Assembly: GCA_003577145.1 (NCBI GenBank)
Contig: QEUP01000008.1
Span: forward strand, 1-64,000
DNA: 64,000 bases
Origin: Acidobacteriota bacterium
GTDB taxonomy: Bacteria; Actinomycetota; Acidimicrobiia; Acidimicrobiales; Microtrichaceae
Direction: 5' to 3'
This document shows, piece by piece, positions 1 to 64,000 of the stretch (within the stretch, counting starts at the first letter, position 1; the number at the start of each line of letters is the position of its first letter). A program made the position numbers and the translations under genes. Under the pieces are notes generated by a model. It was given only the letters and a program-made list of their open reading frames with translations. It was not told where the DNA came from and searched no databases.

Positions 1-8
1 CGACCGCC

Positions 9-80
9 GGAACGATGTCATGCTGTGAAGAGGACTCCGAGGGCGGAACGATGTCCAGCGGTTCGCGCCGGAACGATGTC
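9..80. repeat. three short direct repeats GGAACGATGTC
   Basis: The 11-base word GGAACGATGTC occurs at 9-19, 45-55 and 70-80, each time with similar GC-rich flanks (CGCC or GGC before it). Several insertion sequence families carry repeated transposase-binding words near their ends, and the following 700 bases look decayed. I infer the end of a lost or neighbouring mobile element. No transposase is visible here, so the assignment is tentative. Confidence 0.4.
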
Positions 81-746
81 CTGCGGGCCGTCAGGTAGCT
101 TGGGCAGCCCCAGAACTGCGATCCCGCGTTACGGCCCTTTCGAGCAGTGCGCAGCACCATGCGCGCACCGCAGTCAGGACAATCAGGTGCTACATCCCCC
201 GGTTCCCGGTTCACCCACGCCGAGTCGGTTCCCTCTCCCTAGTTGGTCACCATCTGCGGTTTCCCCAACTAACTCGCACGAGAACAGTGACCACTGCTCC
301 AAGATCCCCTTTCGCTCAGAGTGTGGACGTGGTCGACAACGCGCTCCTCGATATCAACAAGCCCCTCATTGCCATTGCGGCGATGGTCACCAGGTTCTAC
401 AACCAGCTCGATCTCGATCCGAAGCGCCGATCCTTCGACTGCTGAAGACAAGGGACGCTCTCGCTTCGGATCCCTCTATCAGCGAGCTGACGCTGGAAGC
501 AGTCGAATACAAGACCGCGCTTCCACTCAGCTATCTCACGGACGGTGATGGTGTCGCAACCGCCGTGAGATCACGAGCGGTGACGGCAAGTCGCTGCGTC
601 GAGCCCACCCGGCCTCGAACAGCAAGGGAGGAGCTGGCTCACCCGCGTACCTCCGCAGTCCGACGATTGTGACCAAACCAGCTCCTTGTACGACCAAGTG
701 CCGTACTCCCCCGGGCTGGTTCGTCGGTTTCGTGCACTACAGCTGA
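81..746. other. gene-poor, decayed stretch
   Basis: No convincing gene is seen. Open frames here have no recognisable family, and the longest plus-strand frame (from 25) reads as low-quality, proline/serine/arginine-rich peptide. A short plus-strand reading at 323-445 looks like the tail of a real protein (peptide ending LDLDPKRRSFDC) and may be a relic of a phage- or plasmid-type gene. That reading is unsupported beyond its composition. Confidence 0.35.
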
Positions 747-1121
747 AAGGGCACTGGCTTCCGGCTCCGTGCACATCCGAGACGGCGACGGGTAGAGCTC
801 GCCTCAGCGGAGCCCGAGGCTCGACCCGAAACTGTCGAACAACTCGGTGGCGGCTGGGTCGCCGAGGAAGCACTGGCGATAGCCGTCTACTGCGCGCTCA
901 CCGCCGCGGACTTCGGTGACGGGGTGCTGGCTGCTGTCAATCATTCGGGTGACTCGGACTCGACCGGCGCCATGTGCGGAAACCTGCTGGGCACGATCTC
1001 GGGCAGCGATGTCATCCCCGGCGAGTGGGCGGCAGATCTCATCGAAGCCGACCTGATCGAACAGGTGGCTGCTGATCTGGCAGCTGAAACCCCTGACGCG
1101 GACCGCTATCCACCCTGGTGA
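747..1121 (+). pseudogene. C-terminal remnant of an ADP-ribosylglycohydrolase (DraG/ARH family)
   Basis: The frame is open from just after a stop at 744 to the stop ending at 1121 but has no start codon before the conserved core. It reads [20 protein letters not shown] and then [18 protein letters not shown], which is the C-terminal half of the DraG/ARH fold. The GDSDSTG block supplies metal-binding aspartate and threonine side chains in this family. The N-terminal half, with the TDDT metal motif of intact members, is missing. I call it a 5'-deleted pseudogene. An ATG at 924 would give only 65 residues and cut the domain. A full-length family member lies at 13208-14308 but is not its obvious parent. 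Confidence 0.8.
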
Positions 1122-1175
1122 CGGCTGGGGCCCGCGCGTCACGGCACATCGGTACAGACCGGCCGGAGGACTGCG

Positions 1176-1775
1176 ATGGGAACGATCATCCGCGTCGAGA
1201 TCACCGAGATGGCAGGCCGACGCTGGCGCTGGACGTCGGAGACGGACGGCTTCCGCGAGGGTAGTGGGAAGCTGTCGGACCTTCCCGACGGTGTCGGGAT
1301 CGGAGATCGCATCCCCGTCGAGGTCGCACGCACCCGATCCGGCAACGTCGCGACCAGGTTCGTGCCGCCTCCGGGCACTCGGGTGCAGCACTCGCCTCCG
1401 GACGACGCGGCAGTGTCGCGCCCTCATCCCGGTATGAAGCGCGGGTTGAGCGTCGGCGACATCGTGACGGCTCGTGTGCGCTTCTCGGCCAAGCCGGGTC
1501 GGCCCGACTGCTGGCGCGGCTCCAAGCGGCGACCGGTTCTCGTGGTAGCCATCGACGGCCACTCGGCACACGTCAGGCCGATCCACGACTCCAACAGCTT
1601 CGTGCGGCGAGAAGGCATGGGCCGCAGGATCCGCCGATGGCGCGAGGCCGGACTGCGCAAGCCGAGCGTCGTGTCCAGCCGGGTCATCGACCTGGATCGC
1701 AGCAGTCTCGGGCGAGTCGTCGGCCGTCTCCACGACGCCGACATGCGACGCCTCGTCCCGACCAAGGTGCCGTGA
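1176..1775 (+). CDS. MazF/PemK-like toxin-fold protein with an N-terminal extension
   Basis: A 199-residue protein starting at ATG 1176, preceded by GGAGGA. Residues about 92-195 resemble the MazF/PemK fold (mRNA interferases of type II toxin-antitoxin systems): GDIVTARVRF, then KRRPVLVVAIDG, then a basic helix GMGRRIRRWREAGLRKPSVV and RVVGRLHDADMRRL. Residues 1-70 (GTIIRVEITEMAGRRW...) look like a separate small beta-rich domain of unknown type. No antitoxin gene is seen immediately upstream; the sequence there is the ADP-ribosylglycohydrolase remnant. It could be a housekeeping MazF-like protein rather than a toxin. Family match is moderate and function is inferred. Confidence 0.6.
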   Translation: MGTIIRVEITEMAGRRWRWTSETDGFREGSGKLSDLPDGVGIGDRIPVEVARTRSGNVATRFVPPPGTRVQHSPPDDAAVSRPHPGMKRGLSVGDIVTARVRFSAKPGRPDCWRGSKRRPVLVVAIDGHSAHVRPIHDSNSFVRREGMGRRIRRWREAGLRKPSVVSSRVIDLDRSSLGRVVGRLHDADMRRLVPTKVP

Positions 1776-1849
1776 GCCCGCGGGGTGGTGGTCCATGCGC
1801 CCCGGCTGCCGGCCTCCACGGGCCCCCGAGAAGGCTGTTGACCGTTGCT

Positions 1850-1949
1850 GTCGGGTTCGCCACCGCCATGGCCTGGTGGGTTGCCGAAGCCGGGCAGCGG
1901 CCGGCGATGCGGACGCGCTTCGAACGCCAGGACGACGATCCGCCCAGCG
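1850..1949 (+). pseudogene. decayed partial copy of the MalT/LuxR ATPase gene
   Basis: Bases 1850-1949 closely match 3661-3759 inside the large LuxR-family ATPase gene. Both copies contain the run encoding MAWWVAEAGQRPA and then the codons for RFERQDDDP. The copy here has a one-base length change in the Walker A region, a changed residue (TGGGCG to CGGACG), and diverges beyond about 1949. It is flanked by unrelated sequence and is not expressed as part of a sensible protein. I read it as a relic of a duplication or of a second, lost MalT-type gene. Confidence 0.75.
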
Positions 1950-1970
1950 CCCGGTTGGCCTCACCAGTGA

Positions 1971-2561
1971 TCACTCAGCCGGCCGGTCACGCTCCCTTCG
2001 CGCCACCACGACGCCGGCATCCCAGCCCGGTGCTCGTCCCCCTGGCGGCGGCTCACCGGCGGCGGCGTCGACACCGGCGCTCACGAGCAACCAGGAGATC
2101 ACCGAGTTGGAGTTCCACATCTCGCCGGCATGCAGCTCGTCGCGTCCCCACACCACAGCAGGCACCGAGGGGACCAGCTCGAGCACATTGCGGACCTCGG
2201 TGAGCTCCTCGGTCACGCGCACCGGGCTCGCAACGGCATGGGACAGATCAGGTATGACGCCGTCGCGCCAACGACGGATCTCGTAGCGGAAGATGCGGAA
2301 CCGGCCGGCCAGCCGCGAGCCGACTGCGCCCTCGGCGACAACGCCACGCTCGACTGCCGCCTCGGATGCGGGGATGGGCGTCATCTCGATGACGAAGTCC
2401 CCCTCATCGGTGCGGGCGATCAGGGCCGAGTGGTACAGCGCGTACCGCTCTCGGCGCTGCCACCGCGCCGAGAGCGCCTCGAAGGTCCTGCCGCTGAGGC
2501 GCACAACGCTCGCCCCCGCACCCAGAGGGATCCAGTAGAGGTCCAGCCTCGGCGATCCCAT
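1971..2561 (-). CDS. conserved hypothetical protein
   Basis: A 196-residue soluble protein. ATG 2561 (MGSPRLDLYWIPLGAG) is preferred over the GTG at 2591, which would overlap the upstream gene's stop at 2576. The reading is protein-like throughout, with motifs RFRIFRYEIRRWRDGVIPD, VWGRDELHAGEMWNSNSVISWLL and GGRAPGWDAGVVVA. I associate this pattern with an uncharacterised family common in actinobacteria, with no known reaction. It lacks a signal peptide, membrane segments or recognisable catalytic motif. It lies 14 bases downstream of the META lipoprotein gene on the same strand, so the two probably share a transcript. Its 3' end abuts the duplicated ATPase fragment. Confidence 0.7.
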   Translation of the reverse strand: MGSPRLDLYWIPLGAGASVVRLSGRTFEALSARWQRRERYALYHSALIARTDEGDFVIEMTPIPASEAAVERGVVAEGAVGSRLAGRFRIFRYEIRRWRDGVIPDLSHAVASPVRVTEELTEVRNVLELVPSVPAVVWGRDELHAGEMWNSNSVISWLLVSAGVDAAAGEPPPGGRAPGWDAGVVVARRERDRPAE

Positions 2562-2575
2562 GCGATGCCGCCCTA

Positions 2576-3409
2576 TCAGGCCCGCCGCCACACCAAGGCC
2601 GGGGACCCGTCGCCGAGTGTCAGCTCGTCGCCCTCCACGCCGTAGGGCACCTCGGCAGTGAGCACCCCGACCACGGTTGCCTCGAGGTCCATGGCGGCCT
2701 CCTCACAGGCCATCTCGGTCAACCCCAGCGATTCGACCATGATGGCCTCCGGGCCCAGCTGCGCCGTGGCGCTCCCGGAGTTGCACCCGGTGAACACCGA
2801 GATGGCCGTCTCGGAGATCTCCAAGGTGGGTGCCGCCACACCGGCCGGAACGCTCGAAGCGGTCCCGCCGTCGATGACGGTCTCGAGCTCCCAGGTGCCC
2901 AGCAGGTCGTCGGCGCCGCCGCCGTCGGCCGGCTCAGCCGTCAAGACCATGCTCACCTCGCCGCCGTCGAGCCTCAGCTCGCTGTCCTGCAGCGACCAGA
3001 CGAGCCCCCCGGTGAGCCAGCCGGCGAGCCAGGCGTCCTGTTCGGCCAGCGCCTGTTCGCAGCCCATCAGGGTCGTGGCCAGCTCACCGGGAATGCTCAG
3101 CTCGTCGCCCACCAGCGTGTATGCGCCGGTCATCGAGTTGCACCCGGCGCTTGCTCTCAGGTCCCCGCCGGAGAACGCCAGCGTCACGGCGGTATCGGCC
3201 ACGAGCTCATGGCCGCTCACCGACTGCGACACGAACTCCTCCCCGTCCAGGGGGTCGGCATCGGTCGAGGTCACCGGCGCCTGGCCCGGCGTGGTCGTCG
3301 TGGTGGAGTCGGCTGCGTCGTCATCACCACAGCCCAGCACTGCCAGAGCCGTCACCACTGCCAGCAGGACCAGCCCGCGGCCGTAGCCATGATCTCGCTG
3401 ACTCGTCAT
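2576..3409 (-). CDS. META-domain (HslJ-like) lipoprotein, two tandem domains
   Basis: A 277-residue exported lipoprotein. ATG 3409 is chosen because GAGGAG lies just upstream and a signal peptide follows directly, ending at VLGC with Cys27, then an acidic/threonine linker (CGDDDAADSTTTTT). Two META-type repeats follow, each with the GCNSMTGAY or TGCNSGSAT cysteine motif and a later cysteine (MGCEQALAEQDAWL; EMACEEAAMDLE). META domains (HslJ family) are small envelope domains linked to heat or antibiotic stress in other bacteria. The exact role is unknown. The gene diverges from the MalT-type regulator at 3464, leaving only about 54 bases of shared promoter, so it may be a target of that regulator. 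Confidence 0.85.
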   Translation of the reverse strand: MTSQRDHGYGRGLVLLAVVTALAVLGCGDDDAADSTTTTTPGQAPVTSTDADPLDGEEFVSQSVSGHELVADTAVTLAFSGGDLRASAGCNSMTGAYTLVGDELSIPGELATTLMGCEQALAEQDAWLAGWLTGGLVWSLQDSELRLDGGEVSMVLTAEPADGGGADDLLGTWELETVIDGGTASSVPAGVAAPTLEISETAISVFTGCNSGSATAQLGPEAIMVESLGLTEMACEEAAMDLEATVVGVLTAEVPYGVEGDELTLGDGSPALVWRRA

Positions 3410-3463
3410 GCGTTCGGTCTCCTCGTCGCCGGTGCCCGCCAGGACACTAGTGCCGTGGTGGAC

Positions 3464-6154
3464 ATGAGCTGGCAGCAGCGCGGCCGACTCGGGCATGCTG
3501 CGCTGGTGGCCGGCGACCCCCCAGTCGAACCGACGTCGTTCCCGCCGTCGCGCTTCTCGGCCCCGCGCCAGGCGCTGTCACTACCGCGCCCGGCTGTCAT
3601 CGACGCGCTGACACGCGCCGTCGAAGAGCACGTCCTCACGCTGCTGGTGGCGCCCGGGGGGTCGGGCAAGACGACCGCCATGGCCTGGTGGGTTGCCGAA
3701 GCCGGGCAGCGGCCGGCGGTGTGGGCGCGCTTCGAACGCCAAGACGATGATCCGCTCAGCGTGGCCAACGTGTTGCTGGCGGCGCTGCGTCACCGCCTGC
3801 CCGGCGCGGGGAGACGCCTGGATCAGGTGCTCGCCATGGGTACAGCAGCCGAGGTGCACAGCCTGGCGGTGGCACTGGTGAACGACCTGGCCGAACATCG
3901 CGACATCGTGTTGGTCCTGGACGACCTGCACACGATCGACGCTCCCGAGAGCCTGGAGTTGCTCGGTGGCGTGCTCGACAACATGCCGACCGACGCACGC
4001 ATGATCGCCGCCAGCCGGACCGATCCAGCTCTCTCGCTGGCCCGTCGCAGGGTGCGCCGCGAGCTGGGCGAGCTGAGGGGAGCCGACCTGCGCCTCGACG
4101 CACCGGCAGTGCGCGCCGTGCTGGAGCAGGCGGGTGTCCACGGCGACGTATCCGCCCAGCAGATCCTCGACTACTCCGGGGGCTGGGCCGCGGCGGTGCA
4201 CCTCGCTGCTGTGCGAGCCGCCGGCGGTCACCGGCCACCGGAGCCGGCGGGGCCGGCGCGGGGCACCCGGAGCGAGATCAACGACTTCTTCACCGAGGAG
4301 GTGCTCGCGGACCTCCCTGCCGACCTGCGATCGTTCCTGCTGGAGACCTCGCTGCTGGGCGAGTTCGACGCGGAGATGTGCGCCGCGGTGACCGGGCGCG
4401 ACGACGCCGCGGCGTTGCTGGACGAGATCCTCCGCCGTGACCTCTTCGTGGGCCAGTTCGGCGACGAGCAGGCGGCGCTGCGCTACCACGACCTGTTCGC
4501 CGGCTTCCTACGGGAACGCCTCATCACCGAGCGTCCCCGCCCGGAGGTCGATGCTCTTCGCCGCCGCGCCGCGGCCTGCTCGCCGACGGGTGACGCGTTG
4601 CGCCTGCTGGTCGATGCCGGTGAGGTCGATGCTGCGGCAGAGCTGATCTCCGGGGCGGGACGGGCGCAGCTCGCAGGCAGCGGGGCCCACGTCCCGGATG
4701 CCTGGGTGAACCTGTTGCCTCCGGCCGCGAGACGCCGGCATCCCTGGGTCGGCTTGCTGGCCGGGCTCGGGCAGGTTCGCCGAGGCCAGATGCTCGGGGC
4801 CCGACACGAGCTGCAAGCTGCGCTCGATGAGCTTCGTGACGCCGGGGACCAGTTCGGCACGGTCGAAGCCGAGTTCGCCCTCGCCGAGGCGCGCATGGGC
4901 CTGGGCGACATGGCTGCCGCCGAGCAGCTCTTTGACGCGCTGCAAGCGCAGCCCCTGGGCCCCGACGAGCGGATCCGGTTGCTCAACACCCGCTTCTGGC
5001 ACAACTTCTTCGCCACCGACTGGAGCGCGGCCAGCTCTTCGCTGGAGGAAGCATTCGATCTGGCGTTCGGGGGCGCCAGCGACATCGGTCGCAAGGCGCT
5101 GGCCATGGCGCTCGGCACCGAGTCGCTCTTCGTCGACGCCGGACCGGCCTGGCTGCACGAGCAGTGCCGGCGCCTGGCAAGGGCGATCGGCGAGCCCGAC
5201 AGCCCCGCCGGCGCCTCCTTGAGAATGGCCGACGCCGCCGCAGCCTTCCTCGCCGGTGACATCGAAGGCTGCATGAGCACCCTCAGCAAAGCACTGACCG
5301 TATCCCGCGAGCACGGCGGCCTCGGCTGGCTGGACCTGGCCCTCGACCGGCTGCGCCTGGCCGCGGCCTCGGCGACAGGCGACCACGCCACAATCGCCGC
5401 GATCAGCGCGCAGGCGTCGAGATGCGCCGAGGCGTCCGACGTGCACCACCAGGAACGAGCCATGTACGCCTACGCTCAGGCCCGTTCGGCGCTGACCCGC
5501 CAACGTCCCGGCGAGCTGGCCGACATCCGGGACCACTGGCTGGGCGACGTCAGCGACAACGACCGTCCCGACGCGGCGGTGACGCTGATGGTGATCGACG
5601 CCCACATCGCCGGAGCCGCCGGTCGCGAGGACGAGGCAGCTCACCTGCTCGAGGCTGCCGCCGAGTTGCACCGCGCGGTCCGCTTCTCGTTGATGACGGG
5701 TCAGCCCCTGCTGGAGCTGGCCACGATGCAACTGGAGGCGGGTCACGAGCACGAGGCGCTCAACACCGCCCACGAGGCTCTCGGGACCGTCTCGGCCATG
5801 GACGCCCCGGGCCTGCTGCTACAAGACGGCCCCGGCGCTCACAAGACGCTGCTGGAGAGGTGCGCCCAAGCAGGTCTGCTGCGACAGGTGGTGACCGCGG
5901 CGCTGGCCTGGCGAGCTGCGCCGGGCCGGCCCAACCCGCTGGCTGTGCCCGGCACGGGCGCCGAGCTCAGCGTGCGGGAGGTCGAGGTGCTGCGCCGGGT
6001 TGTCGCCGGCGACTCGAACCGTGCCATCGCCGAGGCGCTGTTCATCAGCGAGCGCACCGTCAAGACCCACATGACCTCGTTGCTGCGCAAGCTGGGGGCG
6101 TCGTCGCGCACGCAGGCGGTGGCCAGGGTGCGTGAACTCGGCCTCGCCCTCTGA
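3464..6154 (+). CDS. MalT-like LuxR-family ATP-dependent transcriptional regulator
   Basis: About 896 residues from ATG 3464. GTGs at 3455 and 3458 are alternatives, and the frame is open further upstream but would overlap the divergent gene. It is a STAND-type regulator: Walker A LVAPGGSGKTT at residues 61-71, Walker B region DIVLVLDDLHTID, a winged-helix/arm region, a long helical TPR-like sensor domain (about 330-800), and a C-terminal LuxR HTH. The HTH reads LSVREVEVLRRVVAGDSNRAIAEALFISERTVKTH. Such proteins bind DNA after an inducer and ATP drive oligomerisation. The ligand is unknown. A damaged copy of its Walker-region DNA lies at 1850-1949. It probably controls itself and the divergent META lipoprotein. 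Confidence 0.88.
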   Translation: MSWQQRGRLGHAALVAGDPPVEPTSFPPSRFSAPRQALSLPRPAVIDALTRAVEEHVLTLLVAPGGSGKTTAMAWWVAEAGQRPAVWARFERQDDDPLSVANVLLAALRHRLPGAGRRLDQVLAMGTAAEVHSLAVALVNDLAEHRDIVLVLDDLHTIDAPESLELLGGVLDNMPTDARMIAASRTDPALSLARRRVRRELGELRGADLRLDAPAVRAVLEQAGVHGDVSAQQILDYSGGWAAAVHLAAVRAAGGHRPPEPAGPARGTRSEINDFFTEEVLADLPADLRSFLLETSLLGEFDAEMCAAVTGRDDAAALLDEILRRDLFVGQFGDEQAALRYHDLFAGFLRERLITERPRPEVDALRRRAAACSPTGDALRLLVDAGEVDAAAELISGAGRAQLAGSGAHVPDAWVNLLPPAARRRHPWVGLLAGLGQVRRGQMLGARHELQAALDELRDAGDQFGTVEAEFALAEARMGLGDMAAAEQLFDALQAQPLGPDERIRLLNTRFWHNFFATDWSAASSSLEEAFDLAFGGASDIGRKALAMALGTESLFVDAGPAWLHEQCRRLARAIGEPDSPAGASLRMADAAAAFLAGDIEGCMSTLSKALTVSREHGGLGWLDLALDRLRLAAASATGDHATIAAISAQASRCAEASDVHHQERAMYAYAQARSALTRQRPGELADIRDHWLGDVSDNDRPDAAVTLMVIDAHIAGAAGREDEAAHLLEAAAELHRAVRFSLMTGQPLLELATMQLEAGHEHEALNTAHEALGTVSAMDAPGLLLQDGPGAHKTLLERCAQAGLLRQVVTAALAWRAAPGRPNPLAVPGTGAELSVREVEVLRRVVAGDSNRAIAEALFISERTVKTHMTSLLRKLGASSRTQAVARVRELGLAL

Positions 6155-6306
6155 GGACCTGCACACCTCGGCTCGGCGCCGCCGGAACGAGGGCCTGCGC
6201 CGCGACCGTTCAGACCCGGCCGGCACCGGGATACGACCTTGGTACGATGCGTCGCCGCTGGTGATCCTGTTCGCTCGGGGGGTCAGAACCTGCGAGAGGA
6301 GCCCCC

Positions 6307-6891
6307 GTGTCACCAGCCCTTCGATCCAGCCGCAAACCCGCCGTCGAGTTCACCGGCACCCGCCGTCGGGTCCGGTCACGGTTGGCCGTGGCGGGCCTCG
6401 CGCTGCTCGTGGTCGCTGTCCTCACCGGCGGTTGCAGCGCAGATGACCCCTCCGCAGCATCCGAGGACGTACAAGACCAACAAGAGGAGCCCACCATGCA
6501 ACGCACCCCGGTCAACCCCTGGCAGTGGTCAGTGGATCTCGGCTTCAACCAAGGCGAGCTTGTCGAGAACAGCAGCCGCCAGCTCCTGCTCGCCGGCCAG
6601 TCAGCGATGAGCGCCGACGGCGCGCCGCAGCACGCGGGTGACATGGCCGCCCAGATCGAGCTGTCGCTCGACAACATGGAGGCAGTGCTCGCCGAGGCGG
6701 GAATGGACCTCTCCAACGTGGTCCGCCTCAACGTCTACACCACCGACGTCGACGCGGTGTTCGCCAACTACGGCCTGATCGCCGAGCGGCTCGGAACCGC
6801 CGGCGTCGCCCCGCCGGGATCGCTGCTGGGCGTCTCCCGTCTCGCCTATCCCGAGCTGATGGTCGAGCTCGAAGCCACCGCCGCGGGCTGA
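6307..6891 (+). CDS. RidA/YjgF-family protein with lipoprotein-type N-terminus
   Basis: The long form starts at GTG 6307 after GAGAGGAGCC and has 194 residues: a basic N-terminus, hydrophobic LALLVVAVLTGGC with a candidate lipobox cysteine at residue 43, then an acidic linker. A second start, ATG 6496, is also preceded by GAGGAGCCC and would give a 131-residue classical cytoplasmic RidA. The RidA core reads VDLGFNQGELVE, LLLAGQSAMSADGAPQHAGDMAAQ, VVRLNVYTTDVDAVF and ELMVELEATA. RidA proteins hydrolyse reactive enamine/imine intermediates, but the arginine normally near the C-terminal active site is not evident. Either two products are made from nested starts or the protein is exported. Confidence 0.8.
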   Translation: MSPALRSSRKPAVEFTGTRRRVRSRLAVAGLALLVVAVLTGGCSADDPSAASEDVQDQQEEPTMQRTPVNPWQWSVDLGFNQGELVENSSRQLLLAGQSAMSADGAPQHAGDMAAQIELSLDNMEAVLAEAGMDLSNVVRLNVYTTDVDAVFANYGLIAERLGTAGVAPPGSLLGVSRLAYPELMVELEATAAG

Positions 6892-6927
6892 GGGGCCGAC
6901 GCCCTCCGCGGGCGCTCGGGAGGGACC

Positions 6928-7650
6928 TCACCGCCTGCTGTGCACCCCGCTACGCCGGTTCAGCTCGGGGCGAAGCATGGCGGGGTGCAACAGCTCGGCG
7001 TCGCCGCGACGGTAGAGCCGGGCGGGTCGTCCACCCTGCCGGGTGGTGCTCTGCCCGGTCGGCTCGACGAAACCGGGGGTGCCGGTCACCTTGCGATGGA
7101 AGTTGCGGGGGTCCAGCTCGGTACCCCATACGGCTTCGTACACCTGGCGCAGCTCGTTGATGGTGAACCCGGGTGCGCAGAACGCGGTGGCCAGCGGGGA
7201 GTACTCGAGCTTGGCTCGGGCCCGCTCCACCCCCTCTGACAGGATCCGGTGGTGATCGAAGGCCAGCCCGTTGGCGAGGAGGTCCCCGACCGGTAGCCAG
7301 GCGGCGGCCGCGGCGTCGGAGCCGGCGACCGGTGGCGCGGCTTCGGGTACCAGCGCGAGGTAGGCGACCGACACCACCCGCCCCCGGGGATCGCGCTCGG
7401 GGCTCCCGTAGGTGCCGAGTTGCTCGAGATGGATCCGCAGGTCGGCGACGCCGGTCTCCTCCACAAGCTCACGTTCGGCAGCGTCGAGCAGGTCCTCGTG
7501 CACGCCGACGAAGCCGCCGGGCAGCGCCAGGCGACCCTTGAAGGGCTGCGCGCCCCGTTCGATCACCAGTGCCTGCAACAAGTCGTCCCTGACGGTGAGG
7601 ACCACCAGGTCCACCGCGACCGGGAAGGGCGGCTGCGTCATCTCGCTCAT
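6928..7650 (-). CDS. Nudix-domain transcriptional regulator (NrtR type)
   Basis: A 240-residue protein with an N-terminal Nudix domain and a C-terminal winged helix, the NrtR architecture. The Nudix box is canonical: GGFVGVHEDLLDAAERELVE followed by ETGV. The C-terminal part (FTINELRQVYEAVWGTELDPRNFHRKV) is typical of the NrtR DNA-binding domain, and the tail is basic. NrtR proteins sense ADP-ribose and repress NAD-related genes. The frame opens at ATG 7662, but that codon lies inside a palindromic operator, so ATG 7650 or 7641 is more likely. It is divergent from the SPFH/NAD-kinase-like operon, which it probably represses along with itself. Confidence 0.85.
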   Translation of the reverse strand: MSEMTQPPFPVAVDLVVLTVRDDLLQALVIERGAQPFKGRLALPGGFVGVHEDLLDAAERELVEETGVADLRIHLEQLGTYGSPERDPRGRVVSVAYLALVPEAAPPVAGSDAAAAAWLPVGDLLANGLAFDHHRILSEGVERARAKLEYSPLATAFCAPGFTINELRQVYEAVWGTELDPRNFHRKVTGTPGFVEPTGQSTTRQGGRPARLYRRGDAELLHPAMLRPELNRRSGVHSRR

Positions 7651-7655
7651 CATAA

Positions 7656-7670
7656 TCGTCATCTTGACGA
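7656..7670. promoter_or_regulatory. palindromic operator 1 of the Nudix regulator
   Basis: TCGTCA-TCT-TGACGA is a perfect inverted repeat with 6-base arms. It matches the second site at 7689-7703 and lies 33 bp (about three helical turns) from it, centre to centre. It sits over the predicted -10 region of the leftward regulator gene (GATTAT at 7657-7652 on the minus strand). Confidence 0.75.
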
Positions 7671-7688
7671 GAAGTCTAGGTTAGTTTA

Positions 7689-7703
7689 TCGTCAGAGTGA
7701 CGA
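7689..7703. promoter_or_regulatory. palindromic operator 2 of the Nudix regulator
   Basis: TCGTCA-GAG-TGACGA has the same arms as operator 1. The flanks extend the symmetry (TTATCGTCA against TGACGACAA, 8 of 9 matching). It is 24 bases before the SPFH start codon and overlaps the likely -10 element GACAAT of the rightward operon, the expected place for a repressor. Confidence 0.75.
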
Positions 7704-7727
7704 CAATAGCTGTAGGAGGTCCTGGCC

Positions 7728-8765
7728 ATGGCCGACATCACCCGCCACCCGCTGCTCCATCACCTGAGGGCCGACACAACGACCTATGTCCGCCACCTCC
7801 GCAACGGGCGCGTCAAGCACGAGGGCGCGGGCCTGGCGTTCTGGTTCCGGCCCCGCACGGCGGCACTGGTCGCGGTCCCTGTCGACGACCGCGAGCAGGC
7901 ACTGCTGTTCCACGCCCGCACCGCCGACTTCCAGGACCTCACCGTGCAGGCGACGGTCAACTACCGCGTCGTCGACCCAGGCCTGGCCGCGACCAGGATC
8001 GACTTCGGCATCGCGCCCGAGACCGGGGCGTGGAACGCCACCCCGCTGGAGACCCTCGGCGGCCTGCTCACCGAGCTGGCCCAACAACCCGCCCTGGAGC
8101 AGATCGCCGGGATGGCGATGGCCGATGCGCTCACCAATGGTGTGGCGCGTGTACGCGACCGGGTGGCCGCAGCCCTCGCCGACGACACCCGGCTGGCGGA
8201 GAGGGGCCTGGCAGTGACCGACGTGCGGGTTGTCGCCCTCCGCACCGATGCCGAGGTCGAGCGGGCGCTGCAGACCGGCACCCGTGAGCAGGTGCAACAA
8301 GAAGCCGATCGGGCGACGTTCGAGCGGCGGGCGCTGGCGGTGGAGCGCGAGCGGGCGATCGCCGAGAACGAGCTGCAGAACAAGATCGAGCTGGCCCGCC
8401 GCGAGGAGGACCTGGTGACCCAGCAGGGCCAGAACGACCGTCGGCGCGCAACGGAGAAGGCAGCGGCCGAACAGATCGCCACCGAGGCAGCCGCCGCGCA
8501 GCGACGACTCATCGCCGACGCCACCGCCGACACGACCCGCCTGGTCGGCCAAGCCGAAGCCGACGCCGAGGCCGCCAAGCTGGCCGCCTACCGCGAGCTG
8601 GAGCAGGCCACGCTGCTCGGTCTGGCGCTGCGGGAGCTGGCCGGGAACCTCCCGAACATCACCAACCTCACGGTGACCCCCGACCTACTCACTCCGATCC
8701 TGGCGCGCTTCGCCCGGCCCGATCCCGAACCGGATCCCGGCGAGCCACAGGAGCAGGCGGCATGA
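7728..8765 (+). CDS. SPFH/Band-7 domain protein
   Basis: 345 residues from ATG 7728, with AGGAGGT nine bases upstream. The N-terminal two-thirds has the SPFH (stomatin/prohibitin/flotillin) pattern: [18 protein letters not shown], then [17 protein letters not shown], then [41 protein letters not shown] beginning a long charged coiled coil (about 195-275). A C-terminal helical region and a proline/aspartate tail follow. There is no N-terminal membrane segment, unlike most stomatins, so a soluble oligomer or peripheral scaffold is likely. It overlaps the next gene by ATGA, implying coupled translation and probably a shared complex or pathway. Confidence 0.82.
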
Positions 8766-9655
8766 GCCTCGAGCCGAGGGCCGTCCTCGTCCACCGGCGC
8801 TCCGAGTACGACGAGCTCCTGGCCCGCCACGGCACGCCTCAACAAGCCGCCTTCTTCCTGCAGGCCCGGGGTCACAGCCTCGACGAGGTCGTCGCCCGCC
8901 ACGAGACACTGCTGTCGGCCAGGCAGCTCGTCGCCGACGCAGTACCGGTTGATTGGCGCCGGGCCGAGGTCGAGCGCAGCGACTTGAGCCGGTTCATGTT
9001 CGGTCCCGAAGACATCGTGGTGGCAATCGGCCAGGACGGACTGGTGGCCAACGTCGCCAAGTACCTCACCGGCCAACCCGTGGTCGGGATCAACCCCGAG
9101 CCCGACCGCAACCCGGGCGTCCTGGTGCCGCACCCGCCCCTGGCAGCGCCGGCGCTTCTCGCCGCGGCCCGACACGAACCTCACGTCCAGGAGCGGACCA
9201 TGGTCAATGCCACCGCCGACGACGGCCAGTCGCTACGGGCGCTCAACGAGGTCTACATCGGCCACCCGACACACCAGTCGGCCCGCTACCTCCTGCGGCT
9301 CCCGGATGGGAGCCATGAGCGGCAGTCCTCCAGCGGCGTGCTGGCGGGAACCGGCACCGGCGCCACCGGCTGGCTCCGCTCGGCCTGGCAGGAGCGGCAC
9401 AGCAAACTCGCCCTCCCGCAGCCGACGGAGCCGGGCCTTTGCTGGTTCGTGCGGGAGGCCTGGCCCTCACCGCTCACCGGCACCAGCCTCACCGAGGGTG
9501 CCCTGGCCGAGGGCGAGGCCCTCGAGCTCGTGGCCGAATCCGACCAGCTGGTCTGCTTCGGTGACGGCATCGAAGCCGACGCGTTGGTGCTCAGCTGGGG
9601 CCAGCGGCTCAACGTCGCCAAGGCTCAGGTGAGCCTGCGCCTGGTCACTGCCTGA
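8762..9655 (+). CDS. NAD kinase-like (ATP-NAD kinase fold) protein
   Basis: 297 residues, starting at ATG 8762 within the SPFH stop. The NAD-kinase fold is visible: [19 protein letters not shown] corresponds to the nucleotide-binding GGDG loop (here GQDG), [13 protein letters not shown] to the GVNxGxLGFL segment, [15 protein letters not shown] to the NE-V motif, and [19 protein letters not shown] to the TPTGSTAY segment. The first glycine-rich motif and the TPTGST motif are altered, so kinase activity is uncertain; it may bind NAD or phosphorylate a related ligand. With an NrtR-type regulator upstream, a role in NAD or ADP-ribose metabolism is inferred. Confidence 0.78.
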
Positions 9656-9688
9656 GCGGGCTCGGGCGGCGCGGCCCCCGGCGAAGGC

Positions 9689-11353
9689 TCAGGTGTCCTT
9701 GAGGCGGCGGTAGAGCCGGATGAGCTCGTTGGTGGACGAGTCGTGGTCGAGCTGGGGCTCCTCGGCACACAGCAACTGGGGCGCGATCTGTTTGGCCAGC
9801 ACCTTGCCGAGCTCCACCCCCCACTGGTCGAACGAGTCGATGCCCCAGACGGTGCCCTGGGTGAACACCGAGTGCTCGTAGAGGGCGACGAGGGTCCCGA
9901 GGCGGAACGGGGTGAGCACCTCGGCAAGGATCACGTTGGTGGGACGGTTCCCCTCCATCACCCGCTGCGGAACCACCGCCTCGGCGCTGCCCTCGGCGCG
10001 CACCTCGTCGGCGGTCTTGCCGAAGGCCAGAGCCTTGGCCTGGGCGAAGACGTTGGACGACAGCAGGTCGTGGTGCTCACCGAGCGGGTTGAGCGACTTG
10101 GCGAAGCCGATCAGATCGACGGGGATGACGGTGGTTCCCTGGTGGATGAGCTGGTAGAAGCTGTGCTGGCCGTTGGTGCCGGGCTCACCCCAGTAGACCG
10201 CGCCGGTGTCGGCTTGAACCGGCTCCCCGGTCAGGGTCACGTGCTTGCCGTTGGACTCCATCGTGAGCTGCTGGAGATAGGCGGGAAAGCGCTTGAGGTA
10301 CTGCTCGTAGGGCATGACCCCCACCGTCTGGCAGCCGAAGAAGTCCCGGTACCACACCGCCAGCAGCCCCATGATCACCGGCAGGTTCTGGCCGAAGGGA
10401 GCGGTGCGGAAGTGCTCGTCCATGGCGTGGAACCCCGCCAGCATCTCCGCGAACCTCTCCGGGCCGACGGCGATCATCGTGGACAGACCGATGGCCGAAT
10501 CCATCGAGTAGCGGCCCCCGACCCAGTCCCAGAACCCGAACATGTTGGAGCTGTCGATGCCGAACGCCTCGACCCGCTCGGCGCTGGTGGACACGGCCAC
10601 GAAGTGGCTCGCCACCGAATCCTCGCCCAGAGCCCGCACCACCCAGTCCCGCGCCGAGTGAGCGTTGGTCATGGTCTCGAGGGTCGAGAACGTCTTGGAC
10701 GAGATGATGAACAGGGTCTCAGCCGGGTCGAGCCCGCGGGTGGCCTCCACGAGATCGGTGGAATCGATGTTGGACACGAACCGCATGGCCAGGCTGCGGT
10801 CGCTGTAGTGACGCAGCGCCTCGTAGGCCATGACCGGGCCGAGGTCGGAGCCACCGATGCCGACGTTGATCACGTTGCGGATGCGCTTGCCGGTGTGACC
10901 GGTCCACTCACCGCGGCGCACCCGGTCGGCGAAGCTCCCCATGCGGGCGAGCACCTGATGGACCTCGGCGACCACGTCTGTCCCGTCGACGACGAGGGAG
11001 CTGCCCGCAGGCATCCGCAGCGCCACGTGCAACACGGCACGGTCCTCGGAGATGTTGATGTGCCTACCGGCGAACATGGCGTCGATGTGGCTGCGGAGGC
11101 CGGACTGCTCTGCCAGCTCCACCAGCAGCCGCATGGTCTCGTCGGTGACCCGGTTCTTCGAGTAGTCCAGGTGCAACCCGACCGCCTCGGCTCGCAGCCG
11201 CTCGCCCCGGGTGAGGTCTGCGGCGAACAGGTCGCGCAGGTGAGCCGAGGCGATGTCGGCGTGGTGGGCCCGCAGGGCCTCCCATGCAGGCCGCTGCACG
11301 AGCGGGGTCATGGTGCCGGGCGCCTCGTGGCCTGTGTCGGTCATGGCGTTCAT
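9689..11353 (-). CDS. pgi: glucose-6-phosphate isomerase
   Basis: A 554-residue cytoplasmic enzyme interconverting glucose 6-phosphate and fructose 6-phosphate in glycolysis and gluconeogenesis. Motifs include [36 protein letters not shown], the signature [20 protein letters not shown] and [16 protein letters not shown], with [14 protein letters not shown] at the C-terminus. Start ATG 11353 overlaps the transaldolase stop by four bases (ATGA), so translation is coupled and the longer frame to 11401 is not used. The family usually has about 550 residues, so it is full length. Pairing with transaldolase links glycolysis to the pentose phosphate pathway, as in other actinobacteria where the two may be fused. 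Confidence 0.96.
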
Positions 11354-12423
11354 GCGACTGCCTCGCTCTGGGCTGTCATGCGGCTGATCAGGTCGTCCCA
11401 CGATGACACGAACGCGGCTGCACCGTCGGCCTGCAGCTTGGCGGCGAGGGCGCCGACGTCGACCCCGGCTTCGCCGAAAGCCGCCAGCACCTCGTCGCAG
11501 CCGCCGCCGTCAGCGGACAGCACACCTTCGAGCCTGCCATGGTCGTGGAACGCTTCGAGGGTCGCGTCGGGCATGGTGTTGACCGTCAGCGGCGCCGCCA
11601 GCCCGGTCACATAGAGCGTGTCGGAGGCCTGGGGATCCTTGGTGCTGGTGCTGGCGAAGAGCAGCCGCTGCGGCCGGGCCCCCAGCCCTTCGAGGCGCTG
11701 CCACCGCGGCGAATCGAGCAGCCGGCGGTAGGCCCGGTAGGCGTCGGCCCCCACCGCCAGGCCGAGGCGGTCGCGCAGCTCTTCGGGCACCGCGTCTTTG
11801 ACCGCCACGTCCCAGCGGGACATGAACACCGACGCCACGCTGCCCACCGCCGGATCCGAGCCGTCGGCGAGCCGGCGCTCGATTCCTCTCATGTAGGCCT
11901 CGGCGGCGGCCACGTACTGCTCGGCGCTGAACAGCAGCGTGACGTTCACCGGCACCCCCGCCGCGATCGTCTCCTCGATTGCCGGCAGGCCCTCGGGAGT
12001 GCCGGGGATCTTGATGAACAGGTTGGGCCTGCCTGCGCGACCGTGCAGAGCCGAAGCCTCGGCGACGGTCGAGGAGGCGTCGTAGGCCAGCTTGGGCGAC
12101 ACCTCCAACGACACCCAGCCGTCGAGGCCGTCGCTGCGTTCGTGCTGGGCGAGGAACAGGTCGGCGGCTCGACGCAGGTCCTCCACCGCCAACTCGAAGA
12201 AGAGATCCTCCCCGGTGACACCGGCGCCCGCCTTGTCGGCGATGGCGTCGTCGTAGGCACCGGTGCCGATCGCGTGATCGTAGATGGACGGGTTGGAGGT
12301 CAAGCCGCTGACCGAGTACTCGTCCACGTAGCGCTGGATCTGCCCTTCGTCGAGCATCCTGCGGGTGATGTTGTCGAGCCACAGGCTCTGTCCGAGATCG
12401 TGCAGCTCGGCGGTTGCGGGCAT
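11350..12423 (-). CDS. tal: transaldolase
   Basis: A 357-residue transaldolase transferring the dihydroxyacetone unit in the non-oxidative pentose phosphate pathway. Motifs: [14 protein letters not shown] at the N-terminus, [35 protein letters not shown], the Schiff-base lysine in [18 protein letters not shown], and [12 protein letters not shown] 12423 has GAGGAGG upstream and agrees with the usual N-terminus; the frame to 12465 is not needed. It is the first gene of a two-gene operon with pgi, overlapping by four bases. Confidence 0.95.
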
Positions 12424-12542
12424 CGTCAGGCCTCCTCGGCAGTCCACGCCGCAGCGGCGGCCCACCTTCCTAGACGCTATCGGCCCCTCGGCACCGATGT
12501 TGAAGGACTTCAGCCCGCGACCGGCTCAGCCAGGGCCGCCGG

Positions 12543-13052
12543 CTAGGCCACGGGCAACGACGGTTCCTTGCGGACCTTCTCGTCCCAGCTCAACAGGTCG
12601 ATGCCCGCTTCGTTGCAGCGGTCGCGTGCATCGAGGATCGACTGCACATCCGCGTCCGAGAGCCGCTCCACCATGAGCGACAGCCCGTCGCAGTCGCTGA
12701 CGTGAGGAAGGATGGTGCGGACCAGCGCCACAGCCTCGGTGACGTCAGCGTCGCTCAACTCGTCCTGGCCGGCCAGCGCCACCAGCCGCTTGGCCGAGGC
12801 GATCGCGCCGTCGTGATCGACATAGAGGCGCCGCACGTAGTCGGTGCCGAAGGTGGGGACCAGCGACGGGTACATCGTCTCCTCCTCGTAGCGGAAGTGG
12901 GGCCCGGTGAGGGCGGCGATGTACAGCAGGCGATCCATCGCCTGCTCGCACGAGCGCTGCTCGAAGGCCTCGAGCAGCTCGAGCAGGGCATCACGGACCG
13001 CGCGATGTTCGTCACGGAAGATGGTGCTGAAACGGTCGGCAAGCAGGGTCAT
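12543..13052 (-). CDS. hemerythrin HHE-domain protein
   Basis: 169 residues, ATG 13052 with AGGAG upstream. It is a four-helix bundle with the di-iron ligand pattern His16 (DEHRAVRD), His52 with Glu56/57 (HFRYEEETMYP), His80 (VDHDGAI) and His117 with Asp120 (LPHVSDCD). HHE proteins bind O2 or NO at a non-haem di-iron site and are linked to oxygen, nitric oxide or iron handling. It is transcribed away from the ADP-ribosylglycohydrolase gene; inverted repeats lie in the shared promoter. Confidence 0.87.
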   Translation of the reverse strand: MTLLADRFSTIFRDEHRAVRDALLELLEAFEQRSCEQAMDRLLYIAALTGPHFRYEEETMYPSLVPTFGTDYVRRLYVDHDGAIASAKRLVALAGQDELSDADVTEAVALVRTILPHVSDCDGLSLMVERLSDADVQSILDARDRCNEAGIDLLSWDEKVRKEPSLPVA

Positions 13053-13076
13053 GATGATCTGGCTCCTAGGGAAAAT

Positions 13077-13170
13077 CCTCTTCGGTCGTCTGACGATCGC
13101 AGCACCGAAGAGGGGCTCGTGTCAATAGTTGATCAATCTTGTCACGAATTGCCCGTACATGTGATACGGG
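13077..13170. promoter_or_regulatory. divergent promoter region with two inverted repeats
   Basis: A perfect 10-base inverted repeat, CCTCTTCGGT (13077-13086) and ACCGAAGAGG (13104-13113), lies before the hemerythrin gene, where it could form a leader hairpin. A second, CCCGTA (13152-13157) and TACGGG (13165-13170), lies nearer the rightward gene. A TTGACA box (minus strand, 13125-13120) may be the hemerythrin -35, although no good -10 follows at the usual spacing. Confidence 0.4.
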
Positions 13171-13207
13171 TCGCCAAGGCGTGAGGATCGAGGTGGGCGA
13201 ACATCCA

Positions 13208-14308
13208 ATGGATGAAAGCGACCACCGAGGGCGAGAGGCACTGCGTGCGCGCGGGCTCCTGCCTGCGCTGGCGCCGTCGGTTCTGGTGGTGCCAGACGAG
13301 CGCGCCGACCTCCGCGCCGCCTACCGGGGAGCGCTCGTCGGCACCGCGATCGGCGACGCGCTGGGCCGGCCTGCCGAAGGGCGCTCGCCGCAACTGCTTG
13401 TTGAGCGCTACGGACGGTTGAGGGACTACCAGCCGTGGCGGGGTTGGGAGGGGGGGCCGAGGGGGACGATCACCGACGACACCCAGCTGACCATGTGCGT
13501 CGGCGAGTCGTTGCTGGCGGGCGACGGGCGGCTCGACCCTGTGGACCTGGCGCAACGCTTCGTCGACTGGTTTCCCCGAGGCCGCGGCAAGGGCCGCACC
13601 TGCACGGTGGCGCTGCTGTCGCTCATGGACGGCGTCCCGTGGTGGGAGGCGGGTGACGCCTCCGCGGGCAATGGTGCCGCCATGCGCGCGGCGCCTGTGG
13701 GGCTCGTCCACCTTCACGACACGACCGCCATGGTCGAGGACGCAGCGCTCTCAGCGGTGCTGACCCACGCCGACCCCATGGCAGTGGCCTCCGCGGCCGC
13801 CCACGCCTTCACCGTGGCCCACTTGGCGGCCACCGAGCCGGGACGGCTTGACACCGCCCAACTGATGGGTGAGCTGTCCCAGGTGCTGTCCACCGTCGAT
13901 GACCCCGGCTACCGGGAACGGGACTGGCAGACCCGTCCCGGCAAGACCGCCGAACCGGTTCGCCTCGCCGACCGCCTCGCCGAGGTGCCGATCCGCCTCG
14001 ACCACTCCCCGGTCGAGGCTTTCGACTGGTTCTACAACGGCGCCTTCGTGCTCGAATCGCTGCCCGCGGCGTTGTGGTGCTTCCTGCGCTCACCCGACGA
14101 ACCCGAGGAAGTGGTCGTGACCGCGGTGATGGGCGGTCACGACGCCGACACCGTCGCCTCCCTGGCGGGCGCCTACGTCGGCGCCTACCTGGGCGAGCCG
14201 GCGTTCCCCGAGCGCTGGCGGGGCGAGGACCTCGAGTTCGGGGACGAACTGCGCTCGATGGGCGACGGGCTGCTGGCGCTGGCGCTGGCGGGAAGGGAAC
14301 GGCCCTGA
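13208..14308 (+). CDS. ADP-ribosylglycohydrolase family protein (DraG/ARH)
   Basis: 366 residues from ATG 13208; a TTG at 13139 would add a poor extension. Hallmarks of the all-helical ARH fold: AYRGALVGTAIGDALGRPAEG, the metal motif GTITDDTQLTM, GNGAAMRAAPVGL, and GGHDADTVASLAGAYVGAYLGE near the C-terminus. The family removes ADP-ribose from proteins or small molecules using two Mg2+ ions held by these aspartates and threonines. The substrate is unknown. It stands alone between hemerythrin and a convergent glycosyltransferase. A truncated family member lies at 747-1121, and the NrtR/NAD-kinase-like module is 3.5 kb upstream, so an ADP-ribose link is possible. Confidence 0.88.
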   Translation: MDESDHRGREALRARGLLPALAPSVLVVPDERADLRAAYRGALVGTAIGDALGRPAEGRSPQLLVERYGRLRDYQPWRGWEGGPRGTITDDTQLTMCVGESLLAGDGRLDPVDLAQRFVDWFPRGRGKGRTCTVALLSLMDGVPWWEAGDASAGNGAAMRAAPVGLVHLHDTTAMVEDAALSAVLTHADPMAVASAAAHAFTVAHLAATEPGRLDTAQLMGELSQVLSTVDDPGYRERDWQTRPGKTAEPVRLADRLAEVPIRLDHSPVEAFDWFYNGAFVLESLPAALWCFLRSPDEPEEVVVTAVMGGHDADTVASLAGAYVGAYLGEPAFPERWRGEDLEFGDELRSMGDGLLALALAGRERP

Positions 14309-14328
14309 GCGACCCGCGACACCGAACC

Positions 14329-14349
14329 GGGGCGGCGGCTGCCCGCCCC
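14329..14349. terminator. GC-rich hairpin between convergent genes
   Basis: GGGGCGG and CCGCCCC (14329-14335 and 14343-14349) form a 7-base-pair stem with a 7-base loop, in the 44-base gap between two convergent genes. There is no T-tract, so it is at best an actinobacterial-style terminator. Confidence 0.4.
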
Positions 14350-14352
14350 GCT

Positions 14353-16650
14353 TCAGACCAGCGTCAGGTCGTAGACGGTGACGTTGCCGACGGTGGTGGC
14401 GGTGAAGTTGTCCTCCACCCAGGAGGCGATCTCACGGGCCGCCTCGCTGCCACCCCGGCTGTTGGCACCGGACAGACCGCTGGCGATGTAGTAGTGGATC
14501 TGTCCCTCGCTGACGTACTCCTGGAACTGGGCGAGCGTCGGTGAGGGATCGGAGCCGTTGAAGCCACCTATCGGCATGACCGGCAACTCGGTGGCGAGCT
14601 GATAGCTCGACGCGTTCTGCGAACCAGTCGTCGCCGCCACCCAGGTGAAGCCCGCGGCGTTCTCGCTGAGCAGAGCGACCATCTCGTCGCTCACCTCCAC
14701 GCCGTTGAGCAGGCCGCCCCGGCCACCTCCGGTGTCGCCACCCGCGCCGGGTCCGGGGACGTTCCCCCCCTGGCCGGGTACGCCTTGCCCGGGGTCAGCC
14801 GTGCCGGGAGCGCCCTGGCCGGGACCAGCCGCGCCCGGAACCTGCGCCGTGCCGGGAGCGCCCTGGCCGGGCGGCCCCGTGCCCGGAACCTGCGCCGTGC
14901 CGGGACCAACCTGGCCGGGACCAGCCTGGCCGGGACCAACCTGGCCGGGACCAACCTGGCCGGGACCAACCTGGCCGGGGTGGCCGGGACCAACCTGGCC
15001 GGGACCAACCTGGCCGGGGTGGCCGGGAGCGCCGCCACGTCCGGCCGTCTCCACGGTGGGACCTGCGTTCACCAGCGAACCCTCCCGCCCGTTGATCACC
15101 GTTTCGAGGGTCCAGGCCGCGGGCGCGGCGAGTGCCACGGCCACCGCGACGATCGCCGCCAGGCTTGTCAGGCGGGCTGCGGCCACGCGGTTCTCACCGG
15201 GCAGCACGGCACTCACCACGAAGCCGACGGCGCTCAGCACCGAGAGGAGCACGATCGTCTCAGCAAGCCACGGGTTCCAGGTGGGGGCCCGGCCGAGCAA
15301 CGCAGCTGCCCAGAGCCCGGTGAGCACGGTCAGTCCCGCCATGGTCGACTTCGCTCCCCAATGCGCCCGGTGAGCCCACAGCATCGTTGCGCCGATGCCG
15401 ACCAGTGCGCCGATGGCCGGTGCCAAAGCGACGGTGTAGTAGGCGTGGAAGATGCCCGCCATGAAGCTGAAGGTGAGCGCGGTGACCAGCAGCCATCCGC
15501 CCCAGATGACCAGCGCGGCACGCTGCAGGTCGGTGCGGGCGGCCCGCCGGGTCAGCCAGAAGCCCACGACGAGCAGGACCAGTGCGGCCGGGAGCAGCCA
15601 GGCGATCTGGCCTCCGATCTCGTTGTCGAACAGGCGGGTGATGCCGGTGGCACCCCAGATGCCGCCCCCCTGGCCGCCCTGAGCGCCTTGGAGACCCGGA
15701 CCTCCCCCGCCGACGCTGCCGGTCTCGTTGCCGGTGAGCCGGCCGAAGCCGTTGTAGCCGAAGGTGAGCTCGAGGAAGCTGTTGGTCTGCGAACCGCCGA
15801 TGTAAGGGCGGGAGGAAGCCGGCCACAGCTCTACGAGCGCGACCCACCACCCACCGGCCGCCACCATGGCAGCGAACGCCAGTCCCAGGTCGGCTATGCG
15901 CCGGCCGATCGCCGCCCTGCCCGCCAGGAGGTAGGCCAGCGCGAACGGGGGCACCACCAGCAGCACCTGGAGTTGTTTGGTGAGGAAGCCGAAGCCGATC
16001 GCGATGCCGGTGAGGATGAACCAGCGGGCGCGTCCGTCGTCGATGGCGCGCAACGCGGTGTAGGCGGCGACGGTGAGCAGCAGCGTGAGCAGCGCGTCCG
16101 GGTTGTTGAAACGGAACATGAGCGCGGCGACCGGGGTGAGCGCCATCACCGCACCCGCAAGCAACCCTGCAGCCGGGGTGAACCAACGGCGGACCGCGGC
16201 GTACAGGACCCCGACCGAGGCAACGCCCATCAGTGCCTGGGGAACGAGGATGCTCCAGGAGTTGAGCCCGAACACACGCACAGAGAGAGCCTGGGGCCAC
16301 AGGAACATCGGCGGTTTGTCGATGGTGATGCTGTTGGCCGCGTCCGACGAACCGAAAAGGAAGGCCTTCCAGCTCACCGAGCCTGCCTGGGCAGCAGCCG
16401 AGTAGAACGAGTTCGCCCAGCCCGAGGCCGCCAGGTTCCAGGTGTAGAGAACCAGCGTCCCAGCCAGCAGGGCGAGGAGGGACGGCCGCACCCAGCGGGG
16501 GTCGTCGGGCCGGCCCCGGAAGAAGCGGCGGAGCCGGCCGGGGCGGGGCGCACGCGGGGGCGGCGGCGACTCCCGGGGTTCGTGGCCCTCTGCGAGGTGG
16601 TCCTGCAGCGGCGGAGCGGTGGGTATGGCGGGCTGACCGGTGATGGTCAT
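14353..16650 (-). CDS. GT39-like integral membrane glycosyltransferase (PMT/ArnT/YkcB type)
   Basis: 765 residues; ATG 16650 with GGGAGG upstream is preferred over the frame opening at 16887. A proline-rich cytoplasmic N-terminus precedes about a dozen hydrophobic segments. The first loop contains ITIDKPPMFLWPQALSVRVFG, with the DKPP motif of GT39-type lipid-phosphate-sugar transferases. Then comes RFNNPDALLTLLLTVAAY, a glycine-rich loop (SVGGGGPGLQGAQGGQGGG), a Gly/Pro/Gln repeat (DNA 14755-15034) and a soluble C-terminal domain. Members use polyprenyl-phosphate sugars to glycosylate lipids or proteins at the outer face of the membrane. The acceptor is unknown. Confidence 0.88.
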   Translation of the reverse strand: MTITGQPAIPTAPPLQDHLAEGHEPRESPPPPRAPRPGRLRRFFRGRPDDPRWVRPSLLALLAGTLVLYTWNLAASGWANSFYSAAAQAGSVSWKAFLFGSSDAANSITIDKPPMFLWPQALSVRVFGLNSWSILVPQALMGVASVGVLYAAVRRWFTPAAGLLAGAVMALTPVAALMFRFNNPDALLTLLLTVAAYTALRAIDDGRARWFILTGIAIGFGFLTKQLQVLLVVPPFALAYLLAGRAAIGRRIADLGLAFAAMVAAGGWWVALVELWPASSRPYIGGSQTNSFLELTFGYNGFGRLTGNETGSVGGGGPGLQGAQGGQGGGIWGATGITRLFDNEIGGQIAWLLPAALVLLVVGFWLTRRAARTDLQRAALVIWGGWLLVTALTFSFMAGIFHAYYTVALAPAIGALVGIGATMLWAHRAHWGAKSTMAGLTVLTGLWAAALLGRAPTWNPWLAETIVLLSVLSAVGFVVSAVLPGENRVAAARLTSLAAIVAVAVALAAPAAWTLETVINGREGSLVNAGPTVETAGRGGAPGHPGQVGPGQVGPGHPGQVGPGQVGPGQVGPGQAGPGQVGPGTAQVPGTGPPGQGAPGTAQVPGAAGPGQGAPGTADPGQGVPGQGGNVPGPGAGGDTGGGRGGLLNGVEVSDEMVALLSENAAGFTWVAATTGSQNASSYQLATELPVMPIGGFNGSDPSPTLAQFQEYVSEGQIHYYIASGLSGANSRGGSEAAREIASWVEDNFTATTVGNVTVYDLTLV
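14755..15034 (-). repeat. 15-bp minisatellite encoding GPGQV repeats
   Basis: Within the glycosyltransferase gene, near-identical 15-base units (ggccgggaccaacct) run most regularly from about 14910 to 15030 and degenerate towards 14755. They encode tandem GPGQV/GPGHP/GPGTAQVP on the minus strand. The unit is a multiple of three, so copy changes keep the frame. It links the membrane part to the C-terminal domain. Confidence 0.85.
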
Positions 16651-17077
16651 GTCGGCCTCCCGTCCGCCAAGGCCTCGCCCGCCTTGCACCAGAGCCGCAG
16701 GCGGTCTTCGGTGAGTGGGCGACGCCGCACCGCCACCTCCGACGGAGGCGGCCGCGTCGCCAGAACGGTCGTCATGACGCGGTCCACGACTGCGAACATG
16801 ACACCGGTTTCTCAGACCGCTCTGGGGAAATCCTAAGAATCGGTTGGGAAGCGAGCTCACGGCGGGCTGTGTCCGGCGCCGGGTCACGGTGGCGTTCGAT
16901 CAACGCGATGAGTCGACGCTCAACCGGTTGTTCCGTGCCACGGTCGAACCCACTCAGGCGGAGGCGTCGGCGAGGACCACGGGGTCTGTGTCGGCGAGAG
17001 GTCCCCGGCGATCTTGGAGATCACGTGAACGCCCCGCAGCGCCACGGCCTCCTCGCGAACCACACCCGCGCGCGGAC
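16651..17077. other. 427-base gap without a supported gene
   Basis: This separates two leftward genes and should carry the glycosyltransferase promoter. A minus-strand peptide around 16970-17070 (VALRGVHVISKIAGDLSP, continuing as DPVVLADASA in another frame) reads like the tail of a frameshifted gene, but I cannot name it. Confidence 0.35.
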
Positions 17078-17977
17078 CTAGTCCTGACCGAAGCCGACCT
17101 CGGCCAGCACCTCCGGCAGCGCTGCCATCTGCTCGAGGTGTTGTTCCAGCGAGTCGCTGCGGAACCGATAGTTGAGGATTGTGGCGCCCAGAGCCAGGAT
17201 CTCGGCGGCCTGCGCCCGTATCCGGTCGGGTTCGGTGAGCGGATCGACCGCCGGCTCGGGCCAGATGACCACATCGAGAGATCCATCCCGCTCGTACCAC
17301 GACGGCAGGGAACGCGCCCAGGTGATCATCTCGGCGACCTCCCCGGGCTCGAGCAGGAACGGCACCCAGGCGTCTCCCAGTTCCACCGCTCTCCTCAGCG
17401 AGCGCCGGGTGCGACCACCCACCCAGATGGGGGGCCGCTCCTGCACCGGGGTCGGGTCGACCACGAAGTCACCGAAGCTGTAGTGGGGCCCTTCGTAGGT
17501 AGGCACCAGCTCGCCCCATCCCGCGAGGATCGCCCTGAGTGCATCGTCGGCCAGGTCGCCCCGGCCCTCGAAGGGCTTGCCCAGCAGTTCGAACTCGGGC
17601 CTGAGCGACCCGACACCTACCCCGAGGATCAGCCGGCCGTTGCTCAGCCGATCGAGGGTGCGGTAGTGCTTGAGCACCTCGAGCGGGTGGTGGTAGGGCA
17701 GCACGACCATGTTGGTGGCCAGGCGGATCCGTTCGGTCACCGCCGCCAGGTAGGAGAGGGTGGCCAGCAGGTCCCAGTAGCGCTTGCCCCGGCGGGGTTC
17801 GACGTCGACGGGCACGGCCACGTGCTCGCTGGCGGTGAGGTGGTGGTAGCCGTGCCGGTCCGCCGCCCGGGCGACCGCCACGAGGTCCTCCACGCCGGCG
17901 TCGATCTCCCACTGGTTGTGGGAGCGGGTGAGGAGGATGACGATCGGGGTGATGATGCCCAGCCGGGGTGCCTGCAC
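17078..17977 (-). CDS. LLM-class F420-dependent oxidoreductase
   Basis: 299 residues, GTG 17977 start (no strong ribosome site; possibly leaderless). Luciferase-like TIM barrel: AVARAADRHGYHHLTASEHVAVP, the ATLSYLAAVTERIRLATNMVVLPYHHPLEVL strand-helix, LDRLSNGRLILGVGVGSLRPEFELLG, and PPIWVGGRTRRSLRRAVELGDAW. This pattern fits the F420-binding branch typical of actinobacteria, although FMN-dependent relatives exist. Substrate unknown. It is transcribed divergently from the GH31 lipoprotein, with about 80 bases between the starts. Confidence 0.87.
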   Translation of the reverse strand: MQAPRLGIITPIVILLTRSHNQWEIDAGVEDLVAVARAADRHGYHHLTASEHVAVPVDVEPRRGKRYWDLLATLSYLAAVTERIRLATNMVVLPYHHPLEVLKHYRTLDRLSNGRLILGVGVGSLRPEFELLGKPFEGRGDLADDALRAILAGWGELVPTYEGPHYSFGDFVVDPTPVQERPPIWVGGRTRRSLRRAVELGDAWVPFLLEPGEVAEMITWARSLPSWYERDGSLDVVIWPEPAVDPLTEPDRIRAQAAEILALGATILNYRFRSDSLEQHLEQMAALPEVLAEVGFGQD

Positions 17978-18059
17978 GAACGGGGATCGTAGCGACCAGC
18001 TACTCTCCGGGCTGCACCTGAGCTCGGTGTCAGCAGGCGAATCGAGCGGGGGTCATGCG

Positions 18060-20306
18060 ATGAAGAAGGCAGCCGGGGGACGCAGGGGGCTCTGCGGTCT
18101 GCCTGCGATGCTGGTCGCTGTCTGTGTGCTGGCTGCTGCTTGCACCTCGCAGGACTCGGGCGGCAACGACGAAGGACCCGGCGACGACGAGACCGGCGCC
18201 AGCACCACGACGGTCACCTCGGCTCCCTGGACCACCGACGAGGCCGGCGGGGTGCTCACCATCCACACCGGCGCGATGGCGCTGTCGGTGAGCGATGACC
18301 CCTTCACCATCAGCGCCTCGCCCGCCGGGGGTGGCGAGGAGTTCTTCGCCGAAGCCGGCGGCCTCTACCTGGTGCGCGACGGCCGGCGGGTGGCGGTCAG
18401 CGAGGCGACCGGGCACGAGGCAGCCGAGGACTCGGTCTCCTTCGCGGTGTCCTTCGACGACGGGTCGACCGGGCTGGTCGAGTTGCGCGACGGTGGCCGG
18501 CCCGACTCGGTGGCCGTGGCCATCCGACCCGATGACACAACCGGAGTGAGCGCTTGGGGTGAGAGCCTGGCGTCACCCGACGACGAGCTGATCTACGGGC
18601 TCACCGAGCGCACGGTCGATGACATATCGGCCTCTGAGTACTTCCCCCGAGAGGTGGGATCGCTCGACCGCAAGGGCGAGACCGTCGAGATGTGGATCAG
18701 GCCGACCATGTCGGGATACGCCCCGTTCCACCAGTCGTCGAAGGGCTACGGCCTGCTCGTCGACGGGTTCATGCCGGGCCGCTACGACGTCGGCGCGACC
18801 GACCCGAACGTCGTCGAGTTGGAGTTCGAGTGGGACCCCGACTCCGGAACCGCCGGATATCACCTGTTCTACGGGCCCGCGCACAGCACCATCCTGCAGG
18901 CCTACTACGACCTCACCGGCCGACCCCCGGTACCTCCCGATCACGTCTTCGAACATTGGCGGGGCTATGACGAGCACCCGGTGGGCGAGCCGGTCGAGGT
19001 CGACGGGGTCGACATCAACGCCGAGGTCGCCGACGACCTCGCCCACTACGAGGAGTACGGCATACCGGCCGGCCTCTACCACTTCGACCGGCCCTGGACG
19101 GTGGGCGAGCTGGGGTTCGAGGAGCTGGTCTTCGACCCCGAGCGCTACCCCAACGCCGCCGAGATGCTGGCGATCCTCGCCGCGCGCGGCTGGCACATGC
19201 ACGTCTGGGTCGCCCCTTGGGCGATGGGCAGCAAGGGCGACGAGGCCGCCGAGCTCGGCTACCTCGCGCCGGGTTCGGACCGCGAGTCGGCCAGCATCCT
19301 GCAGGGCGTCTCGGTCGACCTCACCAACCCCGACGCCGTCGAGTGGTACAAGCAGGACTTCCTGGAGTTCCTCGACGGGCCCGAAGGTAGCTACGTCGAC
19401 GGGTTCATGATGGACCGCGGCGACGAGCCCGACGTCTCCAGCGAGCCCGACGACATCTGGTTCGACGGGCGCAACGGGCACCAGATCCACAACTGGTACC
19501 CGGTCGAGTTCGACCGGGTCTTCCGGGAGATCATCGACGAGGCACGGCCCGAGGACGGCTACCTGCTGGCCCGGGCCGGCTACACCGGCTCACAGGCCTA
19601 CGTGATGCGCTGGGGCGGCGACACCCACGGGCGCGACGGCCTGGCGATCCCCGAAGCCGAGCCCACCGAGGCGCAGTCCCCTTCGACGGATCTCGGGCTG
19701 CGCTCGGTGCTGATCAGCATGCAACGGGCCGCTTTCATGGGTACCCCCTACTGGGGCCACGACATCGGCGGCTACAACGGCTGGCTCGACCGGGAGGTCT
19801 ACGGCCGCTGGATCGAGGTCGGCTTCGCCAGCCCGATCATGCGCTTCCACGGCCCCGACAACACGCCTTGGAACGTGGCACCCGACGGCGGGTTCGACCA
19901 GGAGCTGCTCGACATCTACAAGGGCTACGTCCTCTTGCGCCACGACATGAACGGCTACCTGGCCGCCACCGCCGAGCAGGCATCCGAGGACGGCATCCCG
20001 ATGGTGCGGCCACTGGTGTTCGCCTGGCCCGCCGAAGCGGGCGCCTCGAACCGCTGGGACGAATGGATGCTGGGCGACGACCTGCTGGTCGCACCGGTGT
20101 GGCAGAGCGGCGCACGGGAGCGCACGGTGTGGATCCCACCCGGCGAGTGGGTCGACTTCTGGGACCACGACGAGGTGGTCAGCGGACCGACCGAGATCAC
20201 CGTGGATGCTCCCCTCGGCAAGCTCCCCATGTGGGTGACCCCCGGCTCCGGGCTGCTCGACATCGACGTCGACGAGGCCCTGACCGCGCGCGCACACGGC
20301 TCCTAG
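18060..20306 (+). CDS. secreted GH31-family alpha-glycosidase lipoprotein
   Basis: 748 residues. ATG 18060 gives a signal peptide (MKKAAGGRR...VCVLAAAC) with a lipobox cysteine, then a Ser/Thr/Asp-rich linker. The rest is GH31-like: an N-terminal beta-sandwich (LIYGLTERTVDDISASEYFPRE), PPVPPDHVFEHW at the barrel start, GIPAGLYHFDRPWTVGELGFEELVFDP, WHMHVWVAPW, the probable nucleophile Asp in YVDGFMMDRGDEPD, and TPYWGHDIGGY plus SPIMRFHG near the C-terminus. The usual WxDMNE motif is replaced, so substrate preference is unclear. It probably cleaves alpha-linked sugars outside the membrane. Confidence 0.88.
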   Translation: MKKAAGGRRGLCGLPAMLVAVCVLAAACTSQDSGGNDEGPGDDETGASTTTVTSAPWTTDEAGGVLTIHTGAMALSVSDDPFTISASPAGGGEEFFAEAGGLYLVRDGRRVAVSEATGHEAAEDSVSFAVSFDDGSTGLVELRDGGRPDSVAVAIRPDDTTGVSAWGESLASPDDELIYGLTERTVDDISASEYFPREVGSLDRKGETVEMWIRPTMSGYAPFHQSSKGYGLLVDGFMPGRYDVGATDPNVVELEFEWDPDSGTAGYHLFYGPAHSTILQAYYDLTGRPPVPPDHVFEHWRGYDEHPVGEPVEVDGVDINAEVADDLAHYEEYGIPAGLYHFDRPWTVGELGFEELVFDPERYPNAAEMLAILAARGWHMHVWVAPWAMGSKGDEAAELGYLAPGSDRESASILQGVSVDLTNPDAVEWYKQDFLEFLDGPEGSYVDGFMMDRGDEPDVSSEPDDIWFDGRNGHQIHNWYPVEFDRVFREIIDEARPEDGYLLARAGYTGSQAYVMRWGGDTHGRDGLAIPEAEPTEAQSPSTDLGLRSVLISMQRAAFMGTPYWGHDIGGYNGWLDREVYGRWIEVGFASPIMRFHGPDNTPWNVAPDGGFDQELLDIYKGYVLLRHDMNGYLAATAEQASEDGIPMVRPLVFAWPAEAGASNRWDEWMLGDDLLVAPVWQSGARERTVWIPPGEWVDFWDHDEVVSGPTEITVDAPLGKLPMWVTPGSGLLDIDVDEALTARAHGS

Positions 20307-20989
20307 CCCGGTTCCTCACGCGCTCGCGTGAGCAACCCGCCGCACGCCGGCGACAACCCGCCCGGCCTTGGAGGATCCGAGTCGTGTCACGCAGAGACGC
20401 CAACGAGTCGGAGCACCCCGGAGATGACCGCTCTCGAGCGCCGACCCCGCCGGAGAACGCCCGTGCCGTCGGGATCTGGTCGGACTCGGGCCCTCACCGT
20501 GGACGATCAGAGCCGGCCGTGACCGGGCGCGGCGCGACGAACCGGCAGCACCTCCCACGATCGTCGCCGAGGGTGTCAGCGAGGCTGTCGGGCGACCGGG
20601 CGTGGCGCGACGAACCGGCAGCACCTCCCACGATCGTCGCCGAGGGTGTCAGCGAGGCTGTCGGGCGACCGGGCGCGGCGCGACGAACCGGCAGCACCTC
20701 CCACGATCGTCGCCGAGGGTGTCAGCGAGGCTGTCGGGCGACCGGGCGCGGCGCGACGAACCGGCAGCACCTCGGCAGCGGGCCTGCTTCGAGTTCGGTG
20801 TCACAGCCCCCGGGTATGAATTACAGCGATGTTTCTCGTCACACCCGCCTGTCAGCTTCGGTGGCGAACCGGGCGGCCGGAGCGTCGCCACCAACCGAGG
20901 CCTGCCGGTCACAACACCGGCTCGCCGAGGCAAGTGGCTCGCTGCCCCGGCGGCGCGGCAACCCGTCCGACAGCGGAGGTTCACGAGAA
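20307..20989. other. 683-base non-coding gap with repeats
   Basis: It contains a 73-bp tandem repeat (20521-20773, listed separately) and an inverted repeat GGTGGCGA (20860-20867) with TCGCCACC (20885-20892). No frame here is convincing: open frames shift through the repeats. It should also carry the promoter of the sigma-like gene, whose ribosome site GGAGG lies at about 20976. Confidence 0.6.
20521..20773. repeat. 73-bp direct tandem repeat, about 3.5 copies
   Basis: Copies begin at 20521, 20594, 20667 and 20740 (period exactly 73). They are nearly identical (for example one C/T change at gaccgggcg[c/t]ggc); the last stops after 34 bases. There are no spacers, so it is not a CRISPR array. 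Since 73 is not a multiple of three, the frame changes in each copy, arguing against coding. Confidence 0.9.
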
Positions 20990-21691
20990 ATGCCTGACAT
21001 CGACCGAGAGCATCTCGCCCGGAGCATGGCCGCCATGGCCTGCGACAGGGCGATGATCTTCCCCTTCATCGAGCGCTACGGCGACGCCCTCGAGCGGGTC
21101 GTCCGGCGCATCCTCTTCGAGTTCGGCCGCCGCGACCTGGCCGGCGACCCCGACGAGGTCAGCGGGTTCGTGCTGGACGCGGCCTATGTCATCTCCCAGC
21201 GTGCCCCGGGCTGGGATCCCGCGGGCGGTGCCCTGCCCTGGTACTGGGCCTTCCGGGCAATCCGCCACGACATCGGCGTCACGATCGGCAACGCGCGGGT
21301 CGACCTCGATCTCGAAGAGGTCGACCTGGGCCCACCCGCCGCTGCCTGCTCGGGAGGCGGCGCCGACTGCGACCTCGACGAGCTGGCACGTCGCTATCCG
21401 CATGTGCGGTTGCTGCTCGAGGCGGTGCGCGAGGTCACCTCGCCGCGCAACGCAGCCGTGCACCTCGAGTACCGTTTCCAGCGTTGCTGTGGCGACCCCT
21501 CACCGGCCCATACCGTGGGCGCGATGTTCGACCTGTCACCCGAGAACGTCCGCCAGATCGACTACCGGGTACGTCGGCAGCTCAGCGAGCTGGTATCGAC
21601 CGACGGCCGCTTCGCCGACCTGCGTACGGTTGAATGGATCGATCCGGGCCCGCAGGGTAGGACCACCGAGATGGAGATGTCGATGGCATGA
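20990..21691 (+). CDS. divergent ECF sigma factor-like protein
   Basis: 233 residues from ATG 20990. The order resembles ECF sigma-70: a region-2-like segment (FIERYGDALERVVRRILFEFGRRDLAGDPDEVSGFVLDAAY, then WDPAGGALPWYWAFRAIRHDI) and a region-4-like HTH (VHLEYRFQRCCGDPSPAHTVGAMFDLSPENVRQIDYRVRRQLSEL). The usual acidic DAED signature is weak and there is a cysteine-rich linker (AACSGGGADC). It is a paralogue of the protein at 37939-38631, sharing ALPWYW, GDPSPA and NVRQID. It overlaps the next gene by ATGA. Assignment as a sigma-like regulator is an inference from pattern, not a certain family match. Confidence 0.62.
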   Translation: MPDIDREHLARSMAAMACDRAMIFPFIERYGDALERVVRRILFEFGRRDLAGDPDEVSGFVLDAAYVISQRAPGWDPAGGALPWYWAFRAIRHDIGVTIGNARVDLDLEEVDLGPPAAACSGGGADCDLDELARRYPHVRLLLEAVREVTSPRNAAVHLEYRFQRCCGDPSPAHTVGAMFDLSPENVRQIDYRVRRQLSELVSTDGRFADLRTVEWIDPGPQGRTTEMEMSMA

Positions 21692-21996
21692 TCATCCGCC
21701 CCGCGCTCGACGTTCACCGGCCCCGGGACCTGACCCTCCTCTGCGAGCGGTTGGCCCAGCGGCTGCAACGAGCAGGTCTCACTCATCCACTCGAGGCGGC
21801 GGTTGCACTGACCGTTCGCGGAGCACGCCAGGCGGACCTGCAAGACCAGGCCCGCGCACTGGGCCTCAGCTCCGCCCACCTGGCCGGCATCGAGGCGGGT
21901 CACCTCGCGTTCCCGGACCTACCACCCCCCTTGCTGGCCGCGGCGCGAGATACCGCCGGCCTCGACCTCGATCGGCTCATGTCGCCGAACCACTGA
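21688..21996 (+). CDS. small HTH-like protein
   Basis: 102 residues, ATG 21688 overlapping the sigma-like stop, and its own stop (TGA) shares a base with the next ATG. All-helical by composition; the segment ADLQDQARALGLSSAHLAGIEAGHL resembles a Cro/XRE-type helix-turn-helix. The N-terminal helix (LLCERLAQRLQRAGL) could be a protein-binding surface. Tight coupling on both sides suggests it works with the sigma-like protein and the nuclease, for example as a partner or repressor, but this is inference. Confidence 0.6.
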   Translation: MIIRPALDVHRPRDLTLLCERLAQRLQRAGLTHPLEAAVALTVRGARQADLQDQARALGLSSAHLAGIEAGHLAFPDLPPPLLAAARDTAGLDLDRLMSPNH

Positions 21997-23879
21997 TGTC
22001 GCTCACCGCCCGCCTCGACGTATCAGCAGTCCCACTCCAAGGGGCGTACGTGGCCAAGCGCTGTCCGGTGCGGGCGCAGAACGACATCGTCGGGCCGGTC
22101 GAACCCCTGCCCCCCTCCGAGGTGCTGCAGCGCCGGCTCGATCGGGGCCTCCGCTTCGAGGCCGACGTCGTCGCCGAGCTCCACGAGCTCCACCCCGGCG
22201 CCACCTTCGTCGAATCCGGCAAGCCCGCCGAGCGGGTCGAGCTCACCCTCGACGCCATGCGACGCGGGGCGGTGTTGATCGTCGGTGGCCGCCTCCCCGA
22301 CGACCTGGCCGGGCGACGGGTCGGCGAGCCCGACCTGCTGATTCGAGCCTCCGACTCCGACGGGTACCTGCCGGTCGACATCAAGCACCACCGCACGCTC
22401 CGCGACCGTCCGGAATCGGGCAACTGCATCGAGGCCCTCACCTCCGAGTTGGCCTTTCCCTCCGTGGCAGCAGCCTCGACGCGACCCGACCTGGCCGCAC
22501 GCAAGAACAAGGACGACCTGCTCCAGCTGGCCCACTACCGACGCATGCTCCAGGCATGCGGGCAGGCCGGCGGCTCGGGCCACGCCGGCATCGTGGGCAA
22601 GGAGCAGAGGGTGGTGTGGTACGACCTCGACTCACCCGTATGGAAGACCCGCTCGACCAGTGAGCGCTGGAAGCTGCGCTCGACAATGGAGGTCTATGAC
22701 TTCGAGTTCGGCTTCCGCCTCGACATCGTGGCCACCGCCCAGCGTCACCAGCTCGACCCAGGCGTTGAGCTGCTGGTCGTCCCGGTCCGCATCCACGAAT
22801 GCGACCAGTGCCCGTGGCGGGACCACTGCCTCGACGAGCTGGCACGCACGGACGATGTCAGCTTGCTGCGCCGCACCGGGTGGCGCGGCTGGAAGGCGCA
22901 CGCCGATCACGGAGTCCGCACCCGAGCCGACCTCGCGGCGCTCGATTGGCGCACGGCCGACCTCGTCGCTCACGGTGTCGATGTCCGTGCGATCCTCGAC
23001 GAGCTGGCGAAGCACCCGCCGGCAACTCCCATCGCCGACATCGTCGGCTGCCGAAAGACCGCCCAGTCAGCCCGCCTCGAAGCTGCCGGCATCAACACTG
23101 CGGGCGATGCGCGGGCACTCGACCCGAGGACCGCTTCTTACTCCGGCTCCGGCCTCTCCCGCCTGGCCGAGCAGATCGACGAGGCTCGGGCAGCCATCTC
23201 CGCCGAGCCGGTGTTCCGTGCCCGGGGTGTCGAGCACATCTGCGTGCCCAGAGCAGACGTCGAGGTCGACCTCGATCTAGAGAGCACCGAGGACGGCGCC
23301 TACCTGTGGGGAGCCCTCGTCACCGACCGCGCCCACACCGGCCTAGCCGCCTCGGGCTATCGCTCCTTCGTCACCTGGGAGCCCGTCACGGCCGCAACCG
23401 AGCTGGCGGTGTTCGGGCGCCTGTGGGCCTGGCTGTCGGATCTGCGCGATTCGGTGCACCGCAAGGGCAAGACCATGTGCGTCTACTGCTACAACGAGCG
23501 CGTCGAGGCCGATGCGCTGAGAAGGCTCGCCGGGCCGAACGAGCTTGCAGGCGTCGCGGACCTGGTGACATCCGACGAGTGGGTGGACCTCCTCCGAATC
23601 ACCCAGGCTGCACTGGTCACCGGCACCGGCCTCGGCCTCAAGCAACTCGCACCGCTGGCCGGCTTCTCGTGGGAAGACGACGACGCGGGCGGCGAGCAGT
23701 CGATGATCTGGCACGACTTGGCGGTGGGCGACGCCGACTCGGCGACCCGCCAGGCAAACCGGCAGCGGATCCTCGACTACAACCGCAACGATGTCGAAGC
23801 CACCCTCGCGCTGCGCCGATGGCTCGCAGCCGTAGGGTCATCGCTTCCCGCCGTTGCCGATCTCCGCCCCATGGGCTGA
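21996..23879 (+). CDS. TM0106-type RecB-like nuclease with RNase H-like C-terminal domain
   Basis: 627 residues from ATG 21996. The N-terminal half has a PD-(D/E)XK nuclease core: LRFEADVVAEL, VGEPDLLIRASDSDGYLPVDIKHHR (Asp and the DxK pair), and DDLLQLAHYRRML. A Cas4/AddB-like iron-sulfur set is visible: one Cys near the start (AKRCPVRAQND) and three later (HECDQCPWRDHC). A helix-hairpin-like middle region (DIVGCRKTAQSARLEAAGINTAGDARAL) is followed by an RNase H-like exonuclease domain: VEVDLDLESTEDGAYLWGALV, CVYCYNERVEADALRRL, RILDYNRNDVEATLALRRWL. Such proteins may process DNA or RNA ends. It is the last gene of the sigma-like/HTH cassette. Confidence 0.83.
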   Translation: MSLTARLDVSAVPLQGAYVAKRCPVRAQNDIVGPVEPLPPSEVLQRRLDRGLRFEADVVAELHELHPGATFVESGKPAERVELTLDAMRRGAVLIVGGRLPDDLAGRRVGEPDLLIRASDSDGYLPVDIKHHRTLRDRPESGNCIEALTSELAFPSVAAASTRPDLAARKNKDDLLQLAHYRRMLQACGQAGGSGHAGIVGKEQRVVWYDLDSPVWKTRSTSERWKLRSTMEVYDFEFGFRLDIVATAQRHQLDPGVELLVVPVRIHECDQCPWRDHCLDELARTDDVSLLRRTGWRGWKAHADHGVRTRADLAALDWRTADLVAHGVDVRAILDELAKHPPATPIADIVGCRKTAQSARLEAAGINTAGDARALDPRTASYSGSGLSRLAEQIDEARAAISAEPVFRARGVEHICVPRADVEVDLDLESTEDGAYLWGALVTDRAHTGLAASGYRSFVTWEPVTAATELAVFGRLWAWLSDLRDSVHRKGKTMCVYCYNERVEADALRRLAGPNELAGVADLVTSDEWVDLLRITQAALVTGTGLGLKQLAPLAGFSWEDDDAGGEQSMIWHDLAVGDADSATRQANRQRILDYNRNDVEATLALRRWLAAVGSSLPAVADLRPMG

Positions 23880-24315
23880 CCGTGACCCGCGGACTGACGG
23901 TCGGGCCCCGCCACGCCCCATGGACCTGAGACACCCCCGGGAGGTCGCGAGCGCCAGTGCCAGGGCACCGGGACCTCAGACGAGCCTGTCGGTCCCGGTG
24001 CCCCTGGCGTCACCTCCCGGGGACATCTCGACGTACCGCTCATGACGATAGAGACCCGACGTGTCGGACTCTTTTCGCTTCGGTGAAGACTGGCGGGACG
24101 GCTGTCTTGACGCCGGTCCAGACGATCACCCGAGCTGCCGGCCGCATGCCAGATGGGCCCCGTCCTCACCGGGAGATCCGGGTCCTCACCGGGACCTATC
24201 GCGTTTCACCTCAGCTCCGTCGGCTCGACCGGCGAGGAGTTGAGCGACGCCGACGATCGCACCAGCGGCGTGCACTCGGCGGGTGGTTGCGGCGATCCGG
24301 GATAGCTTCGCGTTC
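23880..24315. other. 436-base non-coding gap
   Basis: It contains a long hairpin (23935-24022) and little else that I can support. Minor repeats (gtcctcaccgg twice near 24153-24195) lie before the next gene. Confidence 0.5.
23935..24022. terminator. long two-part stem-loop after the nuclease gene
   Basis: The outer arms CCCCGGGAGGT (23935-23945) and ACCTCCCGGGG (24012-24022) pair perfectly. The inner arms CAGGGCACCGGGACC (23961-23975) and GGTCCCGGTGCCCCTG (23991-24006) pair with one bulged C, leaving a 15-base loop. No T-tract follows. It could terminate the cassette, stabilise its 3' end, or be a structured RNA. Confidence 0.6.
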
Positions 24316-24948
24316 ATGCGCCCGCCGGCGGTCATCCCGCTGACCCTTACGATCCTGTTGCTCGCCGCCTCCCCAGCCACCGCGCACGAGGACGTCGGCG
24401 AGATGACCGTGACCGGGGCCGAGCAGATCGGCCCCGACCTGGTACGCGTCGAGATCGGCCTGCTGTACGCCGACGACGGGCACTTCGCCGAAGGCGCCAC
24501 CGTCAGCGCCACCTTCACCGCCGTCGACGGGTCAACCGTCGGGCCGGTGCCTCTCGCATGGCTCCGGGACGCCCTCTACGCGGCCGAAGTCGACCTTCCG
24601 GCGGCGGGAACCTGGACCGTCGAGGTGTCCTCGGTGGAACCCACCGCCACGGCCACTGCGTCGGTGGAGGTGACCGAGGAGGGCGGTCCTACGACTGCCC
24701 CCACGACTGCCCCCGCCACGTCGACCACCACGACGGCAACAACCGCGACCGCGCCGGGCAACGGGGACGAAGCCGGCGAGGGAGCCGAAGACGGCGGCAG
24801 CAGCTTCCCCTGGCTGGCCATCGTGGCAGCCGGCGCTGCTCTGGCTCTGGTCGTCGTTGGCGCCTGGCTGCTCATCCCCCGCCGACGCACCGACACCGAA
24901 GAAGAGGCAGCCGGCGAGGAAGGCGAGAGCTTCGACCACGGACCATAG
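24316..24948 (+). CDS. exported, membrane-anchored protein with an immunoglobulin-like domain
   Basis: 210 residues from ATG 24316 (a GTG at 24283 would spoil the signal peptide). Order: signal peptide MRPPAVIPLTLTILLLAASPATA followed by HEDVGEMTV; a beta-rich domain about 25-120 reminiscent of FixH/YtkA or CopC-type folds (VSATFTAVDGSTVGPVPLAWLRDALYAAEVDLPAAGTWTVEV); a Thr/Ala/Pro-rich linker; one membrane helix (WLAIVAAGAALALVVVGAWLL); and a short acidic tail. It probably sits in the membrane with the beta domain outside. Function is unknown; a metal or copper-trafficking link is speculative. Confidence 0.7.
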   Translation: MRPPAVIPLTLTILLLAASPATAHEDVGEMTVTGAEQIGPDLVRVEIGLLYADDGHFAEGATVSATFTAVDGSTVGPVPLAWLRDALYAAEVDLPAAGTWTVEVSSVEPTATATASVEVTEEGGPTTAPTTAPATSTTTTATTATAPGNGDEAGEGAEDGGSSFPWLAIVAAGAALALVVVGAWLLIPRRRTDTEEEAAGEEGESFDHGP

Positions 24949-25009
24949 GCTCGTGGCCGAAGTGGCGAAGACCGCCGGTGCGAACGGCGCGCTCACCGCA
25001 TGACGGTCC

Positions 25010-26083
25010 TCACGCCCGCGCTTCGAGCACCAGGTTGAACGGTGTCTCGGCCGCCCGGCGGAAGCTGGTGAACCCGGCCTCCTCGGCGACGGCGCGCAGC
25101 CGAGCCTCCCCGGCCTGTGCCCCGAGCGCCAGCCCCACCTCCTGCGACTGCGAGGCGGGGGTGCAGATGAGCGTGGACGCGGCGTAGAAGATCCGGCCCA
25201 CCGGGTTCAAGTTCTCCTCGACGCTGTTGCCCGCGAAGGGCTCGACCAGCATCGCGGTGCCGCCCTCGGCTAGGGCGTTCCGCGTGTGGCGCAGGCCCCC
25301 GACAGGGTCACCCATGTCGTGCAGGCAGTCGAAGAAGCAGATCAGGTCGTAGCCGCTACCGGGGAAGCTCTTGGCCTTGGCCACCTCGAAGCGGGCCCGG
25401 TCTGCGACACCGGCCTCCACCGCCGCCTTGCGGGCCGCCTCGATCGACTCCTCGTGGTAGTCGAAACCCACGAAGGACGACTCCGGGTAGGCCTGGGCCA
25501 TGATCACGGTCGAGGAACCGAACCCGCAGCCCACATCGGCGACCTCGGCGCCGTCGAGAAGCTTCTGCTCCACCCCCTCGAGGGAGGGGATCCAGCTCTG
25601 CGCCAGGTTTGCCGCGTATCCAGGGCGGAAGAACCTCTCGGTGCCGTGGAACAGGTCGTGGTGGTGCTGGTGCCAGCCGACCCCGGCCCCGGTGCGGAAT
25701 GCCTCGGTGATCGCCTCGTCGGACTTCGCCGCAGCGGTGGTCACCTGGAAGCCGCCCATGACGAAGGCGGGGCTGGTCTCGTTGGTGAGGACCTCGGCCT
25801 GCTCGGCTGACAGCGAATAGCGGTCGTCCCCCTCGTAGGTGACGTAGCCACCCGCGGCGAGAGCGGCAAGCCACTCCCGGACGTTGCGTTCGATGACCCC
25901 CGCCTGCGTCGCCAACTCGGCTGGTGTCCTCGCCTCGCCGTCGGCGAGAGCCCGGAACAGGCCCAACCGGTCGCCGACGACCACGAGCGCTCCGAGCATG
26001 ATCGACCCGAAGTCCCCCAACGCCTGCTCCACCAGCTGATTGACACGATCCTCGTCGATCGCTTTGGCTTGGTCGATTGTCAT
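25010..26083 (-). CDS. class I SAM-dependent methyltransferase (Rv2258c-like)
   Basis: 357 residues, ATG 26083 with AAGGAGA upstream; the longer frame to 26890 is an artefact. It has an N-terminal winged-helix dimerisation region (GLFRALADGEARTPAELATQAGVIERNVREWLAALAAGGYVTYEG) and a C-terminal Rossmann methyltransferase core with SAM motif I VADVGCGFGSSTVIMA, motif DLICFFDCLHDMGDP and AMLVEPFAGNSVEENL. The architecture resembles mycobacterial Rv2258c and O-methyltransferases of natural-product pathways. The acceptor is unknown. It is divergent from the phosphotransferase gene, with SARP-like repeats between them. Confidence 0.87.
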   Translation of the reverse strand: MTIDQAKAIDEDRVNQLVEQALGDFGSIMLGALVVVGDRLGLFRALADGEARTPAELATQAGVIERNVREWLAALAAGGYVTYEGDDRYSLSAEQAEVLTNETSPAFVMGGFQVTTAAAKSDEAITEAFRTGAGVGWHQHHHDLFHGTERFFRPGYAANLAQSWIPSLEGVEQKLLDGAEVADVGCGFGSSTVIMAQAYPESSFVGFDYHEESIEAARKAAVEAGVADRARFEVAKAKSFPGSGYDLICFFDCLHDMGDPVGGLRHTRNALAEGGTAMLVEPFAGNSVEENLNPVGRIFYAASTLICTPASQSQEVGLALGAQAGEARLRAVAEEAGFTSFRRAAETPFNLVLEARA

Positions 26084-26131
26084 GGCATTCTCCTTTTCGT
26101 CGACCCAACAGGGCGAGCCTGCCTCGACGGG

Positions 26132-26172
26132 CCTGCAATCGGTCTGCAACAGCGGCTGCAAACAGGCTGCAA
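26132..26172. promoter_or_regulatory. four CTGCAA direct repeats, 11-12 bp apart (SARP-type box)
   Basis: The heptamers CCTGCAA (26132), TCTGCAA (26143), GCTGCAA (26155) and GCTGCAA (26166) are spaced 11, 12 and 11 bases, about one helical turn each. SARP regulators bind heptameric direct repeats with 11-bp spacing just upstream of a -10 box. A candidate rightward -10 (CACAAT, 26184-26189) follows. A SARP-family gene lies 2 kb away. Confidence 0.6.
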
Positions 26173-26257
26173 ACACGGCTCGCCACAATCCAGGTCTGGA
26201 ATCGATGCGATACAGACACCGAGCAGGGTCGTGGCGTTGGCCCAACGGAGGCCGGGG

Positions 26258-27286
26258 ATGATGGGACACAACCAGCTCCGACACAGCCAGGGAGGTCCGT
26301 GGGTGGCTGCGACGGCCGCAGAGCTGCTCGCCGGCGCCACCAGTAGGGAGGCGGTCGATCCTGACGACGGCAAGTCGGGTTCGAGCTTCGCGCGGGTGAC
26401 CATCGATGGCCGGGGGTACTTCCTGAAGTCGCTGTCCCCCGCCGGCGACTGGATCATGCGCATAACCGGCGACTACGAGCACCGACCCCTGCTGGTCTGG
26501 CAGGCGGGGATCATCCACAGTGCTCCTGCGTGCATAGACCCCGCCATCGTCGGCATGGCCCTGGAAGGCGACGGTGAGCACGCAGTTCTGTCGATCCTCA
26601 TGCACGACATCGGTGACCGTCTGGTACCCGAGGGTGACGAGCCGATCCGCCTGGCGCAACACCGCGGGTTCGTCGACCACCTGGCCGCCCTCTCCGCCGC
26701 CTACTGGGGTTGGGAGGACACGATCGGCCTCGTCCCCCTGTCGCACCGCTTCCGCTTCTTCGCCCCCGACAACATCGCCGCCGAACTCGACGTCGACGAC
26801 GTCCCGGTGCCGATCAGGGTCGCCGACGAGGGCTGGCGCGTCCTTCCCGAGCGGTCGCCCCGCCTGGCCGAGGTCCTGGCCGGGATCCACGACGACCCCT
26901 CAACGCTCACCCGGGCGCTGGAGGAGACGCCGGCCACCTTCCTGCACGGAGACTGGAAGATGGGCAACCTGGGCAGCCACCCCGACGGCCGCACGATCCT
27001 GCTCGACTGGGCGTACCCCGGGCAGGGCCCCGCCTGCTACGACCTCGCCTGGTACATGGCCCTCAACCGCTCGCGGCTACCCGAGACCAAGGAGGCCACG
27101 ATCGAGGCGTTCCGCTCCGCCCTGGAACGCCACGGCGTCGACACCGGCGGCTGGTGGGAGACGCAACTCGACCTGTGCCTGCTGGGGATCATGGCGACCT
27201 TCGCCTGGGAGAAGGCGGTGGGAGACGAAGCCGAGCTGCGCTGGTGGGAGAGCCGGGCGCTGGGGGCCATCCGGTGGCTGGGCTGA
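26258..27286 (+). CDS. aminoglycoside/choline phosphotransferase-family protein (APH fold)
   Basis: 342 residues; ATG 26258 (or 26261) with CGGAGG upstream. Kinase-like lobe with FARVTIDGRGYFLKSLSP (Lys for ATP), catalytic loop FLHGDWKMGNLG (HGDxxxxN) and metal motif TILLDWAYPGQGPACYDLAWYM. APH-fold enzymes phosphorylate small molecules such as antibiotics, choline or sugars; nothing here fixes the substrate. It overlaps the following methyltransferase gene by 13 bases, so they are probably co-translated. Confidence 0.8.
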   Translation: MMGHNQLRHSQGGPWVAATAAELLAGATSREAVDPDDGKSGSSFARVTIDGRGYFLKSLSPAGDWIMRITGDYEHRPLLVWQAGIIHSAPACIDPAIVGMALEGDGEHAVLSILMHDIGDRLVPEGDEPIRLAQHRGFVDHLAALSAAYWGWEDTIGLVPLSHRFRFFAPDNIAAELDVDDVPVPIRVADEGWRVLPERSPRLAEVLAGIHDDPSTLTRALEETPATFLHGDWKMGNLGSHPDGRTILLDWAYPGQGPACYDLAWYMALNRSRLPETKEATIEAFRSALERHGVDTGGWWETQLDLCLLGIMATFAWEKAVGDEAELRWWESRALGAIRWLG

Positions 27287-28062
27287 CCGACTTCTACGCC
27301 GGAGCTGCGCCCGGATGGGCGGCCGGCGCGACCAAGGTCTACGGACCGCTCGCCCGCGATCTGGTCGCCCACTCACCCCACCCGCTGCAACAGCGGCTCG
27401 TCCTCGATGTCGGTGCAGGCACCGGCGCCGGGTCGGCTGCCCTGCGCTCCGCCGGTGCCCGCCCGGTTGCCGTGGACCTCTCCCACGACATGCTCGCGTG
27501 GGACCGGTCGAGTCGACCGCCGAGCGCGGTGAGCGACGTCCTCGCCCTCCCCTTCCCGGCGGACAGCTTCGACGACGTCGTCGCCGCCTTCGTCCTCAAC
27601 CACCTGGTCGAGCCGGTCGCTGGCCTACGGGAACTGGCCCGCGTCACCAGCAACCGAGGCGCGATCCTGGCCACCGCCTATTCGACACAGTCGGCGAGCG
27701 AGGCGCGCGAGCGGGTCGATGACGTCGCTCGGTCACAGGGCTGGGAACCACCCGGCTGGTATGTCTCGCTCAAGTCCTCGATGGCGCCACTCGTCGGTTC
27801 GGCGGCTTCGATGCAGGCCGTCGCCCGAGAAGCGGGACTGGCCCACGCCGTCGCCGGGGAAAGGCCGGTCGACACCGGCGTGCGCACCGCCGGTGAGCTG
27901 GTCGACTACCGCTTCGGTCAGGCCCACTACGCAGAGTTCCTCGCATCGCTGACAGCCGGTGAGACCGACGCGCTGCGCCGCGCTGCGCTGGCTGCGGCTG
28001 AGCCCGTGATGGAGCCCTACCGGCCCATCGTCGTCTTCCTGACCGCGATCGTCGGTGAGTGA
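27274..28062 (+). CDS. class I SAM-dependent methyltransferase
   Basis: 262 residues from GTG 27274 inside the end of the phosphotransferase gene. SAM motifs: VLDVGAGTGAGSAALRSAGA, ARPVAVDLSHDMLAW, VLALPFPADSFDDVVAAFVLNHL and RVTSNRGAILATAYS. This is the small-molecule (UbiE/MenG-like) group. Pairing with a kinase-like enzyme, and facing another methyltransferase across a SARP-type box, suggests modification of a small metabolite. The gene ends 13 bases before the convergent SARP gene. Confidence 0.85.
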   Translation: MAGLTDFYAGAAPGWAAGATKVYGPLARDLVAHSPHPLQQRLVLDVGAGTGAGSAALRSAGARPVAVDLSHDMLAWDRSSRPPSAVSDVLALPFPADSFDDVVAAFVLNHLVEPVAGLRELARVTSNRGAILATAYSTQSASEARERVDDVARSQGWEPPGWYVSLKSSMAPLVGSAASMQAVAREAGLAHAVAGERPVDTGVRTAGELVDYRFGQAHYAEFLASLTAGETDALRRAALAAAEPVMEPYRPIVVFLTAIVGE

Positions 28063-28075
28063 AGGCCGCCAGACC

Positions 28076-31000
28076 TCAGCTACCTGGAGCCGAGAGGTAA
28101 CGGTCGGCGTGCTGAGTGAAGGCCTGGGCCCGCTCGCCCGCTTCTCGCGCGAGCGCCGCCACACGTTCGCCGGCCAGGGACATCCAGGTCTCGACTCCGG
28201 TGTCGGCGGCGACGTCGGCGGTCATCCACCACGCCTCCATCCCGGCTACCTCGTCGAGGGCGTCGACTCGGGCCGCGACCGCGTCGAGGTCGAGCGGCTC
28301 GCCCAACCGGGCACGGGCCCTCGCGGCAACGAGCGCCCCCAGTGTGGAGTAGCGCCGGTCCCCTCTTGCTGTGGCCGCGGCCTCCAACTCGACCGCAGCG
28401 GCCAACGCCGCCTCGTTCTCGCCTGCGGACAGGTGGAGACGGCTCGATAGCAGCCCCGCTCGCTGCTCGCAGCGCCACCGGTTGTGGAACCACTTCCCCG
28501 CCGCCGCATCGTTCGCCTGCTCGACGAGGCTCCACGCTTCGTCGAGCCGACCGGCGCGGAGCTCGGCATCCGCCCGATCGAGCCCGGCTTGCACCGCGAC
28601 CTCCGGCATACCGGTCGGCTCGAGCGCCGCAGAGAGCTCGGCTCCCTCCGGATCACCGAGGTTGCGCAGTATCCAACCGCGATAGTTCAGGTCCATGCCC
28701 CGATACCGGGGTTCACTACCGCGGCGGGAGATCTCCGCGGTCAGGCGTTCGAGGACGCGCAGGGCGTCATCGGGCCGACCCATGAGAGCCAGCGCATGGG
28801 CCGTCATCTGCAGCACGTGCTCGACCCAGAACTCCTGGAGCGACCCGATCTCGTTCCCGACCGCGGGCCGCAGCAGCCGCAGCGCCTCCGAGCTCCTGCC
28901 CTGGTGGACCCTGAGCACCCCCAGCCACGCCGGGATGCCGAGCCTCACTGCGGCTTCGAGCGGCAGCGCCTCGCTGAGCACCCGCTCGGCCTCGGGCAGC
29001 TCACCCAGCCCCCGGTGGCCGAAGGCCACCGCGAGCAGGCAGCTGGCGCGGGTCCTTTCGTCGGACGACTCTTGCACGCCCTCCCATCCGAGCCCGATCG
29101 CCGACTCCATGTCGTGACGGTGACGGGCGATCCACGCCCGCAGCTCCAGCGCTACCGCTCCACCGCCCAGGCCCCTGGCGGCCAGCGCGTCGTGCTCGGC
29201 TCGGTCCAGTTCGGCAAGCGCCACCAGCACCCGCCCCCGTGCCAGCCGGGCCTCGGCGCAGTCGTGGAAACCGATGGCGTCCGACAACAGACGCTCCGCC
29301 TCGACCAGGTCCTGCCGACCGGCAGCCAACCGACCCGCGTCGACGAGTGCCTCACCGGCCGAAATCCGGTCACCGCACTGCCGGGCATGCCACGCCACAG
29401 CCAGCGGATCTGCGGCAGGCCGGTCGCGGAGGACACGCAGCGCCTCCCGGTGGAGCAGCTCTTGACGGGAGGGCGAGCTGAGCTGCACGAGCGCCTCCCT
29501 GACCAGCTCGTGGCGGAACGCGAAGCCGCTGCCCCGTTCCTCGAGGAAGTGGTGCCGCACACCGGCCTCGAGGTGTTCGAGCACGTCGAGGGTGGATCGC
29601 GACAAGACCGCGGCGAGCAACTCGAGGTCGACGTCGGGCCCGAGCACCGCGGCCGCCCTCAGAGTCGGCGCTGCTTCACCGGCCTGCTCGCAGCGCGCGC
29701 CCACGGTGTCGCGGACCGACGGCGGGACGGCACCGCCCGCGGCGGCGTCGTCCAGAGCGGCCAGCTCGACGAGCAGGAGAGGGTTGCCGCCGCTGCGCCG
29801 CCACAGGGACTCCGCCCGCTCGCTACCGACGACACTGCGCACGGCCTCCAGGCTCAGGGGCGCCAGCCGGAGCACCTCGTCACCCCGCACCAGCGTCCGG
29901 GCGGCCGGGGGAAGCGACAGCACAACCAGCAGCGGGAGGGCTTCACGGCGCCGGGTGACGAACTGCAGCCAGCCGAGGGTAGCGGGGTCGGCCAGATGGA
30001 CGTCGTCCACTACAAGGGCCACCGACCGTCCCCTACCGACCGAGGCGAACACCCGCAGAAGGGCCGCGAAGACCTGAGCCTGCATCGCTTCGGTCGTGGC
30101 CGTAGCAGCCGGAGGCGCCTCGGGCACCGCCACGTCGAGCCCCAGCAGAGGCCCCAGCACGGCTGCGTCTGATCCCAGCAGCGCCGCGGCTTCGGCCCGC
30201 CCGACAGCCTCGAGGTGACCGGCCAGGGCGTCGGCTATCGCTTGGAACGGCAGCATCCGGCCAAGTTCGTCGCAGCGTCCCACGAGAAGCGGCGTGCCCC
30301 GCGTGAACGCACGACGAGCCCACTCGTCGAGCAGCCGCGATCTGCCCACCCCCGGCTCGCCTTCGACGGTCACCAACCACACGCCTCCGGCGGCGCGCTC
30401 GAAGGCGCGGTCCAGAAACGCCAGATCATCTTCCCGGCCGGCCAGCGCCTCGGCTGATCCCGCGCTCTCCAGCCTGCGGCCCACCGCCACTCCGGGCAAC
30501 GGCTCCTGTTGCAGCACCGCGGTGTGGACGGCTTCGGTCTCGGCGGTGGGACTCACGCCCAGGTCCTCCCCGAGACGCCGGCGCACGTCTGCATACACCG
30601 CCAGCGCCGAACCCGGCCGTCCCGCGGCAACGTGCGCGCCCATCAGAACCCGGAGCGCCGCCTCATCGTATGGATCGTGATCCAGCGCCGTCCGGGATCG
30701 GAGCGCCGCCGTGTCGAGATCTCCCAGGGCCAGCGCCGATTGGGCCATGACGTGCTCGACCGTAGCCACGAGCCGTTCGACCCTCAGGCGTTCGACGCTG
30801 GCCCAGCTCGCATCGGGTTCGTCGGCCAGCAGTGGGCCTCGGACGAGAGCAGAGGCGGCCTCGGCTGCGATCTTCGCGGCGGTGTGGTCCCCCGCTGCGG
30901 TCCGGCGGAGGGCCTCGTCCGCCAGCTCCTCGAGGTCGACGAGGTCCACCCAGTCGAGGTCGAGGGCGTAGCCGTGCTCCTGGCGAACGACCCGAGCGGC

Positions 31001-31297
31001 GCCGACGAGGGACCGGGCCCGGCTGGCCAGCACCGCCACCTCCCGCTCGGGACGGCCGGGAGGGTGGTCGCCCCACAAGGCGTCGACCAGCCGGTCGAGG
31101 TCGACCCGATCCCCGCAGGCGAGGGCCAGCACCTTGAGCAGGGTTCGGGCCTTGCGGCTACGCAGCGAGGAGAGGTCATGGCCTTCGATCGAGAACTCAC
31201 CGAGCAGGCGCGCCCGAAGCAGAGGACGGTCCCCTGGCGGCGGCGCGGCGGCGCCGGAGTCGGGGAAGGCGATCGTGCCGGGTTCAGCCTCGCCCAC
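28076..31297 (-). CDS. large SARP-type regulator (BTAD + AAA ATPase + TPR)
   Basis: About 1,073 residues from GTG 31297 (TTG 31315 also possible; neither has a clear ribosome site). The N-terminal winged helix (LLGEFSIEGHDLSSLRSRKARTLLKVLAL) and BTAD domain (about 100-270, ending VYADVRRRLGEDLGVSPTAETEAVH) are SARP features. Next is an ATPase domain with Walker A VEGEPGVGRSRLL, where the usual Lys is Arg, and Walker B SVALVVDDVHLAD. The C-terminal half is helical, TPR-like. Large SARPs switch on secondary metabolism clusters. It is the last gene of a five-gene leftward operon. The CTGCAA repeats at 26132 may be its target. Confidence 0.87.
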   Translation of the reverse strand: MGEAEPGTIAFPDSGAAAPPPGDRPLLRARLLGEFSIEGHDLSSLRSRKARTLLKVLALACGDRVDLDRLVDALWGDHPPGRPEREVAVLASRARSLVGAARVVRQEHGYALDLDWVDLVDLEELADEALRRTAAGDHTAAKIAAEAASALVRGPLLADEPDASWASVERLRVERLVATVEHVMAQSALALGDLDTAALRSRTALDHDPYDEAALRVLMGAHVAAGRPGSALAVYADVRRRLGEDLGVSPTAETEAVHTAVLQQEPLPGVAVGRRLESAGSAEALAGREDDLAFLDRAFERAAGGVWLVTVEGEPGVGRSRLLDEWARRAFTRGTPLLVGRCDELGRMLPFQAIADALAGHLEAVGRAEAAALLGSDAAVLGPLLGLDVAVPEAPPAATATTEAMQAQVFAALLRVFASVGRGRSVALVVDDVHLADPATLGWLQFVTRRREALPLLVVLSLPPAARTLVRGDEVLRLAPLSLEAVRSVVGSERAESLWRRSGGNPLLLVELAALDDAAAGGAVPPSVRDTVGARCEQAGEAAPTLRAAAVLGPDVDLELLAAVLSRSTLDVLEHLEAGVRHHFLEERGSGFAFRHELVREALVQLSSPSRQELLHREALRVLRDRPAADPLAVAWHARQCGDRISAGEALVDAGRLAAGRQDLVEAERLLSDAIGFHDCAEARLARGRVLVALAELDRAEHDALAARGLGGGAVALELRAWIARHRHDMESAIGLGWEGVQESSDERTRASCLLAVAFGHRGLGELPEAERVLSEALPLEAAVRLGIPAWLGVLRVHQGRSSEALRLLRPAVGNEIGSLQEFWVEHVLQMTAHALALMGRPDDALRVLERLTAEISRRGSEPRYRGMDLNYRGWILRNLGDPEGAELSAALEPTGMPEVAVQAGLDRADAELRAGRLDEAWSLVEQANDAAAGKWFHNRWRCEQRAGLLSSRLHLSAGENEAALAAAVELEAAATARGDRRYSTLGALVAARARARLGEPLDLDAVAARVDALDEVAGMEAWWMTADVAADTGVETWMSLAGERVAALAREAGERAQAFTQHADRYLSAPGS

Positions 31298-31331
31298 CGC
31301 AACAGTCTGACCCAAAACTGCGCCGAAGCAC

Positions 31332-32249
31332 TCACCCGTAACGCGCCAGAACCCTTCTCGCCACCTCGCCGGTCAGTCCCCGTAGCTCCTCCGGCTCGAC
31401 GACCTCACCGCCGGTACGCAGCAGCAGCCGCTCGAGCCACACCACGCCGACTGCCCCCAGTTCCACGACCAAATGGTCGTCACCGGCCTCGACCAGCCGG
31501 ACCCCCACGTAGTCGGTGACCCACCTCGCCGAGGGGGGAAGCCTCAGCTGCACCGTCGTGACGTCCTCCGGAGGATCGAAGACCTCGAGGCCGAGGCTGC
31601 CGGCGCCGGGTACCGGCTCGAAGGTCACGCCCGTGTCTCGGCAGCGCTCCACCCGGTCGAGGCGGAACCGGCGGATCGAGCCCGACGAGTCGTCGGCGCA
31701 GACCGCGTACCAGGCACCCTCTGCGTAGAAGACCTGGAAGGGATCCACCTGCCGTGTCGTCAGCTCGTCGCGCCAGGCCGACCAGTACACGATCTCGAGC
31801 CTGCGCCGATCGGCGCAGGCTTCGCGGAAGTGCTCCAGCGCCGCAGGCTCGTCGATCGCGACGTCCACGCCGCTGCCGATCTCCAGCGCCTCCTCGACCT
31901 TGTCGAGGGCTGAGCGCAACCTCCCCAGCCCGGGGTTCAGCTCGAGGGCGGCGCGGCCGATGGTCAGCACCGCGAACGCCTCGGCCCGGTTGAGCCGAGG
32001 CGGGTGAGAGAAGTGTTCCGGAACCCACGCGCTCACCGTGTCCCCGTCGAGGTGGATCTCGGGGGTCTCGCCCGGTAGGTCATACGGCGGGACGCCGACA
32101 TACATCGCCAGGCGGAGATCGGTCTCGAGCTGATGGCGGGTCACCCGGTAGAGGCTGGCCAGGTCGTCGAGGCGGGCCGACCCGTGCTCGGCCAGGTAGG
32201 CGAGGATCGCCAGCAGGCGCTCGAGGCGGTCTTCGACAGGGTGTCTCAC
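31332..32249 (-). CDS. pafC: WYL-domain regulator, PafC-like
   Basis: 305 residues, GTG 32249 overlapping the upstream stop (GTGA). An N-terminal winged helix (EDRLERLLAILAYLAEHGSARLDDLASLYRVTRHQLETDLRLA) is followed by the WYL domain (RRLEIVYWSAWRDELTTRQVDPFQVFYAEGAWYAVCADD, then RRFRLDRVERCRDTG) and a C-terminal WCX domain. PafB and PafC form a transcription activator of the LexA/RecA-independent DNA damage response in mycobacteria. In mycobacteria the pair lies beside the proteasome genes, which are not seen in this window. Confidence 0.85.
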   Translation of the reverse strand: MRHPVEDRLERLLAILAYLAEHGSARLDDLASLYRVTRHQLETDLRLAMYVGVPPYDLPGETPEIHLDGDTVSAWVPEHFSHPPRLNRAEAFAVLTIGRAALELNPGLGRLRSALDKVEEALEIGSGVDVAIDEPAALEHFREACADRRRLEIVYWSAWRDELTTRQVDPFQVFYAEGAWYAVCADDSSGSIRRFRLDRVERCRDTGVTFEPVPGAGSLGLEVFDPPEDVTTVQLRLPPSARWVTDYVGVRLVEAGDDHLVVELGAVGVVWLERLLLRTGGEVVEPEELRGLTGEVARRVLARYG

Positions 32250-33166
32250 CGGTTCGCCAGCTCCTTCAACCGCGTCACCACCGCTTGGCGCAGATCCGGC
32301 GGCTCCTCGACCACGGCCAGCTCACCGAAGCCGAGCACCCAGGAGACGAACGCCGGCCGGTACCGCACCGGCATCCGGAGGATGGTGTCGTCCCCGTCAG
32401 GTTCGCAGTCCGCTCCCACGCTGGAAGCGACCAGTTCGGCGATCCGGCCGTCGAGGCGCACCACCGCCTCGACCGGTGGGTCTTCGCCCATGCCGATGGC
32501 CTCGTCGGGAACCCGCGCGGCGGCATCGAAGCCGGCCGGCACCTCGAAGGCGCCGTCGCCGACCACCTCGATGGTCTGCTCCTCGATCCGGTCGACCCGG
32601 AACGGGATCACCTGGTCGCGCCGGTGGTCATGGGCGACCAGATACCAGTGACCGTGCTTGAGAACCAGGCCGTAGGGGTCGACGTAGCGGGAGTTGCCGT
32701 TGTAGGCGAGCGACAGGCGGGTACGGCCGCGCACCGCCTCGGCGAGCGCCGGCAGCACCTCGATGCCCGGCAGCTCGGCGACGGTGGCGATCTGCGCCGA
32801 GCCGACCATGCCCAGCTTCGTCCCGGCCAGCCTGCCCCACACCACGTCGGAGAAGTCGATCGACCGGACGGCCAGGTTGAGGGCCACGCGCTCCTCGTCG
32901 CTCAGGTCGAGCTCGGGCAGCTCGTAGTCCTCCCGGCGGATCTCGTAGTACCAGGTTCCCTTCTCGCCCTCGGGCGCCTCGGAGCGCAGCGGGATACCGG
33001 CACGTCGCAGGGCCGCCTTGTCGTCCTCGAACCGGCGCTTCCCGCTGGTGCCCGCATAGATGGGGAACAGGCCCTCCAGCTCGGCCCTGCTCACCGGCTG
33101 CTCATGGTCGAGAAGGCACGCGACGAGCCTTGCGAGCCGCTCCAGGCGATCCTCCTGCTCCACCAT
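32246..33166 (-). CDS. pafB: WYL-domain regulator, PafB-like
   Basis: 306 residues, ATG 33166. Winged helix (EDRLERLARLVACLLDHEQPVSRAELEGLFPIYAGTSGKRRFEDDKAALRRAGIPL) plus WYL domain (RTRLSLAYNGNSRYVDPYGLVLKHGHWYLVAHDHRRDQVIPFRVDRIEE) and a WCX tail. It pairs with the PafC-like protein (4-base overlap) and probably acts as a heterodimer. Only 29 bases separate it from the ABC ATPase gene upstream, so it is in the same operon. Confidence 0.85.
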   Translation of the reverse strand: MVEQEDRLERLARLVACLLDHEQPVSRAELEGLFPIYAGTSGKRRFEDDKAALRRAGIPLRSEAPEGEKGTWYYEIRREDYELPELDLSDEERVALNLAVRSIDFSDVVWGRLAGTKLGMVGSAQIATVAELPGIEVLPALAEAVRGRTRLSLAYNGNSRYVDPYGLVLKHGHWYLVAHDHRRDQVIPFRVDRIEEQTIEVVGDGAFEVPAGFDAAARVPDEAIGMGEDPPVEAVVRLDGRIAELVASSVGADCEPDGDDTILRMPVRYRPAFVSWVLGFGELAVVEEPPDLRQAVVTRLKELANR

Positions 33167-33195
33167 CGACCGCTCAGGCTAGTGAAGACGCGCTC

Positions 33196-33915
33196 TCACC
33201 CCGGCGGTCCGCCGGCAGGCAGATGGGCTTCGGGGACCTCGCCGGTGGGCCCGTCATAGGCCAGTTCCCCCTCGCTGAGGACCAGGCAGCGCGCCAGCCG
33301 CTCGACGAGCAGCGGTTCGTGGGTGGCGACCACGATGGTCGCGCCGTCCTCGGACGCCTCCGCCAGCAGGTCGACCAGGCTCTGCTTGCCCTCGGCGTCG
33401 AGTCCGACGAAGGGCTCGTCGATCAACAGCACTGTGAACGGCCGGCACAGCCCCACCGCGATGGCGGTCTTCTGCCGCAGCCCTCGGCTGAACTGCGAAG
33501 GAAGCTCGTCCTGGCGGGCCTCGAGCCCCAGTCGCTCGATCAGCTCGTCAAGGAGGGGCTCGTCGCCGTCGGCTCCGTGCAGCCTGCTCACGTACTCCAG
33601 GTGCTCGCGCACACTCAGGTCGTCGTAGAGGACCGGGGCGTCGGGGAGATACGAGATGGCCGCGCGCGCCGGCATGGACCCGGGCTCCTCGCCGAAGACA
33701 CGCACCTCCCCTTCGCTGGGGTCGAGCACGCCCGATACCAGCGCCAACAACGTCGACTTCCCGGAGCCGTTGTGCCCGACGATCGCAAGGGACTCGCCCG
33801 CCTCGATCTTCAGGTCGAGCGGTCCCAGGGCGCGGGTCTCGCCATAGCACTTCTCCAGGCCATCGAGCGCCACGGCGGTCACCTTGCCCGCCTTGGACCT
33901 CTTGCGTCGGGCCAT
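33196..33915 (-). CDS. ABC transporter ATP-binding protein
   Basis: 239 residues; ATG 33915 shares its A with the permease stop (TGATG). Walker A VGHNGSGKST, Q-loop region SYLPDAPVLYDDLS, signature QFSRGLRQKTAIAVGL (LSGGQ-like, degenerate), Walker B TVLLIDEPFVGLD, and switch His in VVATHEPL. It supplies ATPase power for the adjacent membrane subunit. Basic N-terminus ARRKRSKAGK. Confidence 0.9.
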   Translation of the reverse strand: MARRKRSKAGKVTAVALDGLEKCYGETRALGPLDLKIEAGESLAIVGHNGSGKSTLLALVSGVLDPSEGEVRVFGEEPGSMPARAAISYLPDAPVLYDDLSVREHLEYVSRLHGADGDEPLLDELIERLGLEARQDELPSQFSRGLRQKTAIAVGLCRPFTVLLIDEPFVGLDAEGKQSLVDLLAEASEDGATIVVATHEPLLVERLARCLVLSEGELAYDGPTGEVPEAHLPAGGPPG

Positions 33916-35543
33916 CACCTAGCACCCCCCGCTACTGCGTTCTCCATCGACTCGCGGATGTCCTGGCGGTAACGTACCCAGGCGAACACCAGGATCACGA
34001 CCACCAAGACGACCGCCGCGGCGTTGACCGCCGCCGTCAGCGGCTCGCCGTCGCCGGCCACCGAGCGGGCGACCAGGATCGGGACGAATCCCAGCGTGGC
34101 CACCGCGGGCGGCCAGGCGGCACGGAACAGCGCCTGCGGCCCCGCTATCTCCGGAGGAACGAGCGCCTCGTTCCCGATGTCGAGCAGTGGTTCGCCGGTT
34201 ATGCTCAGCGCCGCTCCGCCCGTAGCGGCCAGCGCGGCGGGCACGAGGGCCACAGCCGCGACCTCGAGCAGTTCGATGTCGACCCCGCCCAGCTGGGTCG
34301 CCCCCACCGCAGCCGCCGCGGCGATGACCATCACCGCCGCCGGCCCGGGCAGGTGCCGGAAAAGCGTCACGCCCCGCGGCCAAGGGTACGACGACAGGAG
34401 CTGGGGATGATCGACTTCCTGCGCCAGCGGCTCGATGGCGTCCAGCGCGGCGACGTACATCACAACGCCCGCTCCGAGGATCAGAGGGGTCGTCCCCGAC
34501 CAGGCAGCTCGCAGAGCCACCCCGGCGATCACGCCGAACACCAGCACCCGGACGACGCGGACAAGGGGCCAGCGGGCAAAGCTCGCGACATCCCGGGCGA
34601 AGACGGGAAACCGTACCGCCGGCCTGCCACGCAGGTGCGGGAACCAGGGCCGCTTGCGCGGCACCTCGGCGGCGAGTTGGCGCCGCAGCAGTACGACGGT
34701 ACGGAGGTCCTGGCGGGTGACCGCGAATCGCAACTGGCCAATCAGGTCGGTGCGGCGTCGCGCCCACTCGATCGACAGCCCACCGATCGCTCGCGTGGCG
34801 AGGAGCGCAAGCAGCACCGCCACGGCAACGGGAATCAGAGCCAGCGGGTCGAAGTCGCTCGGCCAGACGAGGATGCGGCCGAGAACCGTCGTCGGTGATG
34901 TTGCGAACCTCCCGCTGACATCGGCAACGGCCCACGCCAACACGACAGCGGCGACCCCTGTCGTCACCAGACGCGGCAATCGCAAACCGGCCACCAGCAG
35001 TGCAACGGCAGCGACCAGCAGACCGGTGGTCGCCCCGAAGAGCACGGCCACCAGGACCCACGGCGGTGCCGATCCCGGCACCCGGTGCACCGCGAGATCA
35101 CCGGCGAGCGCGCCGATGACCGCGCCCCACATGGCGAAGCGGCCGAGCAGCCGGGTGGTTTGCGACCTCAGGGCCCGGCGGCGCTGCAACGGTGCCAGGA
35201 GCACGTGCTGCACGTCGGGGGCTTCCACCGCCAGCGGGCCACCGCGCTCGCCGGAGCGGATCCCGAAGAACAGCGCGACAGCCACTACGAGCCCCGCCCA
35301 GGCCGGTACGTCTGCCACGAATTGACCCATGGCCTCGGCGTCGAGGCGGGCGTCTCCCACCCTGCCGCTGACGATCAGGATCGCCAGCACCGAGAGAAGA
35401 GCGGTGACGTAGACGCGATAGGCGGCGTCCGCCACCGACATGTTCCCGAGACGGCGTGCCAATCGGGTCTTGCGTAGCTCGCTCAGGGCCTCGATCGCGC
35501 CGGACTCGGGACCGAGCGGGGTCGTCACGTCGAGCGTGGTCAC
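33915..35543 (-). CDS. ABC transporter membrane protein
   Basis: 542 residues, GTG 35543. About a dozen hydrophobic segments, for example VYVTALLSVLAILIVSG, WAGLVVAVALFFGI, LVAVLFGATTGLLVAAVALLVAGL and AAVVLVVVILVFAWVRYRQDI at the end. There is no ATPase domain; it pairs with the overlapping ATP-binding gene. Substrate unknown. It heads a leftward operon with the PafB/PafC-like pair and the SARP gene. Confidence 0.82.
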   Translation of the reverse strand: MTTLDVTTPLGPESGAIEALSELRKTRLARRLGNMSVADAAYRVYVTALLSVLAILIVSGRVGDARLDAEAMGQFVADVPAWAGLVVAVALFFGIRSGERGGPLAVEAPDVQHVLLAPLQRRRALRSQTTRLLGRFAMWGAVIGALAGDLAVHRVPGSAPPWVLVAVLFGATTGLLVAAVALLVAGLRLPRLVTTGVAAVVLAWAVADVSGRFATSPTTVLGRILVWPSDFDPLALIPVAVAVLLALLATRAIGGLSIEWARRRTDLIGQLRFAVTRQDLRTVVLLRRQLAAEVPRKRPWFPHLRGRPAVRFPVFARDVASFARWPLVRVVRVLVFGVIAGVALRAAWSGTTPLILGAGVVMYVAALDAIEPLAQEVDHPQLLSSYPWPRGVTLFRHLPGPAAVMVIAAAAAVGATQLGGVDIELLEVAAVALVPAALAATGGAALSITGEPLLDIGNEALVPPEIAGPQALFRAAWPPAVATLGFVPILVARSVAGDGEPLTAAVNAAAVVLVVVILVFAWVRYRQDIRESMENAVAGGAR

Positions 35544-35778
35544 GGGTTCGGGTGCAGGGAGATGAGCGCCGCAGCAGCGAACGCCGTTGTCACCGATGGT
35601 TGCCTCGCTCGCACACAGGCGATGCTACCGGCAGCGTCGGGGGGCGAGGGCATCGCGGGTGCTCTACGACGCTCGGCAACGCTACGGTGAAGGGCGCCAC
35701 TCGCGGCGCCGAGCCGGCCCGGATCTACGGCTGACCCCCATCAAGGCGCGGCCGGGAGACCACACGGAAGGATGCCCC

Positions 35779-37608
<1,830 letters not shown>

Positions 37609-37938
37609 CCCCCGGAGCCACAGCAGGATGCACCGACAGGCCGGCCAGACCGGCCGGGGATCCTCCTTGCGGCACCGGCCGTCCCCGGCAGGCGAGAAAT
37701 CTGGGGACGTGTCCCCGGATGCTCACTCACAGGGGTGGGGCGCAGCTGGATTCTCTCCCTGTGAGGTCGCGCCATGTGCTTCGCGCAGCGAGTTGTGGTC
37801 CTCTGTCAGGAACGGGGCGCCCGCGAGATCGGCACCGGCGGGAACCGGGGCTGCACGACAGCGCAATGCGGGCTCGTGCACCTCGACGGTGACCCGGGTC
37901 AGCGGCGCGCGCGGCGTCGGAGAGGAGGTGCGCCACAC
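37609..37938. other. 330-base non-coding gap with two inverted repeats
   Basis: GGGGAC-GT-GTCCCC lies at 37703-37716. CTCACAGGG (37726-37734) pairs with CCCTGTGAG (37757-37765), a 9-base stem with a 22-base loop. They lie between typA and the sigma-like gene and may terminate typA or regulate the next gene. No coding sequence is supported. Confidence 0.5.
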
Positions 37939-38631
37939 GTGGTTGCGGTCGATCGGGATGACCTCGCTCGGCGGATGGCTGACATGGTCGAAGACCGGAC
38001 CATGGTCGTCCCCTTCGTGGAGTCGTACCGCGACAACCTCCACGCGGTCGTGAGGACGATCCTGCTCGACTTCGGCCGCCAGGACCTGCTCGACGACCCC
38101 GACGAGGTCAACGGCCTGGTTTGGGACGTCGCCCTGGTCATCCAGGAACGCTCGCACTCCTGGAGCTCCAGCGGTGGTGCACTCCCCTGGTACTGGGCCG
38201 CCCGGGCGATCCGCAGCGAGGTGGCTCGCCTCATCGGTCACGCCCAGGCCCCCCTCGACATCGACAGCATCGAAGCGGCCCGCCCGGCGCTCGCCGACGC
38301 GGCTGCGGAGGCCGACCTCGACGAGCTCGCGCTCCAGTACCCCGTGCTGGGCTTGCTGCAAGAGGCGATCGGCATGGTCGCCTCTCCCCGCCACGCCGAG
38401 CTTCACATCGAGTACCAACTCCAGAAGTGCAACGGCGACCCGTCACCGGCCCAGACCGTCGCCACCATGTTCGCCACGACGCCTGCCAACGTCCGCCAGA
38501 TCGACTGCCGGATCCGGCGCAGGCTGCGCCAGCTGATCTACTCCGACGATCGCTTCGCCGGCCTGCGCGGTCTGGAATGGTTCGTCCTCGACCAGCGGCA
38601 GCGATCCGAGCCACAGCCGGCGCTCTCGTGA
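37939..38631 (+). CDS. divergent ECF sigma factor-like protein (paralogue)
   Basis: 230 residues from GTG 37939, with AGGAGG upstream; chosen because it aligns with the start of its paralogue at 20990. Region-2-like (VESYRDNLHAVVRTILLDFGRQDLLDDPDEVNGLVWDVALV and GGALPWYWAARAIRSEVARL) and region-4-like (AELHIEYQLQKCNGDPSPAQTVATMFATTPANVRQIDCRIRRRLRQL). Unlike the other copy it has no HTH/nuclease partners and stands alone, so it may have a different target. The function as a sigma-type regulator is inferred from pattern only. Confidence 0.6.
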   Translation: MVAVDRDDLARRMADMVEDRTMVVPFVESYRDNLHAVVRTILLDFGRQDLLDDPDEVNGLVWDVALVIQERSHSWSSSGGALPWYWAARAIRSEVARLIGHAQAPLDIDSIEAARPALADAAAEADLDELALQYPVLGLLQEAIGMVASPRHAELHIEYQLQKCNGDPSPAQTVATMFATTPANVRQIDCRIRRRLRQLIYSDDRFAGLRGLEWFVLDQRQRSEPQPALS

Positions 38632-38689
38632 CCGGTAGGGCGCCCCGCCGGCCGGTGTGACCCATGCCCGCCGGAGTTCCTTGGATCTG

Positions 38690-38708
38690 GAGTGTAAACT
38701 CCCGAGTT
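38690..38708. promoter_or_regulatory. overlapping palindromes before the MBL/TetR operon
   Basis: AACTC-CC-GAGTT (38697-38708) is a perfect palindrome; GAGT-GTAA-ACTC (38690-38701) overlaps it. Placed 31 bases before the first start codon of an operon that encodes a TetR-family protein, it is a likely autoregulatory operator. Confidence 0.5.
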
Positions 38709-38738
38709 AAGGCGTGAAGCCGGTGGAACGGGGCAAGC

Positions 38739-39749
38739 ATGAGCAGCAACAGCCGCACCGAGGACGTGAGCTCACTGTGGCAGGTGGGCGTGGACGCCGG
38801 CATCCACGCCGTCGGCCTCGAGACGCCGTTCCCGGTCGGGCCGGTCAACTCCTATTTCCTCGCTGACGAGCCGGTCACAGTCGTCGACGCCGGGCTGGGC
38901 ATGGGGGATTCGCTGGCCCGGCTCGAGTCCACTCTGGCAAGCGCCGGCGTCACGCTCGCCGATGTCAAGCGGCTGGTCATCACCCACGGGCATCCGGACC
39001 ACTTCGGCGGTGCCGCCGAGGTGGCGGCGGGCTCGGGCGCAACGATCCTCGCGTCCGAGGCTGAGCTCGCAAAGCTCCAGGGTGGTTACGACCGGGGCCT
39101 CGGCCAGACACTGCTGGCGTCCCTCGGTGTGCCCGAGGAGATAATCGCCTCAGCCCGCTTCTTCCTGGAGGCTGCCAGCACCTGGATCAAACCGCTGACC
39201 GGCCTGGATGTGGTGTCCCTCAGCGACGGAGATCGCCTCCGGTGCGGAGATCGCGACATCGTCGTCCTGGTCAGCTCGGGGCATGCACGCGGGCACGTGT
39301 CGCTGTGGGACGCCGACAACCGGATCCTGCTGAGCGGCGACCACCTTCTGGCGGAGATAACCCCGAACCCGACGCTCGAGCCCGACGCCGGCAGCGAGTT
39401 GTTCCGTCGTCGCAGTCTCGAGGAGTACCTGGCGTCGCTCGACCGCTATGTCGAACTCGACCCTTTGCTCGTCCTGCCCGGTCACGGGCCGCCGTTCAGC
39501 GACGTCGCCGGGCTGGTCGAAGGCATTCGCCGGCACCACGCTCAGCGAGCCGAGACGATCCTCACCCACCTGCGGGGGCTGGGCCACACCACTGCCTACG
39601 AGCTGAGCCGGGTCACGTTCCCAGACGTCGACAGCGTCGGCGCGATCCTGTCGGTCTCGGAGGTCGTCGGGCACCTCGACATCCTCGTCAGCGAAGGCCG
39701 CGCAACGGTTGATCTCGAGATCCCCTTCCACTACGAGGCGAGCCGGTGA
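38739..39749 (+). CDS. metallo-beta-lactamase-fold hydrolase
   Basis: 336 residues, ATG 38739. Zinc-site motifs: VITHGHPDHFGGAAEVA (HxHxDH), SSGHARGHVSLW, LLSGDHLLAEITPNPTLEP and LVLPGHGPPF; a winged-helix-like C-terminal part (about 260-336; LRGLGHTTAYELSRVTFPDVDSVGAILSVSEVVGHLDILV) resembles the LACTB2/RNase-Z-like hydrolase group. It may act on a thioester or lactone. First gene of a five-gene operon with 4-base overlaps. Confidence 0.85.
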   Translation: MSSNSRTEDVSSLWQVGVDAGIHAVGLETPFPVGPVNSYFLADEPVTVVDAGLGMGDSLARLESTLASAGVTLADVKRLVITHGHPDHFGGAAEVAAGSGATILASEAELAKLQGGYDRGLGQTLLASLGVPEEIIASARFFLEAASTWIKPLTGLDVVSLSDGDRLRCGDRDIVVLVSSGHARGHVSLWDADNRILLSGDHLLAEITPNPTLEPDAGSELFRRRSLEEYLASLDRYVELDPLLVLPGHGPPFSDVAGLVEGIRRHHAQRAETILTHLRGLGHTTAYELSRVTFPDVDSVGAILSVSEVVGHLDILVSEGRATVDLEIPFHYEASR

Positions 39750-40336
39750 AGAAGATCCCCTCAGACATCGCCGAACGGCTCCCCGCGGCTGCAGGTCTGC
39801 TCGCCGATCAAGGGTTCGAGCACACCCGCGTCGACGAGATCGCCGAGCTGACCGGCGTGCCCCGGGCAACGCTGTACTACCACTTCGCCGGCAAGGAGGA
39901 GATCCTCTCCCACCTGCTCGGCGCCATGCTCGACCACCTGGCCGCGCGGGTGCAGGCCGCCACAGACGGCCCCGGCTCCGCCCGTGAGCGCCTCATCGCG
40001 GTGATCCGCGCGCAGCTCGAGGTCATGTCGAGCGACCCGGCCGCCTGTCGCCTGTTCGTCAACGAGATGGACCGGGTGCGGCGCATCACCGGCCTGCGGG
40101 CAAGGGTCCGAGCGGCGTTTCACGACCCGTTCGGCCGGCTGCTCGCCGAGGGAGCCCTGGACGGATCGCTGCGATCGGTGGACATCGAGACCACCGCCTC
40201 GGCTGTCTTCGGAGCGATCTTCTTCGCCGGCTTCCACCACATAGTCACCTACGACGGCTTTCACGTCCCCGAGATCGAGCGGGCGGTCGAGAGCCTCGTG
40301 CTGTCCGGACTCGAAGGATGTCCCCATGACAACTGA
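39746..40336 (+). CDS. TetR/AcrR-family transcriptional regulator
   Basis: 196 residues, GTG 39746 in the upstream stop (GTGA). HTH: AAAGLLADQGFEHTRVDEIAELTGVPRATLYYHFAGKEEIL. The C-terminal ligand domain is all-helical. It overlaps the ABC ATPase gene by 11 bases. It probably represses this operon through the palindrome at 38690-38708, with an exporter or hydrolase substrate as inducer. Confidence 0.9.
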   Translation: MKKIPSDIAERLPAAAGLLADQGFEHTRVDEIAELTGVPRATLYYHFAGKEEILSHLLGAMLDHLAARVQAATDGPGSARERLIAVIRAQLEVMSSDPAACRLFVNEMDRVRRITGLRARVRAAFHDPFGRLLAEGALDGSLRSVDIETTASAVFGAIFFAGFHHIVTYDGFHVPEIERAVESLVLSGLEGCPHDN

Positions 40337-41348
40337 TGTCACCGCCTCCGGGCTGGCGTCGCAGACCGCACCGCCGCCCCAGGCCGCGATCACCGTCGAC
40401 AACCTCAGCAAGGCCTTCGGCGAGCTCGAAGCAGTCAAGCGAGTGAGCTTCGATGTCTACGCCGGTGAGTCCTTCGCGTTCCTGGGTCCGAACGGAGCCG
40501 GCAAGTCGACCACGATCCGCATGCTCTGCACCCTCTCCCAACCGACCAGCGGCTCAGCCGAGGTCGCGGGGTACGACGTGGTGCGCCAGCCCCGCTCGGT
40601 GCGCAGCCGCATCGGCCTGGTGTTCCAGGACCAGACCCTCGACGAGCAGCTCACCGCCGCGGAGAACCTCAGGTTCCACGCGGTCCTCTACGGCGTTCCC
40701 CGGGAGGAGCTCGACAGCAGGATCGGCCGAGTCCTCGATCTCGTGGGCCTGGAAGAGCGCGGCAAGGATCTGGTCCAGGACTACTCGGGCGGCATGTCGC
40801 GCCGCCTCGAGATCGCCCGGGCCCTACTTCACACTCCCGAGGTGCTGTTCCTCGACGAGCCGACCGTCGGCCTCGACCCCCAGACCAGAGCGCGCATGTG
40901 GGAGGACGTCCTGCGGTTGCGTGACGAGGAAGGTGTCACCGTCTTCTTCACGACCCACTACATGGACGAGGCCGAGTACGCCGAACGGATTGCGATAATC
41001 GACCACGGCGAGATCGTCGCGCTCGACACCCCGGCTGCCCTGAAGGCCGTGGTCGGCAAGGACTCGATCTGCCTGTCGACCGCCGACGATGCAGCCGCGA
41101 CCCGCCAGCTCCGATCGCTCGGCTTCGATGCCGCCTCCGACGGCGACGGCGTGACCATCAGGGTCGACGAGGGCGAGTCCGCCGTTCCGAGCGTCATATC
41201 GAGCCTCGACGTCGCGGTGCGCCAGGTGAGCGTCCACAAACCCGACCTCGACGACGTCTTCATGCAGTTCACCGGCAGGGAGATCAGGGCCGACTCCGGC
41301 CCCTCCATGTCGCTGGCCCGTCGGTTCGTGGCTTCGCGGAGGCGGTGA
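40326..41348 (+). CDS. DrrA-like ABC exporter ATPase
   Basis: 340 residues, ATG 40326. Walker A FLGPNGAGKSTTIRML, Q-loop GLVFQDQTLDEQLTAAEN, signature DYSGGMSRRLEIARAL, Walker B VLFLDEPTVGLDPQ, switch His VFFTTHYMDEAE, and the C-terminal regulatory region of the daunorubicin-type DrrA group (LDDVFMQFTGREI). Works with the overlapping ABC-2 permease to export a drug, lipid or peptide. Confidence 0.92.
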   Translation: MTTDVTASGLASQTAPPPQAAITVDNLSKAFGELEAVKRVSFDVYAGESFAFLGPNGAGKSTTIRMLCTLSQPTSGSAEVAGYDVVRQPRSVRSRIGLVFQDQTLDEQLTAAENLRFHAVLYGVPREELDSRIGRVLDLVGLEERGKDLVQDYSGGMSRRLEIARALLHTPEVLFLDEPTVGLDPQTRARMWEDVLRLRDEEGVTVFFTTHYMDEAEYAERIAIIDHGEIVALDTPAALKAVVGKDSICLSTADDAAATRQLRSLGFDAASDGDGVTIRVDEGESAVPSVISSLDVAVRQVSVHKPDLDDVFMQFTGREIRADSGPSMSLARRFVASRRR

Positions 41349-42229
41349 TCTCGATGCACACAGATGTCCGAGACCGACCAGAGGCACATGCACCGGCGAA
41401 GCAGGATGTCCGGCTCTCCGTCGCCCGCGAGCTGGCCACCACCGGGATGGTCTGGCGGAGGGAGCTCATCCGCTACCGCCGGGCCCGTACCCGCGTGATC
41501 ACCGGGCTGATGCAACCGATCCTCTACCTGTTCGTCCTCGGGTACGGGCTCACCCCGCTCGTGGGCGAGACCGCCGGCTTCGACTTCAAGAAGTTCGTGT
41601 TCCCGGGGGTCGTCGCCATGAGCGTGGTGACAACCTCGATATTCAGCGCCATCTCGATCGTGTGGGACCGCGAGTTCGGCTTCCTCCGGGAGATGCTCGT
41701 CGCGCCCGTCAGCCGTGTCGCGCTCGTGGTCGGCAAAGCACTCGGCGGTGCCACTGTCTCGACGATCCAGGGCGCCATCATGCTCGCGCTCGCCCCGCTC
41801 GTCGGCGTGAGGCTCACCCCGACAGTAGTGATCGCGGTGTTCGCCATATCGATGCTGATGGCGTTCTCGATGACATGTTTCGGGGTCTTCTTCGCCAGCC
41901 GACTCAAGAAGATCGAGAACTTCCAGGTCGTCATGCAGTTCCTGCTGCTGCCGATGCTTTTCCTGTCGGGTGCGCTGTTCCCGCCCACCGGACTCCCGTC
42001 GTGGCTGATGTTCCTCACCCGCATCAACCCCCTCACCTACGCGGTCGACCCGCTCAAGCGGGTGGTCTATGCGGCACAGGACATCCCTGACGCCGCCCTC
42101 GAGCGCTTCGATCCGCCACTCGAGGTCTTCGGCTACGCGGTACCGAGTTGGCTCTCGCTCAGCATCGTGATGATGTTCGGTGTGGCGTTCCTCGCCTTGT
42201 CCATTCGCTCGTTCGGGAAGGACGAATGA
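41345..42229 (+). CDS. ABC-2 type permease (DrrB-like)
   Basis: 294 residues from GTG 41345 (ATG 41354 possible). Six membrane helices expected; motifs VITGLMQPILYLFVLGYGL, FDFKKFVFPGVVAMSVVTTSIFSAISIVWDREFGFLREMLVAPVSR (the ABC-2 cytoplasmic helix) and LLPMLFLSGALFPPTGLPSWLMFLTRINPLTYAVDPLKRVV. Typical drug or lipid exporter membrane subunit. It overlaps the next gene by ATGA. Confidence 0.92.
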   Translation: MISMHTDVRDRPEAHAPAKQDVRLSVARELATTGMVWRRELIRYRRARTRVITGLMQPILYLFVLGYGLTPLVGETAGFDFKKFVFPGVVAMSVVTTSIFSAISIVWDREFGFLREMLVAPVSRVALVVGKALGGATVSTIQGAIMLALAPLVGVRLTPTVVIAVFAISMLMAFSMTCFGVFFASRLKKIENFQVVMQFLLLPMLFLSGALFPPTGLPSWLMFLTRINPLTYAVDPLKRVVYAAQDIPDAALERFDPPLEVFGYAVPSWLSLSIVMMFGVAFLALSIRSFGKDE

Positions 42230-43548
42230 CGCCGGCACGACATCTGGTGGATGTCGTGGTCAAGCCCATCGGACCACGCTGCAACCTGGCCTGCGAGTAC
42301 TGCTTCTACCTCGACACGGACCACCTGTTCCCACCCGACGAGCGCTTCCGCATGAGCGAGCAGACCCTGGAGACGTTCGTTCGGGAGAACATCGCCACCC
42401 AGCCCGGCCCTCAGGTCAACTTCTTGTGGCAGGGAGGAGAGCCCACGCTGCTCGGCGTCGAGTTCTTCAGGCACGCCGTGCGGCTGCAGCAGCGCCACCT
42501 CCCCGACGGCTGGAGATGCTCGAACGCCCTCCAGACCAACGGGACCCTTCTCGACGACGAGTGGTGCCGCTTCCTGAGGGAGAACGACTTCCTGGTCGGC
42601 ATCAGCATCGACGGTCCTGCGGGGCTGCACGACCGCTACCGGCGTGATCGCCATGGTCGCCCGACCCATGCCGGCGTGATGGCAGGCCGGCGACTCCTGC
42701 ACCAGCACGGCGTCGACCACAACGCCCTCTGCACCGTCAACGCTGTCAACGCCGATCATCCTCTCGAGGTCTACGAGTTCTTCCGGGCGGAGGGCATCGA
42801 CTGGATCCAGTTCATCCCCATCGTCGAGCACGAGCGCAAGGTCGTGACCTCCCGGACAGTCAGCCCCGAACAGTGGGGGGACTTCCTCATCGCGATCTTC
42901 GACGAGTGGGTCCGTCATGACGTAGGGCGCATGCATGTGCGGCACTTCGAGGAGTGCCTGCGCGTATGGGCCGGGCTCCCTGCGATGTCATGCGTGATGG
43001 CCCGGACCTGCGGCACCGCCTTGGCGATGGAGCACGACGGGACCGTCTTCTCGTGCGACCACTTCGTCGATGAGGAGCACCGGCTGGGCAACATCGCCGA
43101 GCGGCCGCTCCGGGACCTCGCCCGCCTGCCGACGCAGCAGCGGTTCGGCCTCGCCAAGCACGACGGGCTGGCGCACTCGTGCCAGACATGTGAGGTGCGC
43201 TTCGCCTGCTGGGGCGGGTGCCCGAAGGACCGCATCGCCCCCGACCCTTCGGGTGGCCCCGACCGTGACTGGCTCTGTGAGGGCAACCGGCGGTTCCTGC
43301 GCCACGCCGACAAGGCGATGACGGCCATGGCGGAGCTCTGGCATCAGGGCCGAGACCCCGCGCTGATCATGTCGAAGCTGGCCGAGGAGGAGGCGTTGCG
43401 CTGGCGAAGCACCGGCAGGAACGATCCCTGCCCGTGCGGCAGCGGCCGCAAGTACAAGATGTGCTGCCTCGGGCACGAGCCGGAAGGCGCGGGGGATCCC
43501 CTGACCCCAGCGCCGGCTCAGGTCAGCTCCCGCCCGCTTCGAGGGTGA
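42226..43548 (+). CDS. radical SAM/SPASM protein (anSME-like) with C-terminal SEC-C motif
   Basis: 440 residues, ATG 42226 overlapping the permease stop. Radical SAM cluster CNLACEYC (Cx3Cx2C) with NFLWQGGEPTLLG, NALQTNGTLLDDEWC and GISIDGPAGLHDRYRRDR. The SPASM-type cluster region has CGTALAMEHDGTVFSCDHFVDEEHRLGN and CQTCEVRFACWGGCPKDR, the pattern of anaerobic sulfatase-maturating enzymes (Cys/Ser to formylglycine). The tail RNDPCPCGSGRKYKMCC is a SEC-C zinc motif, unusual on this family. No sulfatase is in the window, so another target is possible. Confidence 0.88.
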   Translation: MTPARHLVDVVVKPIGPRCNLACEYCFYLDTDHLFPPDERFRMSEQTLETFVRENIATQPGPQVNFLWQGGEPTLLGVEFFRHAVRLQQRHLPDGWRCSNALQTNGTLLDDEWCRFLRENDFLVGISIDGPAGLHDRYRRDRHGRPTHAGVMAGRRLLHQHGVDHNALCTVNAVNADHPLEVYEFFRAEGIDWIQFIPIVEHERKVVTSRTVSPEQWGDFLIAIFDEWVRHDVGRMHVRHFEECLRVWAGLPAMSCVMARTCGTALAMEHDGTVFSCDHFVDEEHRLGNIAERPLRDLARLPTQQRFGLAKHDGLAHSCQTCEVRFACWGGCPKDRIAPDPSGGPDRDWLCEGNRRFLRHADKAMTAMAELWHQGRDPALIMSKLAEEEALRWRSTGRNDPCPCGSGRKYKMCCLGHEPEGAGDPLTPAPAQVSSRPLRG

Positions 43549-44209
43549 TCTCGAGACGGCAGCCCGCCTGACCGGGATCCTCGGGCGAAAGCGAATCGAC
43601 GCTCAGCCCGCCCACCTCGGCGACAAGACCACGGGCTGTGCCAAGGTGCAGCTCACACACCGTTGAGGGATCAGCCCTGGCAACCTCCTCGAAAGGACAG
43701 GACCGGAGCACCACCTCAGCCACGCCCTCGCCCCTCTCCACGACGGGGTCGAAGCCCTGCCTCGTCATCTCCTCCACCACCGCGTCGAGTGGATCGACCT
43801 CGGTGTCGCTGCCCGCCACCGAGCGGCGTCCGGCCCTCTCACCGACCACGACGGGCGGATCACCGCTGCTGATCACCTCGCTCAGCAACAGCGACAACCG
43901 CTGGTATGGGCCGGTGGACCCCCACCGGCCCTCGGCTGCGGGGTCGAGCACGTACTCGAGACGTGGTCGCCCGGGACCCTTCACCGGCGCTGTTCTCTCC
44001 ACCAGCAACCCCGCGCCGCACAGCTTGGCCAGGTGCTGGCGGACCGCGTTGTGGTTGAGTCCCGTGTGATCCGTCAACTCGGCGACACCGACGGGATGAT
44101 CTGCCGCCCGTACATGGTCGAAGATGCGGTAGCGGGTGGGATCACCCAGGGCCCGCGCCTGTCGGCAGAGCAAGGACCCACCCGCGTCGCTCACCCCGGC
44201 AGCACTCAT
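43523..44209 (-). CDS. ArsR-like HTH regulator with C-terminal cysteine domain
   Basis: 228 residues, ATG 44209. N-terminal winged helix (RALGDPTRYRIFDHVRAADHPVGVAELTDHTGLNHNAVRQHLAKLCGAGLLVERT). The C-terminal part has RSCPFEEVARADPSTVCELHLGTARGLVAE and AGCRLEITLEAGG: three cysteines in a SufR-like arrangement, consistent with an iron-sulfur or redox sensor. It ends inside the convergent radical SAM gene by 26 bases. It is the best candidate to bind the palindromes at 44700-44749. Confidence 0.78.
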   Translation of the reverse strand: MSAAGVSDAGGSLLCRQARALGDPTRYRIFDHVRAADHPVGVAELTDHTGLNHNAVRQHLAKLCGAGLLVERTAPVKGPGRPRLEYVLDPAAEGRWGSTGPYQRLSLLLSEVISSGDPPVVVGERAGRRSVAGSDTEVDPLDAVVEEMTRQGFDPVVERGEGVAEVVLRSCPFEEVARADPSTVCELHLGTARGLVAEVGGLSVDSLSPEDPGQAGCRLEITLEAGGS

Positions 44210-44223
44210 CGAGTTGGGGGCGG

Positions 44224-44661
44224 TCAGGCCCGCTCGAAGACGACCCGCCAGTCGCCGCCGTCGAGCTCTTGTGCGGAGTAGTCGAAGCCCTGCTCGGAGA
44301 GAACCCCCTCGAGGGGTACGGGCTCGAAGGGGGCCAGGACGATCAACGCCTCGTCGGGGCCCACCTGCTCGGCAGTGTTCATGATGGCGTCGAAGGGCTC
44401 ATCACCACGATCGAGGATGGGCCGGGCGTCCAGCACGTGCGCGCGGCAGATGATGTCGATCTGCCACTCCTCGGGCCCGCTCATCACAGGTGTCCAGTTG
44501 AACTGGCTGGTACGGGTGGCGTCGAGCTGGTACCTGAGCGGCACCGGGTCGTGGTCCACCACGAGGCGCAGCGACTCCCCCGGATCGAGGGAGTCGAGGC
44601 GATCGAAGATCGTCTCGTGGCGTATCCTCGGCTCGATCTCTCTGACGTCGATGATCTCCAT
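44224..44661 (-). CDS. DUF2249-domain protein
   Basis: 145 residues, ATG 44661. MEIIDVREIEPRIRHETIFDRLDSLDPGESLRLVVDHDPVPLRYQLDA is the DUF2249 core (TusA-like fold), and a second, degenerate domain follows (PDEALIVLAPFEPVPLEGVLSEQGFDYSAQELDGGDWRVVFER). Such proteins cluster with hemerythrins, NnrS and denitrification/NO-response genes. It precedes the HTH gene on the same strand by 14 bases and is divergent from an NnrS-like membrane gene. Confidence 0.83.
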   Translation of the reverse strand: MEIIDVREIEPRIRHETIFDRLDSLDPGESLRLVVDHDPVPLRYQLDATRTSQFNWTPVMSGPEEWQIDIICRAHVLDARPILDRGDEPFDAIMNTAEQVGPDEALIVLAPFEPVPLEGVLSEQGFDYSAQELDGGDWRVVFERA

Positions 44662-44699
44662 CTGGCTCTCTCCGGTCCTGTAGCTGGTTTGTTTCGGGT

Positions 44700-44723
44700 C
44701 AAAGGTCCCTTCCCCGACCTTTG
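44700..44723. promoter_or_regulatory. 8-8-8 inverted repeat in the DUF2249/NnrS-like promoter
   Basis: CAAAGGTC (44700-44707) and GACCTTTG (44716-44723) are perfect arms around an 8-base spacer. They lie nearer the DUF2249 gene than the second palindrome. Confidence 0.55.
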
Positions 44724-44731
44724 CACGTTTA

Positions 44732-44749
44732 TTCTAGTATCTACTAGAA
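44732..44749. promoter_or_regulatory. perfect palindrome TTCTAGTATCTACTAGAA
   Basis: Eight-base arms with a 2-base centre (TC), 20 bases before the start of the NnrS-like gene. It is AT-rich in a GC-rich context, and its TAGTAT core may overlap a -10 element, so it is a likely repressor operator, probably for the nearby cysteine-bearing HTH regulator. Confidence 0.7.
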
Positions 44750-44768
44750 CAACTATGGGAACCAACCA

Positions 44769-46445
44769 ATGACCGTACCCTCACGCACCGTGACCACCGA
44801 TACGAGCAACGACAGCAAGGCCGAGGCCCCGAAGACCAGGCGACCCGGTGCCGCGCCCCCGTTGGCGGCCCCGCCTTCGGTGGTGCCTCCACCCTCGGTG
44901 CCTTTGACGTTCCTCCTCTTCGCCGGCGTCGGCCTGGTGGCCTTTGGCCTGGCGGTGTGGTTCGCCGCGGATCGAGCGGTGATCGCGCCGACCCATCCCG
45001 GGGTGGTCTCCGCTGTTCACCTCGGTGTCCTCGCCTTCTTGAGCGTCGCCGTCCTCGGTGCCATGCATCAGTTCGCGCCCGTCGTGTCACGCCGGCCGCT
45101 GCGCTCGGTATGGGTTGCGCGGGCGACGCTGGTGGCACTCGTGGTCGGCGCCTGGATGCTGCCGAACGGATTCGCTCATGGCCCCGAATCGCTGGTGGTC
45201 GCCGGCGGTCTGGTTGCTGCCACCGGGGTCGCCCTCGCGGTGTGGAACCTCTCTCGACCGCTTGCGGCCCGCGGTGGCGGTGTTCCCCTCAGCGGCCTGC
45301 GCCTGTCGGTGACCTTCCTCGTCATCACCGTGGCGTTCGGCGTCGTGTTCGCCTTCGACCGCCAGACCGGCTGGTTCGCCTTGTACACCCACCGGGTACT
45401 GGCGCACGCCCATCTCGGGTTGCTCGGCTGGCTCGGGCTCACCTACATCGCGGTGGCCGAGAAGCTGTGGCCCATGTTCTTGCTCTCGCACCGCCCGCGC
45501 GCTTCCTCGGGTGCTTGGGCCGTCGGTCTCGTCGCTGCCGGGACGGCAGTGCTCGCACCCGGCTTGTTGTTCGCCTGGCCTGCGGTGGCGTGGGTCGGCG
45601 GGCTCGTCGCTGCCGCCGGACTCATAGCCCACATCTTCTCGCTGGTCGCCTCGATCCGTCATCGGCGGCGTGCCCTCGAGTTGCTGCACGCCTTCTTGAT
45701 CGCCTCGGCGGTGATGCTCGTGGCAGCGCTGGTGATCGCCGCGCTCGCGGCGGCTTTGCCGGTGACGACCGCGGTCCGCAGCCGTCTGGTGGCCGCCGAG
45801 GTGGCCGCCCTGCTGGGCTGGCTGGGTCTGGCGGTGGTGGGCCACGCCCACAAGATCGTGCCGTTCATCTCCTACACGCGGCTGCGTGCCCGGGGAATCG
45901 AGCGAGGCGCCGACGGGCGACCGATGCTCTTCGAGGACCTCGCCAACCGGCGGCTGGGCTGGTGCGCGCTGGTGCTGGTGGCCGCCGGGTTCGCCGCAGG
46001 CGTACCGGCGCTCATCGTCGGATCAGCGGAGCTTCTAGCCCTCGGCGGGGTGATGCTGGCCACCGGGGGCCTGGTTGCCACGATGAACCTGGCCATCGGT
46101 CCGCTGCGGGCAACTCGGCGCTTCGCCCCGGCGACCTCCAAACAGCCGGCACGCAGCGCCATCGAGGCCGCCCTGCGCGACGTGTGGGACCCCGAACTGG
46201 GAATCGATGTCCTGTCCTTGGGGCTGGTGTACGACATCCGCACCGACGACGGCCGGGTGGACATCGACATGACGCTCACCACCCCGGGGTGCCCGGTCTC
46301 CGAGCAGCTACCCGGAGAGGCCGAGGCAGCGGTGCGCCGGGCGGTTCCAGCGTCCGATGTCAGCGTCAACCTGGTCTGGGACCCACCCTGGACCCCCGAC
46401 CGGCTGAGCTCCGAAGCGGCCGAGGCCCTCGGCTTCCCTCGCTGA
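44769..46445 (+). CDS. NnrS/heme-copper-oxidase-like membrane protein fused to a DUF59 (MIP18) domain
   Basis: 558 residues, ATG 44769. After a Pro/Ala-rich leader there are about 12 hydrophobic helices with buried histidines: HPGVVSAVHLGVLAFLSVAVLGAMHQFAPVV, YTHRVLAHAHLGLLGWLGLTYIAVAEKLWPMF and AVVGHAHKIVPFISY. This resembles NnrS and the catalytic subunit of cytochrome oxidases. From about residue 460 there is a DUF59/MIP18 domain: ALRDVWDPELGIDVLSLGLVYDIR and MTLTTPGCPVSEQL, normally found in iron-sulfur assembly proteins (SufT, PaaD). The fusion is unusual. It may handle NO, haem or metal stress together with DUF2249. Confidence 0.78.
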   Translation: MTVPSRTVTTDTSNDSKAEAPKTRRPGAAPPLAAPPSVVPPPSVPLTFLLFAGVGLVAFGLAVWFAADRAVIAPTHPGVVSAVHLGVLAFLSVAVLGAMHQFAPVVSRRPLRSVWVARATLVALVVGAWMLPNGFAHGPESLVVAGGLVAATGVALAVWNLSRPLAARGGGVPLSGLRLSVTFLVITVAFGVVFAFDRQTGWFALYTHRVLAHAHLGLLGWLGLTYIAVAEKLWPMFLLSHRPRASSGAWAVGLVAAGTAVLAPGLLFAWPAVAWVGGLVAAAGLIAHIFSLVASIRHRRRALELLHAFLIASAVMLVAALVIAALAAALPVTTAVRSRLVAAEVAALLGWLGLAVVGHAHKIVPFISYTRLRARGIERGADGRPMLFEDLANRRLGWCALVLVAAGFAAGVPALIVGSAELLALGGVMLATGGLVATMNLAIGPLRATRRFAPATSKQPARSAIEAALRDVWDPELGIDVLSLGLVYDIRTDDGRVDIDMTLTTPGCPVSEQLPGEAEAAVRRAVPASDVSVNLVWDPPWTPDRLSSEAAEALGFPR

Positions 46446-46462
46446 GCCCGCCCACCGGACGG

Positions 46463-47257
46463 TCAACCGATCTTGGCGCACTGGCCGCCGTCCACCGGCA
46501 ACAGCGCGCCGGTGATGAAGCCCGCCTCGTCCGAAGCAAGGAAAAGGGCGGCATGGGCCACGTCCCAGGCGGTGCCCATCTTGTGCCCCAGCGGCACCAG
46601 CGAGTCACGCGCAGCGGCCACCTCGCTGCGGTCGAGGCCGAGCACGGCGGCGAGGGCGTCGACCGCCATGGGGGTGTCCATGAGCCCGGGCAGGATGGCG
46701 TTGGCGCGGATGCCGTACTCGGCGTTGCCGGTGGCCAAAGCGTGCGTCAAGGCGTTCACTCCGGCCTTGGACACCTTGTAGGCGGTCAGCCCCACGGCCG
46801 CAACTGCTGCCGCCGAGGAGACGTTGGTGATGCAGCCATGGCGCTGCTGGCGCATGGTCGGCAGGACGTGCTTGGACGTCAGCCACATGCCCTTGAGGTT
46901 GACGTCGAGGATCCTGTCCCACACCTCCTCGCTCAGCTGCGTCACGCCGGTGTCGCCCGCACCGATCCCCACGTTGTTGTGAAGGACGTCAATCCGCCCG
47001 TAGGTGTCAACACAGCACCCGGCGAGATCACGGCAGTCGGCCTCGCTGGTGACGTCGGCTTCGAAGCAGACCGCCTCGCCTCCCTGTTCCCGGATCATCC
47101 TCTCGGTCTCACGGGCAGATTCGAGGTCACGGTCGGCCAGGACGAGGCGCGCTCCCTCCCGGGCGAAGAGGAGGGCCGTGGCTCGCCCGTTCCCGATCGT
47201 CTCGCCCGGTGTCTGGCCGGCCCCCACGACGATGGCGACCTTTCCGTCGAGTCTCAT
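46463..47257 (-). CDS. short-chain dehydrogenase/reductase
   Basis: 264 residues, ATG 47257 with GAGAGGTG upstream. Classical SDR: a cofactor-loop variant IVVGAGQTPGETIGNGRATALLFAREGARLVLADRD, NNVGIGAGD, NVSSAAAVAAVGLTAYKVSKAG (catalytic Ser-Tyr-Lys), ANAILPGLMDTPM, and C-terminal GALLPVDGGQ. The nucleotide loop is altered from TGxxxGIG to GAGxxxGETIG. Cofactor NAD(H) is favoured by the Asp after the second strand. Substrate unknown. Confidence 0.9.
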   Translation of the reverse strand: MRLDGKVAIVVGAGQTPGETIGNGRATALLFAREGARLVLADRDLESARETERMIREQGGEAVCFEADVTSEADCRDLAGCCVDTYGRIDVLHNNVGIGAGDTGVTQLSEEVWDRILDVNLKGMWLTSKHVLPTMRQQRHGCITNVSSAAAVAAVGLTAYKVSKAGVNALTHALATGNAEYGIRANAILPGLMDTPMAVDALAAVLGLDRSEVAAARDSLVPLGHKMGTAWDVAHAALFLASDEAGFITGALLPVDGGQCAKIG

Positions 47258-47322
47258 GACAGGCACCTCTCGGTTGCGTGTTGGTGTTGTCGCGCCACGG
47301 GTAGCGCCGCGGCGTGGCGTTG

Positions 47323-47381
47323 CATCCGTTCTTGGCAGCAATACCCCCTCCATGCGCGGGAAACGCTGCCAAGAACGGATG
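47323..47381. terminator. 17-bp perfect stem-loop between SDR and ABC genes
   Basis: CATCCGTTCTTGGCAGC (47323-47339) and GCTGCCAAGAACGGATG (47365-47381) are perfect complements around a 25-base loop. They lie between the end of the ABC operon (47422) and the SDR start (47257). No T-run follows on the minus strand. It may terminate the ABC operon or act as a leader structure or protein site for the SDR gene. Confidence 0.55.
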
Positions 47382-47421
47382 GATGCGGCCGACAAGTCGT
47401 CGAGTTGCCGCGGTCTCGAGC

Positions 47422-48249
47422 TTAGGGCCCGAGCAGCCGGCCGAGCCTCACCCCGGCCACCCGCAGGCCCGCGACCCCCATGACGAGCAGGTAGGCGGCC
47501 TGGCCGAGTTGAGCCCAACCCACGCCCCCCAGCACCAGCGCCCGTTCGAGAGCGACTCCCTGGTAGAGGGGGGTGAGCTGGACGACCAGCCGGAGCCCCT
47601 CGGGATACTCCGACAAGGGAAAGAAGATGCCCGAGAACAAGAAGAGCGGAAGGACGACCAGCATCACCAGATCGAAGTCGACCCAGGACCGCATCCAGGT
47701 GCTCGCACCCAGCCCGGCGCCGGCGAAGCCGAACCCGATCAGGACCGCCGCGGGGACCGCCAGTGCCGCCCATGGCGATGCGACCAGCCCGAGCGCCAAC
47801 ATCGCGACCAGGAAGGCTGCCGCGTAGAACGATCCCCGCAGCAGCGACCAGGTGACCTCCCCGGCGGCGATGTCGCTTGGCCGCAGCGGGGTGGCAAGCA
47901 TCGCGTTGTAGGTGCCTATGTACTTGAACCGCACGAAGAAGTTGAAGGTCGTATCCAGGACCGCGCCGTTCATGGCGGCGGCTGCCAACAGGCCGGGGGC
48001 CACGAACTCCTCGTAGGGCACCGCGCCCGCCGGGCCTTCCACCTCGCCCACCAGCGCACCGACACCGACGCCGATCGCCAGCAGGTAGAGGACCGGCTCG
48101 GCCAGCCCGGACGCGAACACCAGCCACATCCGCCGGTAGGCCCAGGTGTTGCGCTCGACGACTCGCGCCGGGCCCACGACCGACAGCGCACCGGGCAGCG
48201 CCCGCACCCATCTCTGCGAGCGCGGCCGGCGCTCGGTGGTGGCGGTCAT
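47422..48249 (-). CDS. ABC-2 type permease (second subunit)
   Basis: 275 residues; ATG 48249, with AGAGGAGG upstream, overlaps the upstream stop (ATGA). ABC-2 pattern: YRRMWLVFASGLAEPVLYLLAIGVGVGALVG, YEEFVAPGLLAAAAMNGAVLDTTFNFFVRFKYIGTYNAMLATPLRPSDIAAGEV, and VVLPLFLFSGIFFPLSEYPEGLRLVVQLTPLYQGVALERAL. A NodJ/DrrB-like exporter subunit. It forms a heterodimer with the next permease. Confidence 0.9.
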   Translation of the reverse strand: MTATTERRPRSQRWVRALPGALSVVGPARVVERNTWAYRRMWLVFASGLAEPVLYLLAIGVGVGALVGEVEGPAGAVPYEEFVAPGLLAAAAMNGAVLDTTFNFFVRFKYIGTYNAMLATPLRPSDIAAGEVTWSLLRGSFYAAAFLVAMLALGLVASPWAALAVPAAVLIGFGFAGAGLGASTWMRSWVDFDLVMLVVLPLFLFSGIFFPLSEYPEGLRLVVQLTPLYQGVALERALVLGGVGWAQLGQAAYLLVMGVAGLRVAGVRLGRLLGP

Positions 48250-49022
48250 GGCGCAAGCCTCCTCTTGAAGGTCCGCACACCTACCGCCGAGCCAGCGGCG
48301 ATCACCGCGAGCAGGACGAGGACATGGACGAGGATCGCCGGAGCGCTCCCTTGCCCTGTCGTCGCCGCCCGGCACAGCTCCACGCCGTGCCACAGGGGTG
48401 AGAGGGCGGCCAGCGGCTGGAGCCAGGACGGGAGCTGCTCCACGGGGAAGAAGGTGCCGGAGAACAAGAACAAAGGCTGGACGACCAACCGCATGATCGG
48501 GCCGAAGGTGAGATCAGTGTCCTGGGTGGCGGCGTAGGCAGAGAGCGGTGCGGCGAAGGCGACCGCCGTGAGCACGGCGGCAGGGATGGCCAGCGGAGCC
48601 CACGCCGACACCACCCCACCGAGGAGCGCGGCGACGGCAAGGAACACCGATGACGACAAGATGATGCGTATCGCGACCCACGTCACATGGCCACCGAAGA
48701 TGGCGGCCACACCCAGGGGCGTCGCCAGCATTCCATGGAACGTCCGGAGCCACTTGGTGCCGGCCATGATCGGCCAGAGGGACTCCCCCGTGGCGGTCTG
48801 CATCACACTGGCTGCCAGCAGGCCCGGCGTGACGAACACCAGATAGCTGAGACCGTCGACTTCACCCGAGCTCTTGTCGACGAGCCCGCCGAGGCCGAGG
48901 CCGATCGCCGCCAGGAACATCAGCGGCGCGAGAAACGCCGAGAAGACCGAGCCTCGCCACACCCTGCGATAGACACGCGACTGCCGCTCGACGACGCGTC
49001 CGACCATGGTGAGGGCGGTCAC
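48246..49022 (-). CDS. ABC-2 type permease (first subunit)
   Basis: 258 residues from GTG 49022, overlapping the ATPase stop. Same layout as its neighbour: YRRVWRGSVFSAFLAPLMFLAAIGLGLGGLVD, LSYLVFVTPGLLAASVMQTATGESLWPIMAGTKWLRTFHGMLATPLGVAAI, and VVQPLFLFSGTFFPVEQLPSWLQPLAALSPLWHGVELCRAA. The two permeases, each a paralogue of the other, suggest gene duplication to form a heterodimeric channel. Confidence 0.9.
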   Translation of the reverse strand: MTALTMVGRVVERQSRVYRRVWRGSVFSAFLAPLMFLAAIGLGLGGLVDKSSGEVDGLSYLVFVTPGLLAASVMQTATGESLWPIMAGTKWLRTFHGMLATPLGVAAIFGGHVTWVAIRIILSSSVFLAVAALLGGVVSAWAPLAIPAAVLTAVAFAAPLSAYAATQDTDLTFGPIMRLVVQPLFLFSGTFFPVEQLPSWLQPLAALSPLWHGVELCRAATTGQGSAPAILVHVLVLLAVIAAGSAVGVRTFKRRLAP

Positions 49023-49960
49023 TCGTTGAGGCTCCTGCCGGTGAGATGGAGGAACACGTCTTCGAGCGTGCTGCGACGGACCAGCACCGACGACGGCTCG
49101 AGCCCGTCGCCGTGCATCCACGAGACCGCCGCCTCACCGTCTGAGCTGTAGACGAGGACCCGCTCGGCCAGCACCTCGATCCGCTCCCCGAGCGCCTCGA
49201 GTCGGGGCAACGCCGAGCGGCGGTCGGCTTCGGAGGGGAACCTCAGCTCCACCACCTCGCGGGTGGAGTGCTTGGCGATCAACTCGGCGGGCGCTCCTTC
49301 GTCGACGATGCGCCCCTCGTCCATGATCACCAGGCGGTCACACAGCTGTTCGGCCTCCTCCATGTAGTGGGTCGTGAGCACCTGGGTGACACCGCGGTTC
49401 TGGAGTTGGTAGAGACGCTCCCAGACCAGATGGCGTGCCTGGGGATCGAGGCCGGTGGTGGGCTCGTCGAGCAGGAGCACGTCGGGGTCGTTCACCAGGC
49501 CGCGCGCTATGGAGAGCCGTCGCCTCATACCACCCGAAAGGGGGTCGACGAGGCTGTCACGCCGGTCGGCGAGTTGAACGAACTCGAGCAGCTCCTGGCA
49601 CCTGGAGCGGAGCAGGGAGCGGGGGAGGCCGAAGTAGCGCCCGTAGATGACCAGGTTGTCCCAGACGGTGAGCTCGGTGTCGAGGGTGTCCTCTTGGGGA
49701 ACCACGCCGAGACGAGCCCGGATCTTCGCTCCGTCCACCCGCGGATCCATGCCGAGGACCCGTAGCTCACCACCCGAGAGCGGTGATACGCACCCGATCA
49801 TCCTCATGGTGGAGGTCTTGCCCGCACCGTTGGGCCCGAGGAAGCCGAACGACTCCCCTGCCTCGACCTCGAAGTCGATCCCCCGGACAGCTTGGTGGGC
49901 ACCGAAGCTCTTGGTCAGATCGCTGCCGGTGATGACCGGGCCAGGGCGTGATTCGGACAC
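49019..49960 (-). CDS. ABC-2 exporter ATPase
   Basis: 313 residues from GTG 49960, which is near the conserved core (another GTG at 50011 adds residues). Walker A FLGPNGAGKTSTMRMI, Q-loop VVPQEDTLDTELTVWDN, signature DPLSGGMRRRLSIARGL, Walker B VLLLDEPTTGLDPQ, switch TTHYMEEAEQL and the C-terminal DrrA-type tail (TLEDVFLHLTGRSL). It leads a three-gene leftward exporter operon of NodI/NodJ or DrrAB type; cargo unknown. Confidence 0.9.
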   Translation of the reverse strand: MSESRPGPVITGSDLTKSFGAHQAVRGIDFEVEAGESFGFLGPNGAGKTSTMRMIGCVSPLSGGELRVLGMDPRVDGAKIRARLGVVPQEDTLDTELTVWDNLVIYGRYFGLPRSLLRSRCQELLEFVQLADRRDSLVDPLSGGMRRRLSIARGLVNDPDVLLLDEPTTGLDPQARHLVWERLYQLQNRGVTQVLTTHYMEEAEQLCDRLVIMDEGRIVDEGAPAELIAKHSTREVVELRFPSEADRRSALPRLEALGERIEVLAERVLVYSSDGEAAVSWMHGDGLEPSSVLVRRSTLEDVFLHLTGRSLNE

Positions 49961-50108
49961 GTCCGACAACGCTACCGGTGCGACCCCCGGTGCCGGCCAG
50001 GTTTTCCACACCGGCGAAGCGGCTACGCCCGGAGGTATGCTCCCGATCTGGCCGGTCCCGGGAGGAACCCTTGATGCGCCGCCTCTGCATCACTGAGTCC
50101 GCCACGCC

Positions 50109-50924
50109 ATGACCGCGGTGGCCGGGTCACACGTCGTCGTCACCGGCGGGTCCAGCGGTATAGGACTGGCCACCGCTCTCGAATGCGCCAGGCGCGGGGC
50201 ACGCGTCTCGCTCATCGCCAGGGACCGCGACCGCCTCGACGAGGCCGCCAGCGGGATGCGCCCCTGGGCCTCGGTGAGGACCGCATCGGCCGACGTGAGC
50301 GACACGGCTTCGCTCTCCTCGGCGATCGCCTCGCTCACCGACGCACACGGGCCCGGTGACGTGCTCGTGACCTCGGCGGGCGCCAGCCGGCCGGGACGGT
50401 TCTGGGAGTTGGAGGACCGGGATTTCCTCCGCCTGATGACCGTCAACTACTTCGGCACCCTCAACGCCGTCCGGGAGGTGCTGCCGTCGATGATGCAGCG
50501 CCGACGGGGCAGCATCGTGGGTGTGTCCTCCGCCGCCGCTCTGGTGGGCGTCTACGGCTACTCGGCATACGGCGCGAGCAAGTTCGCGGTCAGGGGCCTG
50601 CTCGAATCGCTGCGGGGCGAGGTGAAGCCCTACGGCATCCACGTCGGCTGTGCAGTTCCGCCCGATGTCGACACGCCGATGCTGTGGGCGGAGGACGAGG
50701 TGAAGCCGGTCGAGACTGCCGCCATCTCGGGTGGGATCCGTGCCCTCGAACCCCAGAAGGTAGCCGTGTCGATCGTCGACGGGATCGAGCGGGAGCGCTT
50801 CTGGATCGTCCCGGACTGGCGCACCGCGGCGCTCGTGCGGCTGGCAGGCGCGGCTTGGGAGCCGCTGCAGGCCGGTTTCGACCGGGTGGTGCGTCGGGTG
50901 CAGCGCCAGCACGGCCAGGGTTGA
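50109..50924 (+). CDS. short-chain dehydrogenase/reductase (3-ketosphinganine-reductase-like)
   Basis: 271 residues, ATG 50109. Classical SDR: VVVTGGSSGIGLATALECARRGARVSLIARDR, SAGASRPG, catalytic Ser (GVSSAAALVGVYGYSAYGASKFAVRG, with Tyr and Lys) and AVPPDVDTPM. The RD after the second strand and the hydrophobic C-terminal region resemble 3-ketodihydrosphingosine reductases. A lipid or ketone substrate with NADPH is plausible, but the exact reaction is not fixed. It is divergent from the ABC operon. Confidence 0.88.
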   Translation: MTAVAGSHVVVTGGSSGIGLATALECARRGARVSLIARDRDRLDEAASGMRPWASVRTASADVSDTASLSSAIASLTDAHGPGDVLVTSAGASRPGRFWELEDRDFLRLMTVNYFGTLNAVREVLPSMMQRRRGSIVGVSSAAALVGVYGYSAYGASKFAVRGLLESLRGEVKPYGIHVGCAVPPDVDTPMLWAEDEVKPVETAAISGGIRALEPQKVAVSIVDGIERERFWIVPDWRTAALVRLAGAAWEPLQAGFDRVVRRVQRQHGQG

Positions 50925-50932
50925 GGTGACGC

Positions 50933-51451
50933 TCAGAGAAGGCTGTTCAACTGGAACACGGCCTCGTCGAGCGCGTCCGGGGACTCGATGCCGTCGGCCG
51001 TCGCCGAGGTGATCTCCTCGCCGTCGACCTCCGCGGTCACCTCGTAATGGAACTGGTCACAGCAGTAGCCGGCGGGCACGTAGGTCGACTCGAGTGCGGC
51101 GAACTCGTCCGAGCCGACCGTGGTGTGGAGCGCCTCTAGCTCATCTGCGCTCATCGTCTCGCCCGTCGGCTCCGGCTGCTGGTCAGTTGCGTTGCTGTAG
51201 AGGATGGTCCCGTCGGGCTCGACGACGACCTGCTGATATCCCCCGGCGATTCCACCGCTCACCGTGAGGCTCACATCGCCGACCTCGGCGCTCGCTTCGG
51301 TGTCGGACGGCGCCTCGTCCGTGGTCGAGGTCGTCTCGGGTTCCTCGCCGACGGTGGATGAGGTGGTCGAGGTGACAGTGTCGTCGCCGCACGCGGCAAC
51401 GACCAGCAGTAGGGGGATGAGGGAGATGAGGCGTGCCGTTCTGATCTTCAT
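50933..51451 (-). CDS. small secreted lipoprotein of unknown function
   Basis: 172 residues from ATG 51451 (the frame extends to 51673 without a signal). Signal peptide ISLIPLLLVVAAC with a lipobox Cys, then a Thr/Ser/Glu linker (TVTSTTSSTVGEEPETTSTTDE). The rest is a small beta-rich domain: VSLTVSGGIAGGYQQVVVEPDG and YVPAGYCCDQFHYEVTAEVDGEEITS, with two adjacent cysteines. This domain type recurs in actinobacterial lipoproteins but has no assigned role. Confidence 0.82.
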   Translation of the reverse strand: MKIRTARLISLIPLLLVVAACGDDTVTSTTSSTVGEEPETTSTTDEAPSDTEASAEVGDVSLTVSGGIAGGYQQVVVEPDGTILYSNATDQQPEPTGETMSADELEALHTTVGSDEFAALESTYVPAGYCCDQFHYEVTAEVDGEEITSATADGIESPDALDEAVFQLNSLL

Positions 51452-51666
51452 GGTGCTGTGACGGCTCCGGTGCCGACAGTGGTTCCCGGGGTTCCTGATC
51501 ACCTTCTCAAGATCGGCAACCCCTCTCCGGACATGAGTGCCGCTGAGCCGCGCTGTGGGGCAGCCGACCTCGGAGGATGTGCCTGCTCCGATGATCGCAG
51601 CGGCGGGCACCGCAGCCGGGCCGACCGAGCGAGAGCCACTCGTCGGCATGTGCCAGACTTCCTCAC

Positions 51667-52053
51667 ATGACACCAGACGAGACGGTTTCGGAGTTCATGG
51701 CGCGGGTCTGCCGGTTCGACCTCGACGGCGCTTGCGAGCTCGTCACCGACGACATCGAGTACGACAACGTCCCTCTCGGCAAGAACTACGGCCCTGACGG
51801 CGTGAAGGGCCTGCTCGGGCCGATGGTCGACAACCTCGACGAGGTCGACTGGGTCATCCACCGCCAGATCGCCGACGGCAGCACGGTCATCAACGAGCGC
51901 ACAGACAGGTTCCGGATGGGCGGGACGTGGATGGAGCTGCCCGTCGTCGGGATATTCGAGGTCGACGGCAACGGGCGTATCAGCCTGTGGCGCGACTACT
52001 TCGACATGGCCACCTTCAACGAGCAGCTTGCCACGCTGACCGGCGCGCAGTGA
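51667..52053 (+). CDS. SnoaL/limonene-1,2-epoxide hydrolase-like protein
   Basis: 128 residues, ATG 51667. The NTF2-like cone fold is evident: ETVSEFMARVCRFDLDGACELVTDDIEYDNVPLG, then DWVIHRQIADGSTVINERTDRFRMGGTWMELPVVGIFEVDGNGRISLWRDYFDMATF. Members hydrolyse epoxides or cyclise polyketides in a buried pocket with Asp/Arg/Asp residues, and IHRQ, RTDRF and WRDYFD supply candidates. It may act as epoxide hydrolase; substrate unknown. It converges with the GH13 gene. Confidence 0.83.
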   Translation: MTPDETVSEFMARVCRFDLDGACELVTDDIEYDNVPLGKNYGPDGVKGLLGPMVDNLDEVDWVIHRQIADGSTVINERTDRFRMGGTWMELPVVGIFEVDGNGRISLWRDYFDMATFNEQLATLTGAQ

Positions 52054-52064
52054 CGGGGCGCCTC

Positions 52065-53690
52065 TCAGGCGAGCACTACACCGCTGTGCGGTGGGAGCAA
52101 CACCTCGTGATCCCTCAGGTGCGCCACCGGGTCCGACGCCAGAAGCATCTCGCTGGTGCGGGAACGCACCCGCCGCTCGTCGTCTGAGAAGTTCAACAGA
52201 ACCACAGCTGTTCGTTCCTCGTAGTTGCGCTCGTAGCCGAGAACGCCGTCGGCCAGCCCGTCGAGCAAGCGGAGCCGACCGGAGTGCAGCGGCGCGCACT
52301 CCGATCGCAGCCGAAGCAGATCCCGGTACAGGCACAGCAACGAAGCCGGGTCGCCGCCCTCGACAGCCACGTTACGCGTGGCGGCGTTGGCGTTGACCGG
52401 AAGCCAGGGCTCGACGCCGCCGGGGCAGAAGCCGGCGTTGCTGGAGCCGTCCCACTGCATAGGGGTTCGCACCTCGTCACGATTGATCCGCTCGGGTAAG
52501 CGCTTCGACACGAACTCCGGGACCCAGGAGAAGTAGTGCCGCGCGATCGGATCCTGAGCATCACGGAGGGGGATGTAGGTGTTGGACATGCCGATCTCCT
52601 GGCCCATGTAGACCGTCGGCACGCCACGCAAAGTCAACAACATGACCGCCAGGACACGGGCCTTGCGCAGATCGCCTCCCAACCGGTCGATGCTGCGGGT
52701 CCGGTCGTGGTTCTCGATCACGTAGGTGGGCTGAAACGGGGGCGGGAAGAGGGCTTCGTAGGCGGAGATCTTCCGGCGGAAGAACTCGGCGCTGTAGCGG
52801 AACATCAAGAAGTCGAACAGGAACACCAGTTGGAGGCCGTCTCCCTCGCCGAGATAGCGGCGCAACACCTCGTGCCTGCCGAAGACCTCGCCGATCAGGA
52901 CGCGTTCGGGATCGCGGTACTCCTCGCAGACCTCCCGTAGCTCGTGGGCCAGGTCGATGTTGGCGTCTGTGTTGTCGGTGAAATCCCGCCGCCAGATCCG
53001 GAACAGCTCGCTTCCACCCGAGGTGGGCTTGATCGGGTTGTTGCGGAACTGCGGGTCCTTCATGATCGCCCCGAACATGTCGAGTCGGAAGCCGTCCACA
53101 CCCCGCTCGAGCCAGAAGCGAGCGACATCGAACATGGCTTGGCGCACGTCGGTGTTCCACCAGTTCAGATCCGGTTGACACGGGAGGAAGCTGGCGAGGA
53201 ACCATTGCCGGCGCTCCTCGCTCCACTGCCAGGCGGAGCGGACCTCCAGAGCCGACCGCCAGTTGTTGGGCTTGCGTCGCCCCCCCTTGCCGCGCCCGTC
53301 ACGCCAGATGTACCAGTCGGCCTTGTCGTTGGTGCGAGACCGCCGAGACTCCTGGAACCACGGATGCTGATCCGAGGTGTGGTTGAGCACCAGGTCGAAC
53401 ACCACCTTCAGGCCCCGCGCGTGGGCCTGCTCGACGAGTTGCTCGGCGTCGGCAAGCGTGCCGTACTCGGGAGCGACATCGCAGTAATCGGAGACGTCGT
53501 AGCCGAAGTCCTCCTGGGGGCTGGAGAAGAACGGGGAGACCCACACCGTCCCGAAGCCGACCTCGGCTATGTGGTCGAGCTTGTCGATGATGCCGGCCAG
53601 ATCACCGATGCCGTCGCCGTTGGAGTCGGCATACGAACGCGGGTACACCTGGTAGATCGTGGTGGACTGCCACCAGGGCTGATCAACCAC
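52065..53690 (-). CDS. GH13 alpha-glucosidase (oligo-1,6-glucosidase-like)
   Basis: 541 residues, GTG 53690 with GGGAGGAG upstream. Alpha-amylase-family barrel: YQVYPRSYADSNGDGIGDLAGI, conserved region FDLVLNHTSDQHPWF, catalytic Asp in GVDGFRLDMFGAI, acid/base Glu in VLIGEVFG, and VIENHDRTRS with the third catalytic Asp. QPDLNWWN and RTPMQWD are characteristic of GH13 subfamilies with alpha-glucosidase or trehalose-related activity. No signal peptide, so cytoplasmic. It probably splits short alpha-glucans to glucose. Confidence 0.93.
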   Translation of the reverse strand: MVDQPWWQSTTIYQVYPRSYADSNGDGIGDLAGIIDKLDHIAEVGFGTVWVSPFFSSPQEDFGYDVSDYCDVAPEYGTLADAEQLVEQAHARGLKVVFDLVLNHTSDQHPWFQESRRSRTNDKADWYIWRDGRGKGGRRKPNNWRSALEVRSAWQWSEERRQWFLASFLPCQPDLNWWNTDVRQAMFDVARFWLERGVDGFRLDMFGAIMKDPQFRNNPIKPTSGGSELFRIWRRDFTDNTDANIDLAHELREVCEEYRDPERVLIGEVFGRHEVLRRYLGEGDGLQLVFLFDFLMFRYSAEFFRRKISAYEALFPPPFQPTYVIENHDRTRSIDRLGGDLRKARVLAVMLLTLRGVPTVYMGQEIGMSNTYIPLRDAQDPIARHYFSWVPEFVSKRLPERINRDEVRTPMQWDGSSNAGFCPGGVEPWLPVNANAATRNVAVEGGDPASLLCLYRDLLRLRSECAPLHSGRLRLLDGLADGVLGYERNYEERTAVVLLNFSDDERRVRSRTSEMLLASDPVAHLRDHEVLLPPHSGVVLA

Positions 53691-53799
53691 TGGACTCCTC
53701 CCTGTCGGTGCCTCCGAGCCGGCACCCTGCCTGCGCGAGCGCCAACGCTAAACCAGAAGGGACGGTCGGTATAGCCTCACGCCAGGGAGAGGGGCGTTG

Positions 53800-54831
53800 A
53801 TGCGATTCGACCTGATGACACCGGGCCTGCCGCTGCGACAGATGCAGCAACTGGCCCGCGAGGCCGCCGCAGCCGGCTTCTCCGGCCTGGTGGTCACCGA
53901 AGCGGGCAGGACCGCGTATCTGTCGTGCGCGGCCGCCTCCCTCGCGGCTGAGCTCGACGTGCTCACCGGCGTGGCAGTCGCGTTCCCCCGCAGCCCGATG
54001 GTCACCGCAGTCAACGCGTGGGAGCTCGCCGAGACCTCGCAAGGCCGCTTCCGACTCGGGATCGGTACCCAGGTCCGGGCTCACGTCGAGCGCCGCTACG
54101 GATCGAGGTTCGATCCGCCCGGTCCGCGGCTCGAGGAGTACGTCAAGGCGCTTCGCGCCATCTTCAAGGCCTTCCGAGGAGAGGAGAAGCTCGCCTTCGA
54201 AGGGGACTACTACTCGCTCTCACTGCTGCCGGCGCAGTGGTCGCCGGGCCCTGTCGAGGTCCCCGACCCTCCCGTCGACGTCGCTGCCGTCAACCCCTGG
54301 ATGTTGCGGATGGCAGGCAGGGTCGCCGACGGTGTTCACGTCCACCCTCTCAACACCTCCACCTACCTGCAACAGACGGTCCTGCCCGAGATCGAAAAGG
54401 GGGCGCTTTCCGCCGGGCGGAACGCGAGTGACCTGGCGATCATCGTGCCCAGCTTCGTGGTCGTGGGCGACACCGAGCAGGAGAGATCGCAGTGGCAAGA
54501 GCTCGCCCGCATGCAGGTCGCCTTCTACGGATCCACTCCGAACTACGCCTTCATCTTCGATCAGATCGGCTGCGAGGGAACGACAGCTCGGATCCGCGAG
54601 AGGCAGAAGGCCGGGGACCTGGCGGGAATGAGCGAGGTGGTGAGCAACGACATCCTCGAGCACTTCATCGTCTCGGGCACCTGGGACGACATCGGCGAGA
54701 AGATCGTCCGGCGATATCGAGGGGTCGCCACCCGGGTCGTCAACTACTTCGCGGGGATGGCCTGGAGCTCTGACCCATCTCATCTCGCCCGCTGGAAGGA
54801 CGTCGCCGCGGCCCTCGAAACCGCGGAGTAG
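53800..54831 (+). CDS. LLM-class F420-dependent oxidoreductase
   Basis: 343 residues; ATG 53800 with GGGAGAGG upstream is preferred over TTG 53797. Bacterial luciferase-like barrel: QLAREAAAAGFSGLVVTEAGRTAY, AAELDVLTGVAVAFPRSPMVTAVNAWELAETSQGRFRLGIGTQVRAHVERRYG, LEEYVKALRAIFKAFRGEEKLAFEGDYY, and GDTEQERSQ. It resembles the mycobacterial TIGR03617-type F420 group. It is divergent from GH13 and is followed three bases later by the large glycosidase gene. Confidence 0.88.
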   Translation: MRFDLMTPGLPLRQMQQLAREAAAAGFSGLVVTEAGRTAYLSCAAASLAAELDVLTGVAVAFPRSPMVTAVNAWELAETSQGRFRLGIGTQVRAHVERRYGSRFDPPGPRLEEYVKALRAIFKAFRGEEKLAFEGDYYSLSLLPAQWSPGPVEVPDPPVDVAAVNPWMLRMAGRVADGVHVHPLNTSTYLQQTVLPEIEKGALSAGRNASDLAIIVPSFVVVGDTEQERSQWQELARMQVAFYGSTPNYAFIFDQIGCEGTTARIRERQKAGDLAGMSEVVSNDILEHFIVSGTWDDIGEKIVRRYRGVATRVVNYFAGMAWSSDPSHLARWKDVAAALETAE

Positions 54832-54834
54832 GAG

Positions 54835-57165
54835 TTGGAGCCGACGCCCGAGCCCGACTGGAGCGGTGGTGCGTTCGGGAGATGGGCGACCGACGACGAC
54901 GGCCTGAGATGCTTCGACTACCGCTTGGAGCGCTCGACGGGACTGGTCCTGCCCGACGGTGAGGTCGACCGACCGTGGCACCTCGTCGGCTCGAACGGTC
55001 TCCTCGCAACTGCCCACGCCGGTGGCCGCACCAGCCTCTATGCGACATCCCGGGGCTTCGTGCGCCTCGGTGACGCAACCGGTGCCTGGACCATCTCGGG
55101 CTCGCCGCTACGGGAGCTCACGACTCGATTCGGACAGGGCTACGCCGAGTGGACGGCCTCCACCGACCGAGAGGTGATCCGTCGTCGGCTCAGTGCCGTC
55201 GAGGGCCGGCCCGCACTACGGATCGACGTGTCGATCAAGGCATCCGATCCGGTCGTCTACACCGAGAAATGGGAGCTCAGCCCTCTACCGCTCTTCGCCG
55301 CCCCGCTCACCAGCCGCCGCGTCCGCGCTCCGAGCACCCACTCACCGGGGGAACGGCTGATCTGGAACGGCATGCTCCTGGGCACGAGCGCAGCACGCAA
55401 CGCAGCCGAGCTCGTGCGTCGAGTGCTCGCCCGATTCATGCACATGACAACTGTGCCGTTGGCGGAACACTGCGCGCTGCTGTTCGTCCCGACCCACCGG
55501 GCCGCACCCAGGTACCGCCCCGCCTGGTTCGATCCGGGCCTGCCCGTCGTCTACCTGGTGGCCGTCGCCGGCGCCGGAGAACCCGGAGGTTCCGGCTTGT
55601 GCTGCACAGTCGACTCGGCGACGAGCAGCACCGAGCTGTCGTTCCTGCTGGGATTCGCCGCTGACGAGGAGACAGCGCAGTGCACGATCGAGGAGTGCCG
55701 CGAACTGCCCGCGAGGGAACCCTCCCGCCCCACCCTGAGGGTCGAGGCAGAGGTCGACTCCCCTGCTCTACGAGAAGCGGGCTGGCACGCCTCCTACCTC
55801 CGAGCGCTGCGGATTCCCGACGACTACTTCAAAGCCAGCTACTTCACCCAGGGCTCCGCCTACGCCTTCGTGCACGGTGTGCAGGGTGCACCTCGCGACT
55901 ACGCGTTCTGCATCCCCGCCTTGTCGCTGGTGGATCCCCGCGGCGCTCGCGACCTCCTGCGGGTGATGATGCTGATGACCCGGCCCGACGGTTCGATGCA
56001 CTACGCCCACACCGGGTCCGGGAGGTGCACGTCGGGTGGTGTACATGCGTCGCCCACCGACCTGCCCATCTTCTTGCTGTGGGCCCTGACCGAGTACGTC
56101 TGGGCTACCGGGGATCGGCGCTTCCTCGAAGAGGTCGTTCCCTTCTACCCGCTGCACCTGGGGGCTCATTCAACGGTGCGGGAGCGGGTCGTGCTCGCCT
56201 TCCGCTATCTCGTCGAAGGTGTGGGTCGAGGCCCGCACGGGCTGCTGCGGGTGGGAAGTGGTGACTGGTCCGATCCGATCTCGTTGATGGTGTCGGACCG
56301 GAGGGCGTTTCACCGGCGCGGTGAGTCCGGGTTCAACACGTCCTTTGCCGTCTATGCGTTGCCGCGGGCCGCCGCACTGCTCGAGGCTGGCTGCGCCGGC
56401 GAGGCGGCCGACATGACCGCCTTCGCAGACGAGTTGAGCGCGGCGATGGACGATGCCTGGACCGGTGACTGGTACCTGCGCGGCTGGGACGGCCGCGGTA
56501 CCCCGATCGGCGACCGGCACCTGTTCCTCGACGGTCAGGTGTGGAACCTGATCGCCGGGCGCGACGACTCGTCTCGACGTGCACGCCTCGTGGAGCAGAT
56601 CGGGGCTCGCCTCGATGAGCCTTCGCCGATCGGACCGACGATCCTCGACCGACCCCACCCGGTTCGCTTCGGCATGCTCCCGCAGGGGTGGGACTGCAAC
56701 GGCGGGGTGTGGGCAGCCATCAGCGCACTCCTGGCCTGGGGCTACGCACTCCACGACCCCGACCGGGCGTGGCGCTGCCTCGCCAAGCAGTCCTTCGCGC
56801 AGCACGCTGCTGCCTACCCGCACATCTGGTACGGCATCTGGAGCGGACCCGACTCGTACAACTCGCATCTCGGCGACCGGCCCGGCGAGACGTTCGTGCA
56901 ACCCGCCACGCCGATGACCGAGTACCCGGTGATGAACTCCAATGCCCACGCCGGACCCCTTCTCGCCCTGCTGCGGGTGCTCGGAGTCGAGACCGCGCCG
57001 CCAGGACTGGTCGTGCGGGCTCCGCAGCTTCCAGGGAAACCATGGCGACTCGAGACCGCGCACGTGTCGCTCTCGGGCATCCTCGACCGGCGGATACCGA
57101 CCCCTTGGGAGCCCTTCGAACCGAGCAGCGAAGGAAGCCGGGCCGTCACGTCGTCAGGGCTCTGA
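54835..57165 (+). CDS. large (alpha/alpha)6-barrel glycosidase-like protein (GH94/GH36-type)
   Basis: 776 residues from TTG 54835, the only start in frame close to the upstream stop, with AGGAG directly before it. The N-terminal half is beta-rich (EVDRPWHLVGSNGLLATAHAGGRTSLYATSRGFVRLGD); the C-terminal half is helical with FLLWALTEYVWATGDRRFLEEVVPFYPL, VGRGPHGLLRVGSGDWSD, GFNTSFAVYALPRAAALLEAG and WYLRGWDGRGTPIG, then LDGQVWNLIAG. This layout fits GH94-like phosphorylases or GH36-like glycosidases, but the class is uncertain. The acidic residues of the DWSD segment may be catalytic. Confidence 0.72.
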   Translation: MEPTPEPDWSGGAFGRWATDDDGLRCFDYRLERSTGLVLPDGEVDRPWHLVGSNGLLATAHAGGRTSLYATSRGFVRLGDATGAWTISGSPLRELTTRFGQGYAEWTASTDREVIRRRLSAVEGRPALRIDVSIKASDPVVYTEKWELSPLPLFAAPLTSRRVRAPSTHSPGERLIWNGMLLGTSAARNAAELVRRVLARFMHMTTVPLAEHCALLFVPTHRAAPRYRPAWFDPGLPVVYLVAVAGAGEPGGSGLCCTVDSATSSTELSFLLGFAADEETAQCTIEECRELPAREPSRPTLRVEAEVDSPALREAGWHASYLRALRIPDDYFKASYFTQGSAYAFVHGVQGAPRDYAFCIPALSLVDPRGARDLLRVMMLMTRPDGSMHYAHTGSGRCTSGGVHASPTDLPIFLLWALTEYVWATGDRRFLEEVVPFYPLHLGAHSTVRERVVLAFRYLVEGVGRGPHGLLRVGSGDWSDPISLMVSDRRAFHRRGESGFNTSFAVYALPRAAALLEAGCAGEAADMTAFADELSAAMDDAWTGDWYLRGWDGRGTPIGDRHLFLDGQVWNLIAGRDDSSRRARLVEQIGARLDEPSPIGPTILDRPHPVRFGMLPQGWDCNGGVWAAISALLAWGYALHDPDRAWRCLAKQSFAQHAAAYPHIWYGIWSGPDSYNSHLGDRPGETFVQPATPMTEYPVMNSNAHAGPLLALLRVLGVETAPPGLVVRAPQLPGKPWRLETAHVSLSGILDRRIPTPWEPFEPSSEGSRAVTSSGL

Positions 57166-57268
57166 CGGAGGCGGGACCGGGTGCGCATGAAGGCCGTCCG
57201 ATCCGGCCGGACACGATACGAGCCGCGACAGGGAGAGCACAGGCGCTGTGAAGCTGTCGGATCGCGGT

Positions 57269-57697
57269 TTAGCCGCCTTCGACCCAGGGCCCCGCGCCTC
57301 CGATGTGTTCGACCTCCACCCGGACCACGACCGCGGTGGGCGAGTCACGAAGGTTGAGCGGGTGATCGGCGCTGCCCAGATACACCTGGCAGAGCTGATC
57401 GGTCAGCGCGGGATCGGGGCCGTCGGTAATGGTCGCGCGCCCGCGGATGATCAGGTGTTGCTGGAGGCCGCGTCGATTTCTCTCCTCGTCCTCGATCGAC
57501 AGGACGATCCTGGGGTCGCCCCTCAGGTTCCTCACCTTCTGCGTATCGCCTTCGGTACAGAAATAGACCTCGTCGCCGGTGACCCCGCACCACACGACCG
57601 AGACCTGGGGGGTGCCATCGGGGTTGGTGGTGATGACATGGGCGAGGGCGTCGGACCCGAGGAGCGAATGGGCCGGAGCTGAAAGCGTCTGCACCAC
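57269..57697 (-). CDS. PPOX-class F420-dependent oxidoreductase
   Basis: 142 residues; GTG 57697 with GGGAGGTC upstream (GTG 57694 also possible). Split-barrel flavin/F420 fold: LLGSDALAHVITTNPDGTPQVSVVWCGVTGDEVYFCTEGDTQKVRNLRGDPRIVLSIED and HLIIRGRATITDGPDPALTDQL. This group reduces small substrates using F420H2 in actinobacteria. Substrate unknown. It diverges from a TetR gene with a palindromic operator between them, so it is its likely target. Confidence 0.87.
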   Translation of the reverse strand: MVQTLSAPAHSLLGSDALAHVITTNPDGTPQVSVVWCGVTGDEVYFCTEGDTQKVRNLRGDPRIVLSIEDEERNRRGLQQHLIIRGRATITDGPDPALTDQLCQVYLGSADHPLNLRDSPTAVVVRVEVEHIGGAGPWVEGG

Positions 57698-57852
57698 GAC
57701 CTCCCTGGACTGGACGGCCGACCGACCAGCATGGTCACACGATCCAGCCCGTGGGACAAGGCTTCGCTGACGATCTCGAGTGGTGATGCGGTCCCGCCGA
57801 ACCACCGTTCGACGGGACCGCCACCTGTTGTCACAGCGTCGTGACTTAGTTT

Positions 57853-57868
57853 GTCACAGGTCTGTGAC
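57853..57868. promoter_or_regulatory. TetR-type palindrome GTCACAG-GT-CTGTGAC
   Basis: Perfect 7-base arms with a 2-base centre, 23 bases before the TetR start, in the divergent gap to the PPOX gene. An overlapping GTGAC(n7)GTCAC lies at 57841-57857. Placement and symmetry suggest autoregulation by the adjacent TetR-family protein. Confidence 0.65.
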
Positions 57869-57891
57869 TTCGGCAAGTAGACTGCCTCGAC

Positions 57892-58554
57892 ATGAGCGCG
57901 CCGCGCCCTTCAGCCGGCTCTGCTGGTAGCGCTGAGCCCGCAACCGCCGGACAACGGCGGCGCTTCCCAGCCGAGGAGCGCCGCAGGATGGTGCTCGAGT
58001 CGTGCCAGCCGGTCTTCGCCGAGCGCGGCTTCGACGCGGTCTCGATGGCAGATCTGGCTGCGGCCGCGCACGTCGATCGGGCCATCCTCTACCGGCTGTT
58101 CGGCAATCAGCTCGGGCTGTACCGGGCGTGCCTGGAGGATGCCGCGGCCCGCGCCCGCCACCTGATCGAGGCCCGCGCCCAAACAGGGGGCCCGGTCACC
58201 GGACAGCTACTGCGTCGCTTGCTCGACAACGCGCGCCGCGGCCCGGGGAGCCTGGCGATCGTGACACGGCTACCGGCAGATCCGCAGGCCGCCGCACTCG
58301 TCCAGGCGATCCAGGACGACCTCGCCGAGCGGTTCCGTTCCCTGATCATGATGGCCGTGCCCCCTGACCTGGGCACCGACGAGCTTCGCTGGACTGCTGA
58401 TCTCGTCTACGGCGCACTCGTGCAGGCTCTGACCAGACACATCGAAGAGGATCCGGTCGAAACCGATGCCCGCTTCATCCGCTTCATTCAAGAGACCGTG
58501 GGGCTCCTCGCGCGCCAGATGCCCGAGCTCGGCAAGCAGCTCGATCAGCGTTGA
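57892..58554 (+). CDS. TetR/AcrR-family transcriptional regulator
   Basis: 220 residues, ATG 57892. After a Ser/Ala/Pro-rich leader, the HTH is RRMVLESCQPVFAERGFDAVSMADLAAAAHVDRAILYRLFGNQLGLY; the C-terminal half is the helical ligand domain. It is divergent from the PPOX gene with the palindrome between, and likely represses both. The ligand is unknown. Confidence 0.9.
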   Translation: MSAPRPSAGSAGSAEPATAGQRRRFPAEERRRMVLESCQPVFAERGFDAVSMADLAAAAHVDRAILYRLFGNQLGLYRACLEDAAARARHLIEARAQTGGPVTGQLLRRLLDNARRGPGSLAIVTRLPADPQAAALVQAIQDDLAERFRSLIMMAVPPDLGTDELRWTADLVYGALVQALTRHIEEDPVETDARFIRFIQETVGLLARQMPELGKQLDQR

Positions 58555-58567
58555 CGGGCGGCCTCGG

Positions 58568-59401
58568 TCACAGCCGCCGGAAGTCAGGTGGGCGCTTCTG
58601 GAGATACGACTGGACGCCCTCGGCGAAGTCGGGCCGGCCGAAGCTCTCGATCATCAGCTGAACCGATTCCTTCTCGGATGGCCCGAGTGGGGCCGCCAGC
58701 TGCTGGTACACCTGTCGCTTCATTATCGCCAGCGACGTCGGTGAGCAGTTGCGGGCGAGGCTCTCGACATAGCCGTGGGTGAAGGAGATGAGCTCCTCGT
58801 GAGGCACGACCCGGTTCACCAGCCCCATGCGAGCAGCCTCGTCGGCGTCGAACTTGCGGGCCGAGAACAAGATGTCCAAGGCGTTCGCCGTCCCCACCAG
58901 CCGGGGCAGCAGCCAGCTGCTGCCCCACTCGGCAACCAGTCCGCGTTGGGCGAACGACGTAGTGAAGACGGCCCGCTCAGAGGCGAAGCGCAGATCGCAG
59001 GCGGCCACGATCGGTACCGCCATGCCGGCAACCGCGCCGTTCACCGCGGCGATGACAGGTTTCGGTACCGACATGAGATAGGTGTAGGTGCCCCGCAGGT
59101 CTTCACCCCAGTCGGCGTTGCCCGGGTCGGCCTCGAGCTCGGAGGGAACCGCTACCTCACCCTCGCCTCGGGCAAGCCCCGACAGGACGTTCATGTCGGC
59201 TCCGGCGCAGAACCCGCGGCCCGCTCCCGTGATGACGATCCCGACGACGGCCTCGTCCACCTCGGCCCGCGCGATCGCGTGCTTCAGCTCGGCCCCCATC
59301 CGGTTCGTCCAGGCATTCAGCGCGTCCGGCCGGTCGAGGGTTATCGTCGCGACCGGGTCCTCGACCACGTAGCGGATCTCTTCGTACAGCGCCTCGGCCA
59401 T
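58568..59401 (-). CDS. enoyl-CoA hydratase/isomerase-family protein
   Basis: 277 residues, ATG 59401. Crotonase fold: ATITLDRPDALNAWTNRM, GVVITGAGRGFCAGADM (oxyanion-hole region), PVIAAVNGAVAGMAVPIVAACDLRFASERAVFTTSFAQRGLVAEWGSSWLLPRLVG (second oxyanion region and active-site Glu), and ARKFDADEAARMGLVNRVV. Typical length for the family. The preserved glutamate in AEWGS suggests hydratase or isomerase activity in fatty-acid degradation, but substrate is unspecified. Confidence 0.92.
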   Translation of the reverse strand: MAEALYEEIRYVVEDPVATITLDRPDALNAWTNRMGAELKHAIARAEVDEAVVGIVITGAGRGFCAGADMNVLSGLARGEGEVAVPSELEADPGNADWGEDLRGTYTYLMSVPKPVIAAVNGAVAGMAVPIVAACDLRFASERAVFTTSFAQRGLVAEWGSSWLLPRLVGTANALDILFSARKFDADEAARMGLVNRVVPHEELISFTHGYVESLARNCSPTSLAIMKRQVYQQLAAPLGPSEKESVQLMIESFGRPDFAEGVQSYLQKRPPDFRRL

Positions 59402-59437
59402 GGCCGAGCAGGCTAGTCCCGATGGCTGCGCCGTCCC

Positions 59438-60037
59438 TCACCCCACCTCGCGCAAACAGCCGTCGCTCAGATGCCAGCGGCGGTTGACCTCGACCGCCTC
59501 CAGGAAACGGCGGTCATGGGACACCAGGAGAACCGTTCCGGGGAACGAGGCCACCGAGCCCTCCAGTTGCTCGATGGCGGGCAGGTCGAGGTGGTTGGTC
59601 GGTTCGTCGAGGACGAGCAGGTTCACGCCCCGGAGCTGGAACGTGGCCAGCACCGCCCGGGTCCGCTCGCCGGGTGACAGGTCGAGCGCGGAACGCATCA
59701 CGTCCCTCCGTAGCAGGCCCAGCTTGGCGAGTGACGAACGGGCGTCGCCGGCCCCCACACCGGCAAGGGCGACCACCCCCTCCAGGACAGTCTCGTGACC
59801 ATCGAGCTGGTCTCGGGCTTGAGCCAGTTGACCAACCACGACCGCCGGGCCCATCCAGCAGCGTCCCCAGCTGAGTTGCAGACCGCCGATCAGCGCTCGG
59901 GGCAGCGTGGTCTTGCCGGCCCCGTTCGGGCCGACGAGGCCGATCCGCCGCCCCTCGGTCACGCTCAGGGAGATGTCACGAAGGATCGGGGTCGAGGCGA
60001 TGTCGAACCCGACGTGGTGACAGACGAGGTGAGACAC
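59438..60037 (-). CDS. single-domain ABC-F-like ATPase (truncated)
   Basis: 199 residues, GTG 60037. Walker A RIGLVGPNGAGKTTLPRAL, signature DLSPGERTRAVLAT, Walker B NLLVLDEPTNHLDLPA and VLLVSHDRRFLE. It matches the C-terminal nucleotide-binding half of ABC-F proteins (about 530 residues with two such halves) but the first half and its linker are missing. Either a pseudogene or a stand-alone derivative. ABC-F proteins rescue ribosomes stalled by antibiotics. The 380-base leader contains hairpins. Confidence 0.75.
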   Translation of the reverse strand: MSHLVCHHVGFDIASTPILRDISLSVTEGRRIGLVGPNGAGKTTLPRALIGGLQLSWGRCWMGPAVVVGQLAQARDQLDGHETVLEGVVALAGVGAGDARSSLAKLGLLRRDVMRSALDLSPGERTRAVLATFQLRGVNLLVLDEPTNHLDLPAIEQLEGSVASFPGTVLLVSHDRRFLEAVEVNRRWHLSDGCLREVG

Positions 60038-60417
60038 AGCGAAAGCACTCCCTGGCCCGTTCGGGCCGTCGAATCATCGGGACACAGGCGTGCTGCTCAC
60101 CTCATGGTGGTGACGCTAACCCCGCGCCACGCCGGCGTGCCGGGATTTCCGGCACACCACGTCCTCGCCGTGTGGTGCTGAAGAGCACGGGCGCCCACTC
60201 GGTGGTGGAATGGCGGCACTCTTCGTCACGAGAAGGCGCCCGTACTCAGACCAGGAGAAGAACCGGGAGCGGCCTTCTCGAAGTCCCCTCATTCGCCGCA
60301 AAGGACCACACGTATGCATGTACGGCCGGCTCGTGACAGCTTGACCTCGAATCCCCGCCGGTAGGGTGCTGCGACGACGACCAATCGAGGCACTCCGGCC
60401 CGGACGCGGAGGTGGGA
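60038..60417. other. 380-base gap with paired hairpins in the ABC-F leader
   Basis: The palindrome CACGCCGGCGTG (60128-60139) overlaps GTGCCGG-(5)-CCGGCAC (60137-60155), and CACCAC pairs with GTGGTG a few bases further (about 60155-60178). On the minus strand these precede the ABC-F gene by about 90 bases. A two-codon frame (ATG AGG TGA, minus strand 60105-60097) lies between. Overlapping stems may attenuate transcription. The Rieske gene promoter is also here. Confidence 0.45.
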
Positions 60418-61521
60418 ATGAACGACGTCGAAGACGGCACTGCGCACTACTCGATCGCGTTCCCGAGACGCTGGTGGTACCCGGCCTGCCCCTCACGGAG
60501 GCTGGGCCACAGACCCGTCTGCGTCACCCTCATGAACACACCGCTCGCGCTCTTCCGAGACGCCGCAGGCGCCGCTCGAGCGGTGATCGATCGCTGCCCT
60601 CACCGCAACGTACCGCTCTCGCGGGGCCGGGTCACCGACGATGGCTGCATCGAGTGTGCCTACCATGGCTGGCGCTTCGACGGTACCGGCCGATGCAACG
60701 GCGTGCCCGGCTTGTCGGAGGGCAGCGGCGCGTCATCGTCCACCCGTGATCTACCAAGCCATCACACGCGCGAGCAGGATGGCTTCGTGTGGATCTGGGG
60801 CGAGCAAGGCTCGGTGCCCGATCGCGAACCACTGGCCATCCCCACCCCGGAGGGTTCCGGTGCCAACAGCGGCGAGGTCGTCTTCGAGTACGACCTCGCT
60901 TGCACTCTCCACGCGGCACTGGAGAACGCCCTCGACGTGCCTCACACCGCCTACCTGCACCGTGGCATCTTCCGTGGCGGCGAGGCACGCGAGATCACCG
61001 CGGAGAGGCGGGATCTGCAGGACGCGATCGAGGTCGAGTACCGGGGTGAGCCGGTCGGCCTCGGCCGGATCCGTGGCCGTCAGAACTCAGGGTTGGTGTT
61101 CGAGCACTGGGACCGGTTCTTCATGCCCTCCACAGCACAGGTCGAGTACCGGGTTCCCGGCTGGTTCCACATCATCAACACGATCCTTCACCTACCCCTG
61201 TCGGAGTTCTCCACCCGGGCCTGGTTCAAGGTCCGCTACTCCTCGCGGGTCCCGGCCGCCTTGCTGCGGCCGATCGTGTGGGCCCGCGGTCTGCAGATCC
61301 TTCGCCAGGATGCCCGGATGCTGGCAATGCAGACCGACACGATCCGGAGGTTCGGCGGGGAGCGGTACACCTCCACCGAACTGGACGTGATCGGCAACGC
61401 CGTCTGGCGGATGCTGCGCCAAGCGGAGCGGGCCGAGGCTGTCACCCCCGAGGGATCCCGCGCACGCGCTGAGGAGACACCAGACCCGGGAGCCGCTCAG
61501 AGAGTGAGGTTCCGCATCTGA
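60418..61521 (+). CDS. Rieske-type aromatic-ring-hydroxylating oxygenase, alpha subunit
   Basis: 367 residues; ATG 60418 with GGAGG upstream (GTG 60412 possible). Rieske [2Fe-2S] ligands: RCPHRNVPLSRG (CxH) and ECAYHGWRFDG (CxxH). Mononuclear iron site: ENALDVPHTAYLHRGIF (NxxDxxHxxxxH). This is the large oxygenase group that includes KshA, phenylalkanoate and sterol oxygenases. Its reductase partner is not adjacent. The last five codons (VRFRI, stop) lie in a 37-bp direct repeat, so the natural C-terminus may have been altered. Confidence 0.9.
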   Translation: MNDVEDGTAHYSIAFPRRWWYPACPSRRLGHRPVCVTLMNTPLALFRDAAGAARAVIDRCPHRNVPLSRGRVTDDGCIECAYHGWRFDGTGRCNGVPGLSEGSGASSSTRDLPSHHTREQDGFVWIWGEQGSVPDREPLAIPTPEGSGANSGEVVFEYDLACTLHAALENALDVPHTAYLHRGIFRGGEAREITAERRDLQDAIEVEYRGEPVGLGRIRGRQNSGLVFEHWDRFFMPSTAQVEYRVPGWFHIINTILHLPLSEFSTRAWFKVRYSSRVPAALLRPIVWARGLQILRQDARMLAMQTDTIRRFGGERYTSTELDVIGNAVWRMLRQAERAEAVTPEGSRARAEETPDPGAAQRVRFRI

Positions 61522-61649
61522 CCCAGTGCTTCAGCGGTGGCACGCACACGGGTGCCACAACCGCCGCGCATCGGGTTGAGGTTCCGCATCTGACCCAGTG
61601 CTTCAGCGGTGGCGTCACCCTGTGTGCCCCCTATCCGGATCTGACCCAG
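61505..61649. repeat. direct repeat carrying the Rieske gene 3' end
   Basis: The 37 bases at 61505-61541 (tgaggttccgcatctgaccc...) recur at 61577-61613, period 72. The core ATCTGACCCAG occurs a third time at 61639-61649. The first copy encodes the last residues and stop of the Rieske gene. Insertion-sequence termini often carry such repeated words, so this may be the end of a lost element that rewrote the gene's tail. Confidence 0.75.
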
Positions 61650-61711
61650 CCCCCACCGCGCCGGGCCTTGGGCCTGCGGATCGAGGATCTCGACCGGTGA
61701 GGTGAGCCGGC

Positions 61712-63247
61712 TCAGCGCCCAGACGCGGCCATCAGCTCGGTGATGGCCTCCCGGTCCTCGAGGGAGGGCAGGCCCCAGCCCTTGTCGTAGCCGAAGAGTG
61801 CGGTTGCGGGTTCCCCTTGGAGTCGATCATCGATGAGCTCGAAGGAGTCGAGGCCTACAAGGGACGGGTGTGGCTTGCCGCAAGTACGACCGAGCCGCAA
61901 CAGCTCGCAACGGAGCGCACGGATGTAGTTGGCCGCCCGCACCGACTTGCGATCGGCATCGAGCCCTCCGGCCAGCCATTCGGACTGAGTCGCCACACCG
62001 GTGGGGCAATGGCCGGTGTGACAGCGTTGGGCTTGGATGCAGCCGATCGAAAGCATCGCCTCGCGGGCGACGTTGACCAGGTCGCAGCCGAGTGCCATCG
62101 CCAGCAGCGCCCGCTGCGGGAATCCCAGCTTCGCCGCCCCGACGAAGGTGACGTCAGCGCTGAGGCCGGCCTGGAGGAATGTCCGGTACACGCGCGGGAA
62201 ACCGGTCATGAAGGGCAGACCGACGTGGTCGGCGAACGCCAGCGGCGCCGCGCCGCTGCCCCCTTCGCCACCGTCGATGGTGACGAAGTCCGGACCCTCG
62301 CCGCGGGTGGCCATGCGGGCCGCCAGTTCTCCCCAGAAGGCGCCTTCGCCCACCGCGGACTTGATGCCGACCGGCAGGCCGGTCGCGTCTGCGAGCTTCT
62401 CGACGAAATCGATCAGGCCGTCGACGTCGGCGAATGCACGGTGATAGGGGGGGCTCACGCAGTCGCGACCCACGGGGATACCTCTGATCCCGGCGATCTC
62501 GGGGCTCACCTTGGCAGCAGGGAGCAGTCCGCCGAGACCGGCCTTGGCCCCCTGGGACAGCTTGACCTCGATGGCCCTGACGGGAGCGGTCTGGGCCTGC
62601 TCTACGGCTCTTTCGAGCACGAAACCGCCGTTGACGTCGCGGCAACCGAAGTACCCGGTCCCTATCTGCCAGATGAGCTCGCCCCCGTGGAGGTGATGGG
62701 GTGAGATGCCCCCCTCGCCGGTGTTGTGCAGGCAGCCGGCGATCCCCGCCCCGCGGTTGAGCGCCTCCACCGCCGGGCCGCTCAAGGCACCGAAGCTCAT
62801 GGCGGAGATGTTGACCACCGAGGACGGCCGGAAGGCGTGGCGCCGCTGGTGACCTCCGCCGAGGATCTTGGCACCCGGAACCTGCTGCTCTGAGTCGGGT
62901 GGCGCCTCATCGACGGGCTCGACGAAGGCTGCGTGCTTGATTATGACGTAGTGGGGAGTCTGCTCGAGGTCGTTGTCGGTCCCGAAGCCGAAGTAGTTGT
63001 TCTCCTGCTTCGAGGAGGCGTACACCCAGCGACGCTCGTCGCGGGTGAAGGGCCGTTCGGAGTCGTTGTCGGTCACGATGTACTGGCGCAGCTCGGGGCC
63101 GACCGATTCCAGCCAGTAGCGGAAGTGGCCGACGAGGGGGAAGTTGCGCAGGATGGCGTGATCCCGCTGGAACAGATCATGCAGAGCAATTCCACCGAGC
63201 GCCACGGCCGCTACCGCTCCGGCGATGCGGGAGAGCTTCTGGGGCAT
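61712..63247 (-). CDS. FMN-binding glutamate synthase-family (GltS-domain) protein
   Basis: 511 residues, ATG 63247. It begins with an N-terminal hydrophobic helix (AGAVAAVALGGIALHDLF), so it is probably membrane-anchored. Then the glutamate synthase central FMN barrel: FRPSSVVNISAMSFGALSGPAVEALNRGA, HNTGEGGISPHH, EVKLSQGAKAGLGG, VTIDGGEGGSGAAPLAFADHVGLP, and the 3Fe-4S cysteines in CIQAQRCHTGHCPTG. It lacks the glutaminase and FAD subunits of true glutamate synthase. Stand-alone GltS proteins are common in soil bacteria but their reaction is unsettled. Confidence 0.9.
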   Translation of the reverse strand: MPQKLSRIAGAVAAVALGGIALHDLFQRDHAILRNFPLVGHFRYWLESVGPELRQYIVTDNDSERPFTRDERRWVYASSKQENNYFGFGTDNDLEQTPHYVIIKHAAFVEPVDEAPPDSEQQVPGAKILGGGHQRRHAFRPSSVVNISAMSFGALSGPAVEALNRGAGIAGCLHNTGEGGISPHHLHGGELIWQIGTGYFGCRDVNGGFVLERAVEQAQTAPVRAIEVKLSQGAKAGLGGLLPAAKVSPEIAGIRGIPVGRDCVSPPYHRAFADVDGLIDFVEKLADATGLPVGIKSAVGEGAFWGELAARMATRGEGPDFVTIDGGEGGSGAAPLAFADHVGLPFMTGFPRVYRTFLQAGLSADVTFVGAAKLGFPQRALLAMALGCDLVNVAREAMLSIGCIQAQRCHTGHCPTGVATQSEWLAGGLDADRKSVRAANYIRALRCELLRLGRTCGKPHPSLVGLDSFELIDDRLQGEPATALFGYDKGWGLPSLEDREAITELMAASGR

Positions 63248-63280
63248 CGGCCGGACGTTAGCCCGAGCGGAGCCCTGAGC

Positions 63281-64000
63281 CTACGCACCTGCCCGGGCCA
63301 GCAGGACCGGGCACTCCGCCCGCGCGGTCACGGCAGTCGCAGTCGAACCCATGAGCAGGCGGCGCACCGCGCCGAGGCCCCGCGTGCCGAGCGCGAGCAG
63401 GTCCGCATCGACGTGTCGGGAGTACTCCAGCAGGGTCGAGGCAACAGAGCCATCGGCCTGGAGTTGGCGGGTGGCGATCTCGGGCCCTGCGCCCGCCAGC
63501 ACCGAGGCGGCCTCGTCCAGGACGGCATGCACGTCGGGGGCCTCCCAGTCCTCGTGATCGTCGCCGACCGTCACCACCTCTATTCTGCTGACCGTGTCCA
63601 GCCACGGCATTGCGCGCAGCGCGTCGACCGCGGCGCGGGCATGGGGCGAACCGTCGGCGGCCACCACCACGACGGTGGTCGGGGTGGCCCTCGTGACCAC
63701 CAGCAGCGGAGCGGGAGGGTGATGCAGGAGGTACTCGGCGGTGCTACCGAGGTGCAGCTCTTTCAACAGCCCTTCGCCGCGTGCTCCCACCACCAGCAGG
63801 TCGGCATCGGTGCGGCCACCGAGCAGGGCGCGCGGGTCGGCCTCGGCACGCAGGTGGGCCACCTCGACGAAGGCGGTCTCGTCGAAGCAGGGGCGGGGTT
63901 CGGGCGGCTCCCAGGGATGCGGCACGGCTGCTGCGCTTCCCGGTGGCGGGCCGATGGGGGGCGTCACCGCGGTGATGACCTCGGCTCGCCATCCGGTCCA
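63281..64000 (-). CDS. tandem universal stress protein (UspA family), 5' end outside the window
   Basis: About 240 residues are visible; the frame continues through 64000 (TGWRAEVITAV...), so the true start is beyond the edge. Two UspA domains are seen. The first ends DADLLVVGARGEGLLKELHLGSTAEYLL with the ATP-binding G-2x-G-9x-G(S/T) pattern. The second is complete: TTVVVVAADGSPHARAAVDALRAMPWL and DADLLALGTRGLGAVRRLLMGSTATAV. Cytoplasmic stress or ATP-binding proteins. Confidence 0.88.
   Translation of the reverse strand, partial: WTGWRAEVITAVTPPIGPPPGSAAAVPHPWEPPEPRPCFDETAFVEVAHLRAEADPRALLGGRTDADLLVVGARGEGLLKELHLGSTAEYLLHHPPAPLLVVTRATPTTVVVVAADGSPHARAAVDALRAMPWLDTVSRIEVVTVGDDHEDWEAPDVHAVLDEAASVLAGAGPEIATRQLQADGSVASTLLEYSRHVDADLLALGTRGLGAVRRLLMGSTATAVTARAECPVLLARAGA

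What the first reader, a model, noticed from the sequence alone, without database searches (positions are those of the whole stretch)
6928..9655. Nudix regulator - SPFH - NAD-kinase-like module with twin operators
Seen: a Nudix/winged-helix protein divergent from an SPFH protein coupled (ATGA) to an NAD-kinase-fold protein, with two TCGTCA-n3-TGACGA palindromes 33 bp apart in the shared promoter. Known: NrtR regulators respond to ADP-ribose and control NAD metabolism; SPFH proteins form membrane scaffolds or rings. The NAD-kinase-like protein has altered glycine loops. Inference: the trio senses or handles NAD, NADP or ADP-ribose under a dedicated repressor, perhaps as an uncharacterised stress or defence module. 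An ADP-ribosylglycohydrolase lies 3.5 kb away.
Basis: partly seen in the sequence, partly recalled or inferred. Interest (0 to 1): 0.75.

Follow-up and report, generated by a model that had tools for sequence, protein, structure and literature searches.

The report
NrtR-type repressor controlling SPFH–kinase pair
Three neighbouring genes form a real, shared but uncharacterised unit in which a repressor of the ADP-ribose-sensing NrtR kind sits on the promoter of a ring-forming (SPFH) protein and its partner, a distant bacterial cousin of the human mitochondrial NAD kinase, so it may be a new arm of how bacteria respond to changes in NAD.

Summary
A Nudix–winged-helix gene is divergent from an SPFH gene that overlaps (ATGA) a NAD-kinase-fold gene, with two TCGTCA-n3-TGACGA sites 33 bp apart. 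SPFH accompanies the kinase-like gene in 100 of 101 loci (the exception is a contig edge); the Nudix gene is divergently adjacent in 62 of 77 assessable genome loci. The trio also occurs on proteobacterial plasmids. In 63 of 63 Nudix-linked actinobacterial promoters the twin sites are 33–34 bp apart because site 1 contains the −35 (TTGACG) and site 2 the −10 (TATCGT in 62). In 6 of 13 genomes without an adjacent Nudix gene, a close homologue elsewhere carries such a site. Rare extra copies precede nadE in one genome and a SIR2-like gene in another. The Nudix protein keeps the two arginines that contact ADP-ribose in Shewanella NrtR; a gammaproteobacterial trio regulator matches that NrtR end to end (E 8e-96). 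The kinase-like protein is closest to human NADK2, but its GGDG loop is GQDG/GPDG throughout. Best reading: an NrtR-type repressor releases an SPFH scaffold plus NADK2-like kinase when NAD turnover raises ADP-ribose. Substrate, effector and scaffold role are untested. A defence role and the nearby ADP-ribosylglycohydrolase find no support.

The parts
6928..7662 (-). Nudix + winged-helix repressor of the NrtR type (true start probably an internal Met, e.g. 7641); Nudix box GX5EX7REUXEEXGU intact
   Evidence: PF00293, PF21906; SoNrtR 3gz5 E 3.2e-28; R36 and R93 align with SoNrtR R41 and R98
7653..7673 (.). operator 1 (TAATCGTCATCTTGACGAGAA), contains the -35 hexamer TTGACG of the SPFH promoter (7664-7669)
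   Evidence: conserved in 63 of 63 Nudix-linked promoters
7686..7706 (.). operator 2 (TTATCGTCAGAGTGACGACAA), contains the -10 hexamer TATCGT (7687-7692)
   Evidence: the only exact match of the extended pattern in the genome
7664..7692 (+). sigma-70-type promoter TTGACG-17-TATCGT of the SPFH-kinase operon, interlocked with the two operators
   Evidence: 9 of 12 consensus matches; 2 sites found in the stretch, shuffles give 0.2 on average; spacer 17 or 18 in all 63
7714..7719 (+). ribosome-binding site AGGAGG of the SPFH gene
   Evidence: Read directly from the sequence
7728..8765 (+). SPFH/Band_7 protein with a ~115-residue helix and no N-terminal transmembrane segment detected
8762..9655 (+). 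NAD-kinase-fold (NADK2-like) protein, GGDG loop changed to GQDG

Best explanation
The three genes are one regulatory and functional unit. The Nudix-winged-helix protein is an NrtR-type repressor. Bound to both operators it covers the -35 and -10 of the SPFH-kinase promoter (and probably its own promoter), so the pair is silent while NAD turnover is low. ADP-ribose, or a closely related NAD-derived diphosphate, released by NAD-consuming reactions binds the Nudix domain through Arg36 and Arg93 and frees the DNA. The SPFH protein then forms a ring or cage-like scaffold, and the co-translated NADK2-like protein works on or in it as a kinase of NAD(H) or a related nucleotide, making NADP(H) or a phosphorylated derivative to restore the pool. 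In Actinobacteria the Nudix box is intact, so the repressor could hydrolyse its own signal and reset. Shown by computation: the gene unit, the operator-promoter architecture, the NrtR relationship, the kinase and SPFH folds. Inferred: effector, direction of response, kinase activity and substrate, assembly, self-resetting.
For: SPFH with the kinase in 100 of 101 loci, exception a contig edge; in 396 Actinomycetota genomes the kinase is in 13 and SPFH in the same 13 plus one with a 238-residue match. Nudix divergently adjacent in 62 of 80 genome loci, 62 of 77 with a readable SPFH start; the three proteins' distance matrices correlate at 0.85-0.89 among 62 actinobacterial trios, window included, highest of 1000 permutations 0.15. 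Twin sites 33/34 bp apart with TTGACG in 63 of 63. In 6 of 13 genomes without an adjacent Nudix gene the best homologue elsewhere (68-70% identical) carries an operator-like site (15-16 of 18 positions) at its own start. The extended operator is in 9 of 13 kinase-bearing genomes and 3 of 383 others. Extra sites: 27 bp before nadE (G396) and a perfect twin before a SIR2-like gene (G398). The Methylomonas trio regulator matches SoNrtR over its whole length, E 7.8e-96. Arg36/Arg93 align with SoNrtR Arg41/Arg98, said to contact ADP-ribose (passages of PMC4666351), and are invariant in 25 aligned regulators. Kinase model: human NADK2 Z 24.6, rmsd 3.0 over 280 residues; LNE/VND motif in 99 of 101. 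SPFH model: HflC, erlin, prohibitin, flotillin, vault.
Against: The kinase-like family changes the second glycine of GGDG to Gln or Pro in 101 of 101 loci and fails Pfam's NAD_kinase cut-off, so it may not be a NAD kinase or a kinase at all. The genome has two other PF01513 matches over the cut-off, so NADP supply alone does not need this gene. The nadE link is clear in only 1 of 16 genomes and the SIR2 link in 1 of 14. 15 of 77 assessable loci lack an adjacent Nudix gene and 6 of these 15 lack the operators too. In 7 of the 13 genomes the best Nudix homologue is only 44-63% identical; most of these have no trio-type site, and one (G403) has two operator-like sites 44 bp apart at its own start although the SPFH promoter there has none. 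Proteobacterial trios use other palindromes, and the Treponema locus has no adjacent Nudix gene. Conservation of the hexamers could partly reflect the promoter rather than the repressor.
Confidence: 0.55

Rival explanations
1. Same regulatory wiring, but the NADK2-like protein is not an active kinase: it is a nucleotide-binding partner that reports NAD(P)(H) or ADP-ribose levels to the SPFH ring (pseudo-enzyme sensor).
For: Second GGDG glycine lost in 101 of 101 loci; SSG replaces the DG seen before the TPTGSTAY-type loop of bacterial NAD kinases; other PF01513 proteins already present in the genome.
Against: The Asp of the loop and the DG near the C-terminus are invariant in the 36-sequence cross-phylum alignment, the Asn-Glu/Asp pair is found in 99 of 101 loci, and human NADK2, which shares the SSG/TGTG...W stretch, is named an NAD kinase in its PDB entries.
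Confidence: 0.25
2. The pair is a membrane or envelope stress unit (SPFH microdomain) and the kinase acts on a lipid or other substrate of the wider kinase superfamily; the Nudix repressor reads NAD status only as a stress proxy.
For: Known SPFH proteins such as HflK/C, stomatin and flotillin organise membranes (PDB titles; otherwise recalled); modest hydropathy maxima of 1.4-1.8 at residues ~146-155 in 7 of 97 SPFH sequences.
Against: No N-terminal transmembrane segment: the model's first strand starts at residue 3 and only 2 of 97 sequences pass 1.6 in a 19-residue hydropathy window, neither at the N-terminus. All 50 fold matches listed for the kinase model are annotated as NAD(H) kinases or putative kinases of that family.
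Confidence: 0.1
3. An anti-phage or other conflict module that responds to NAD depletion.
For: Patchy distribution (13 of 396 Actinomycetota), carriage on records of several phyla in the plasmid collection, a TerY/PP2C neighbourhood in Moraxella and a terZ gene about 7.6 kb from the Proteus copy, an operator twin before a SIR2-like gene in one genome.
Against: Only weak PADLOC hits for the trio proteins (best E 0.0081); 101 neighbouring ORFs of 30 loci give 10 PADLOC matches at E <= 1e-10 in 4 families (mad3, AriA, mad8, mad2) and mostly metabolic and transport families among the 25 commonest of 147 Pfam families (AAA_21 in 4); no background set was compared. No match in 50,697 phage records; one match in IMG/VR, on a 257-kb contig.
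Confidence: 0.07

Closest known systems
NrtR family of Nudix-related repressors (SoNrtR 3gz5/3gz6; MsNrtR)
   Same: Nudix plus winged helix; divergent, probably self-controlled promoter; palindromic operator; two ADP-ribose-contacting arginines; full-length match of a gammaproteobacterial trio regulator to SoNrtR
   Different: Controls an SPFH-kinase operon rather than NAD biosynthesis genes; intact Nudix box in the actinobacterial branch, whereas MsNrtR is reported to have a less conserved box and no detectable hydrolase activity (passages of PMC6800001); operator unlike the mycobacterial GTTTTCGA-N7-TCGAAAAC
Human mitochondrial NAD kinase 2 (NADK2, 7r4j/7n29)
   Same: Best sequence-profile (E 4.2e-20) and fold match (Z 24.6); shares the SSG-x4-TGTG-x3-W stretch and an alignable N-terminal region
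   Different: 23% identity; GGDG loop is GQDG/GPDG; encoded behind an SPFH gene in 100 of 101 loci
SPFH ring/cage proteins (HflK/HflC, erlin, prohibitin, flotillin, major vault protein)
   Same: SPFH domain followed by a long helix
   Different: No N-terminal membrane anchor detected; paired with a NAD-kinase-fold protein instead of, for example, the FtsH protease or an NfeD partner (PDB titles)

Membership tests
NrtR repressors | N-terminal Nudix domain and C-terminal NrtR winged helix | tested here: met
   PF00293 and PF21906 above cut-off
NrtR repressors | ADP-ribose-contacting arginines (SoNrtR R41, R98) | tested here: met
   R36 and R93 by alignment (a chain offset of 3 follows); invariant in 25 of 25; role of the residues from passages of PMC4666351
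NrtR repressors | palindromic operator at own promoter and target | tested here: met
   Sequence evidence only: 63 of 63 Nudix-linked promoters; in trans in 6 of 13 genomes
NrtR repressors | targets are NAD-metabolism genes | tested here: inconclusive
   nadE in 1 of 16 genomes, SIR2-like in 1 of 14; the main target is the SPFH-kinase pair
NrtR repressors | impaired Nudix catalytic box (described for NAD-metabolism NrtRs in PMC4666351; typical, not strictly defining) | tested here: not met
   Box intact here, in 61 of 62 adjacent regulators of the genome loci and 63 of 71 adjacent ones in all; the six alpha-, beta- and gammaproteobacterial ones are impaired
NrtR repressors | NCBIfam equivalog NF050029 (NtrR) | tested here: not met
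   137 bits against a cut-off of 400
NrtR repressors | ADP-ribose or NAD as effector | not testable with these tools
   needs binding assays
NAD kinase (PF01513) | Pfam gathering score | tested here: not met
   13.7 against 25.5 bits
NAD kinase (PF01513) | NAD kinase fold | tested here: met
   Model pLDDT 93.9; NADK2 Z 24.6, rmsd 3.0, 280 aligned
NAD kinase (PF01513) | GGDG loop | tested here: not met
   GQDG or GPDG in 101 of 101 loci; the Asp is kept
NAD kinase (PF01513) | kinase activity on NAD(H) | not testable with these tools
   needs enzyme assay
SPFH/Band_7 | SPFH domain above Pfam cut-off | tested here: met
   46.8 against 23.6 bits; fold
SPFH/Band_7 | ring or cage assembly | not testable with these tools
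   monomer model only
anti-phage defence system | matches known defence models (PADLOC-DB of 2023) | tested here: not met
   best trio hit E 0.0081
anti-phage defence system | lies in defence islands | tested here: inconclusive
   no recurrent defence family among 101 neighbouring ORFs of 30 loci, but no background set was compared

The most novel reading that the evidence does not exclude
The unit makes an inducible, soluble SPFH cage (vault- or HflK/C-like) that holds or caps an NADK2-like kinase acting on NAD or directly on ADP-ribose, switched on by ADP-ribose through a repressor that hydrolyses its own signal: a self-resetting bacterial NAD-damage response built around a cage-bound kinase.
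Probability: 0.15. Interest if true: 0.88.

Novelty: new variant of a known kind. Interest (0 to 1): 0.62.

Why it matters
It ties SPFH scaffolds, whose bacterial roles are often unknown (recalled), to NAD(P) chemistry through a repressor family with a known ligand. It gives bacterial relatives of human NADK2 a genetic context, and predicts an exact operator-promoter architecture and effector that can be tested with one EMSA and one enzyme assay, for instance in Rhizobium etli CFN 42, which carries the trio. In the searched open-access library no paper holds 'SPFH' with 'NAD kinase' or with 'NrtR', nor 'NrtR' with 'stomatin'. Two papers hold 'NrtR' with 'NAD kinase' (listing only, not opened). 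Four hold 'SPFH', 'Nudix' and 'operon'; the passages seen in three of them do not describe this unit, and the fourth, on T4-like phages, was not opened. The founding NrtR paper (Rodionov 2008) is not held, so earlier notice there cannot be excluded.

Tried and rejected
Defence reading: PADLOC on the trio and on 101 neighbouring ORFs of 30 loci gave nothing convincing; no background set was compared. ADP-ribosylglycohydrolase as part of the unit: no exact operator there, and not among the commonest neighbour families (25 of 147 shown). Phage origin: no phage record, one IMG/VR contig. E. coli carriage of the Proteus-type DNA: none found by DNA similarity. All-against-all ORF clustering of the loci was confounded by overlapping reading frames in GC-rich DNA; it showed no gene beyond the trio shared across most loci but is weak evidence. 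Operator before nadE in other genomes: among 20 nadE-type loci in 16 genomes only one clear site (17 of 18 positions, G396); three f32-family genomes have 12-13 of 18 at a similar place, near the noise level of 10-12, and are not counted. Two further perfect palindromes in G023 precede ORFs without any Pfam family; unexplained. One extra site in G407 lies inside an ORF and is treated as chance. The two single 12-base-pattern sites elsewhere in the own genome lie in a permease ORF and in an unclear region; treated as chance. Of the three operator-bearing genomes without the kinase, two sites are inside ORFs and one is intergenic beside a membrane-protein ORF. The reversed control pattern matched once in 396 genomes (G067). 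In the fold lists, families not named are not excluded.

Limits of the counts: the 80 loci are the best 80 of 86 relatives and were found by exact peptide patterns of the kinase, so they favour close relatives; some come from the same genus or genome (for example L049 and L050). The operator scan picked the best two matches to a consensus in 170 bp upstream of SPFH, so it leans towards that consensus; loci with less than 120 bp upstream were skipped. Loci without the sites (best scores 8-11 of 18, against 14-18) serve as the internal control. Genome frequencies are for one phylum only. Two of the 57 'plasmid' records are 4-Mb Proteus records.
Full report
What is there. The window holds a Nudix-winged-helix gene (6928-7662, minus), a divergent SPFH/Band_7 gene (7728-8765, plus) and a NAD-kinase-fold gene (8762-9655, plus) that overlaps the SPFH stop as ATGA. 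The Nudix start is probably an internal Met such as 7641, so that operator 1 lies just outside the gene; this is a guess from where homologues align. Two exact TCGTCA-n3-TGACGA palindromes, 33 bp apart, occupy the shared promoter. Of four such sites in the 4.05-Mb genome two are here, and the reversed control pattern has none.

Is it a unit? A scan of GTDB genomes with the kinase protein kept 80 loci of 86 relatives, mostly Actinobacteria. Together with plasmid and further genome loci, 101 kinase loci were examined (L005-L106 without the window's own L094): 100 have the SPFH gene and the one exception starts at a contig edge; in 77 of the 100 the genes overlap or are at most 3 bases apart. In a sample of 396 Actinomycetota genomes the kinase occurs in 13 and SPFH in 14, the same 13 plus one with a match of 238 residues. 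The Nudix gene is divergently adjacent in 62 of 80 genome loci, or 62 of the 77 whose SPFH start is on the contig, and in 71 of all 101 loci, some of which hold little upstream DNA. Distance matrices of the three proteins correlate (0.85-0.89 in 62 actinobacterial trios, window included; highest of 1000 permutations 0.15). The complete trio is annotated on plasmids of Rhizobium, Moraxella, Providencia and Methylomonas. A Treponema plasmid has the pair with a Nudix gene about 4 kb away, and a Streptomyces and a Roseomonas plasmid have it without an adjacent Nudix gene. The family is sparse: 57 of 72,556 plasmid records, 13 of 396 genomes, and neither of the two other genomes of the window's own family in that sample.

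Operator and promoter. In the window plus all 62 Nudix-linked genome loci the best two operator matches upstream of SPFH are 34 bp (54) or 33 bp (9) apart. Site 1 always carries TTGACG (63 of 63) and the last base of its spacer is always T, as that -35 hexamer needs, while the spacer of site 2 is variable. Site 2 carries TATCGT in 62 of 63. The distance between the hexamers is then 17 or 18 bp. A separate consensus scan finds the same promoter in the window, TTGACG-17-TATCGT; two promoter-like sites were found in the stretch against 0.2 expected. So the fixed spacing has a simple cause: each operator overlaps one promoter hexamer, and a dimer on each would shut out RNA polymerase (inference). 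The second site of that scan is a promoter-like pair for the Nudix gene with the core of operator 1 in its spacer, which would make it self-repressed; this is only a consensus match. Among 15 genome loci without an adjacent Nudix gene but with a readable promoter, 9 keep the twin arrangement and 6 do not. In 13 genomes without an adjacent Nudix gene a homologue exists elsewhere in all 13; in six it is 68-70% identical and an operator-like site (15-16 of 18 positions) stands at its own start, as a twin 34 bp apart in two. In the other seven the best homologue is 44-63% identical. Of these, G403 has two operator-like sites 44 bp apart at the Nudix start although its SPFH promoter has none, and G397 has one weak site (14 of 18). 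Proteobacterial trios carry other repeated palindromes in the same place (for example AAGTTGTACAGTACAACTT and a partner in Cupriavidus), as expected if operator and regulator diverged together.

Regulon. The extended pattern occurs in 13 of 14 chosen genomes, with 0 control matches. Across 396 genomes it occurs in 9 of the 13 that carry the kinase and in 3 of the 383 that do not (one control match in all); of those three, two sites are inside ORFs and one is intergenic beside a membrane-protein ORF. One more, in G407, lies inside an ORF. The nadE link is not general: of 20 nadE-type loci in 16 genomes only this one has a clear site.

The regulator. Pfam recognises both domains. Its three solved relatives at E <= 1e-20 are a MutT/nudix protein (2fml), Bacteroides AraR (5bs6) and Shewanella NrtR (3gz5). 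According to passages of PMC4666351, SoNrtR Arg41 and Arg98 contact ADP-ribose and the second is a glycine in the arabinose sensor AraR. They align with Arg36 and Arg93 here, both invariant in 25 aligned trio regulators. The Methylomonas plasmid trio regulator matches SoNrtR from end to end at E 7.8e-96, so at least some gammaproteobacterial trios are run by a close NrtR relative. The Nudix box is complete in 61 of 62 adjacent regulators of the genome loci and impaired in the six alpha-, beta- and gammaproteobacterial ones. MsNrtR, by contrast, is reported to have no detectable hydrolase activity (passages of PMC6800001). Hydrolysis by the actinobacterial regulators is therefore possible but unproved. 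Nudix-winged-helix paralogues in the same genomes lie next to an ADP-ribosylglycohydrolase (L131), a NADAR protein (L129) or a PNP-family gene (L123, L126), which fits ADP-ribose-related duties of the wider group.

The kinase-like protein. Profile search gives human NADK2 at 4.2e-20, ahead of bacterial NAD kinases at 1.4e-4 to 1.9e-6. The model (pLDDT 93.9) matches NADK2 at Z 24.6, rmsd 3.0 over 280 residues, with bacterial NAD kinases at Z about 20-22. It shares with NADK2 the SSG-x4-TGTG-x3-W stretch where bacterial enzymes have a DG followed by a TPTGSTAY-like loop. The GGDG loop reads GQDG or GPDG in 101 of 101 loci, its Asp kept; LNE or VND is found in 99 of 101. The importance of these motifs for catalysis is recalled, not tested. 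It fails the Pfam NAD_kinase cut-off, so I do not file it as a NAD kinase; it has that fold and may work like one. The genome has two other PF01513 matches over the cut-off.

The SPFH protein. The model (pLDDT 84) has strands from residue 3 and a helix of about 115 residues. Its best fold matches are HflC/HflK, erlin, prohibitin, flotillin, stomatin and the major vault protein. Its C-terminal part is of low confidence, and Z values near 13 for a long helix should be read with care. Only 2 of 97 sequences exceed 1.6 in a 19-residue hydropathy window, neither at the N-terminus, so a soluble or peripheral assembly is more likely than an anchored one (inference).

Verdict. The finding is a new variant of a known kind: NrtR-type control of a pair not found linked to it in the searched library, an SPFH scaffold with an NADK2-like protein.

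Noticed in passing
9689-12465: Phosphoglucose isomerase and transaldolase genes (minus strand) lie just behind the kinase-like gene; a transaldolase is also annotated close behind the pair on the Treponema plasmid (L086:9741-10460). Two cases only, no operator seen there.
   Followed up: partly
12543-14308: Hemerythrin-domain protein and divergent ADP-ribosylglycohydrolase (PF03747 1.2e-70).
   Followed up: partly
1637-2000 and 3406-3768: Short stretches of the LuxR-type AAA regulator at 3209-6154 (words like MAWWVAEAGQRPA) also appear near 1700-1900, as if a fragment were duplicated.
   Followed up: no
14353-16887: PMT-type glycosyltransferase with a long low-complexity GQVGPG/GQAGPG collagen-like insert.
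   Followed up: no
6307-6891: L-PSP/Rid-type protein (PF01042 8.5e-17) with what looks like a lipoprotein-type N-terminus (Cys after a hydrophobic stretch); tail to tail with the Nudix gene.
   Followed up: no
L142:1501-1521 and L150:1501-1521: Two perfect trio-type palindromes 6.4 kb apart in genome G023 precede ORFs without Pfam families.
   Followed up: partly
L112: One IMG/VR contig of 257 kb encodes a 40%-identical kinase-like protein; its neighbourhood was not read.
   Followed up: no
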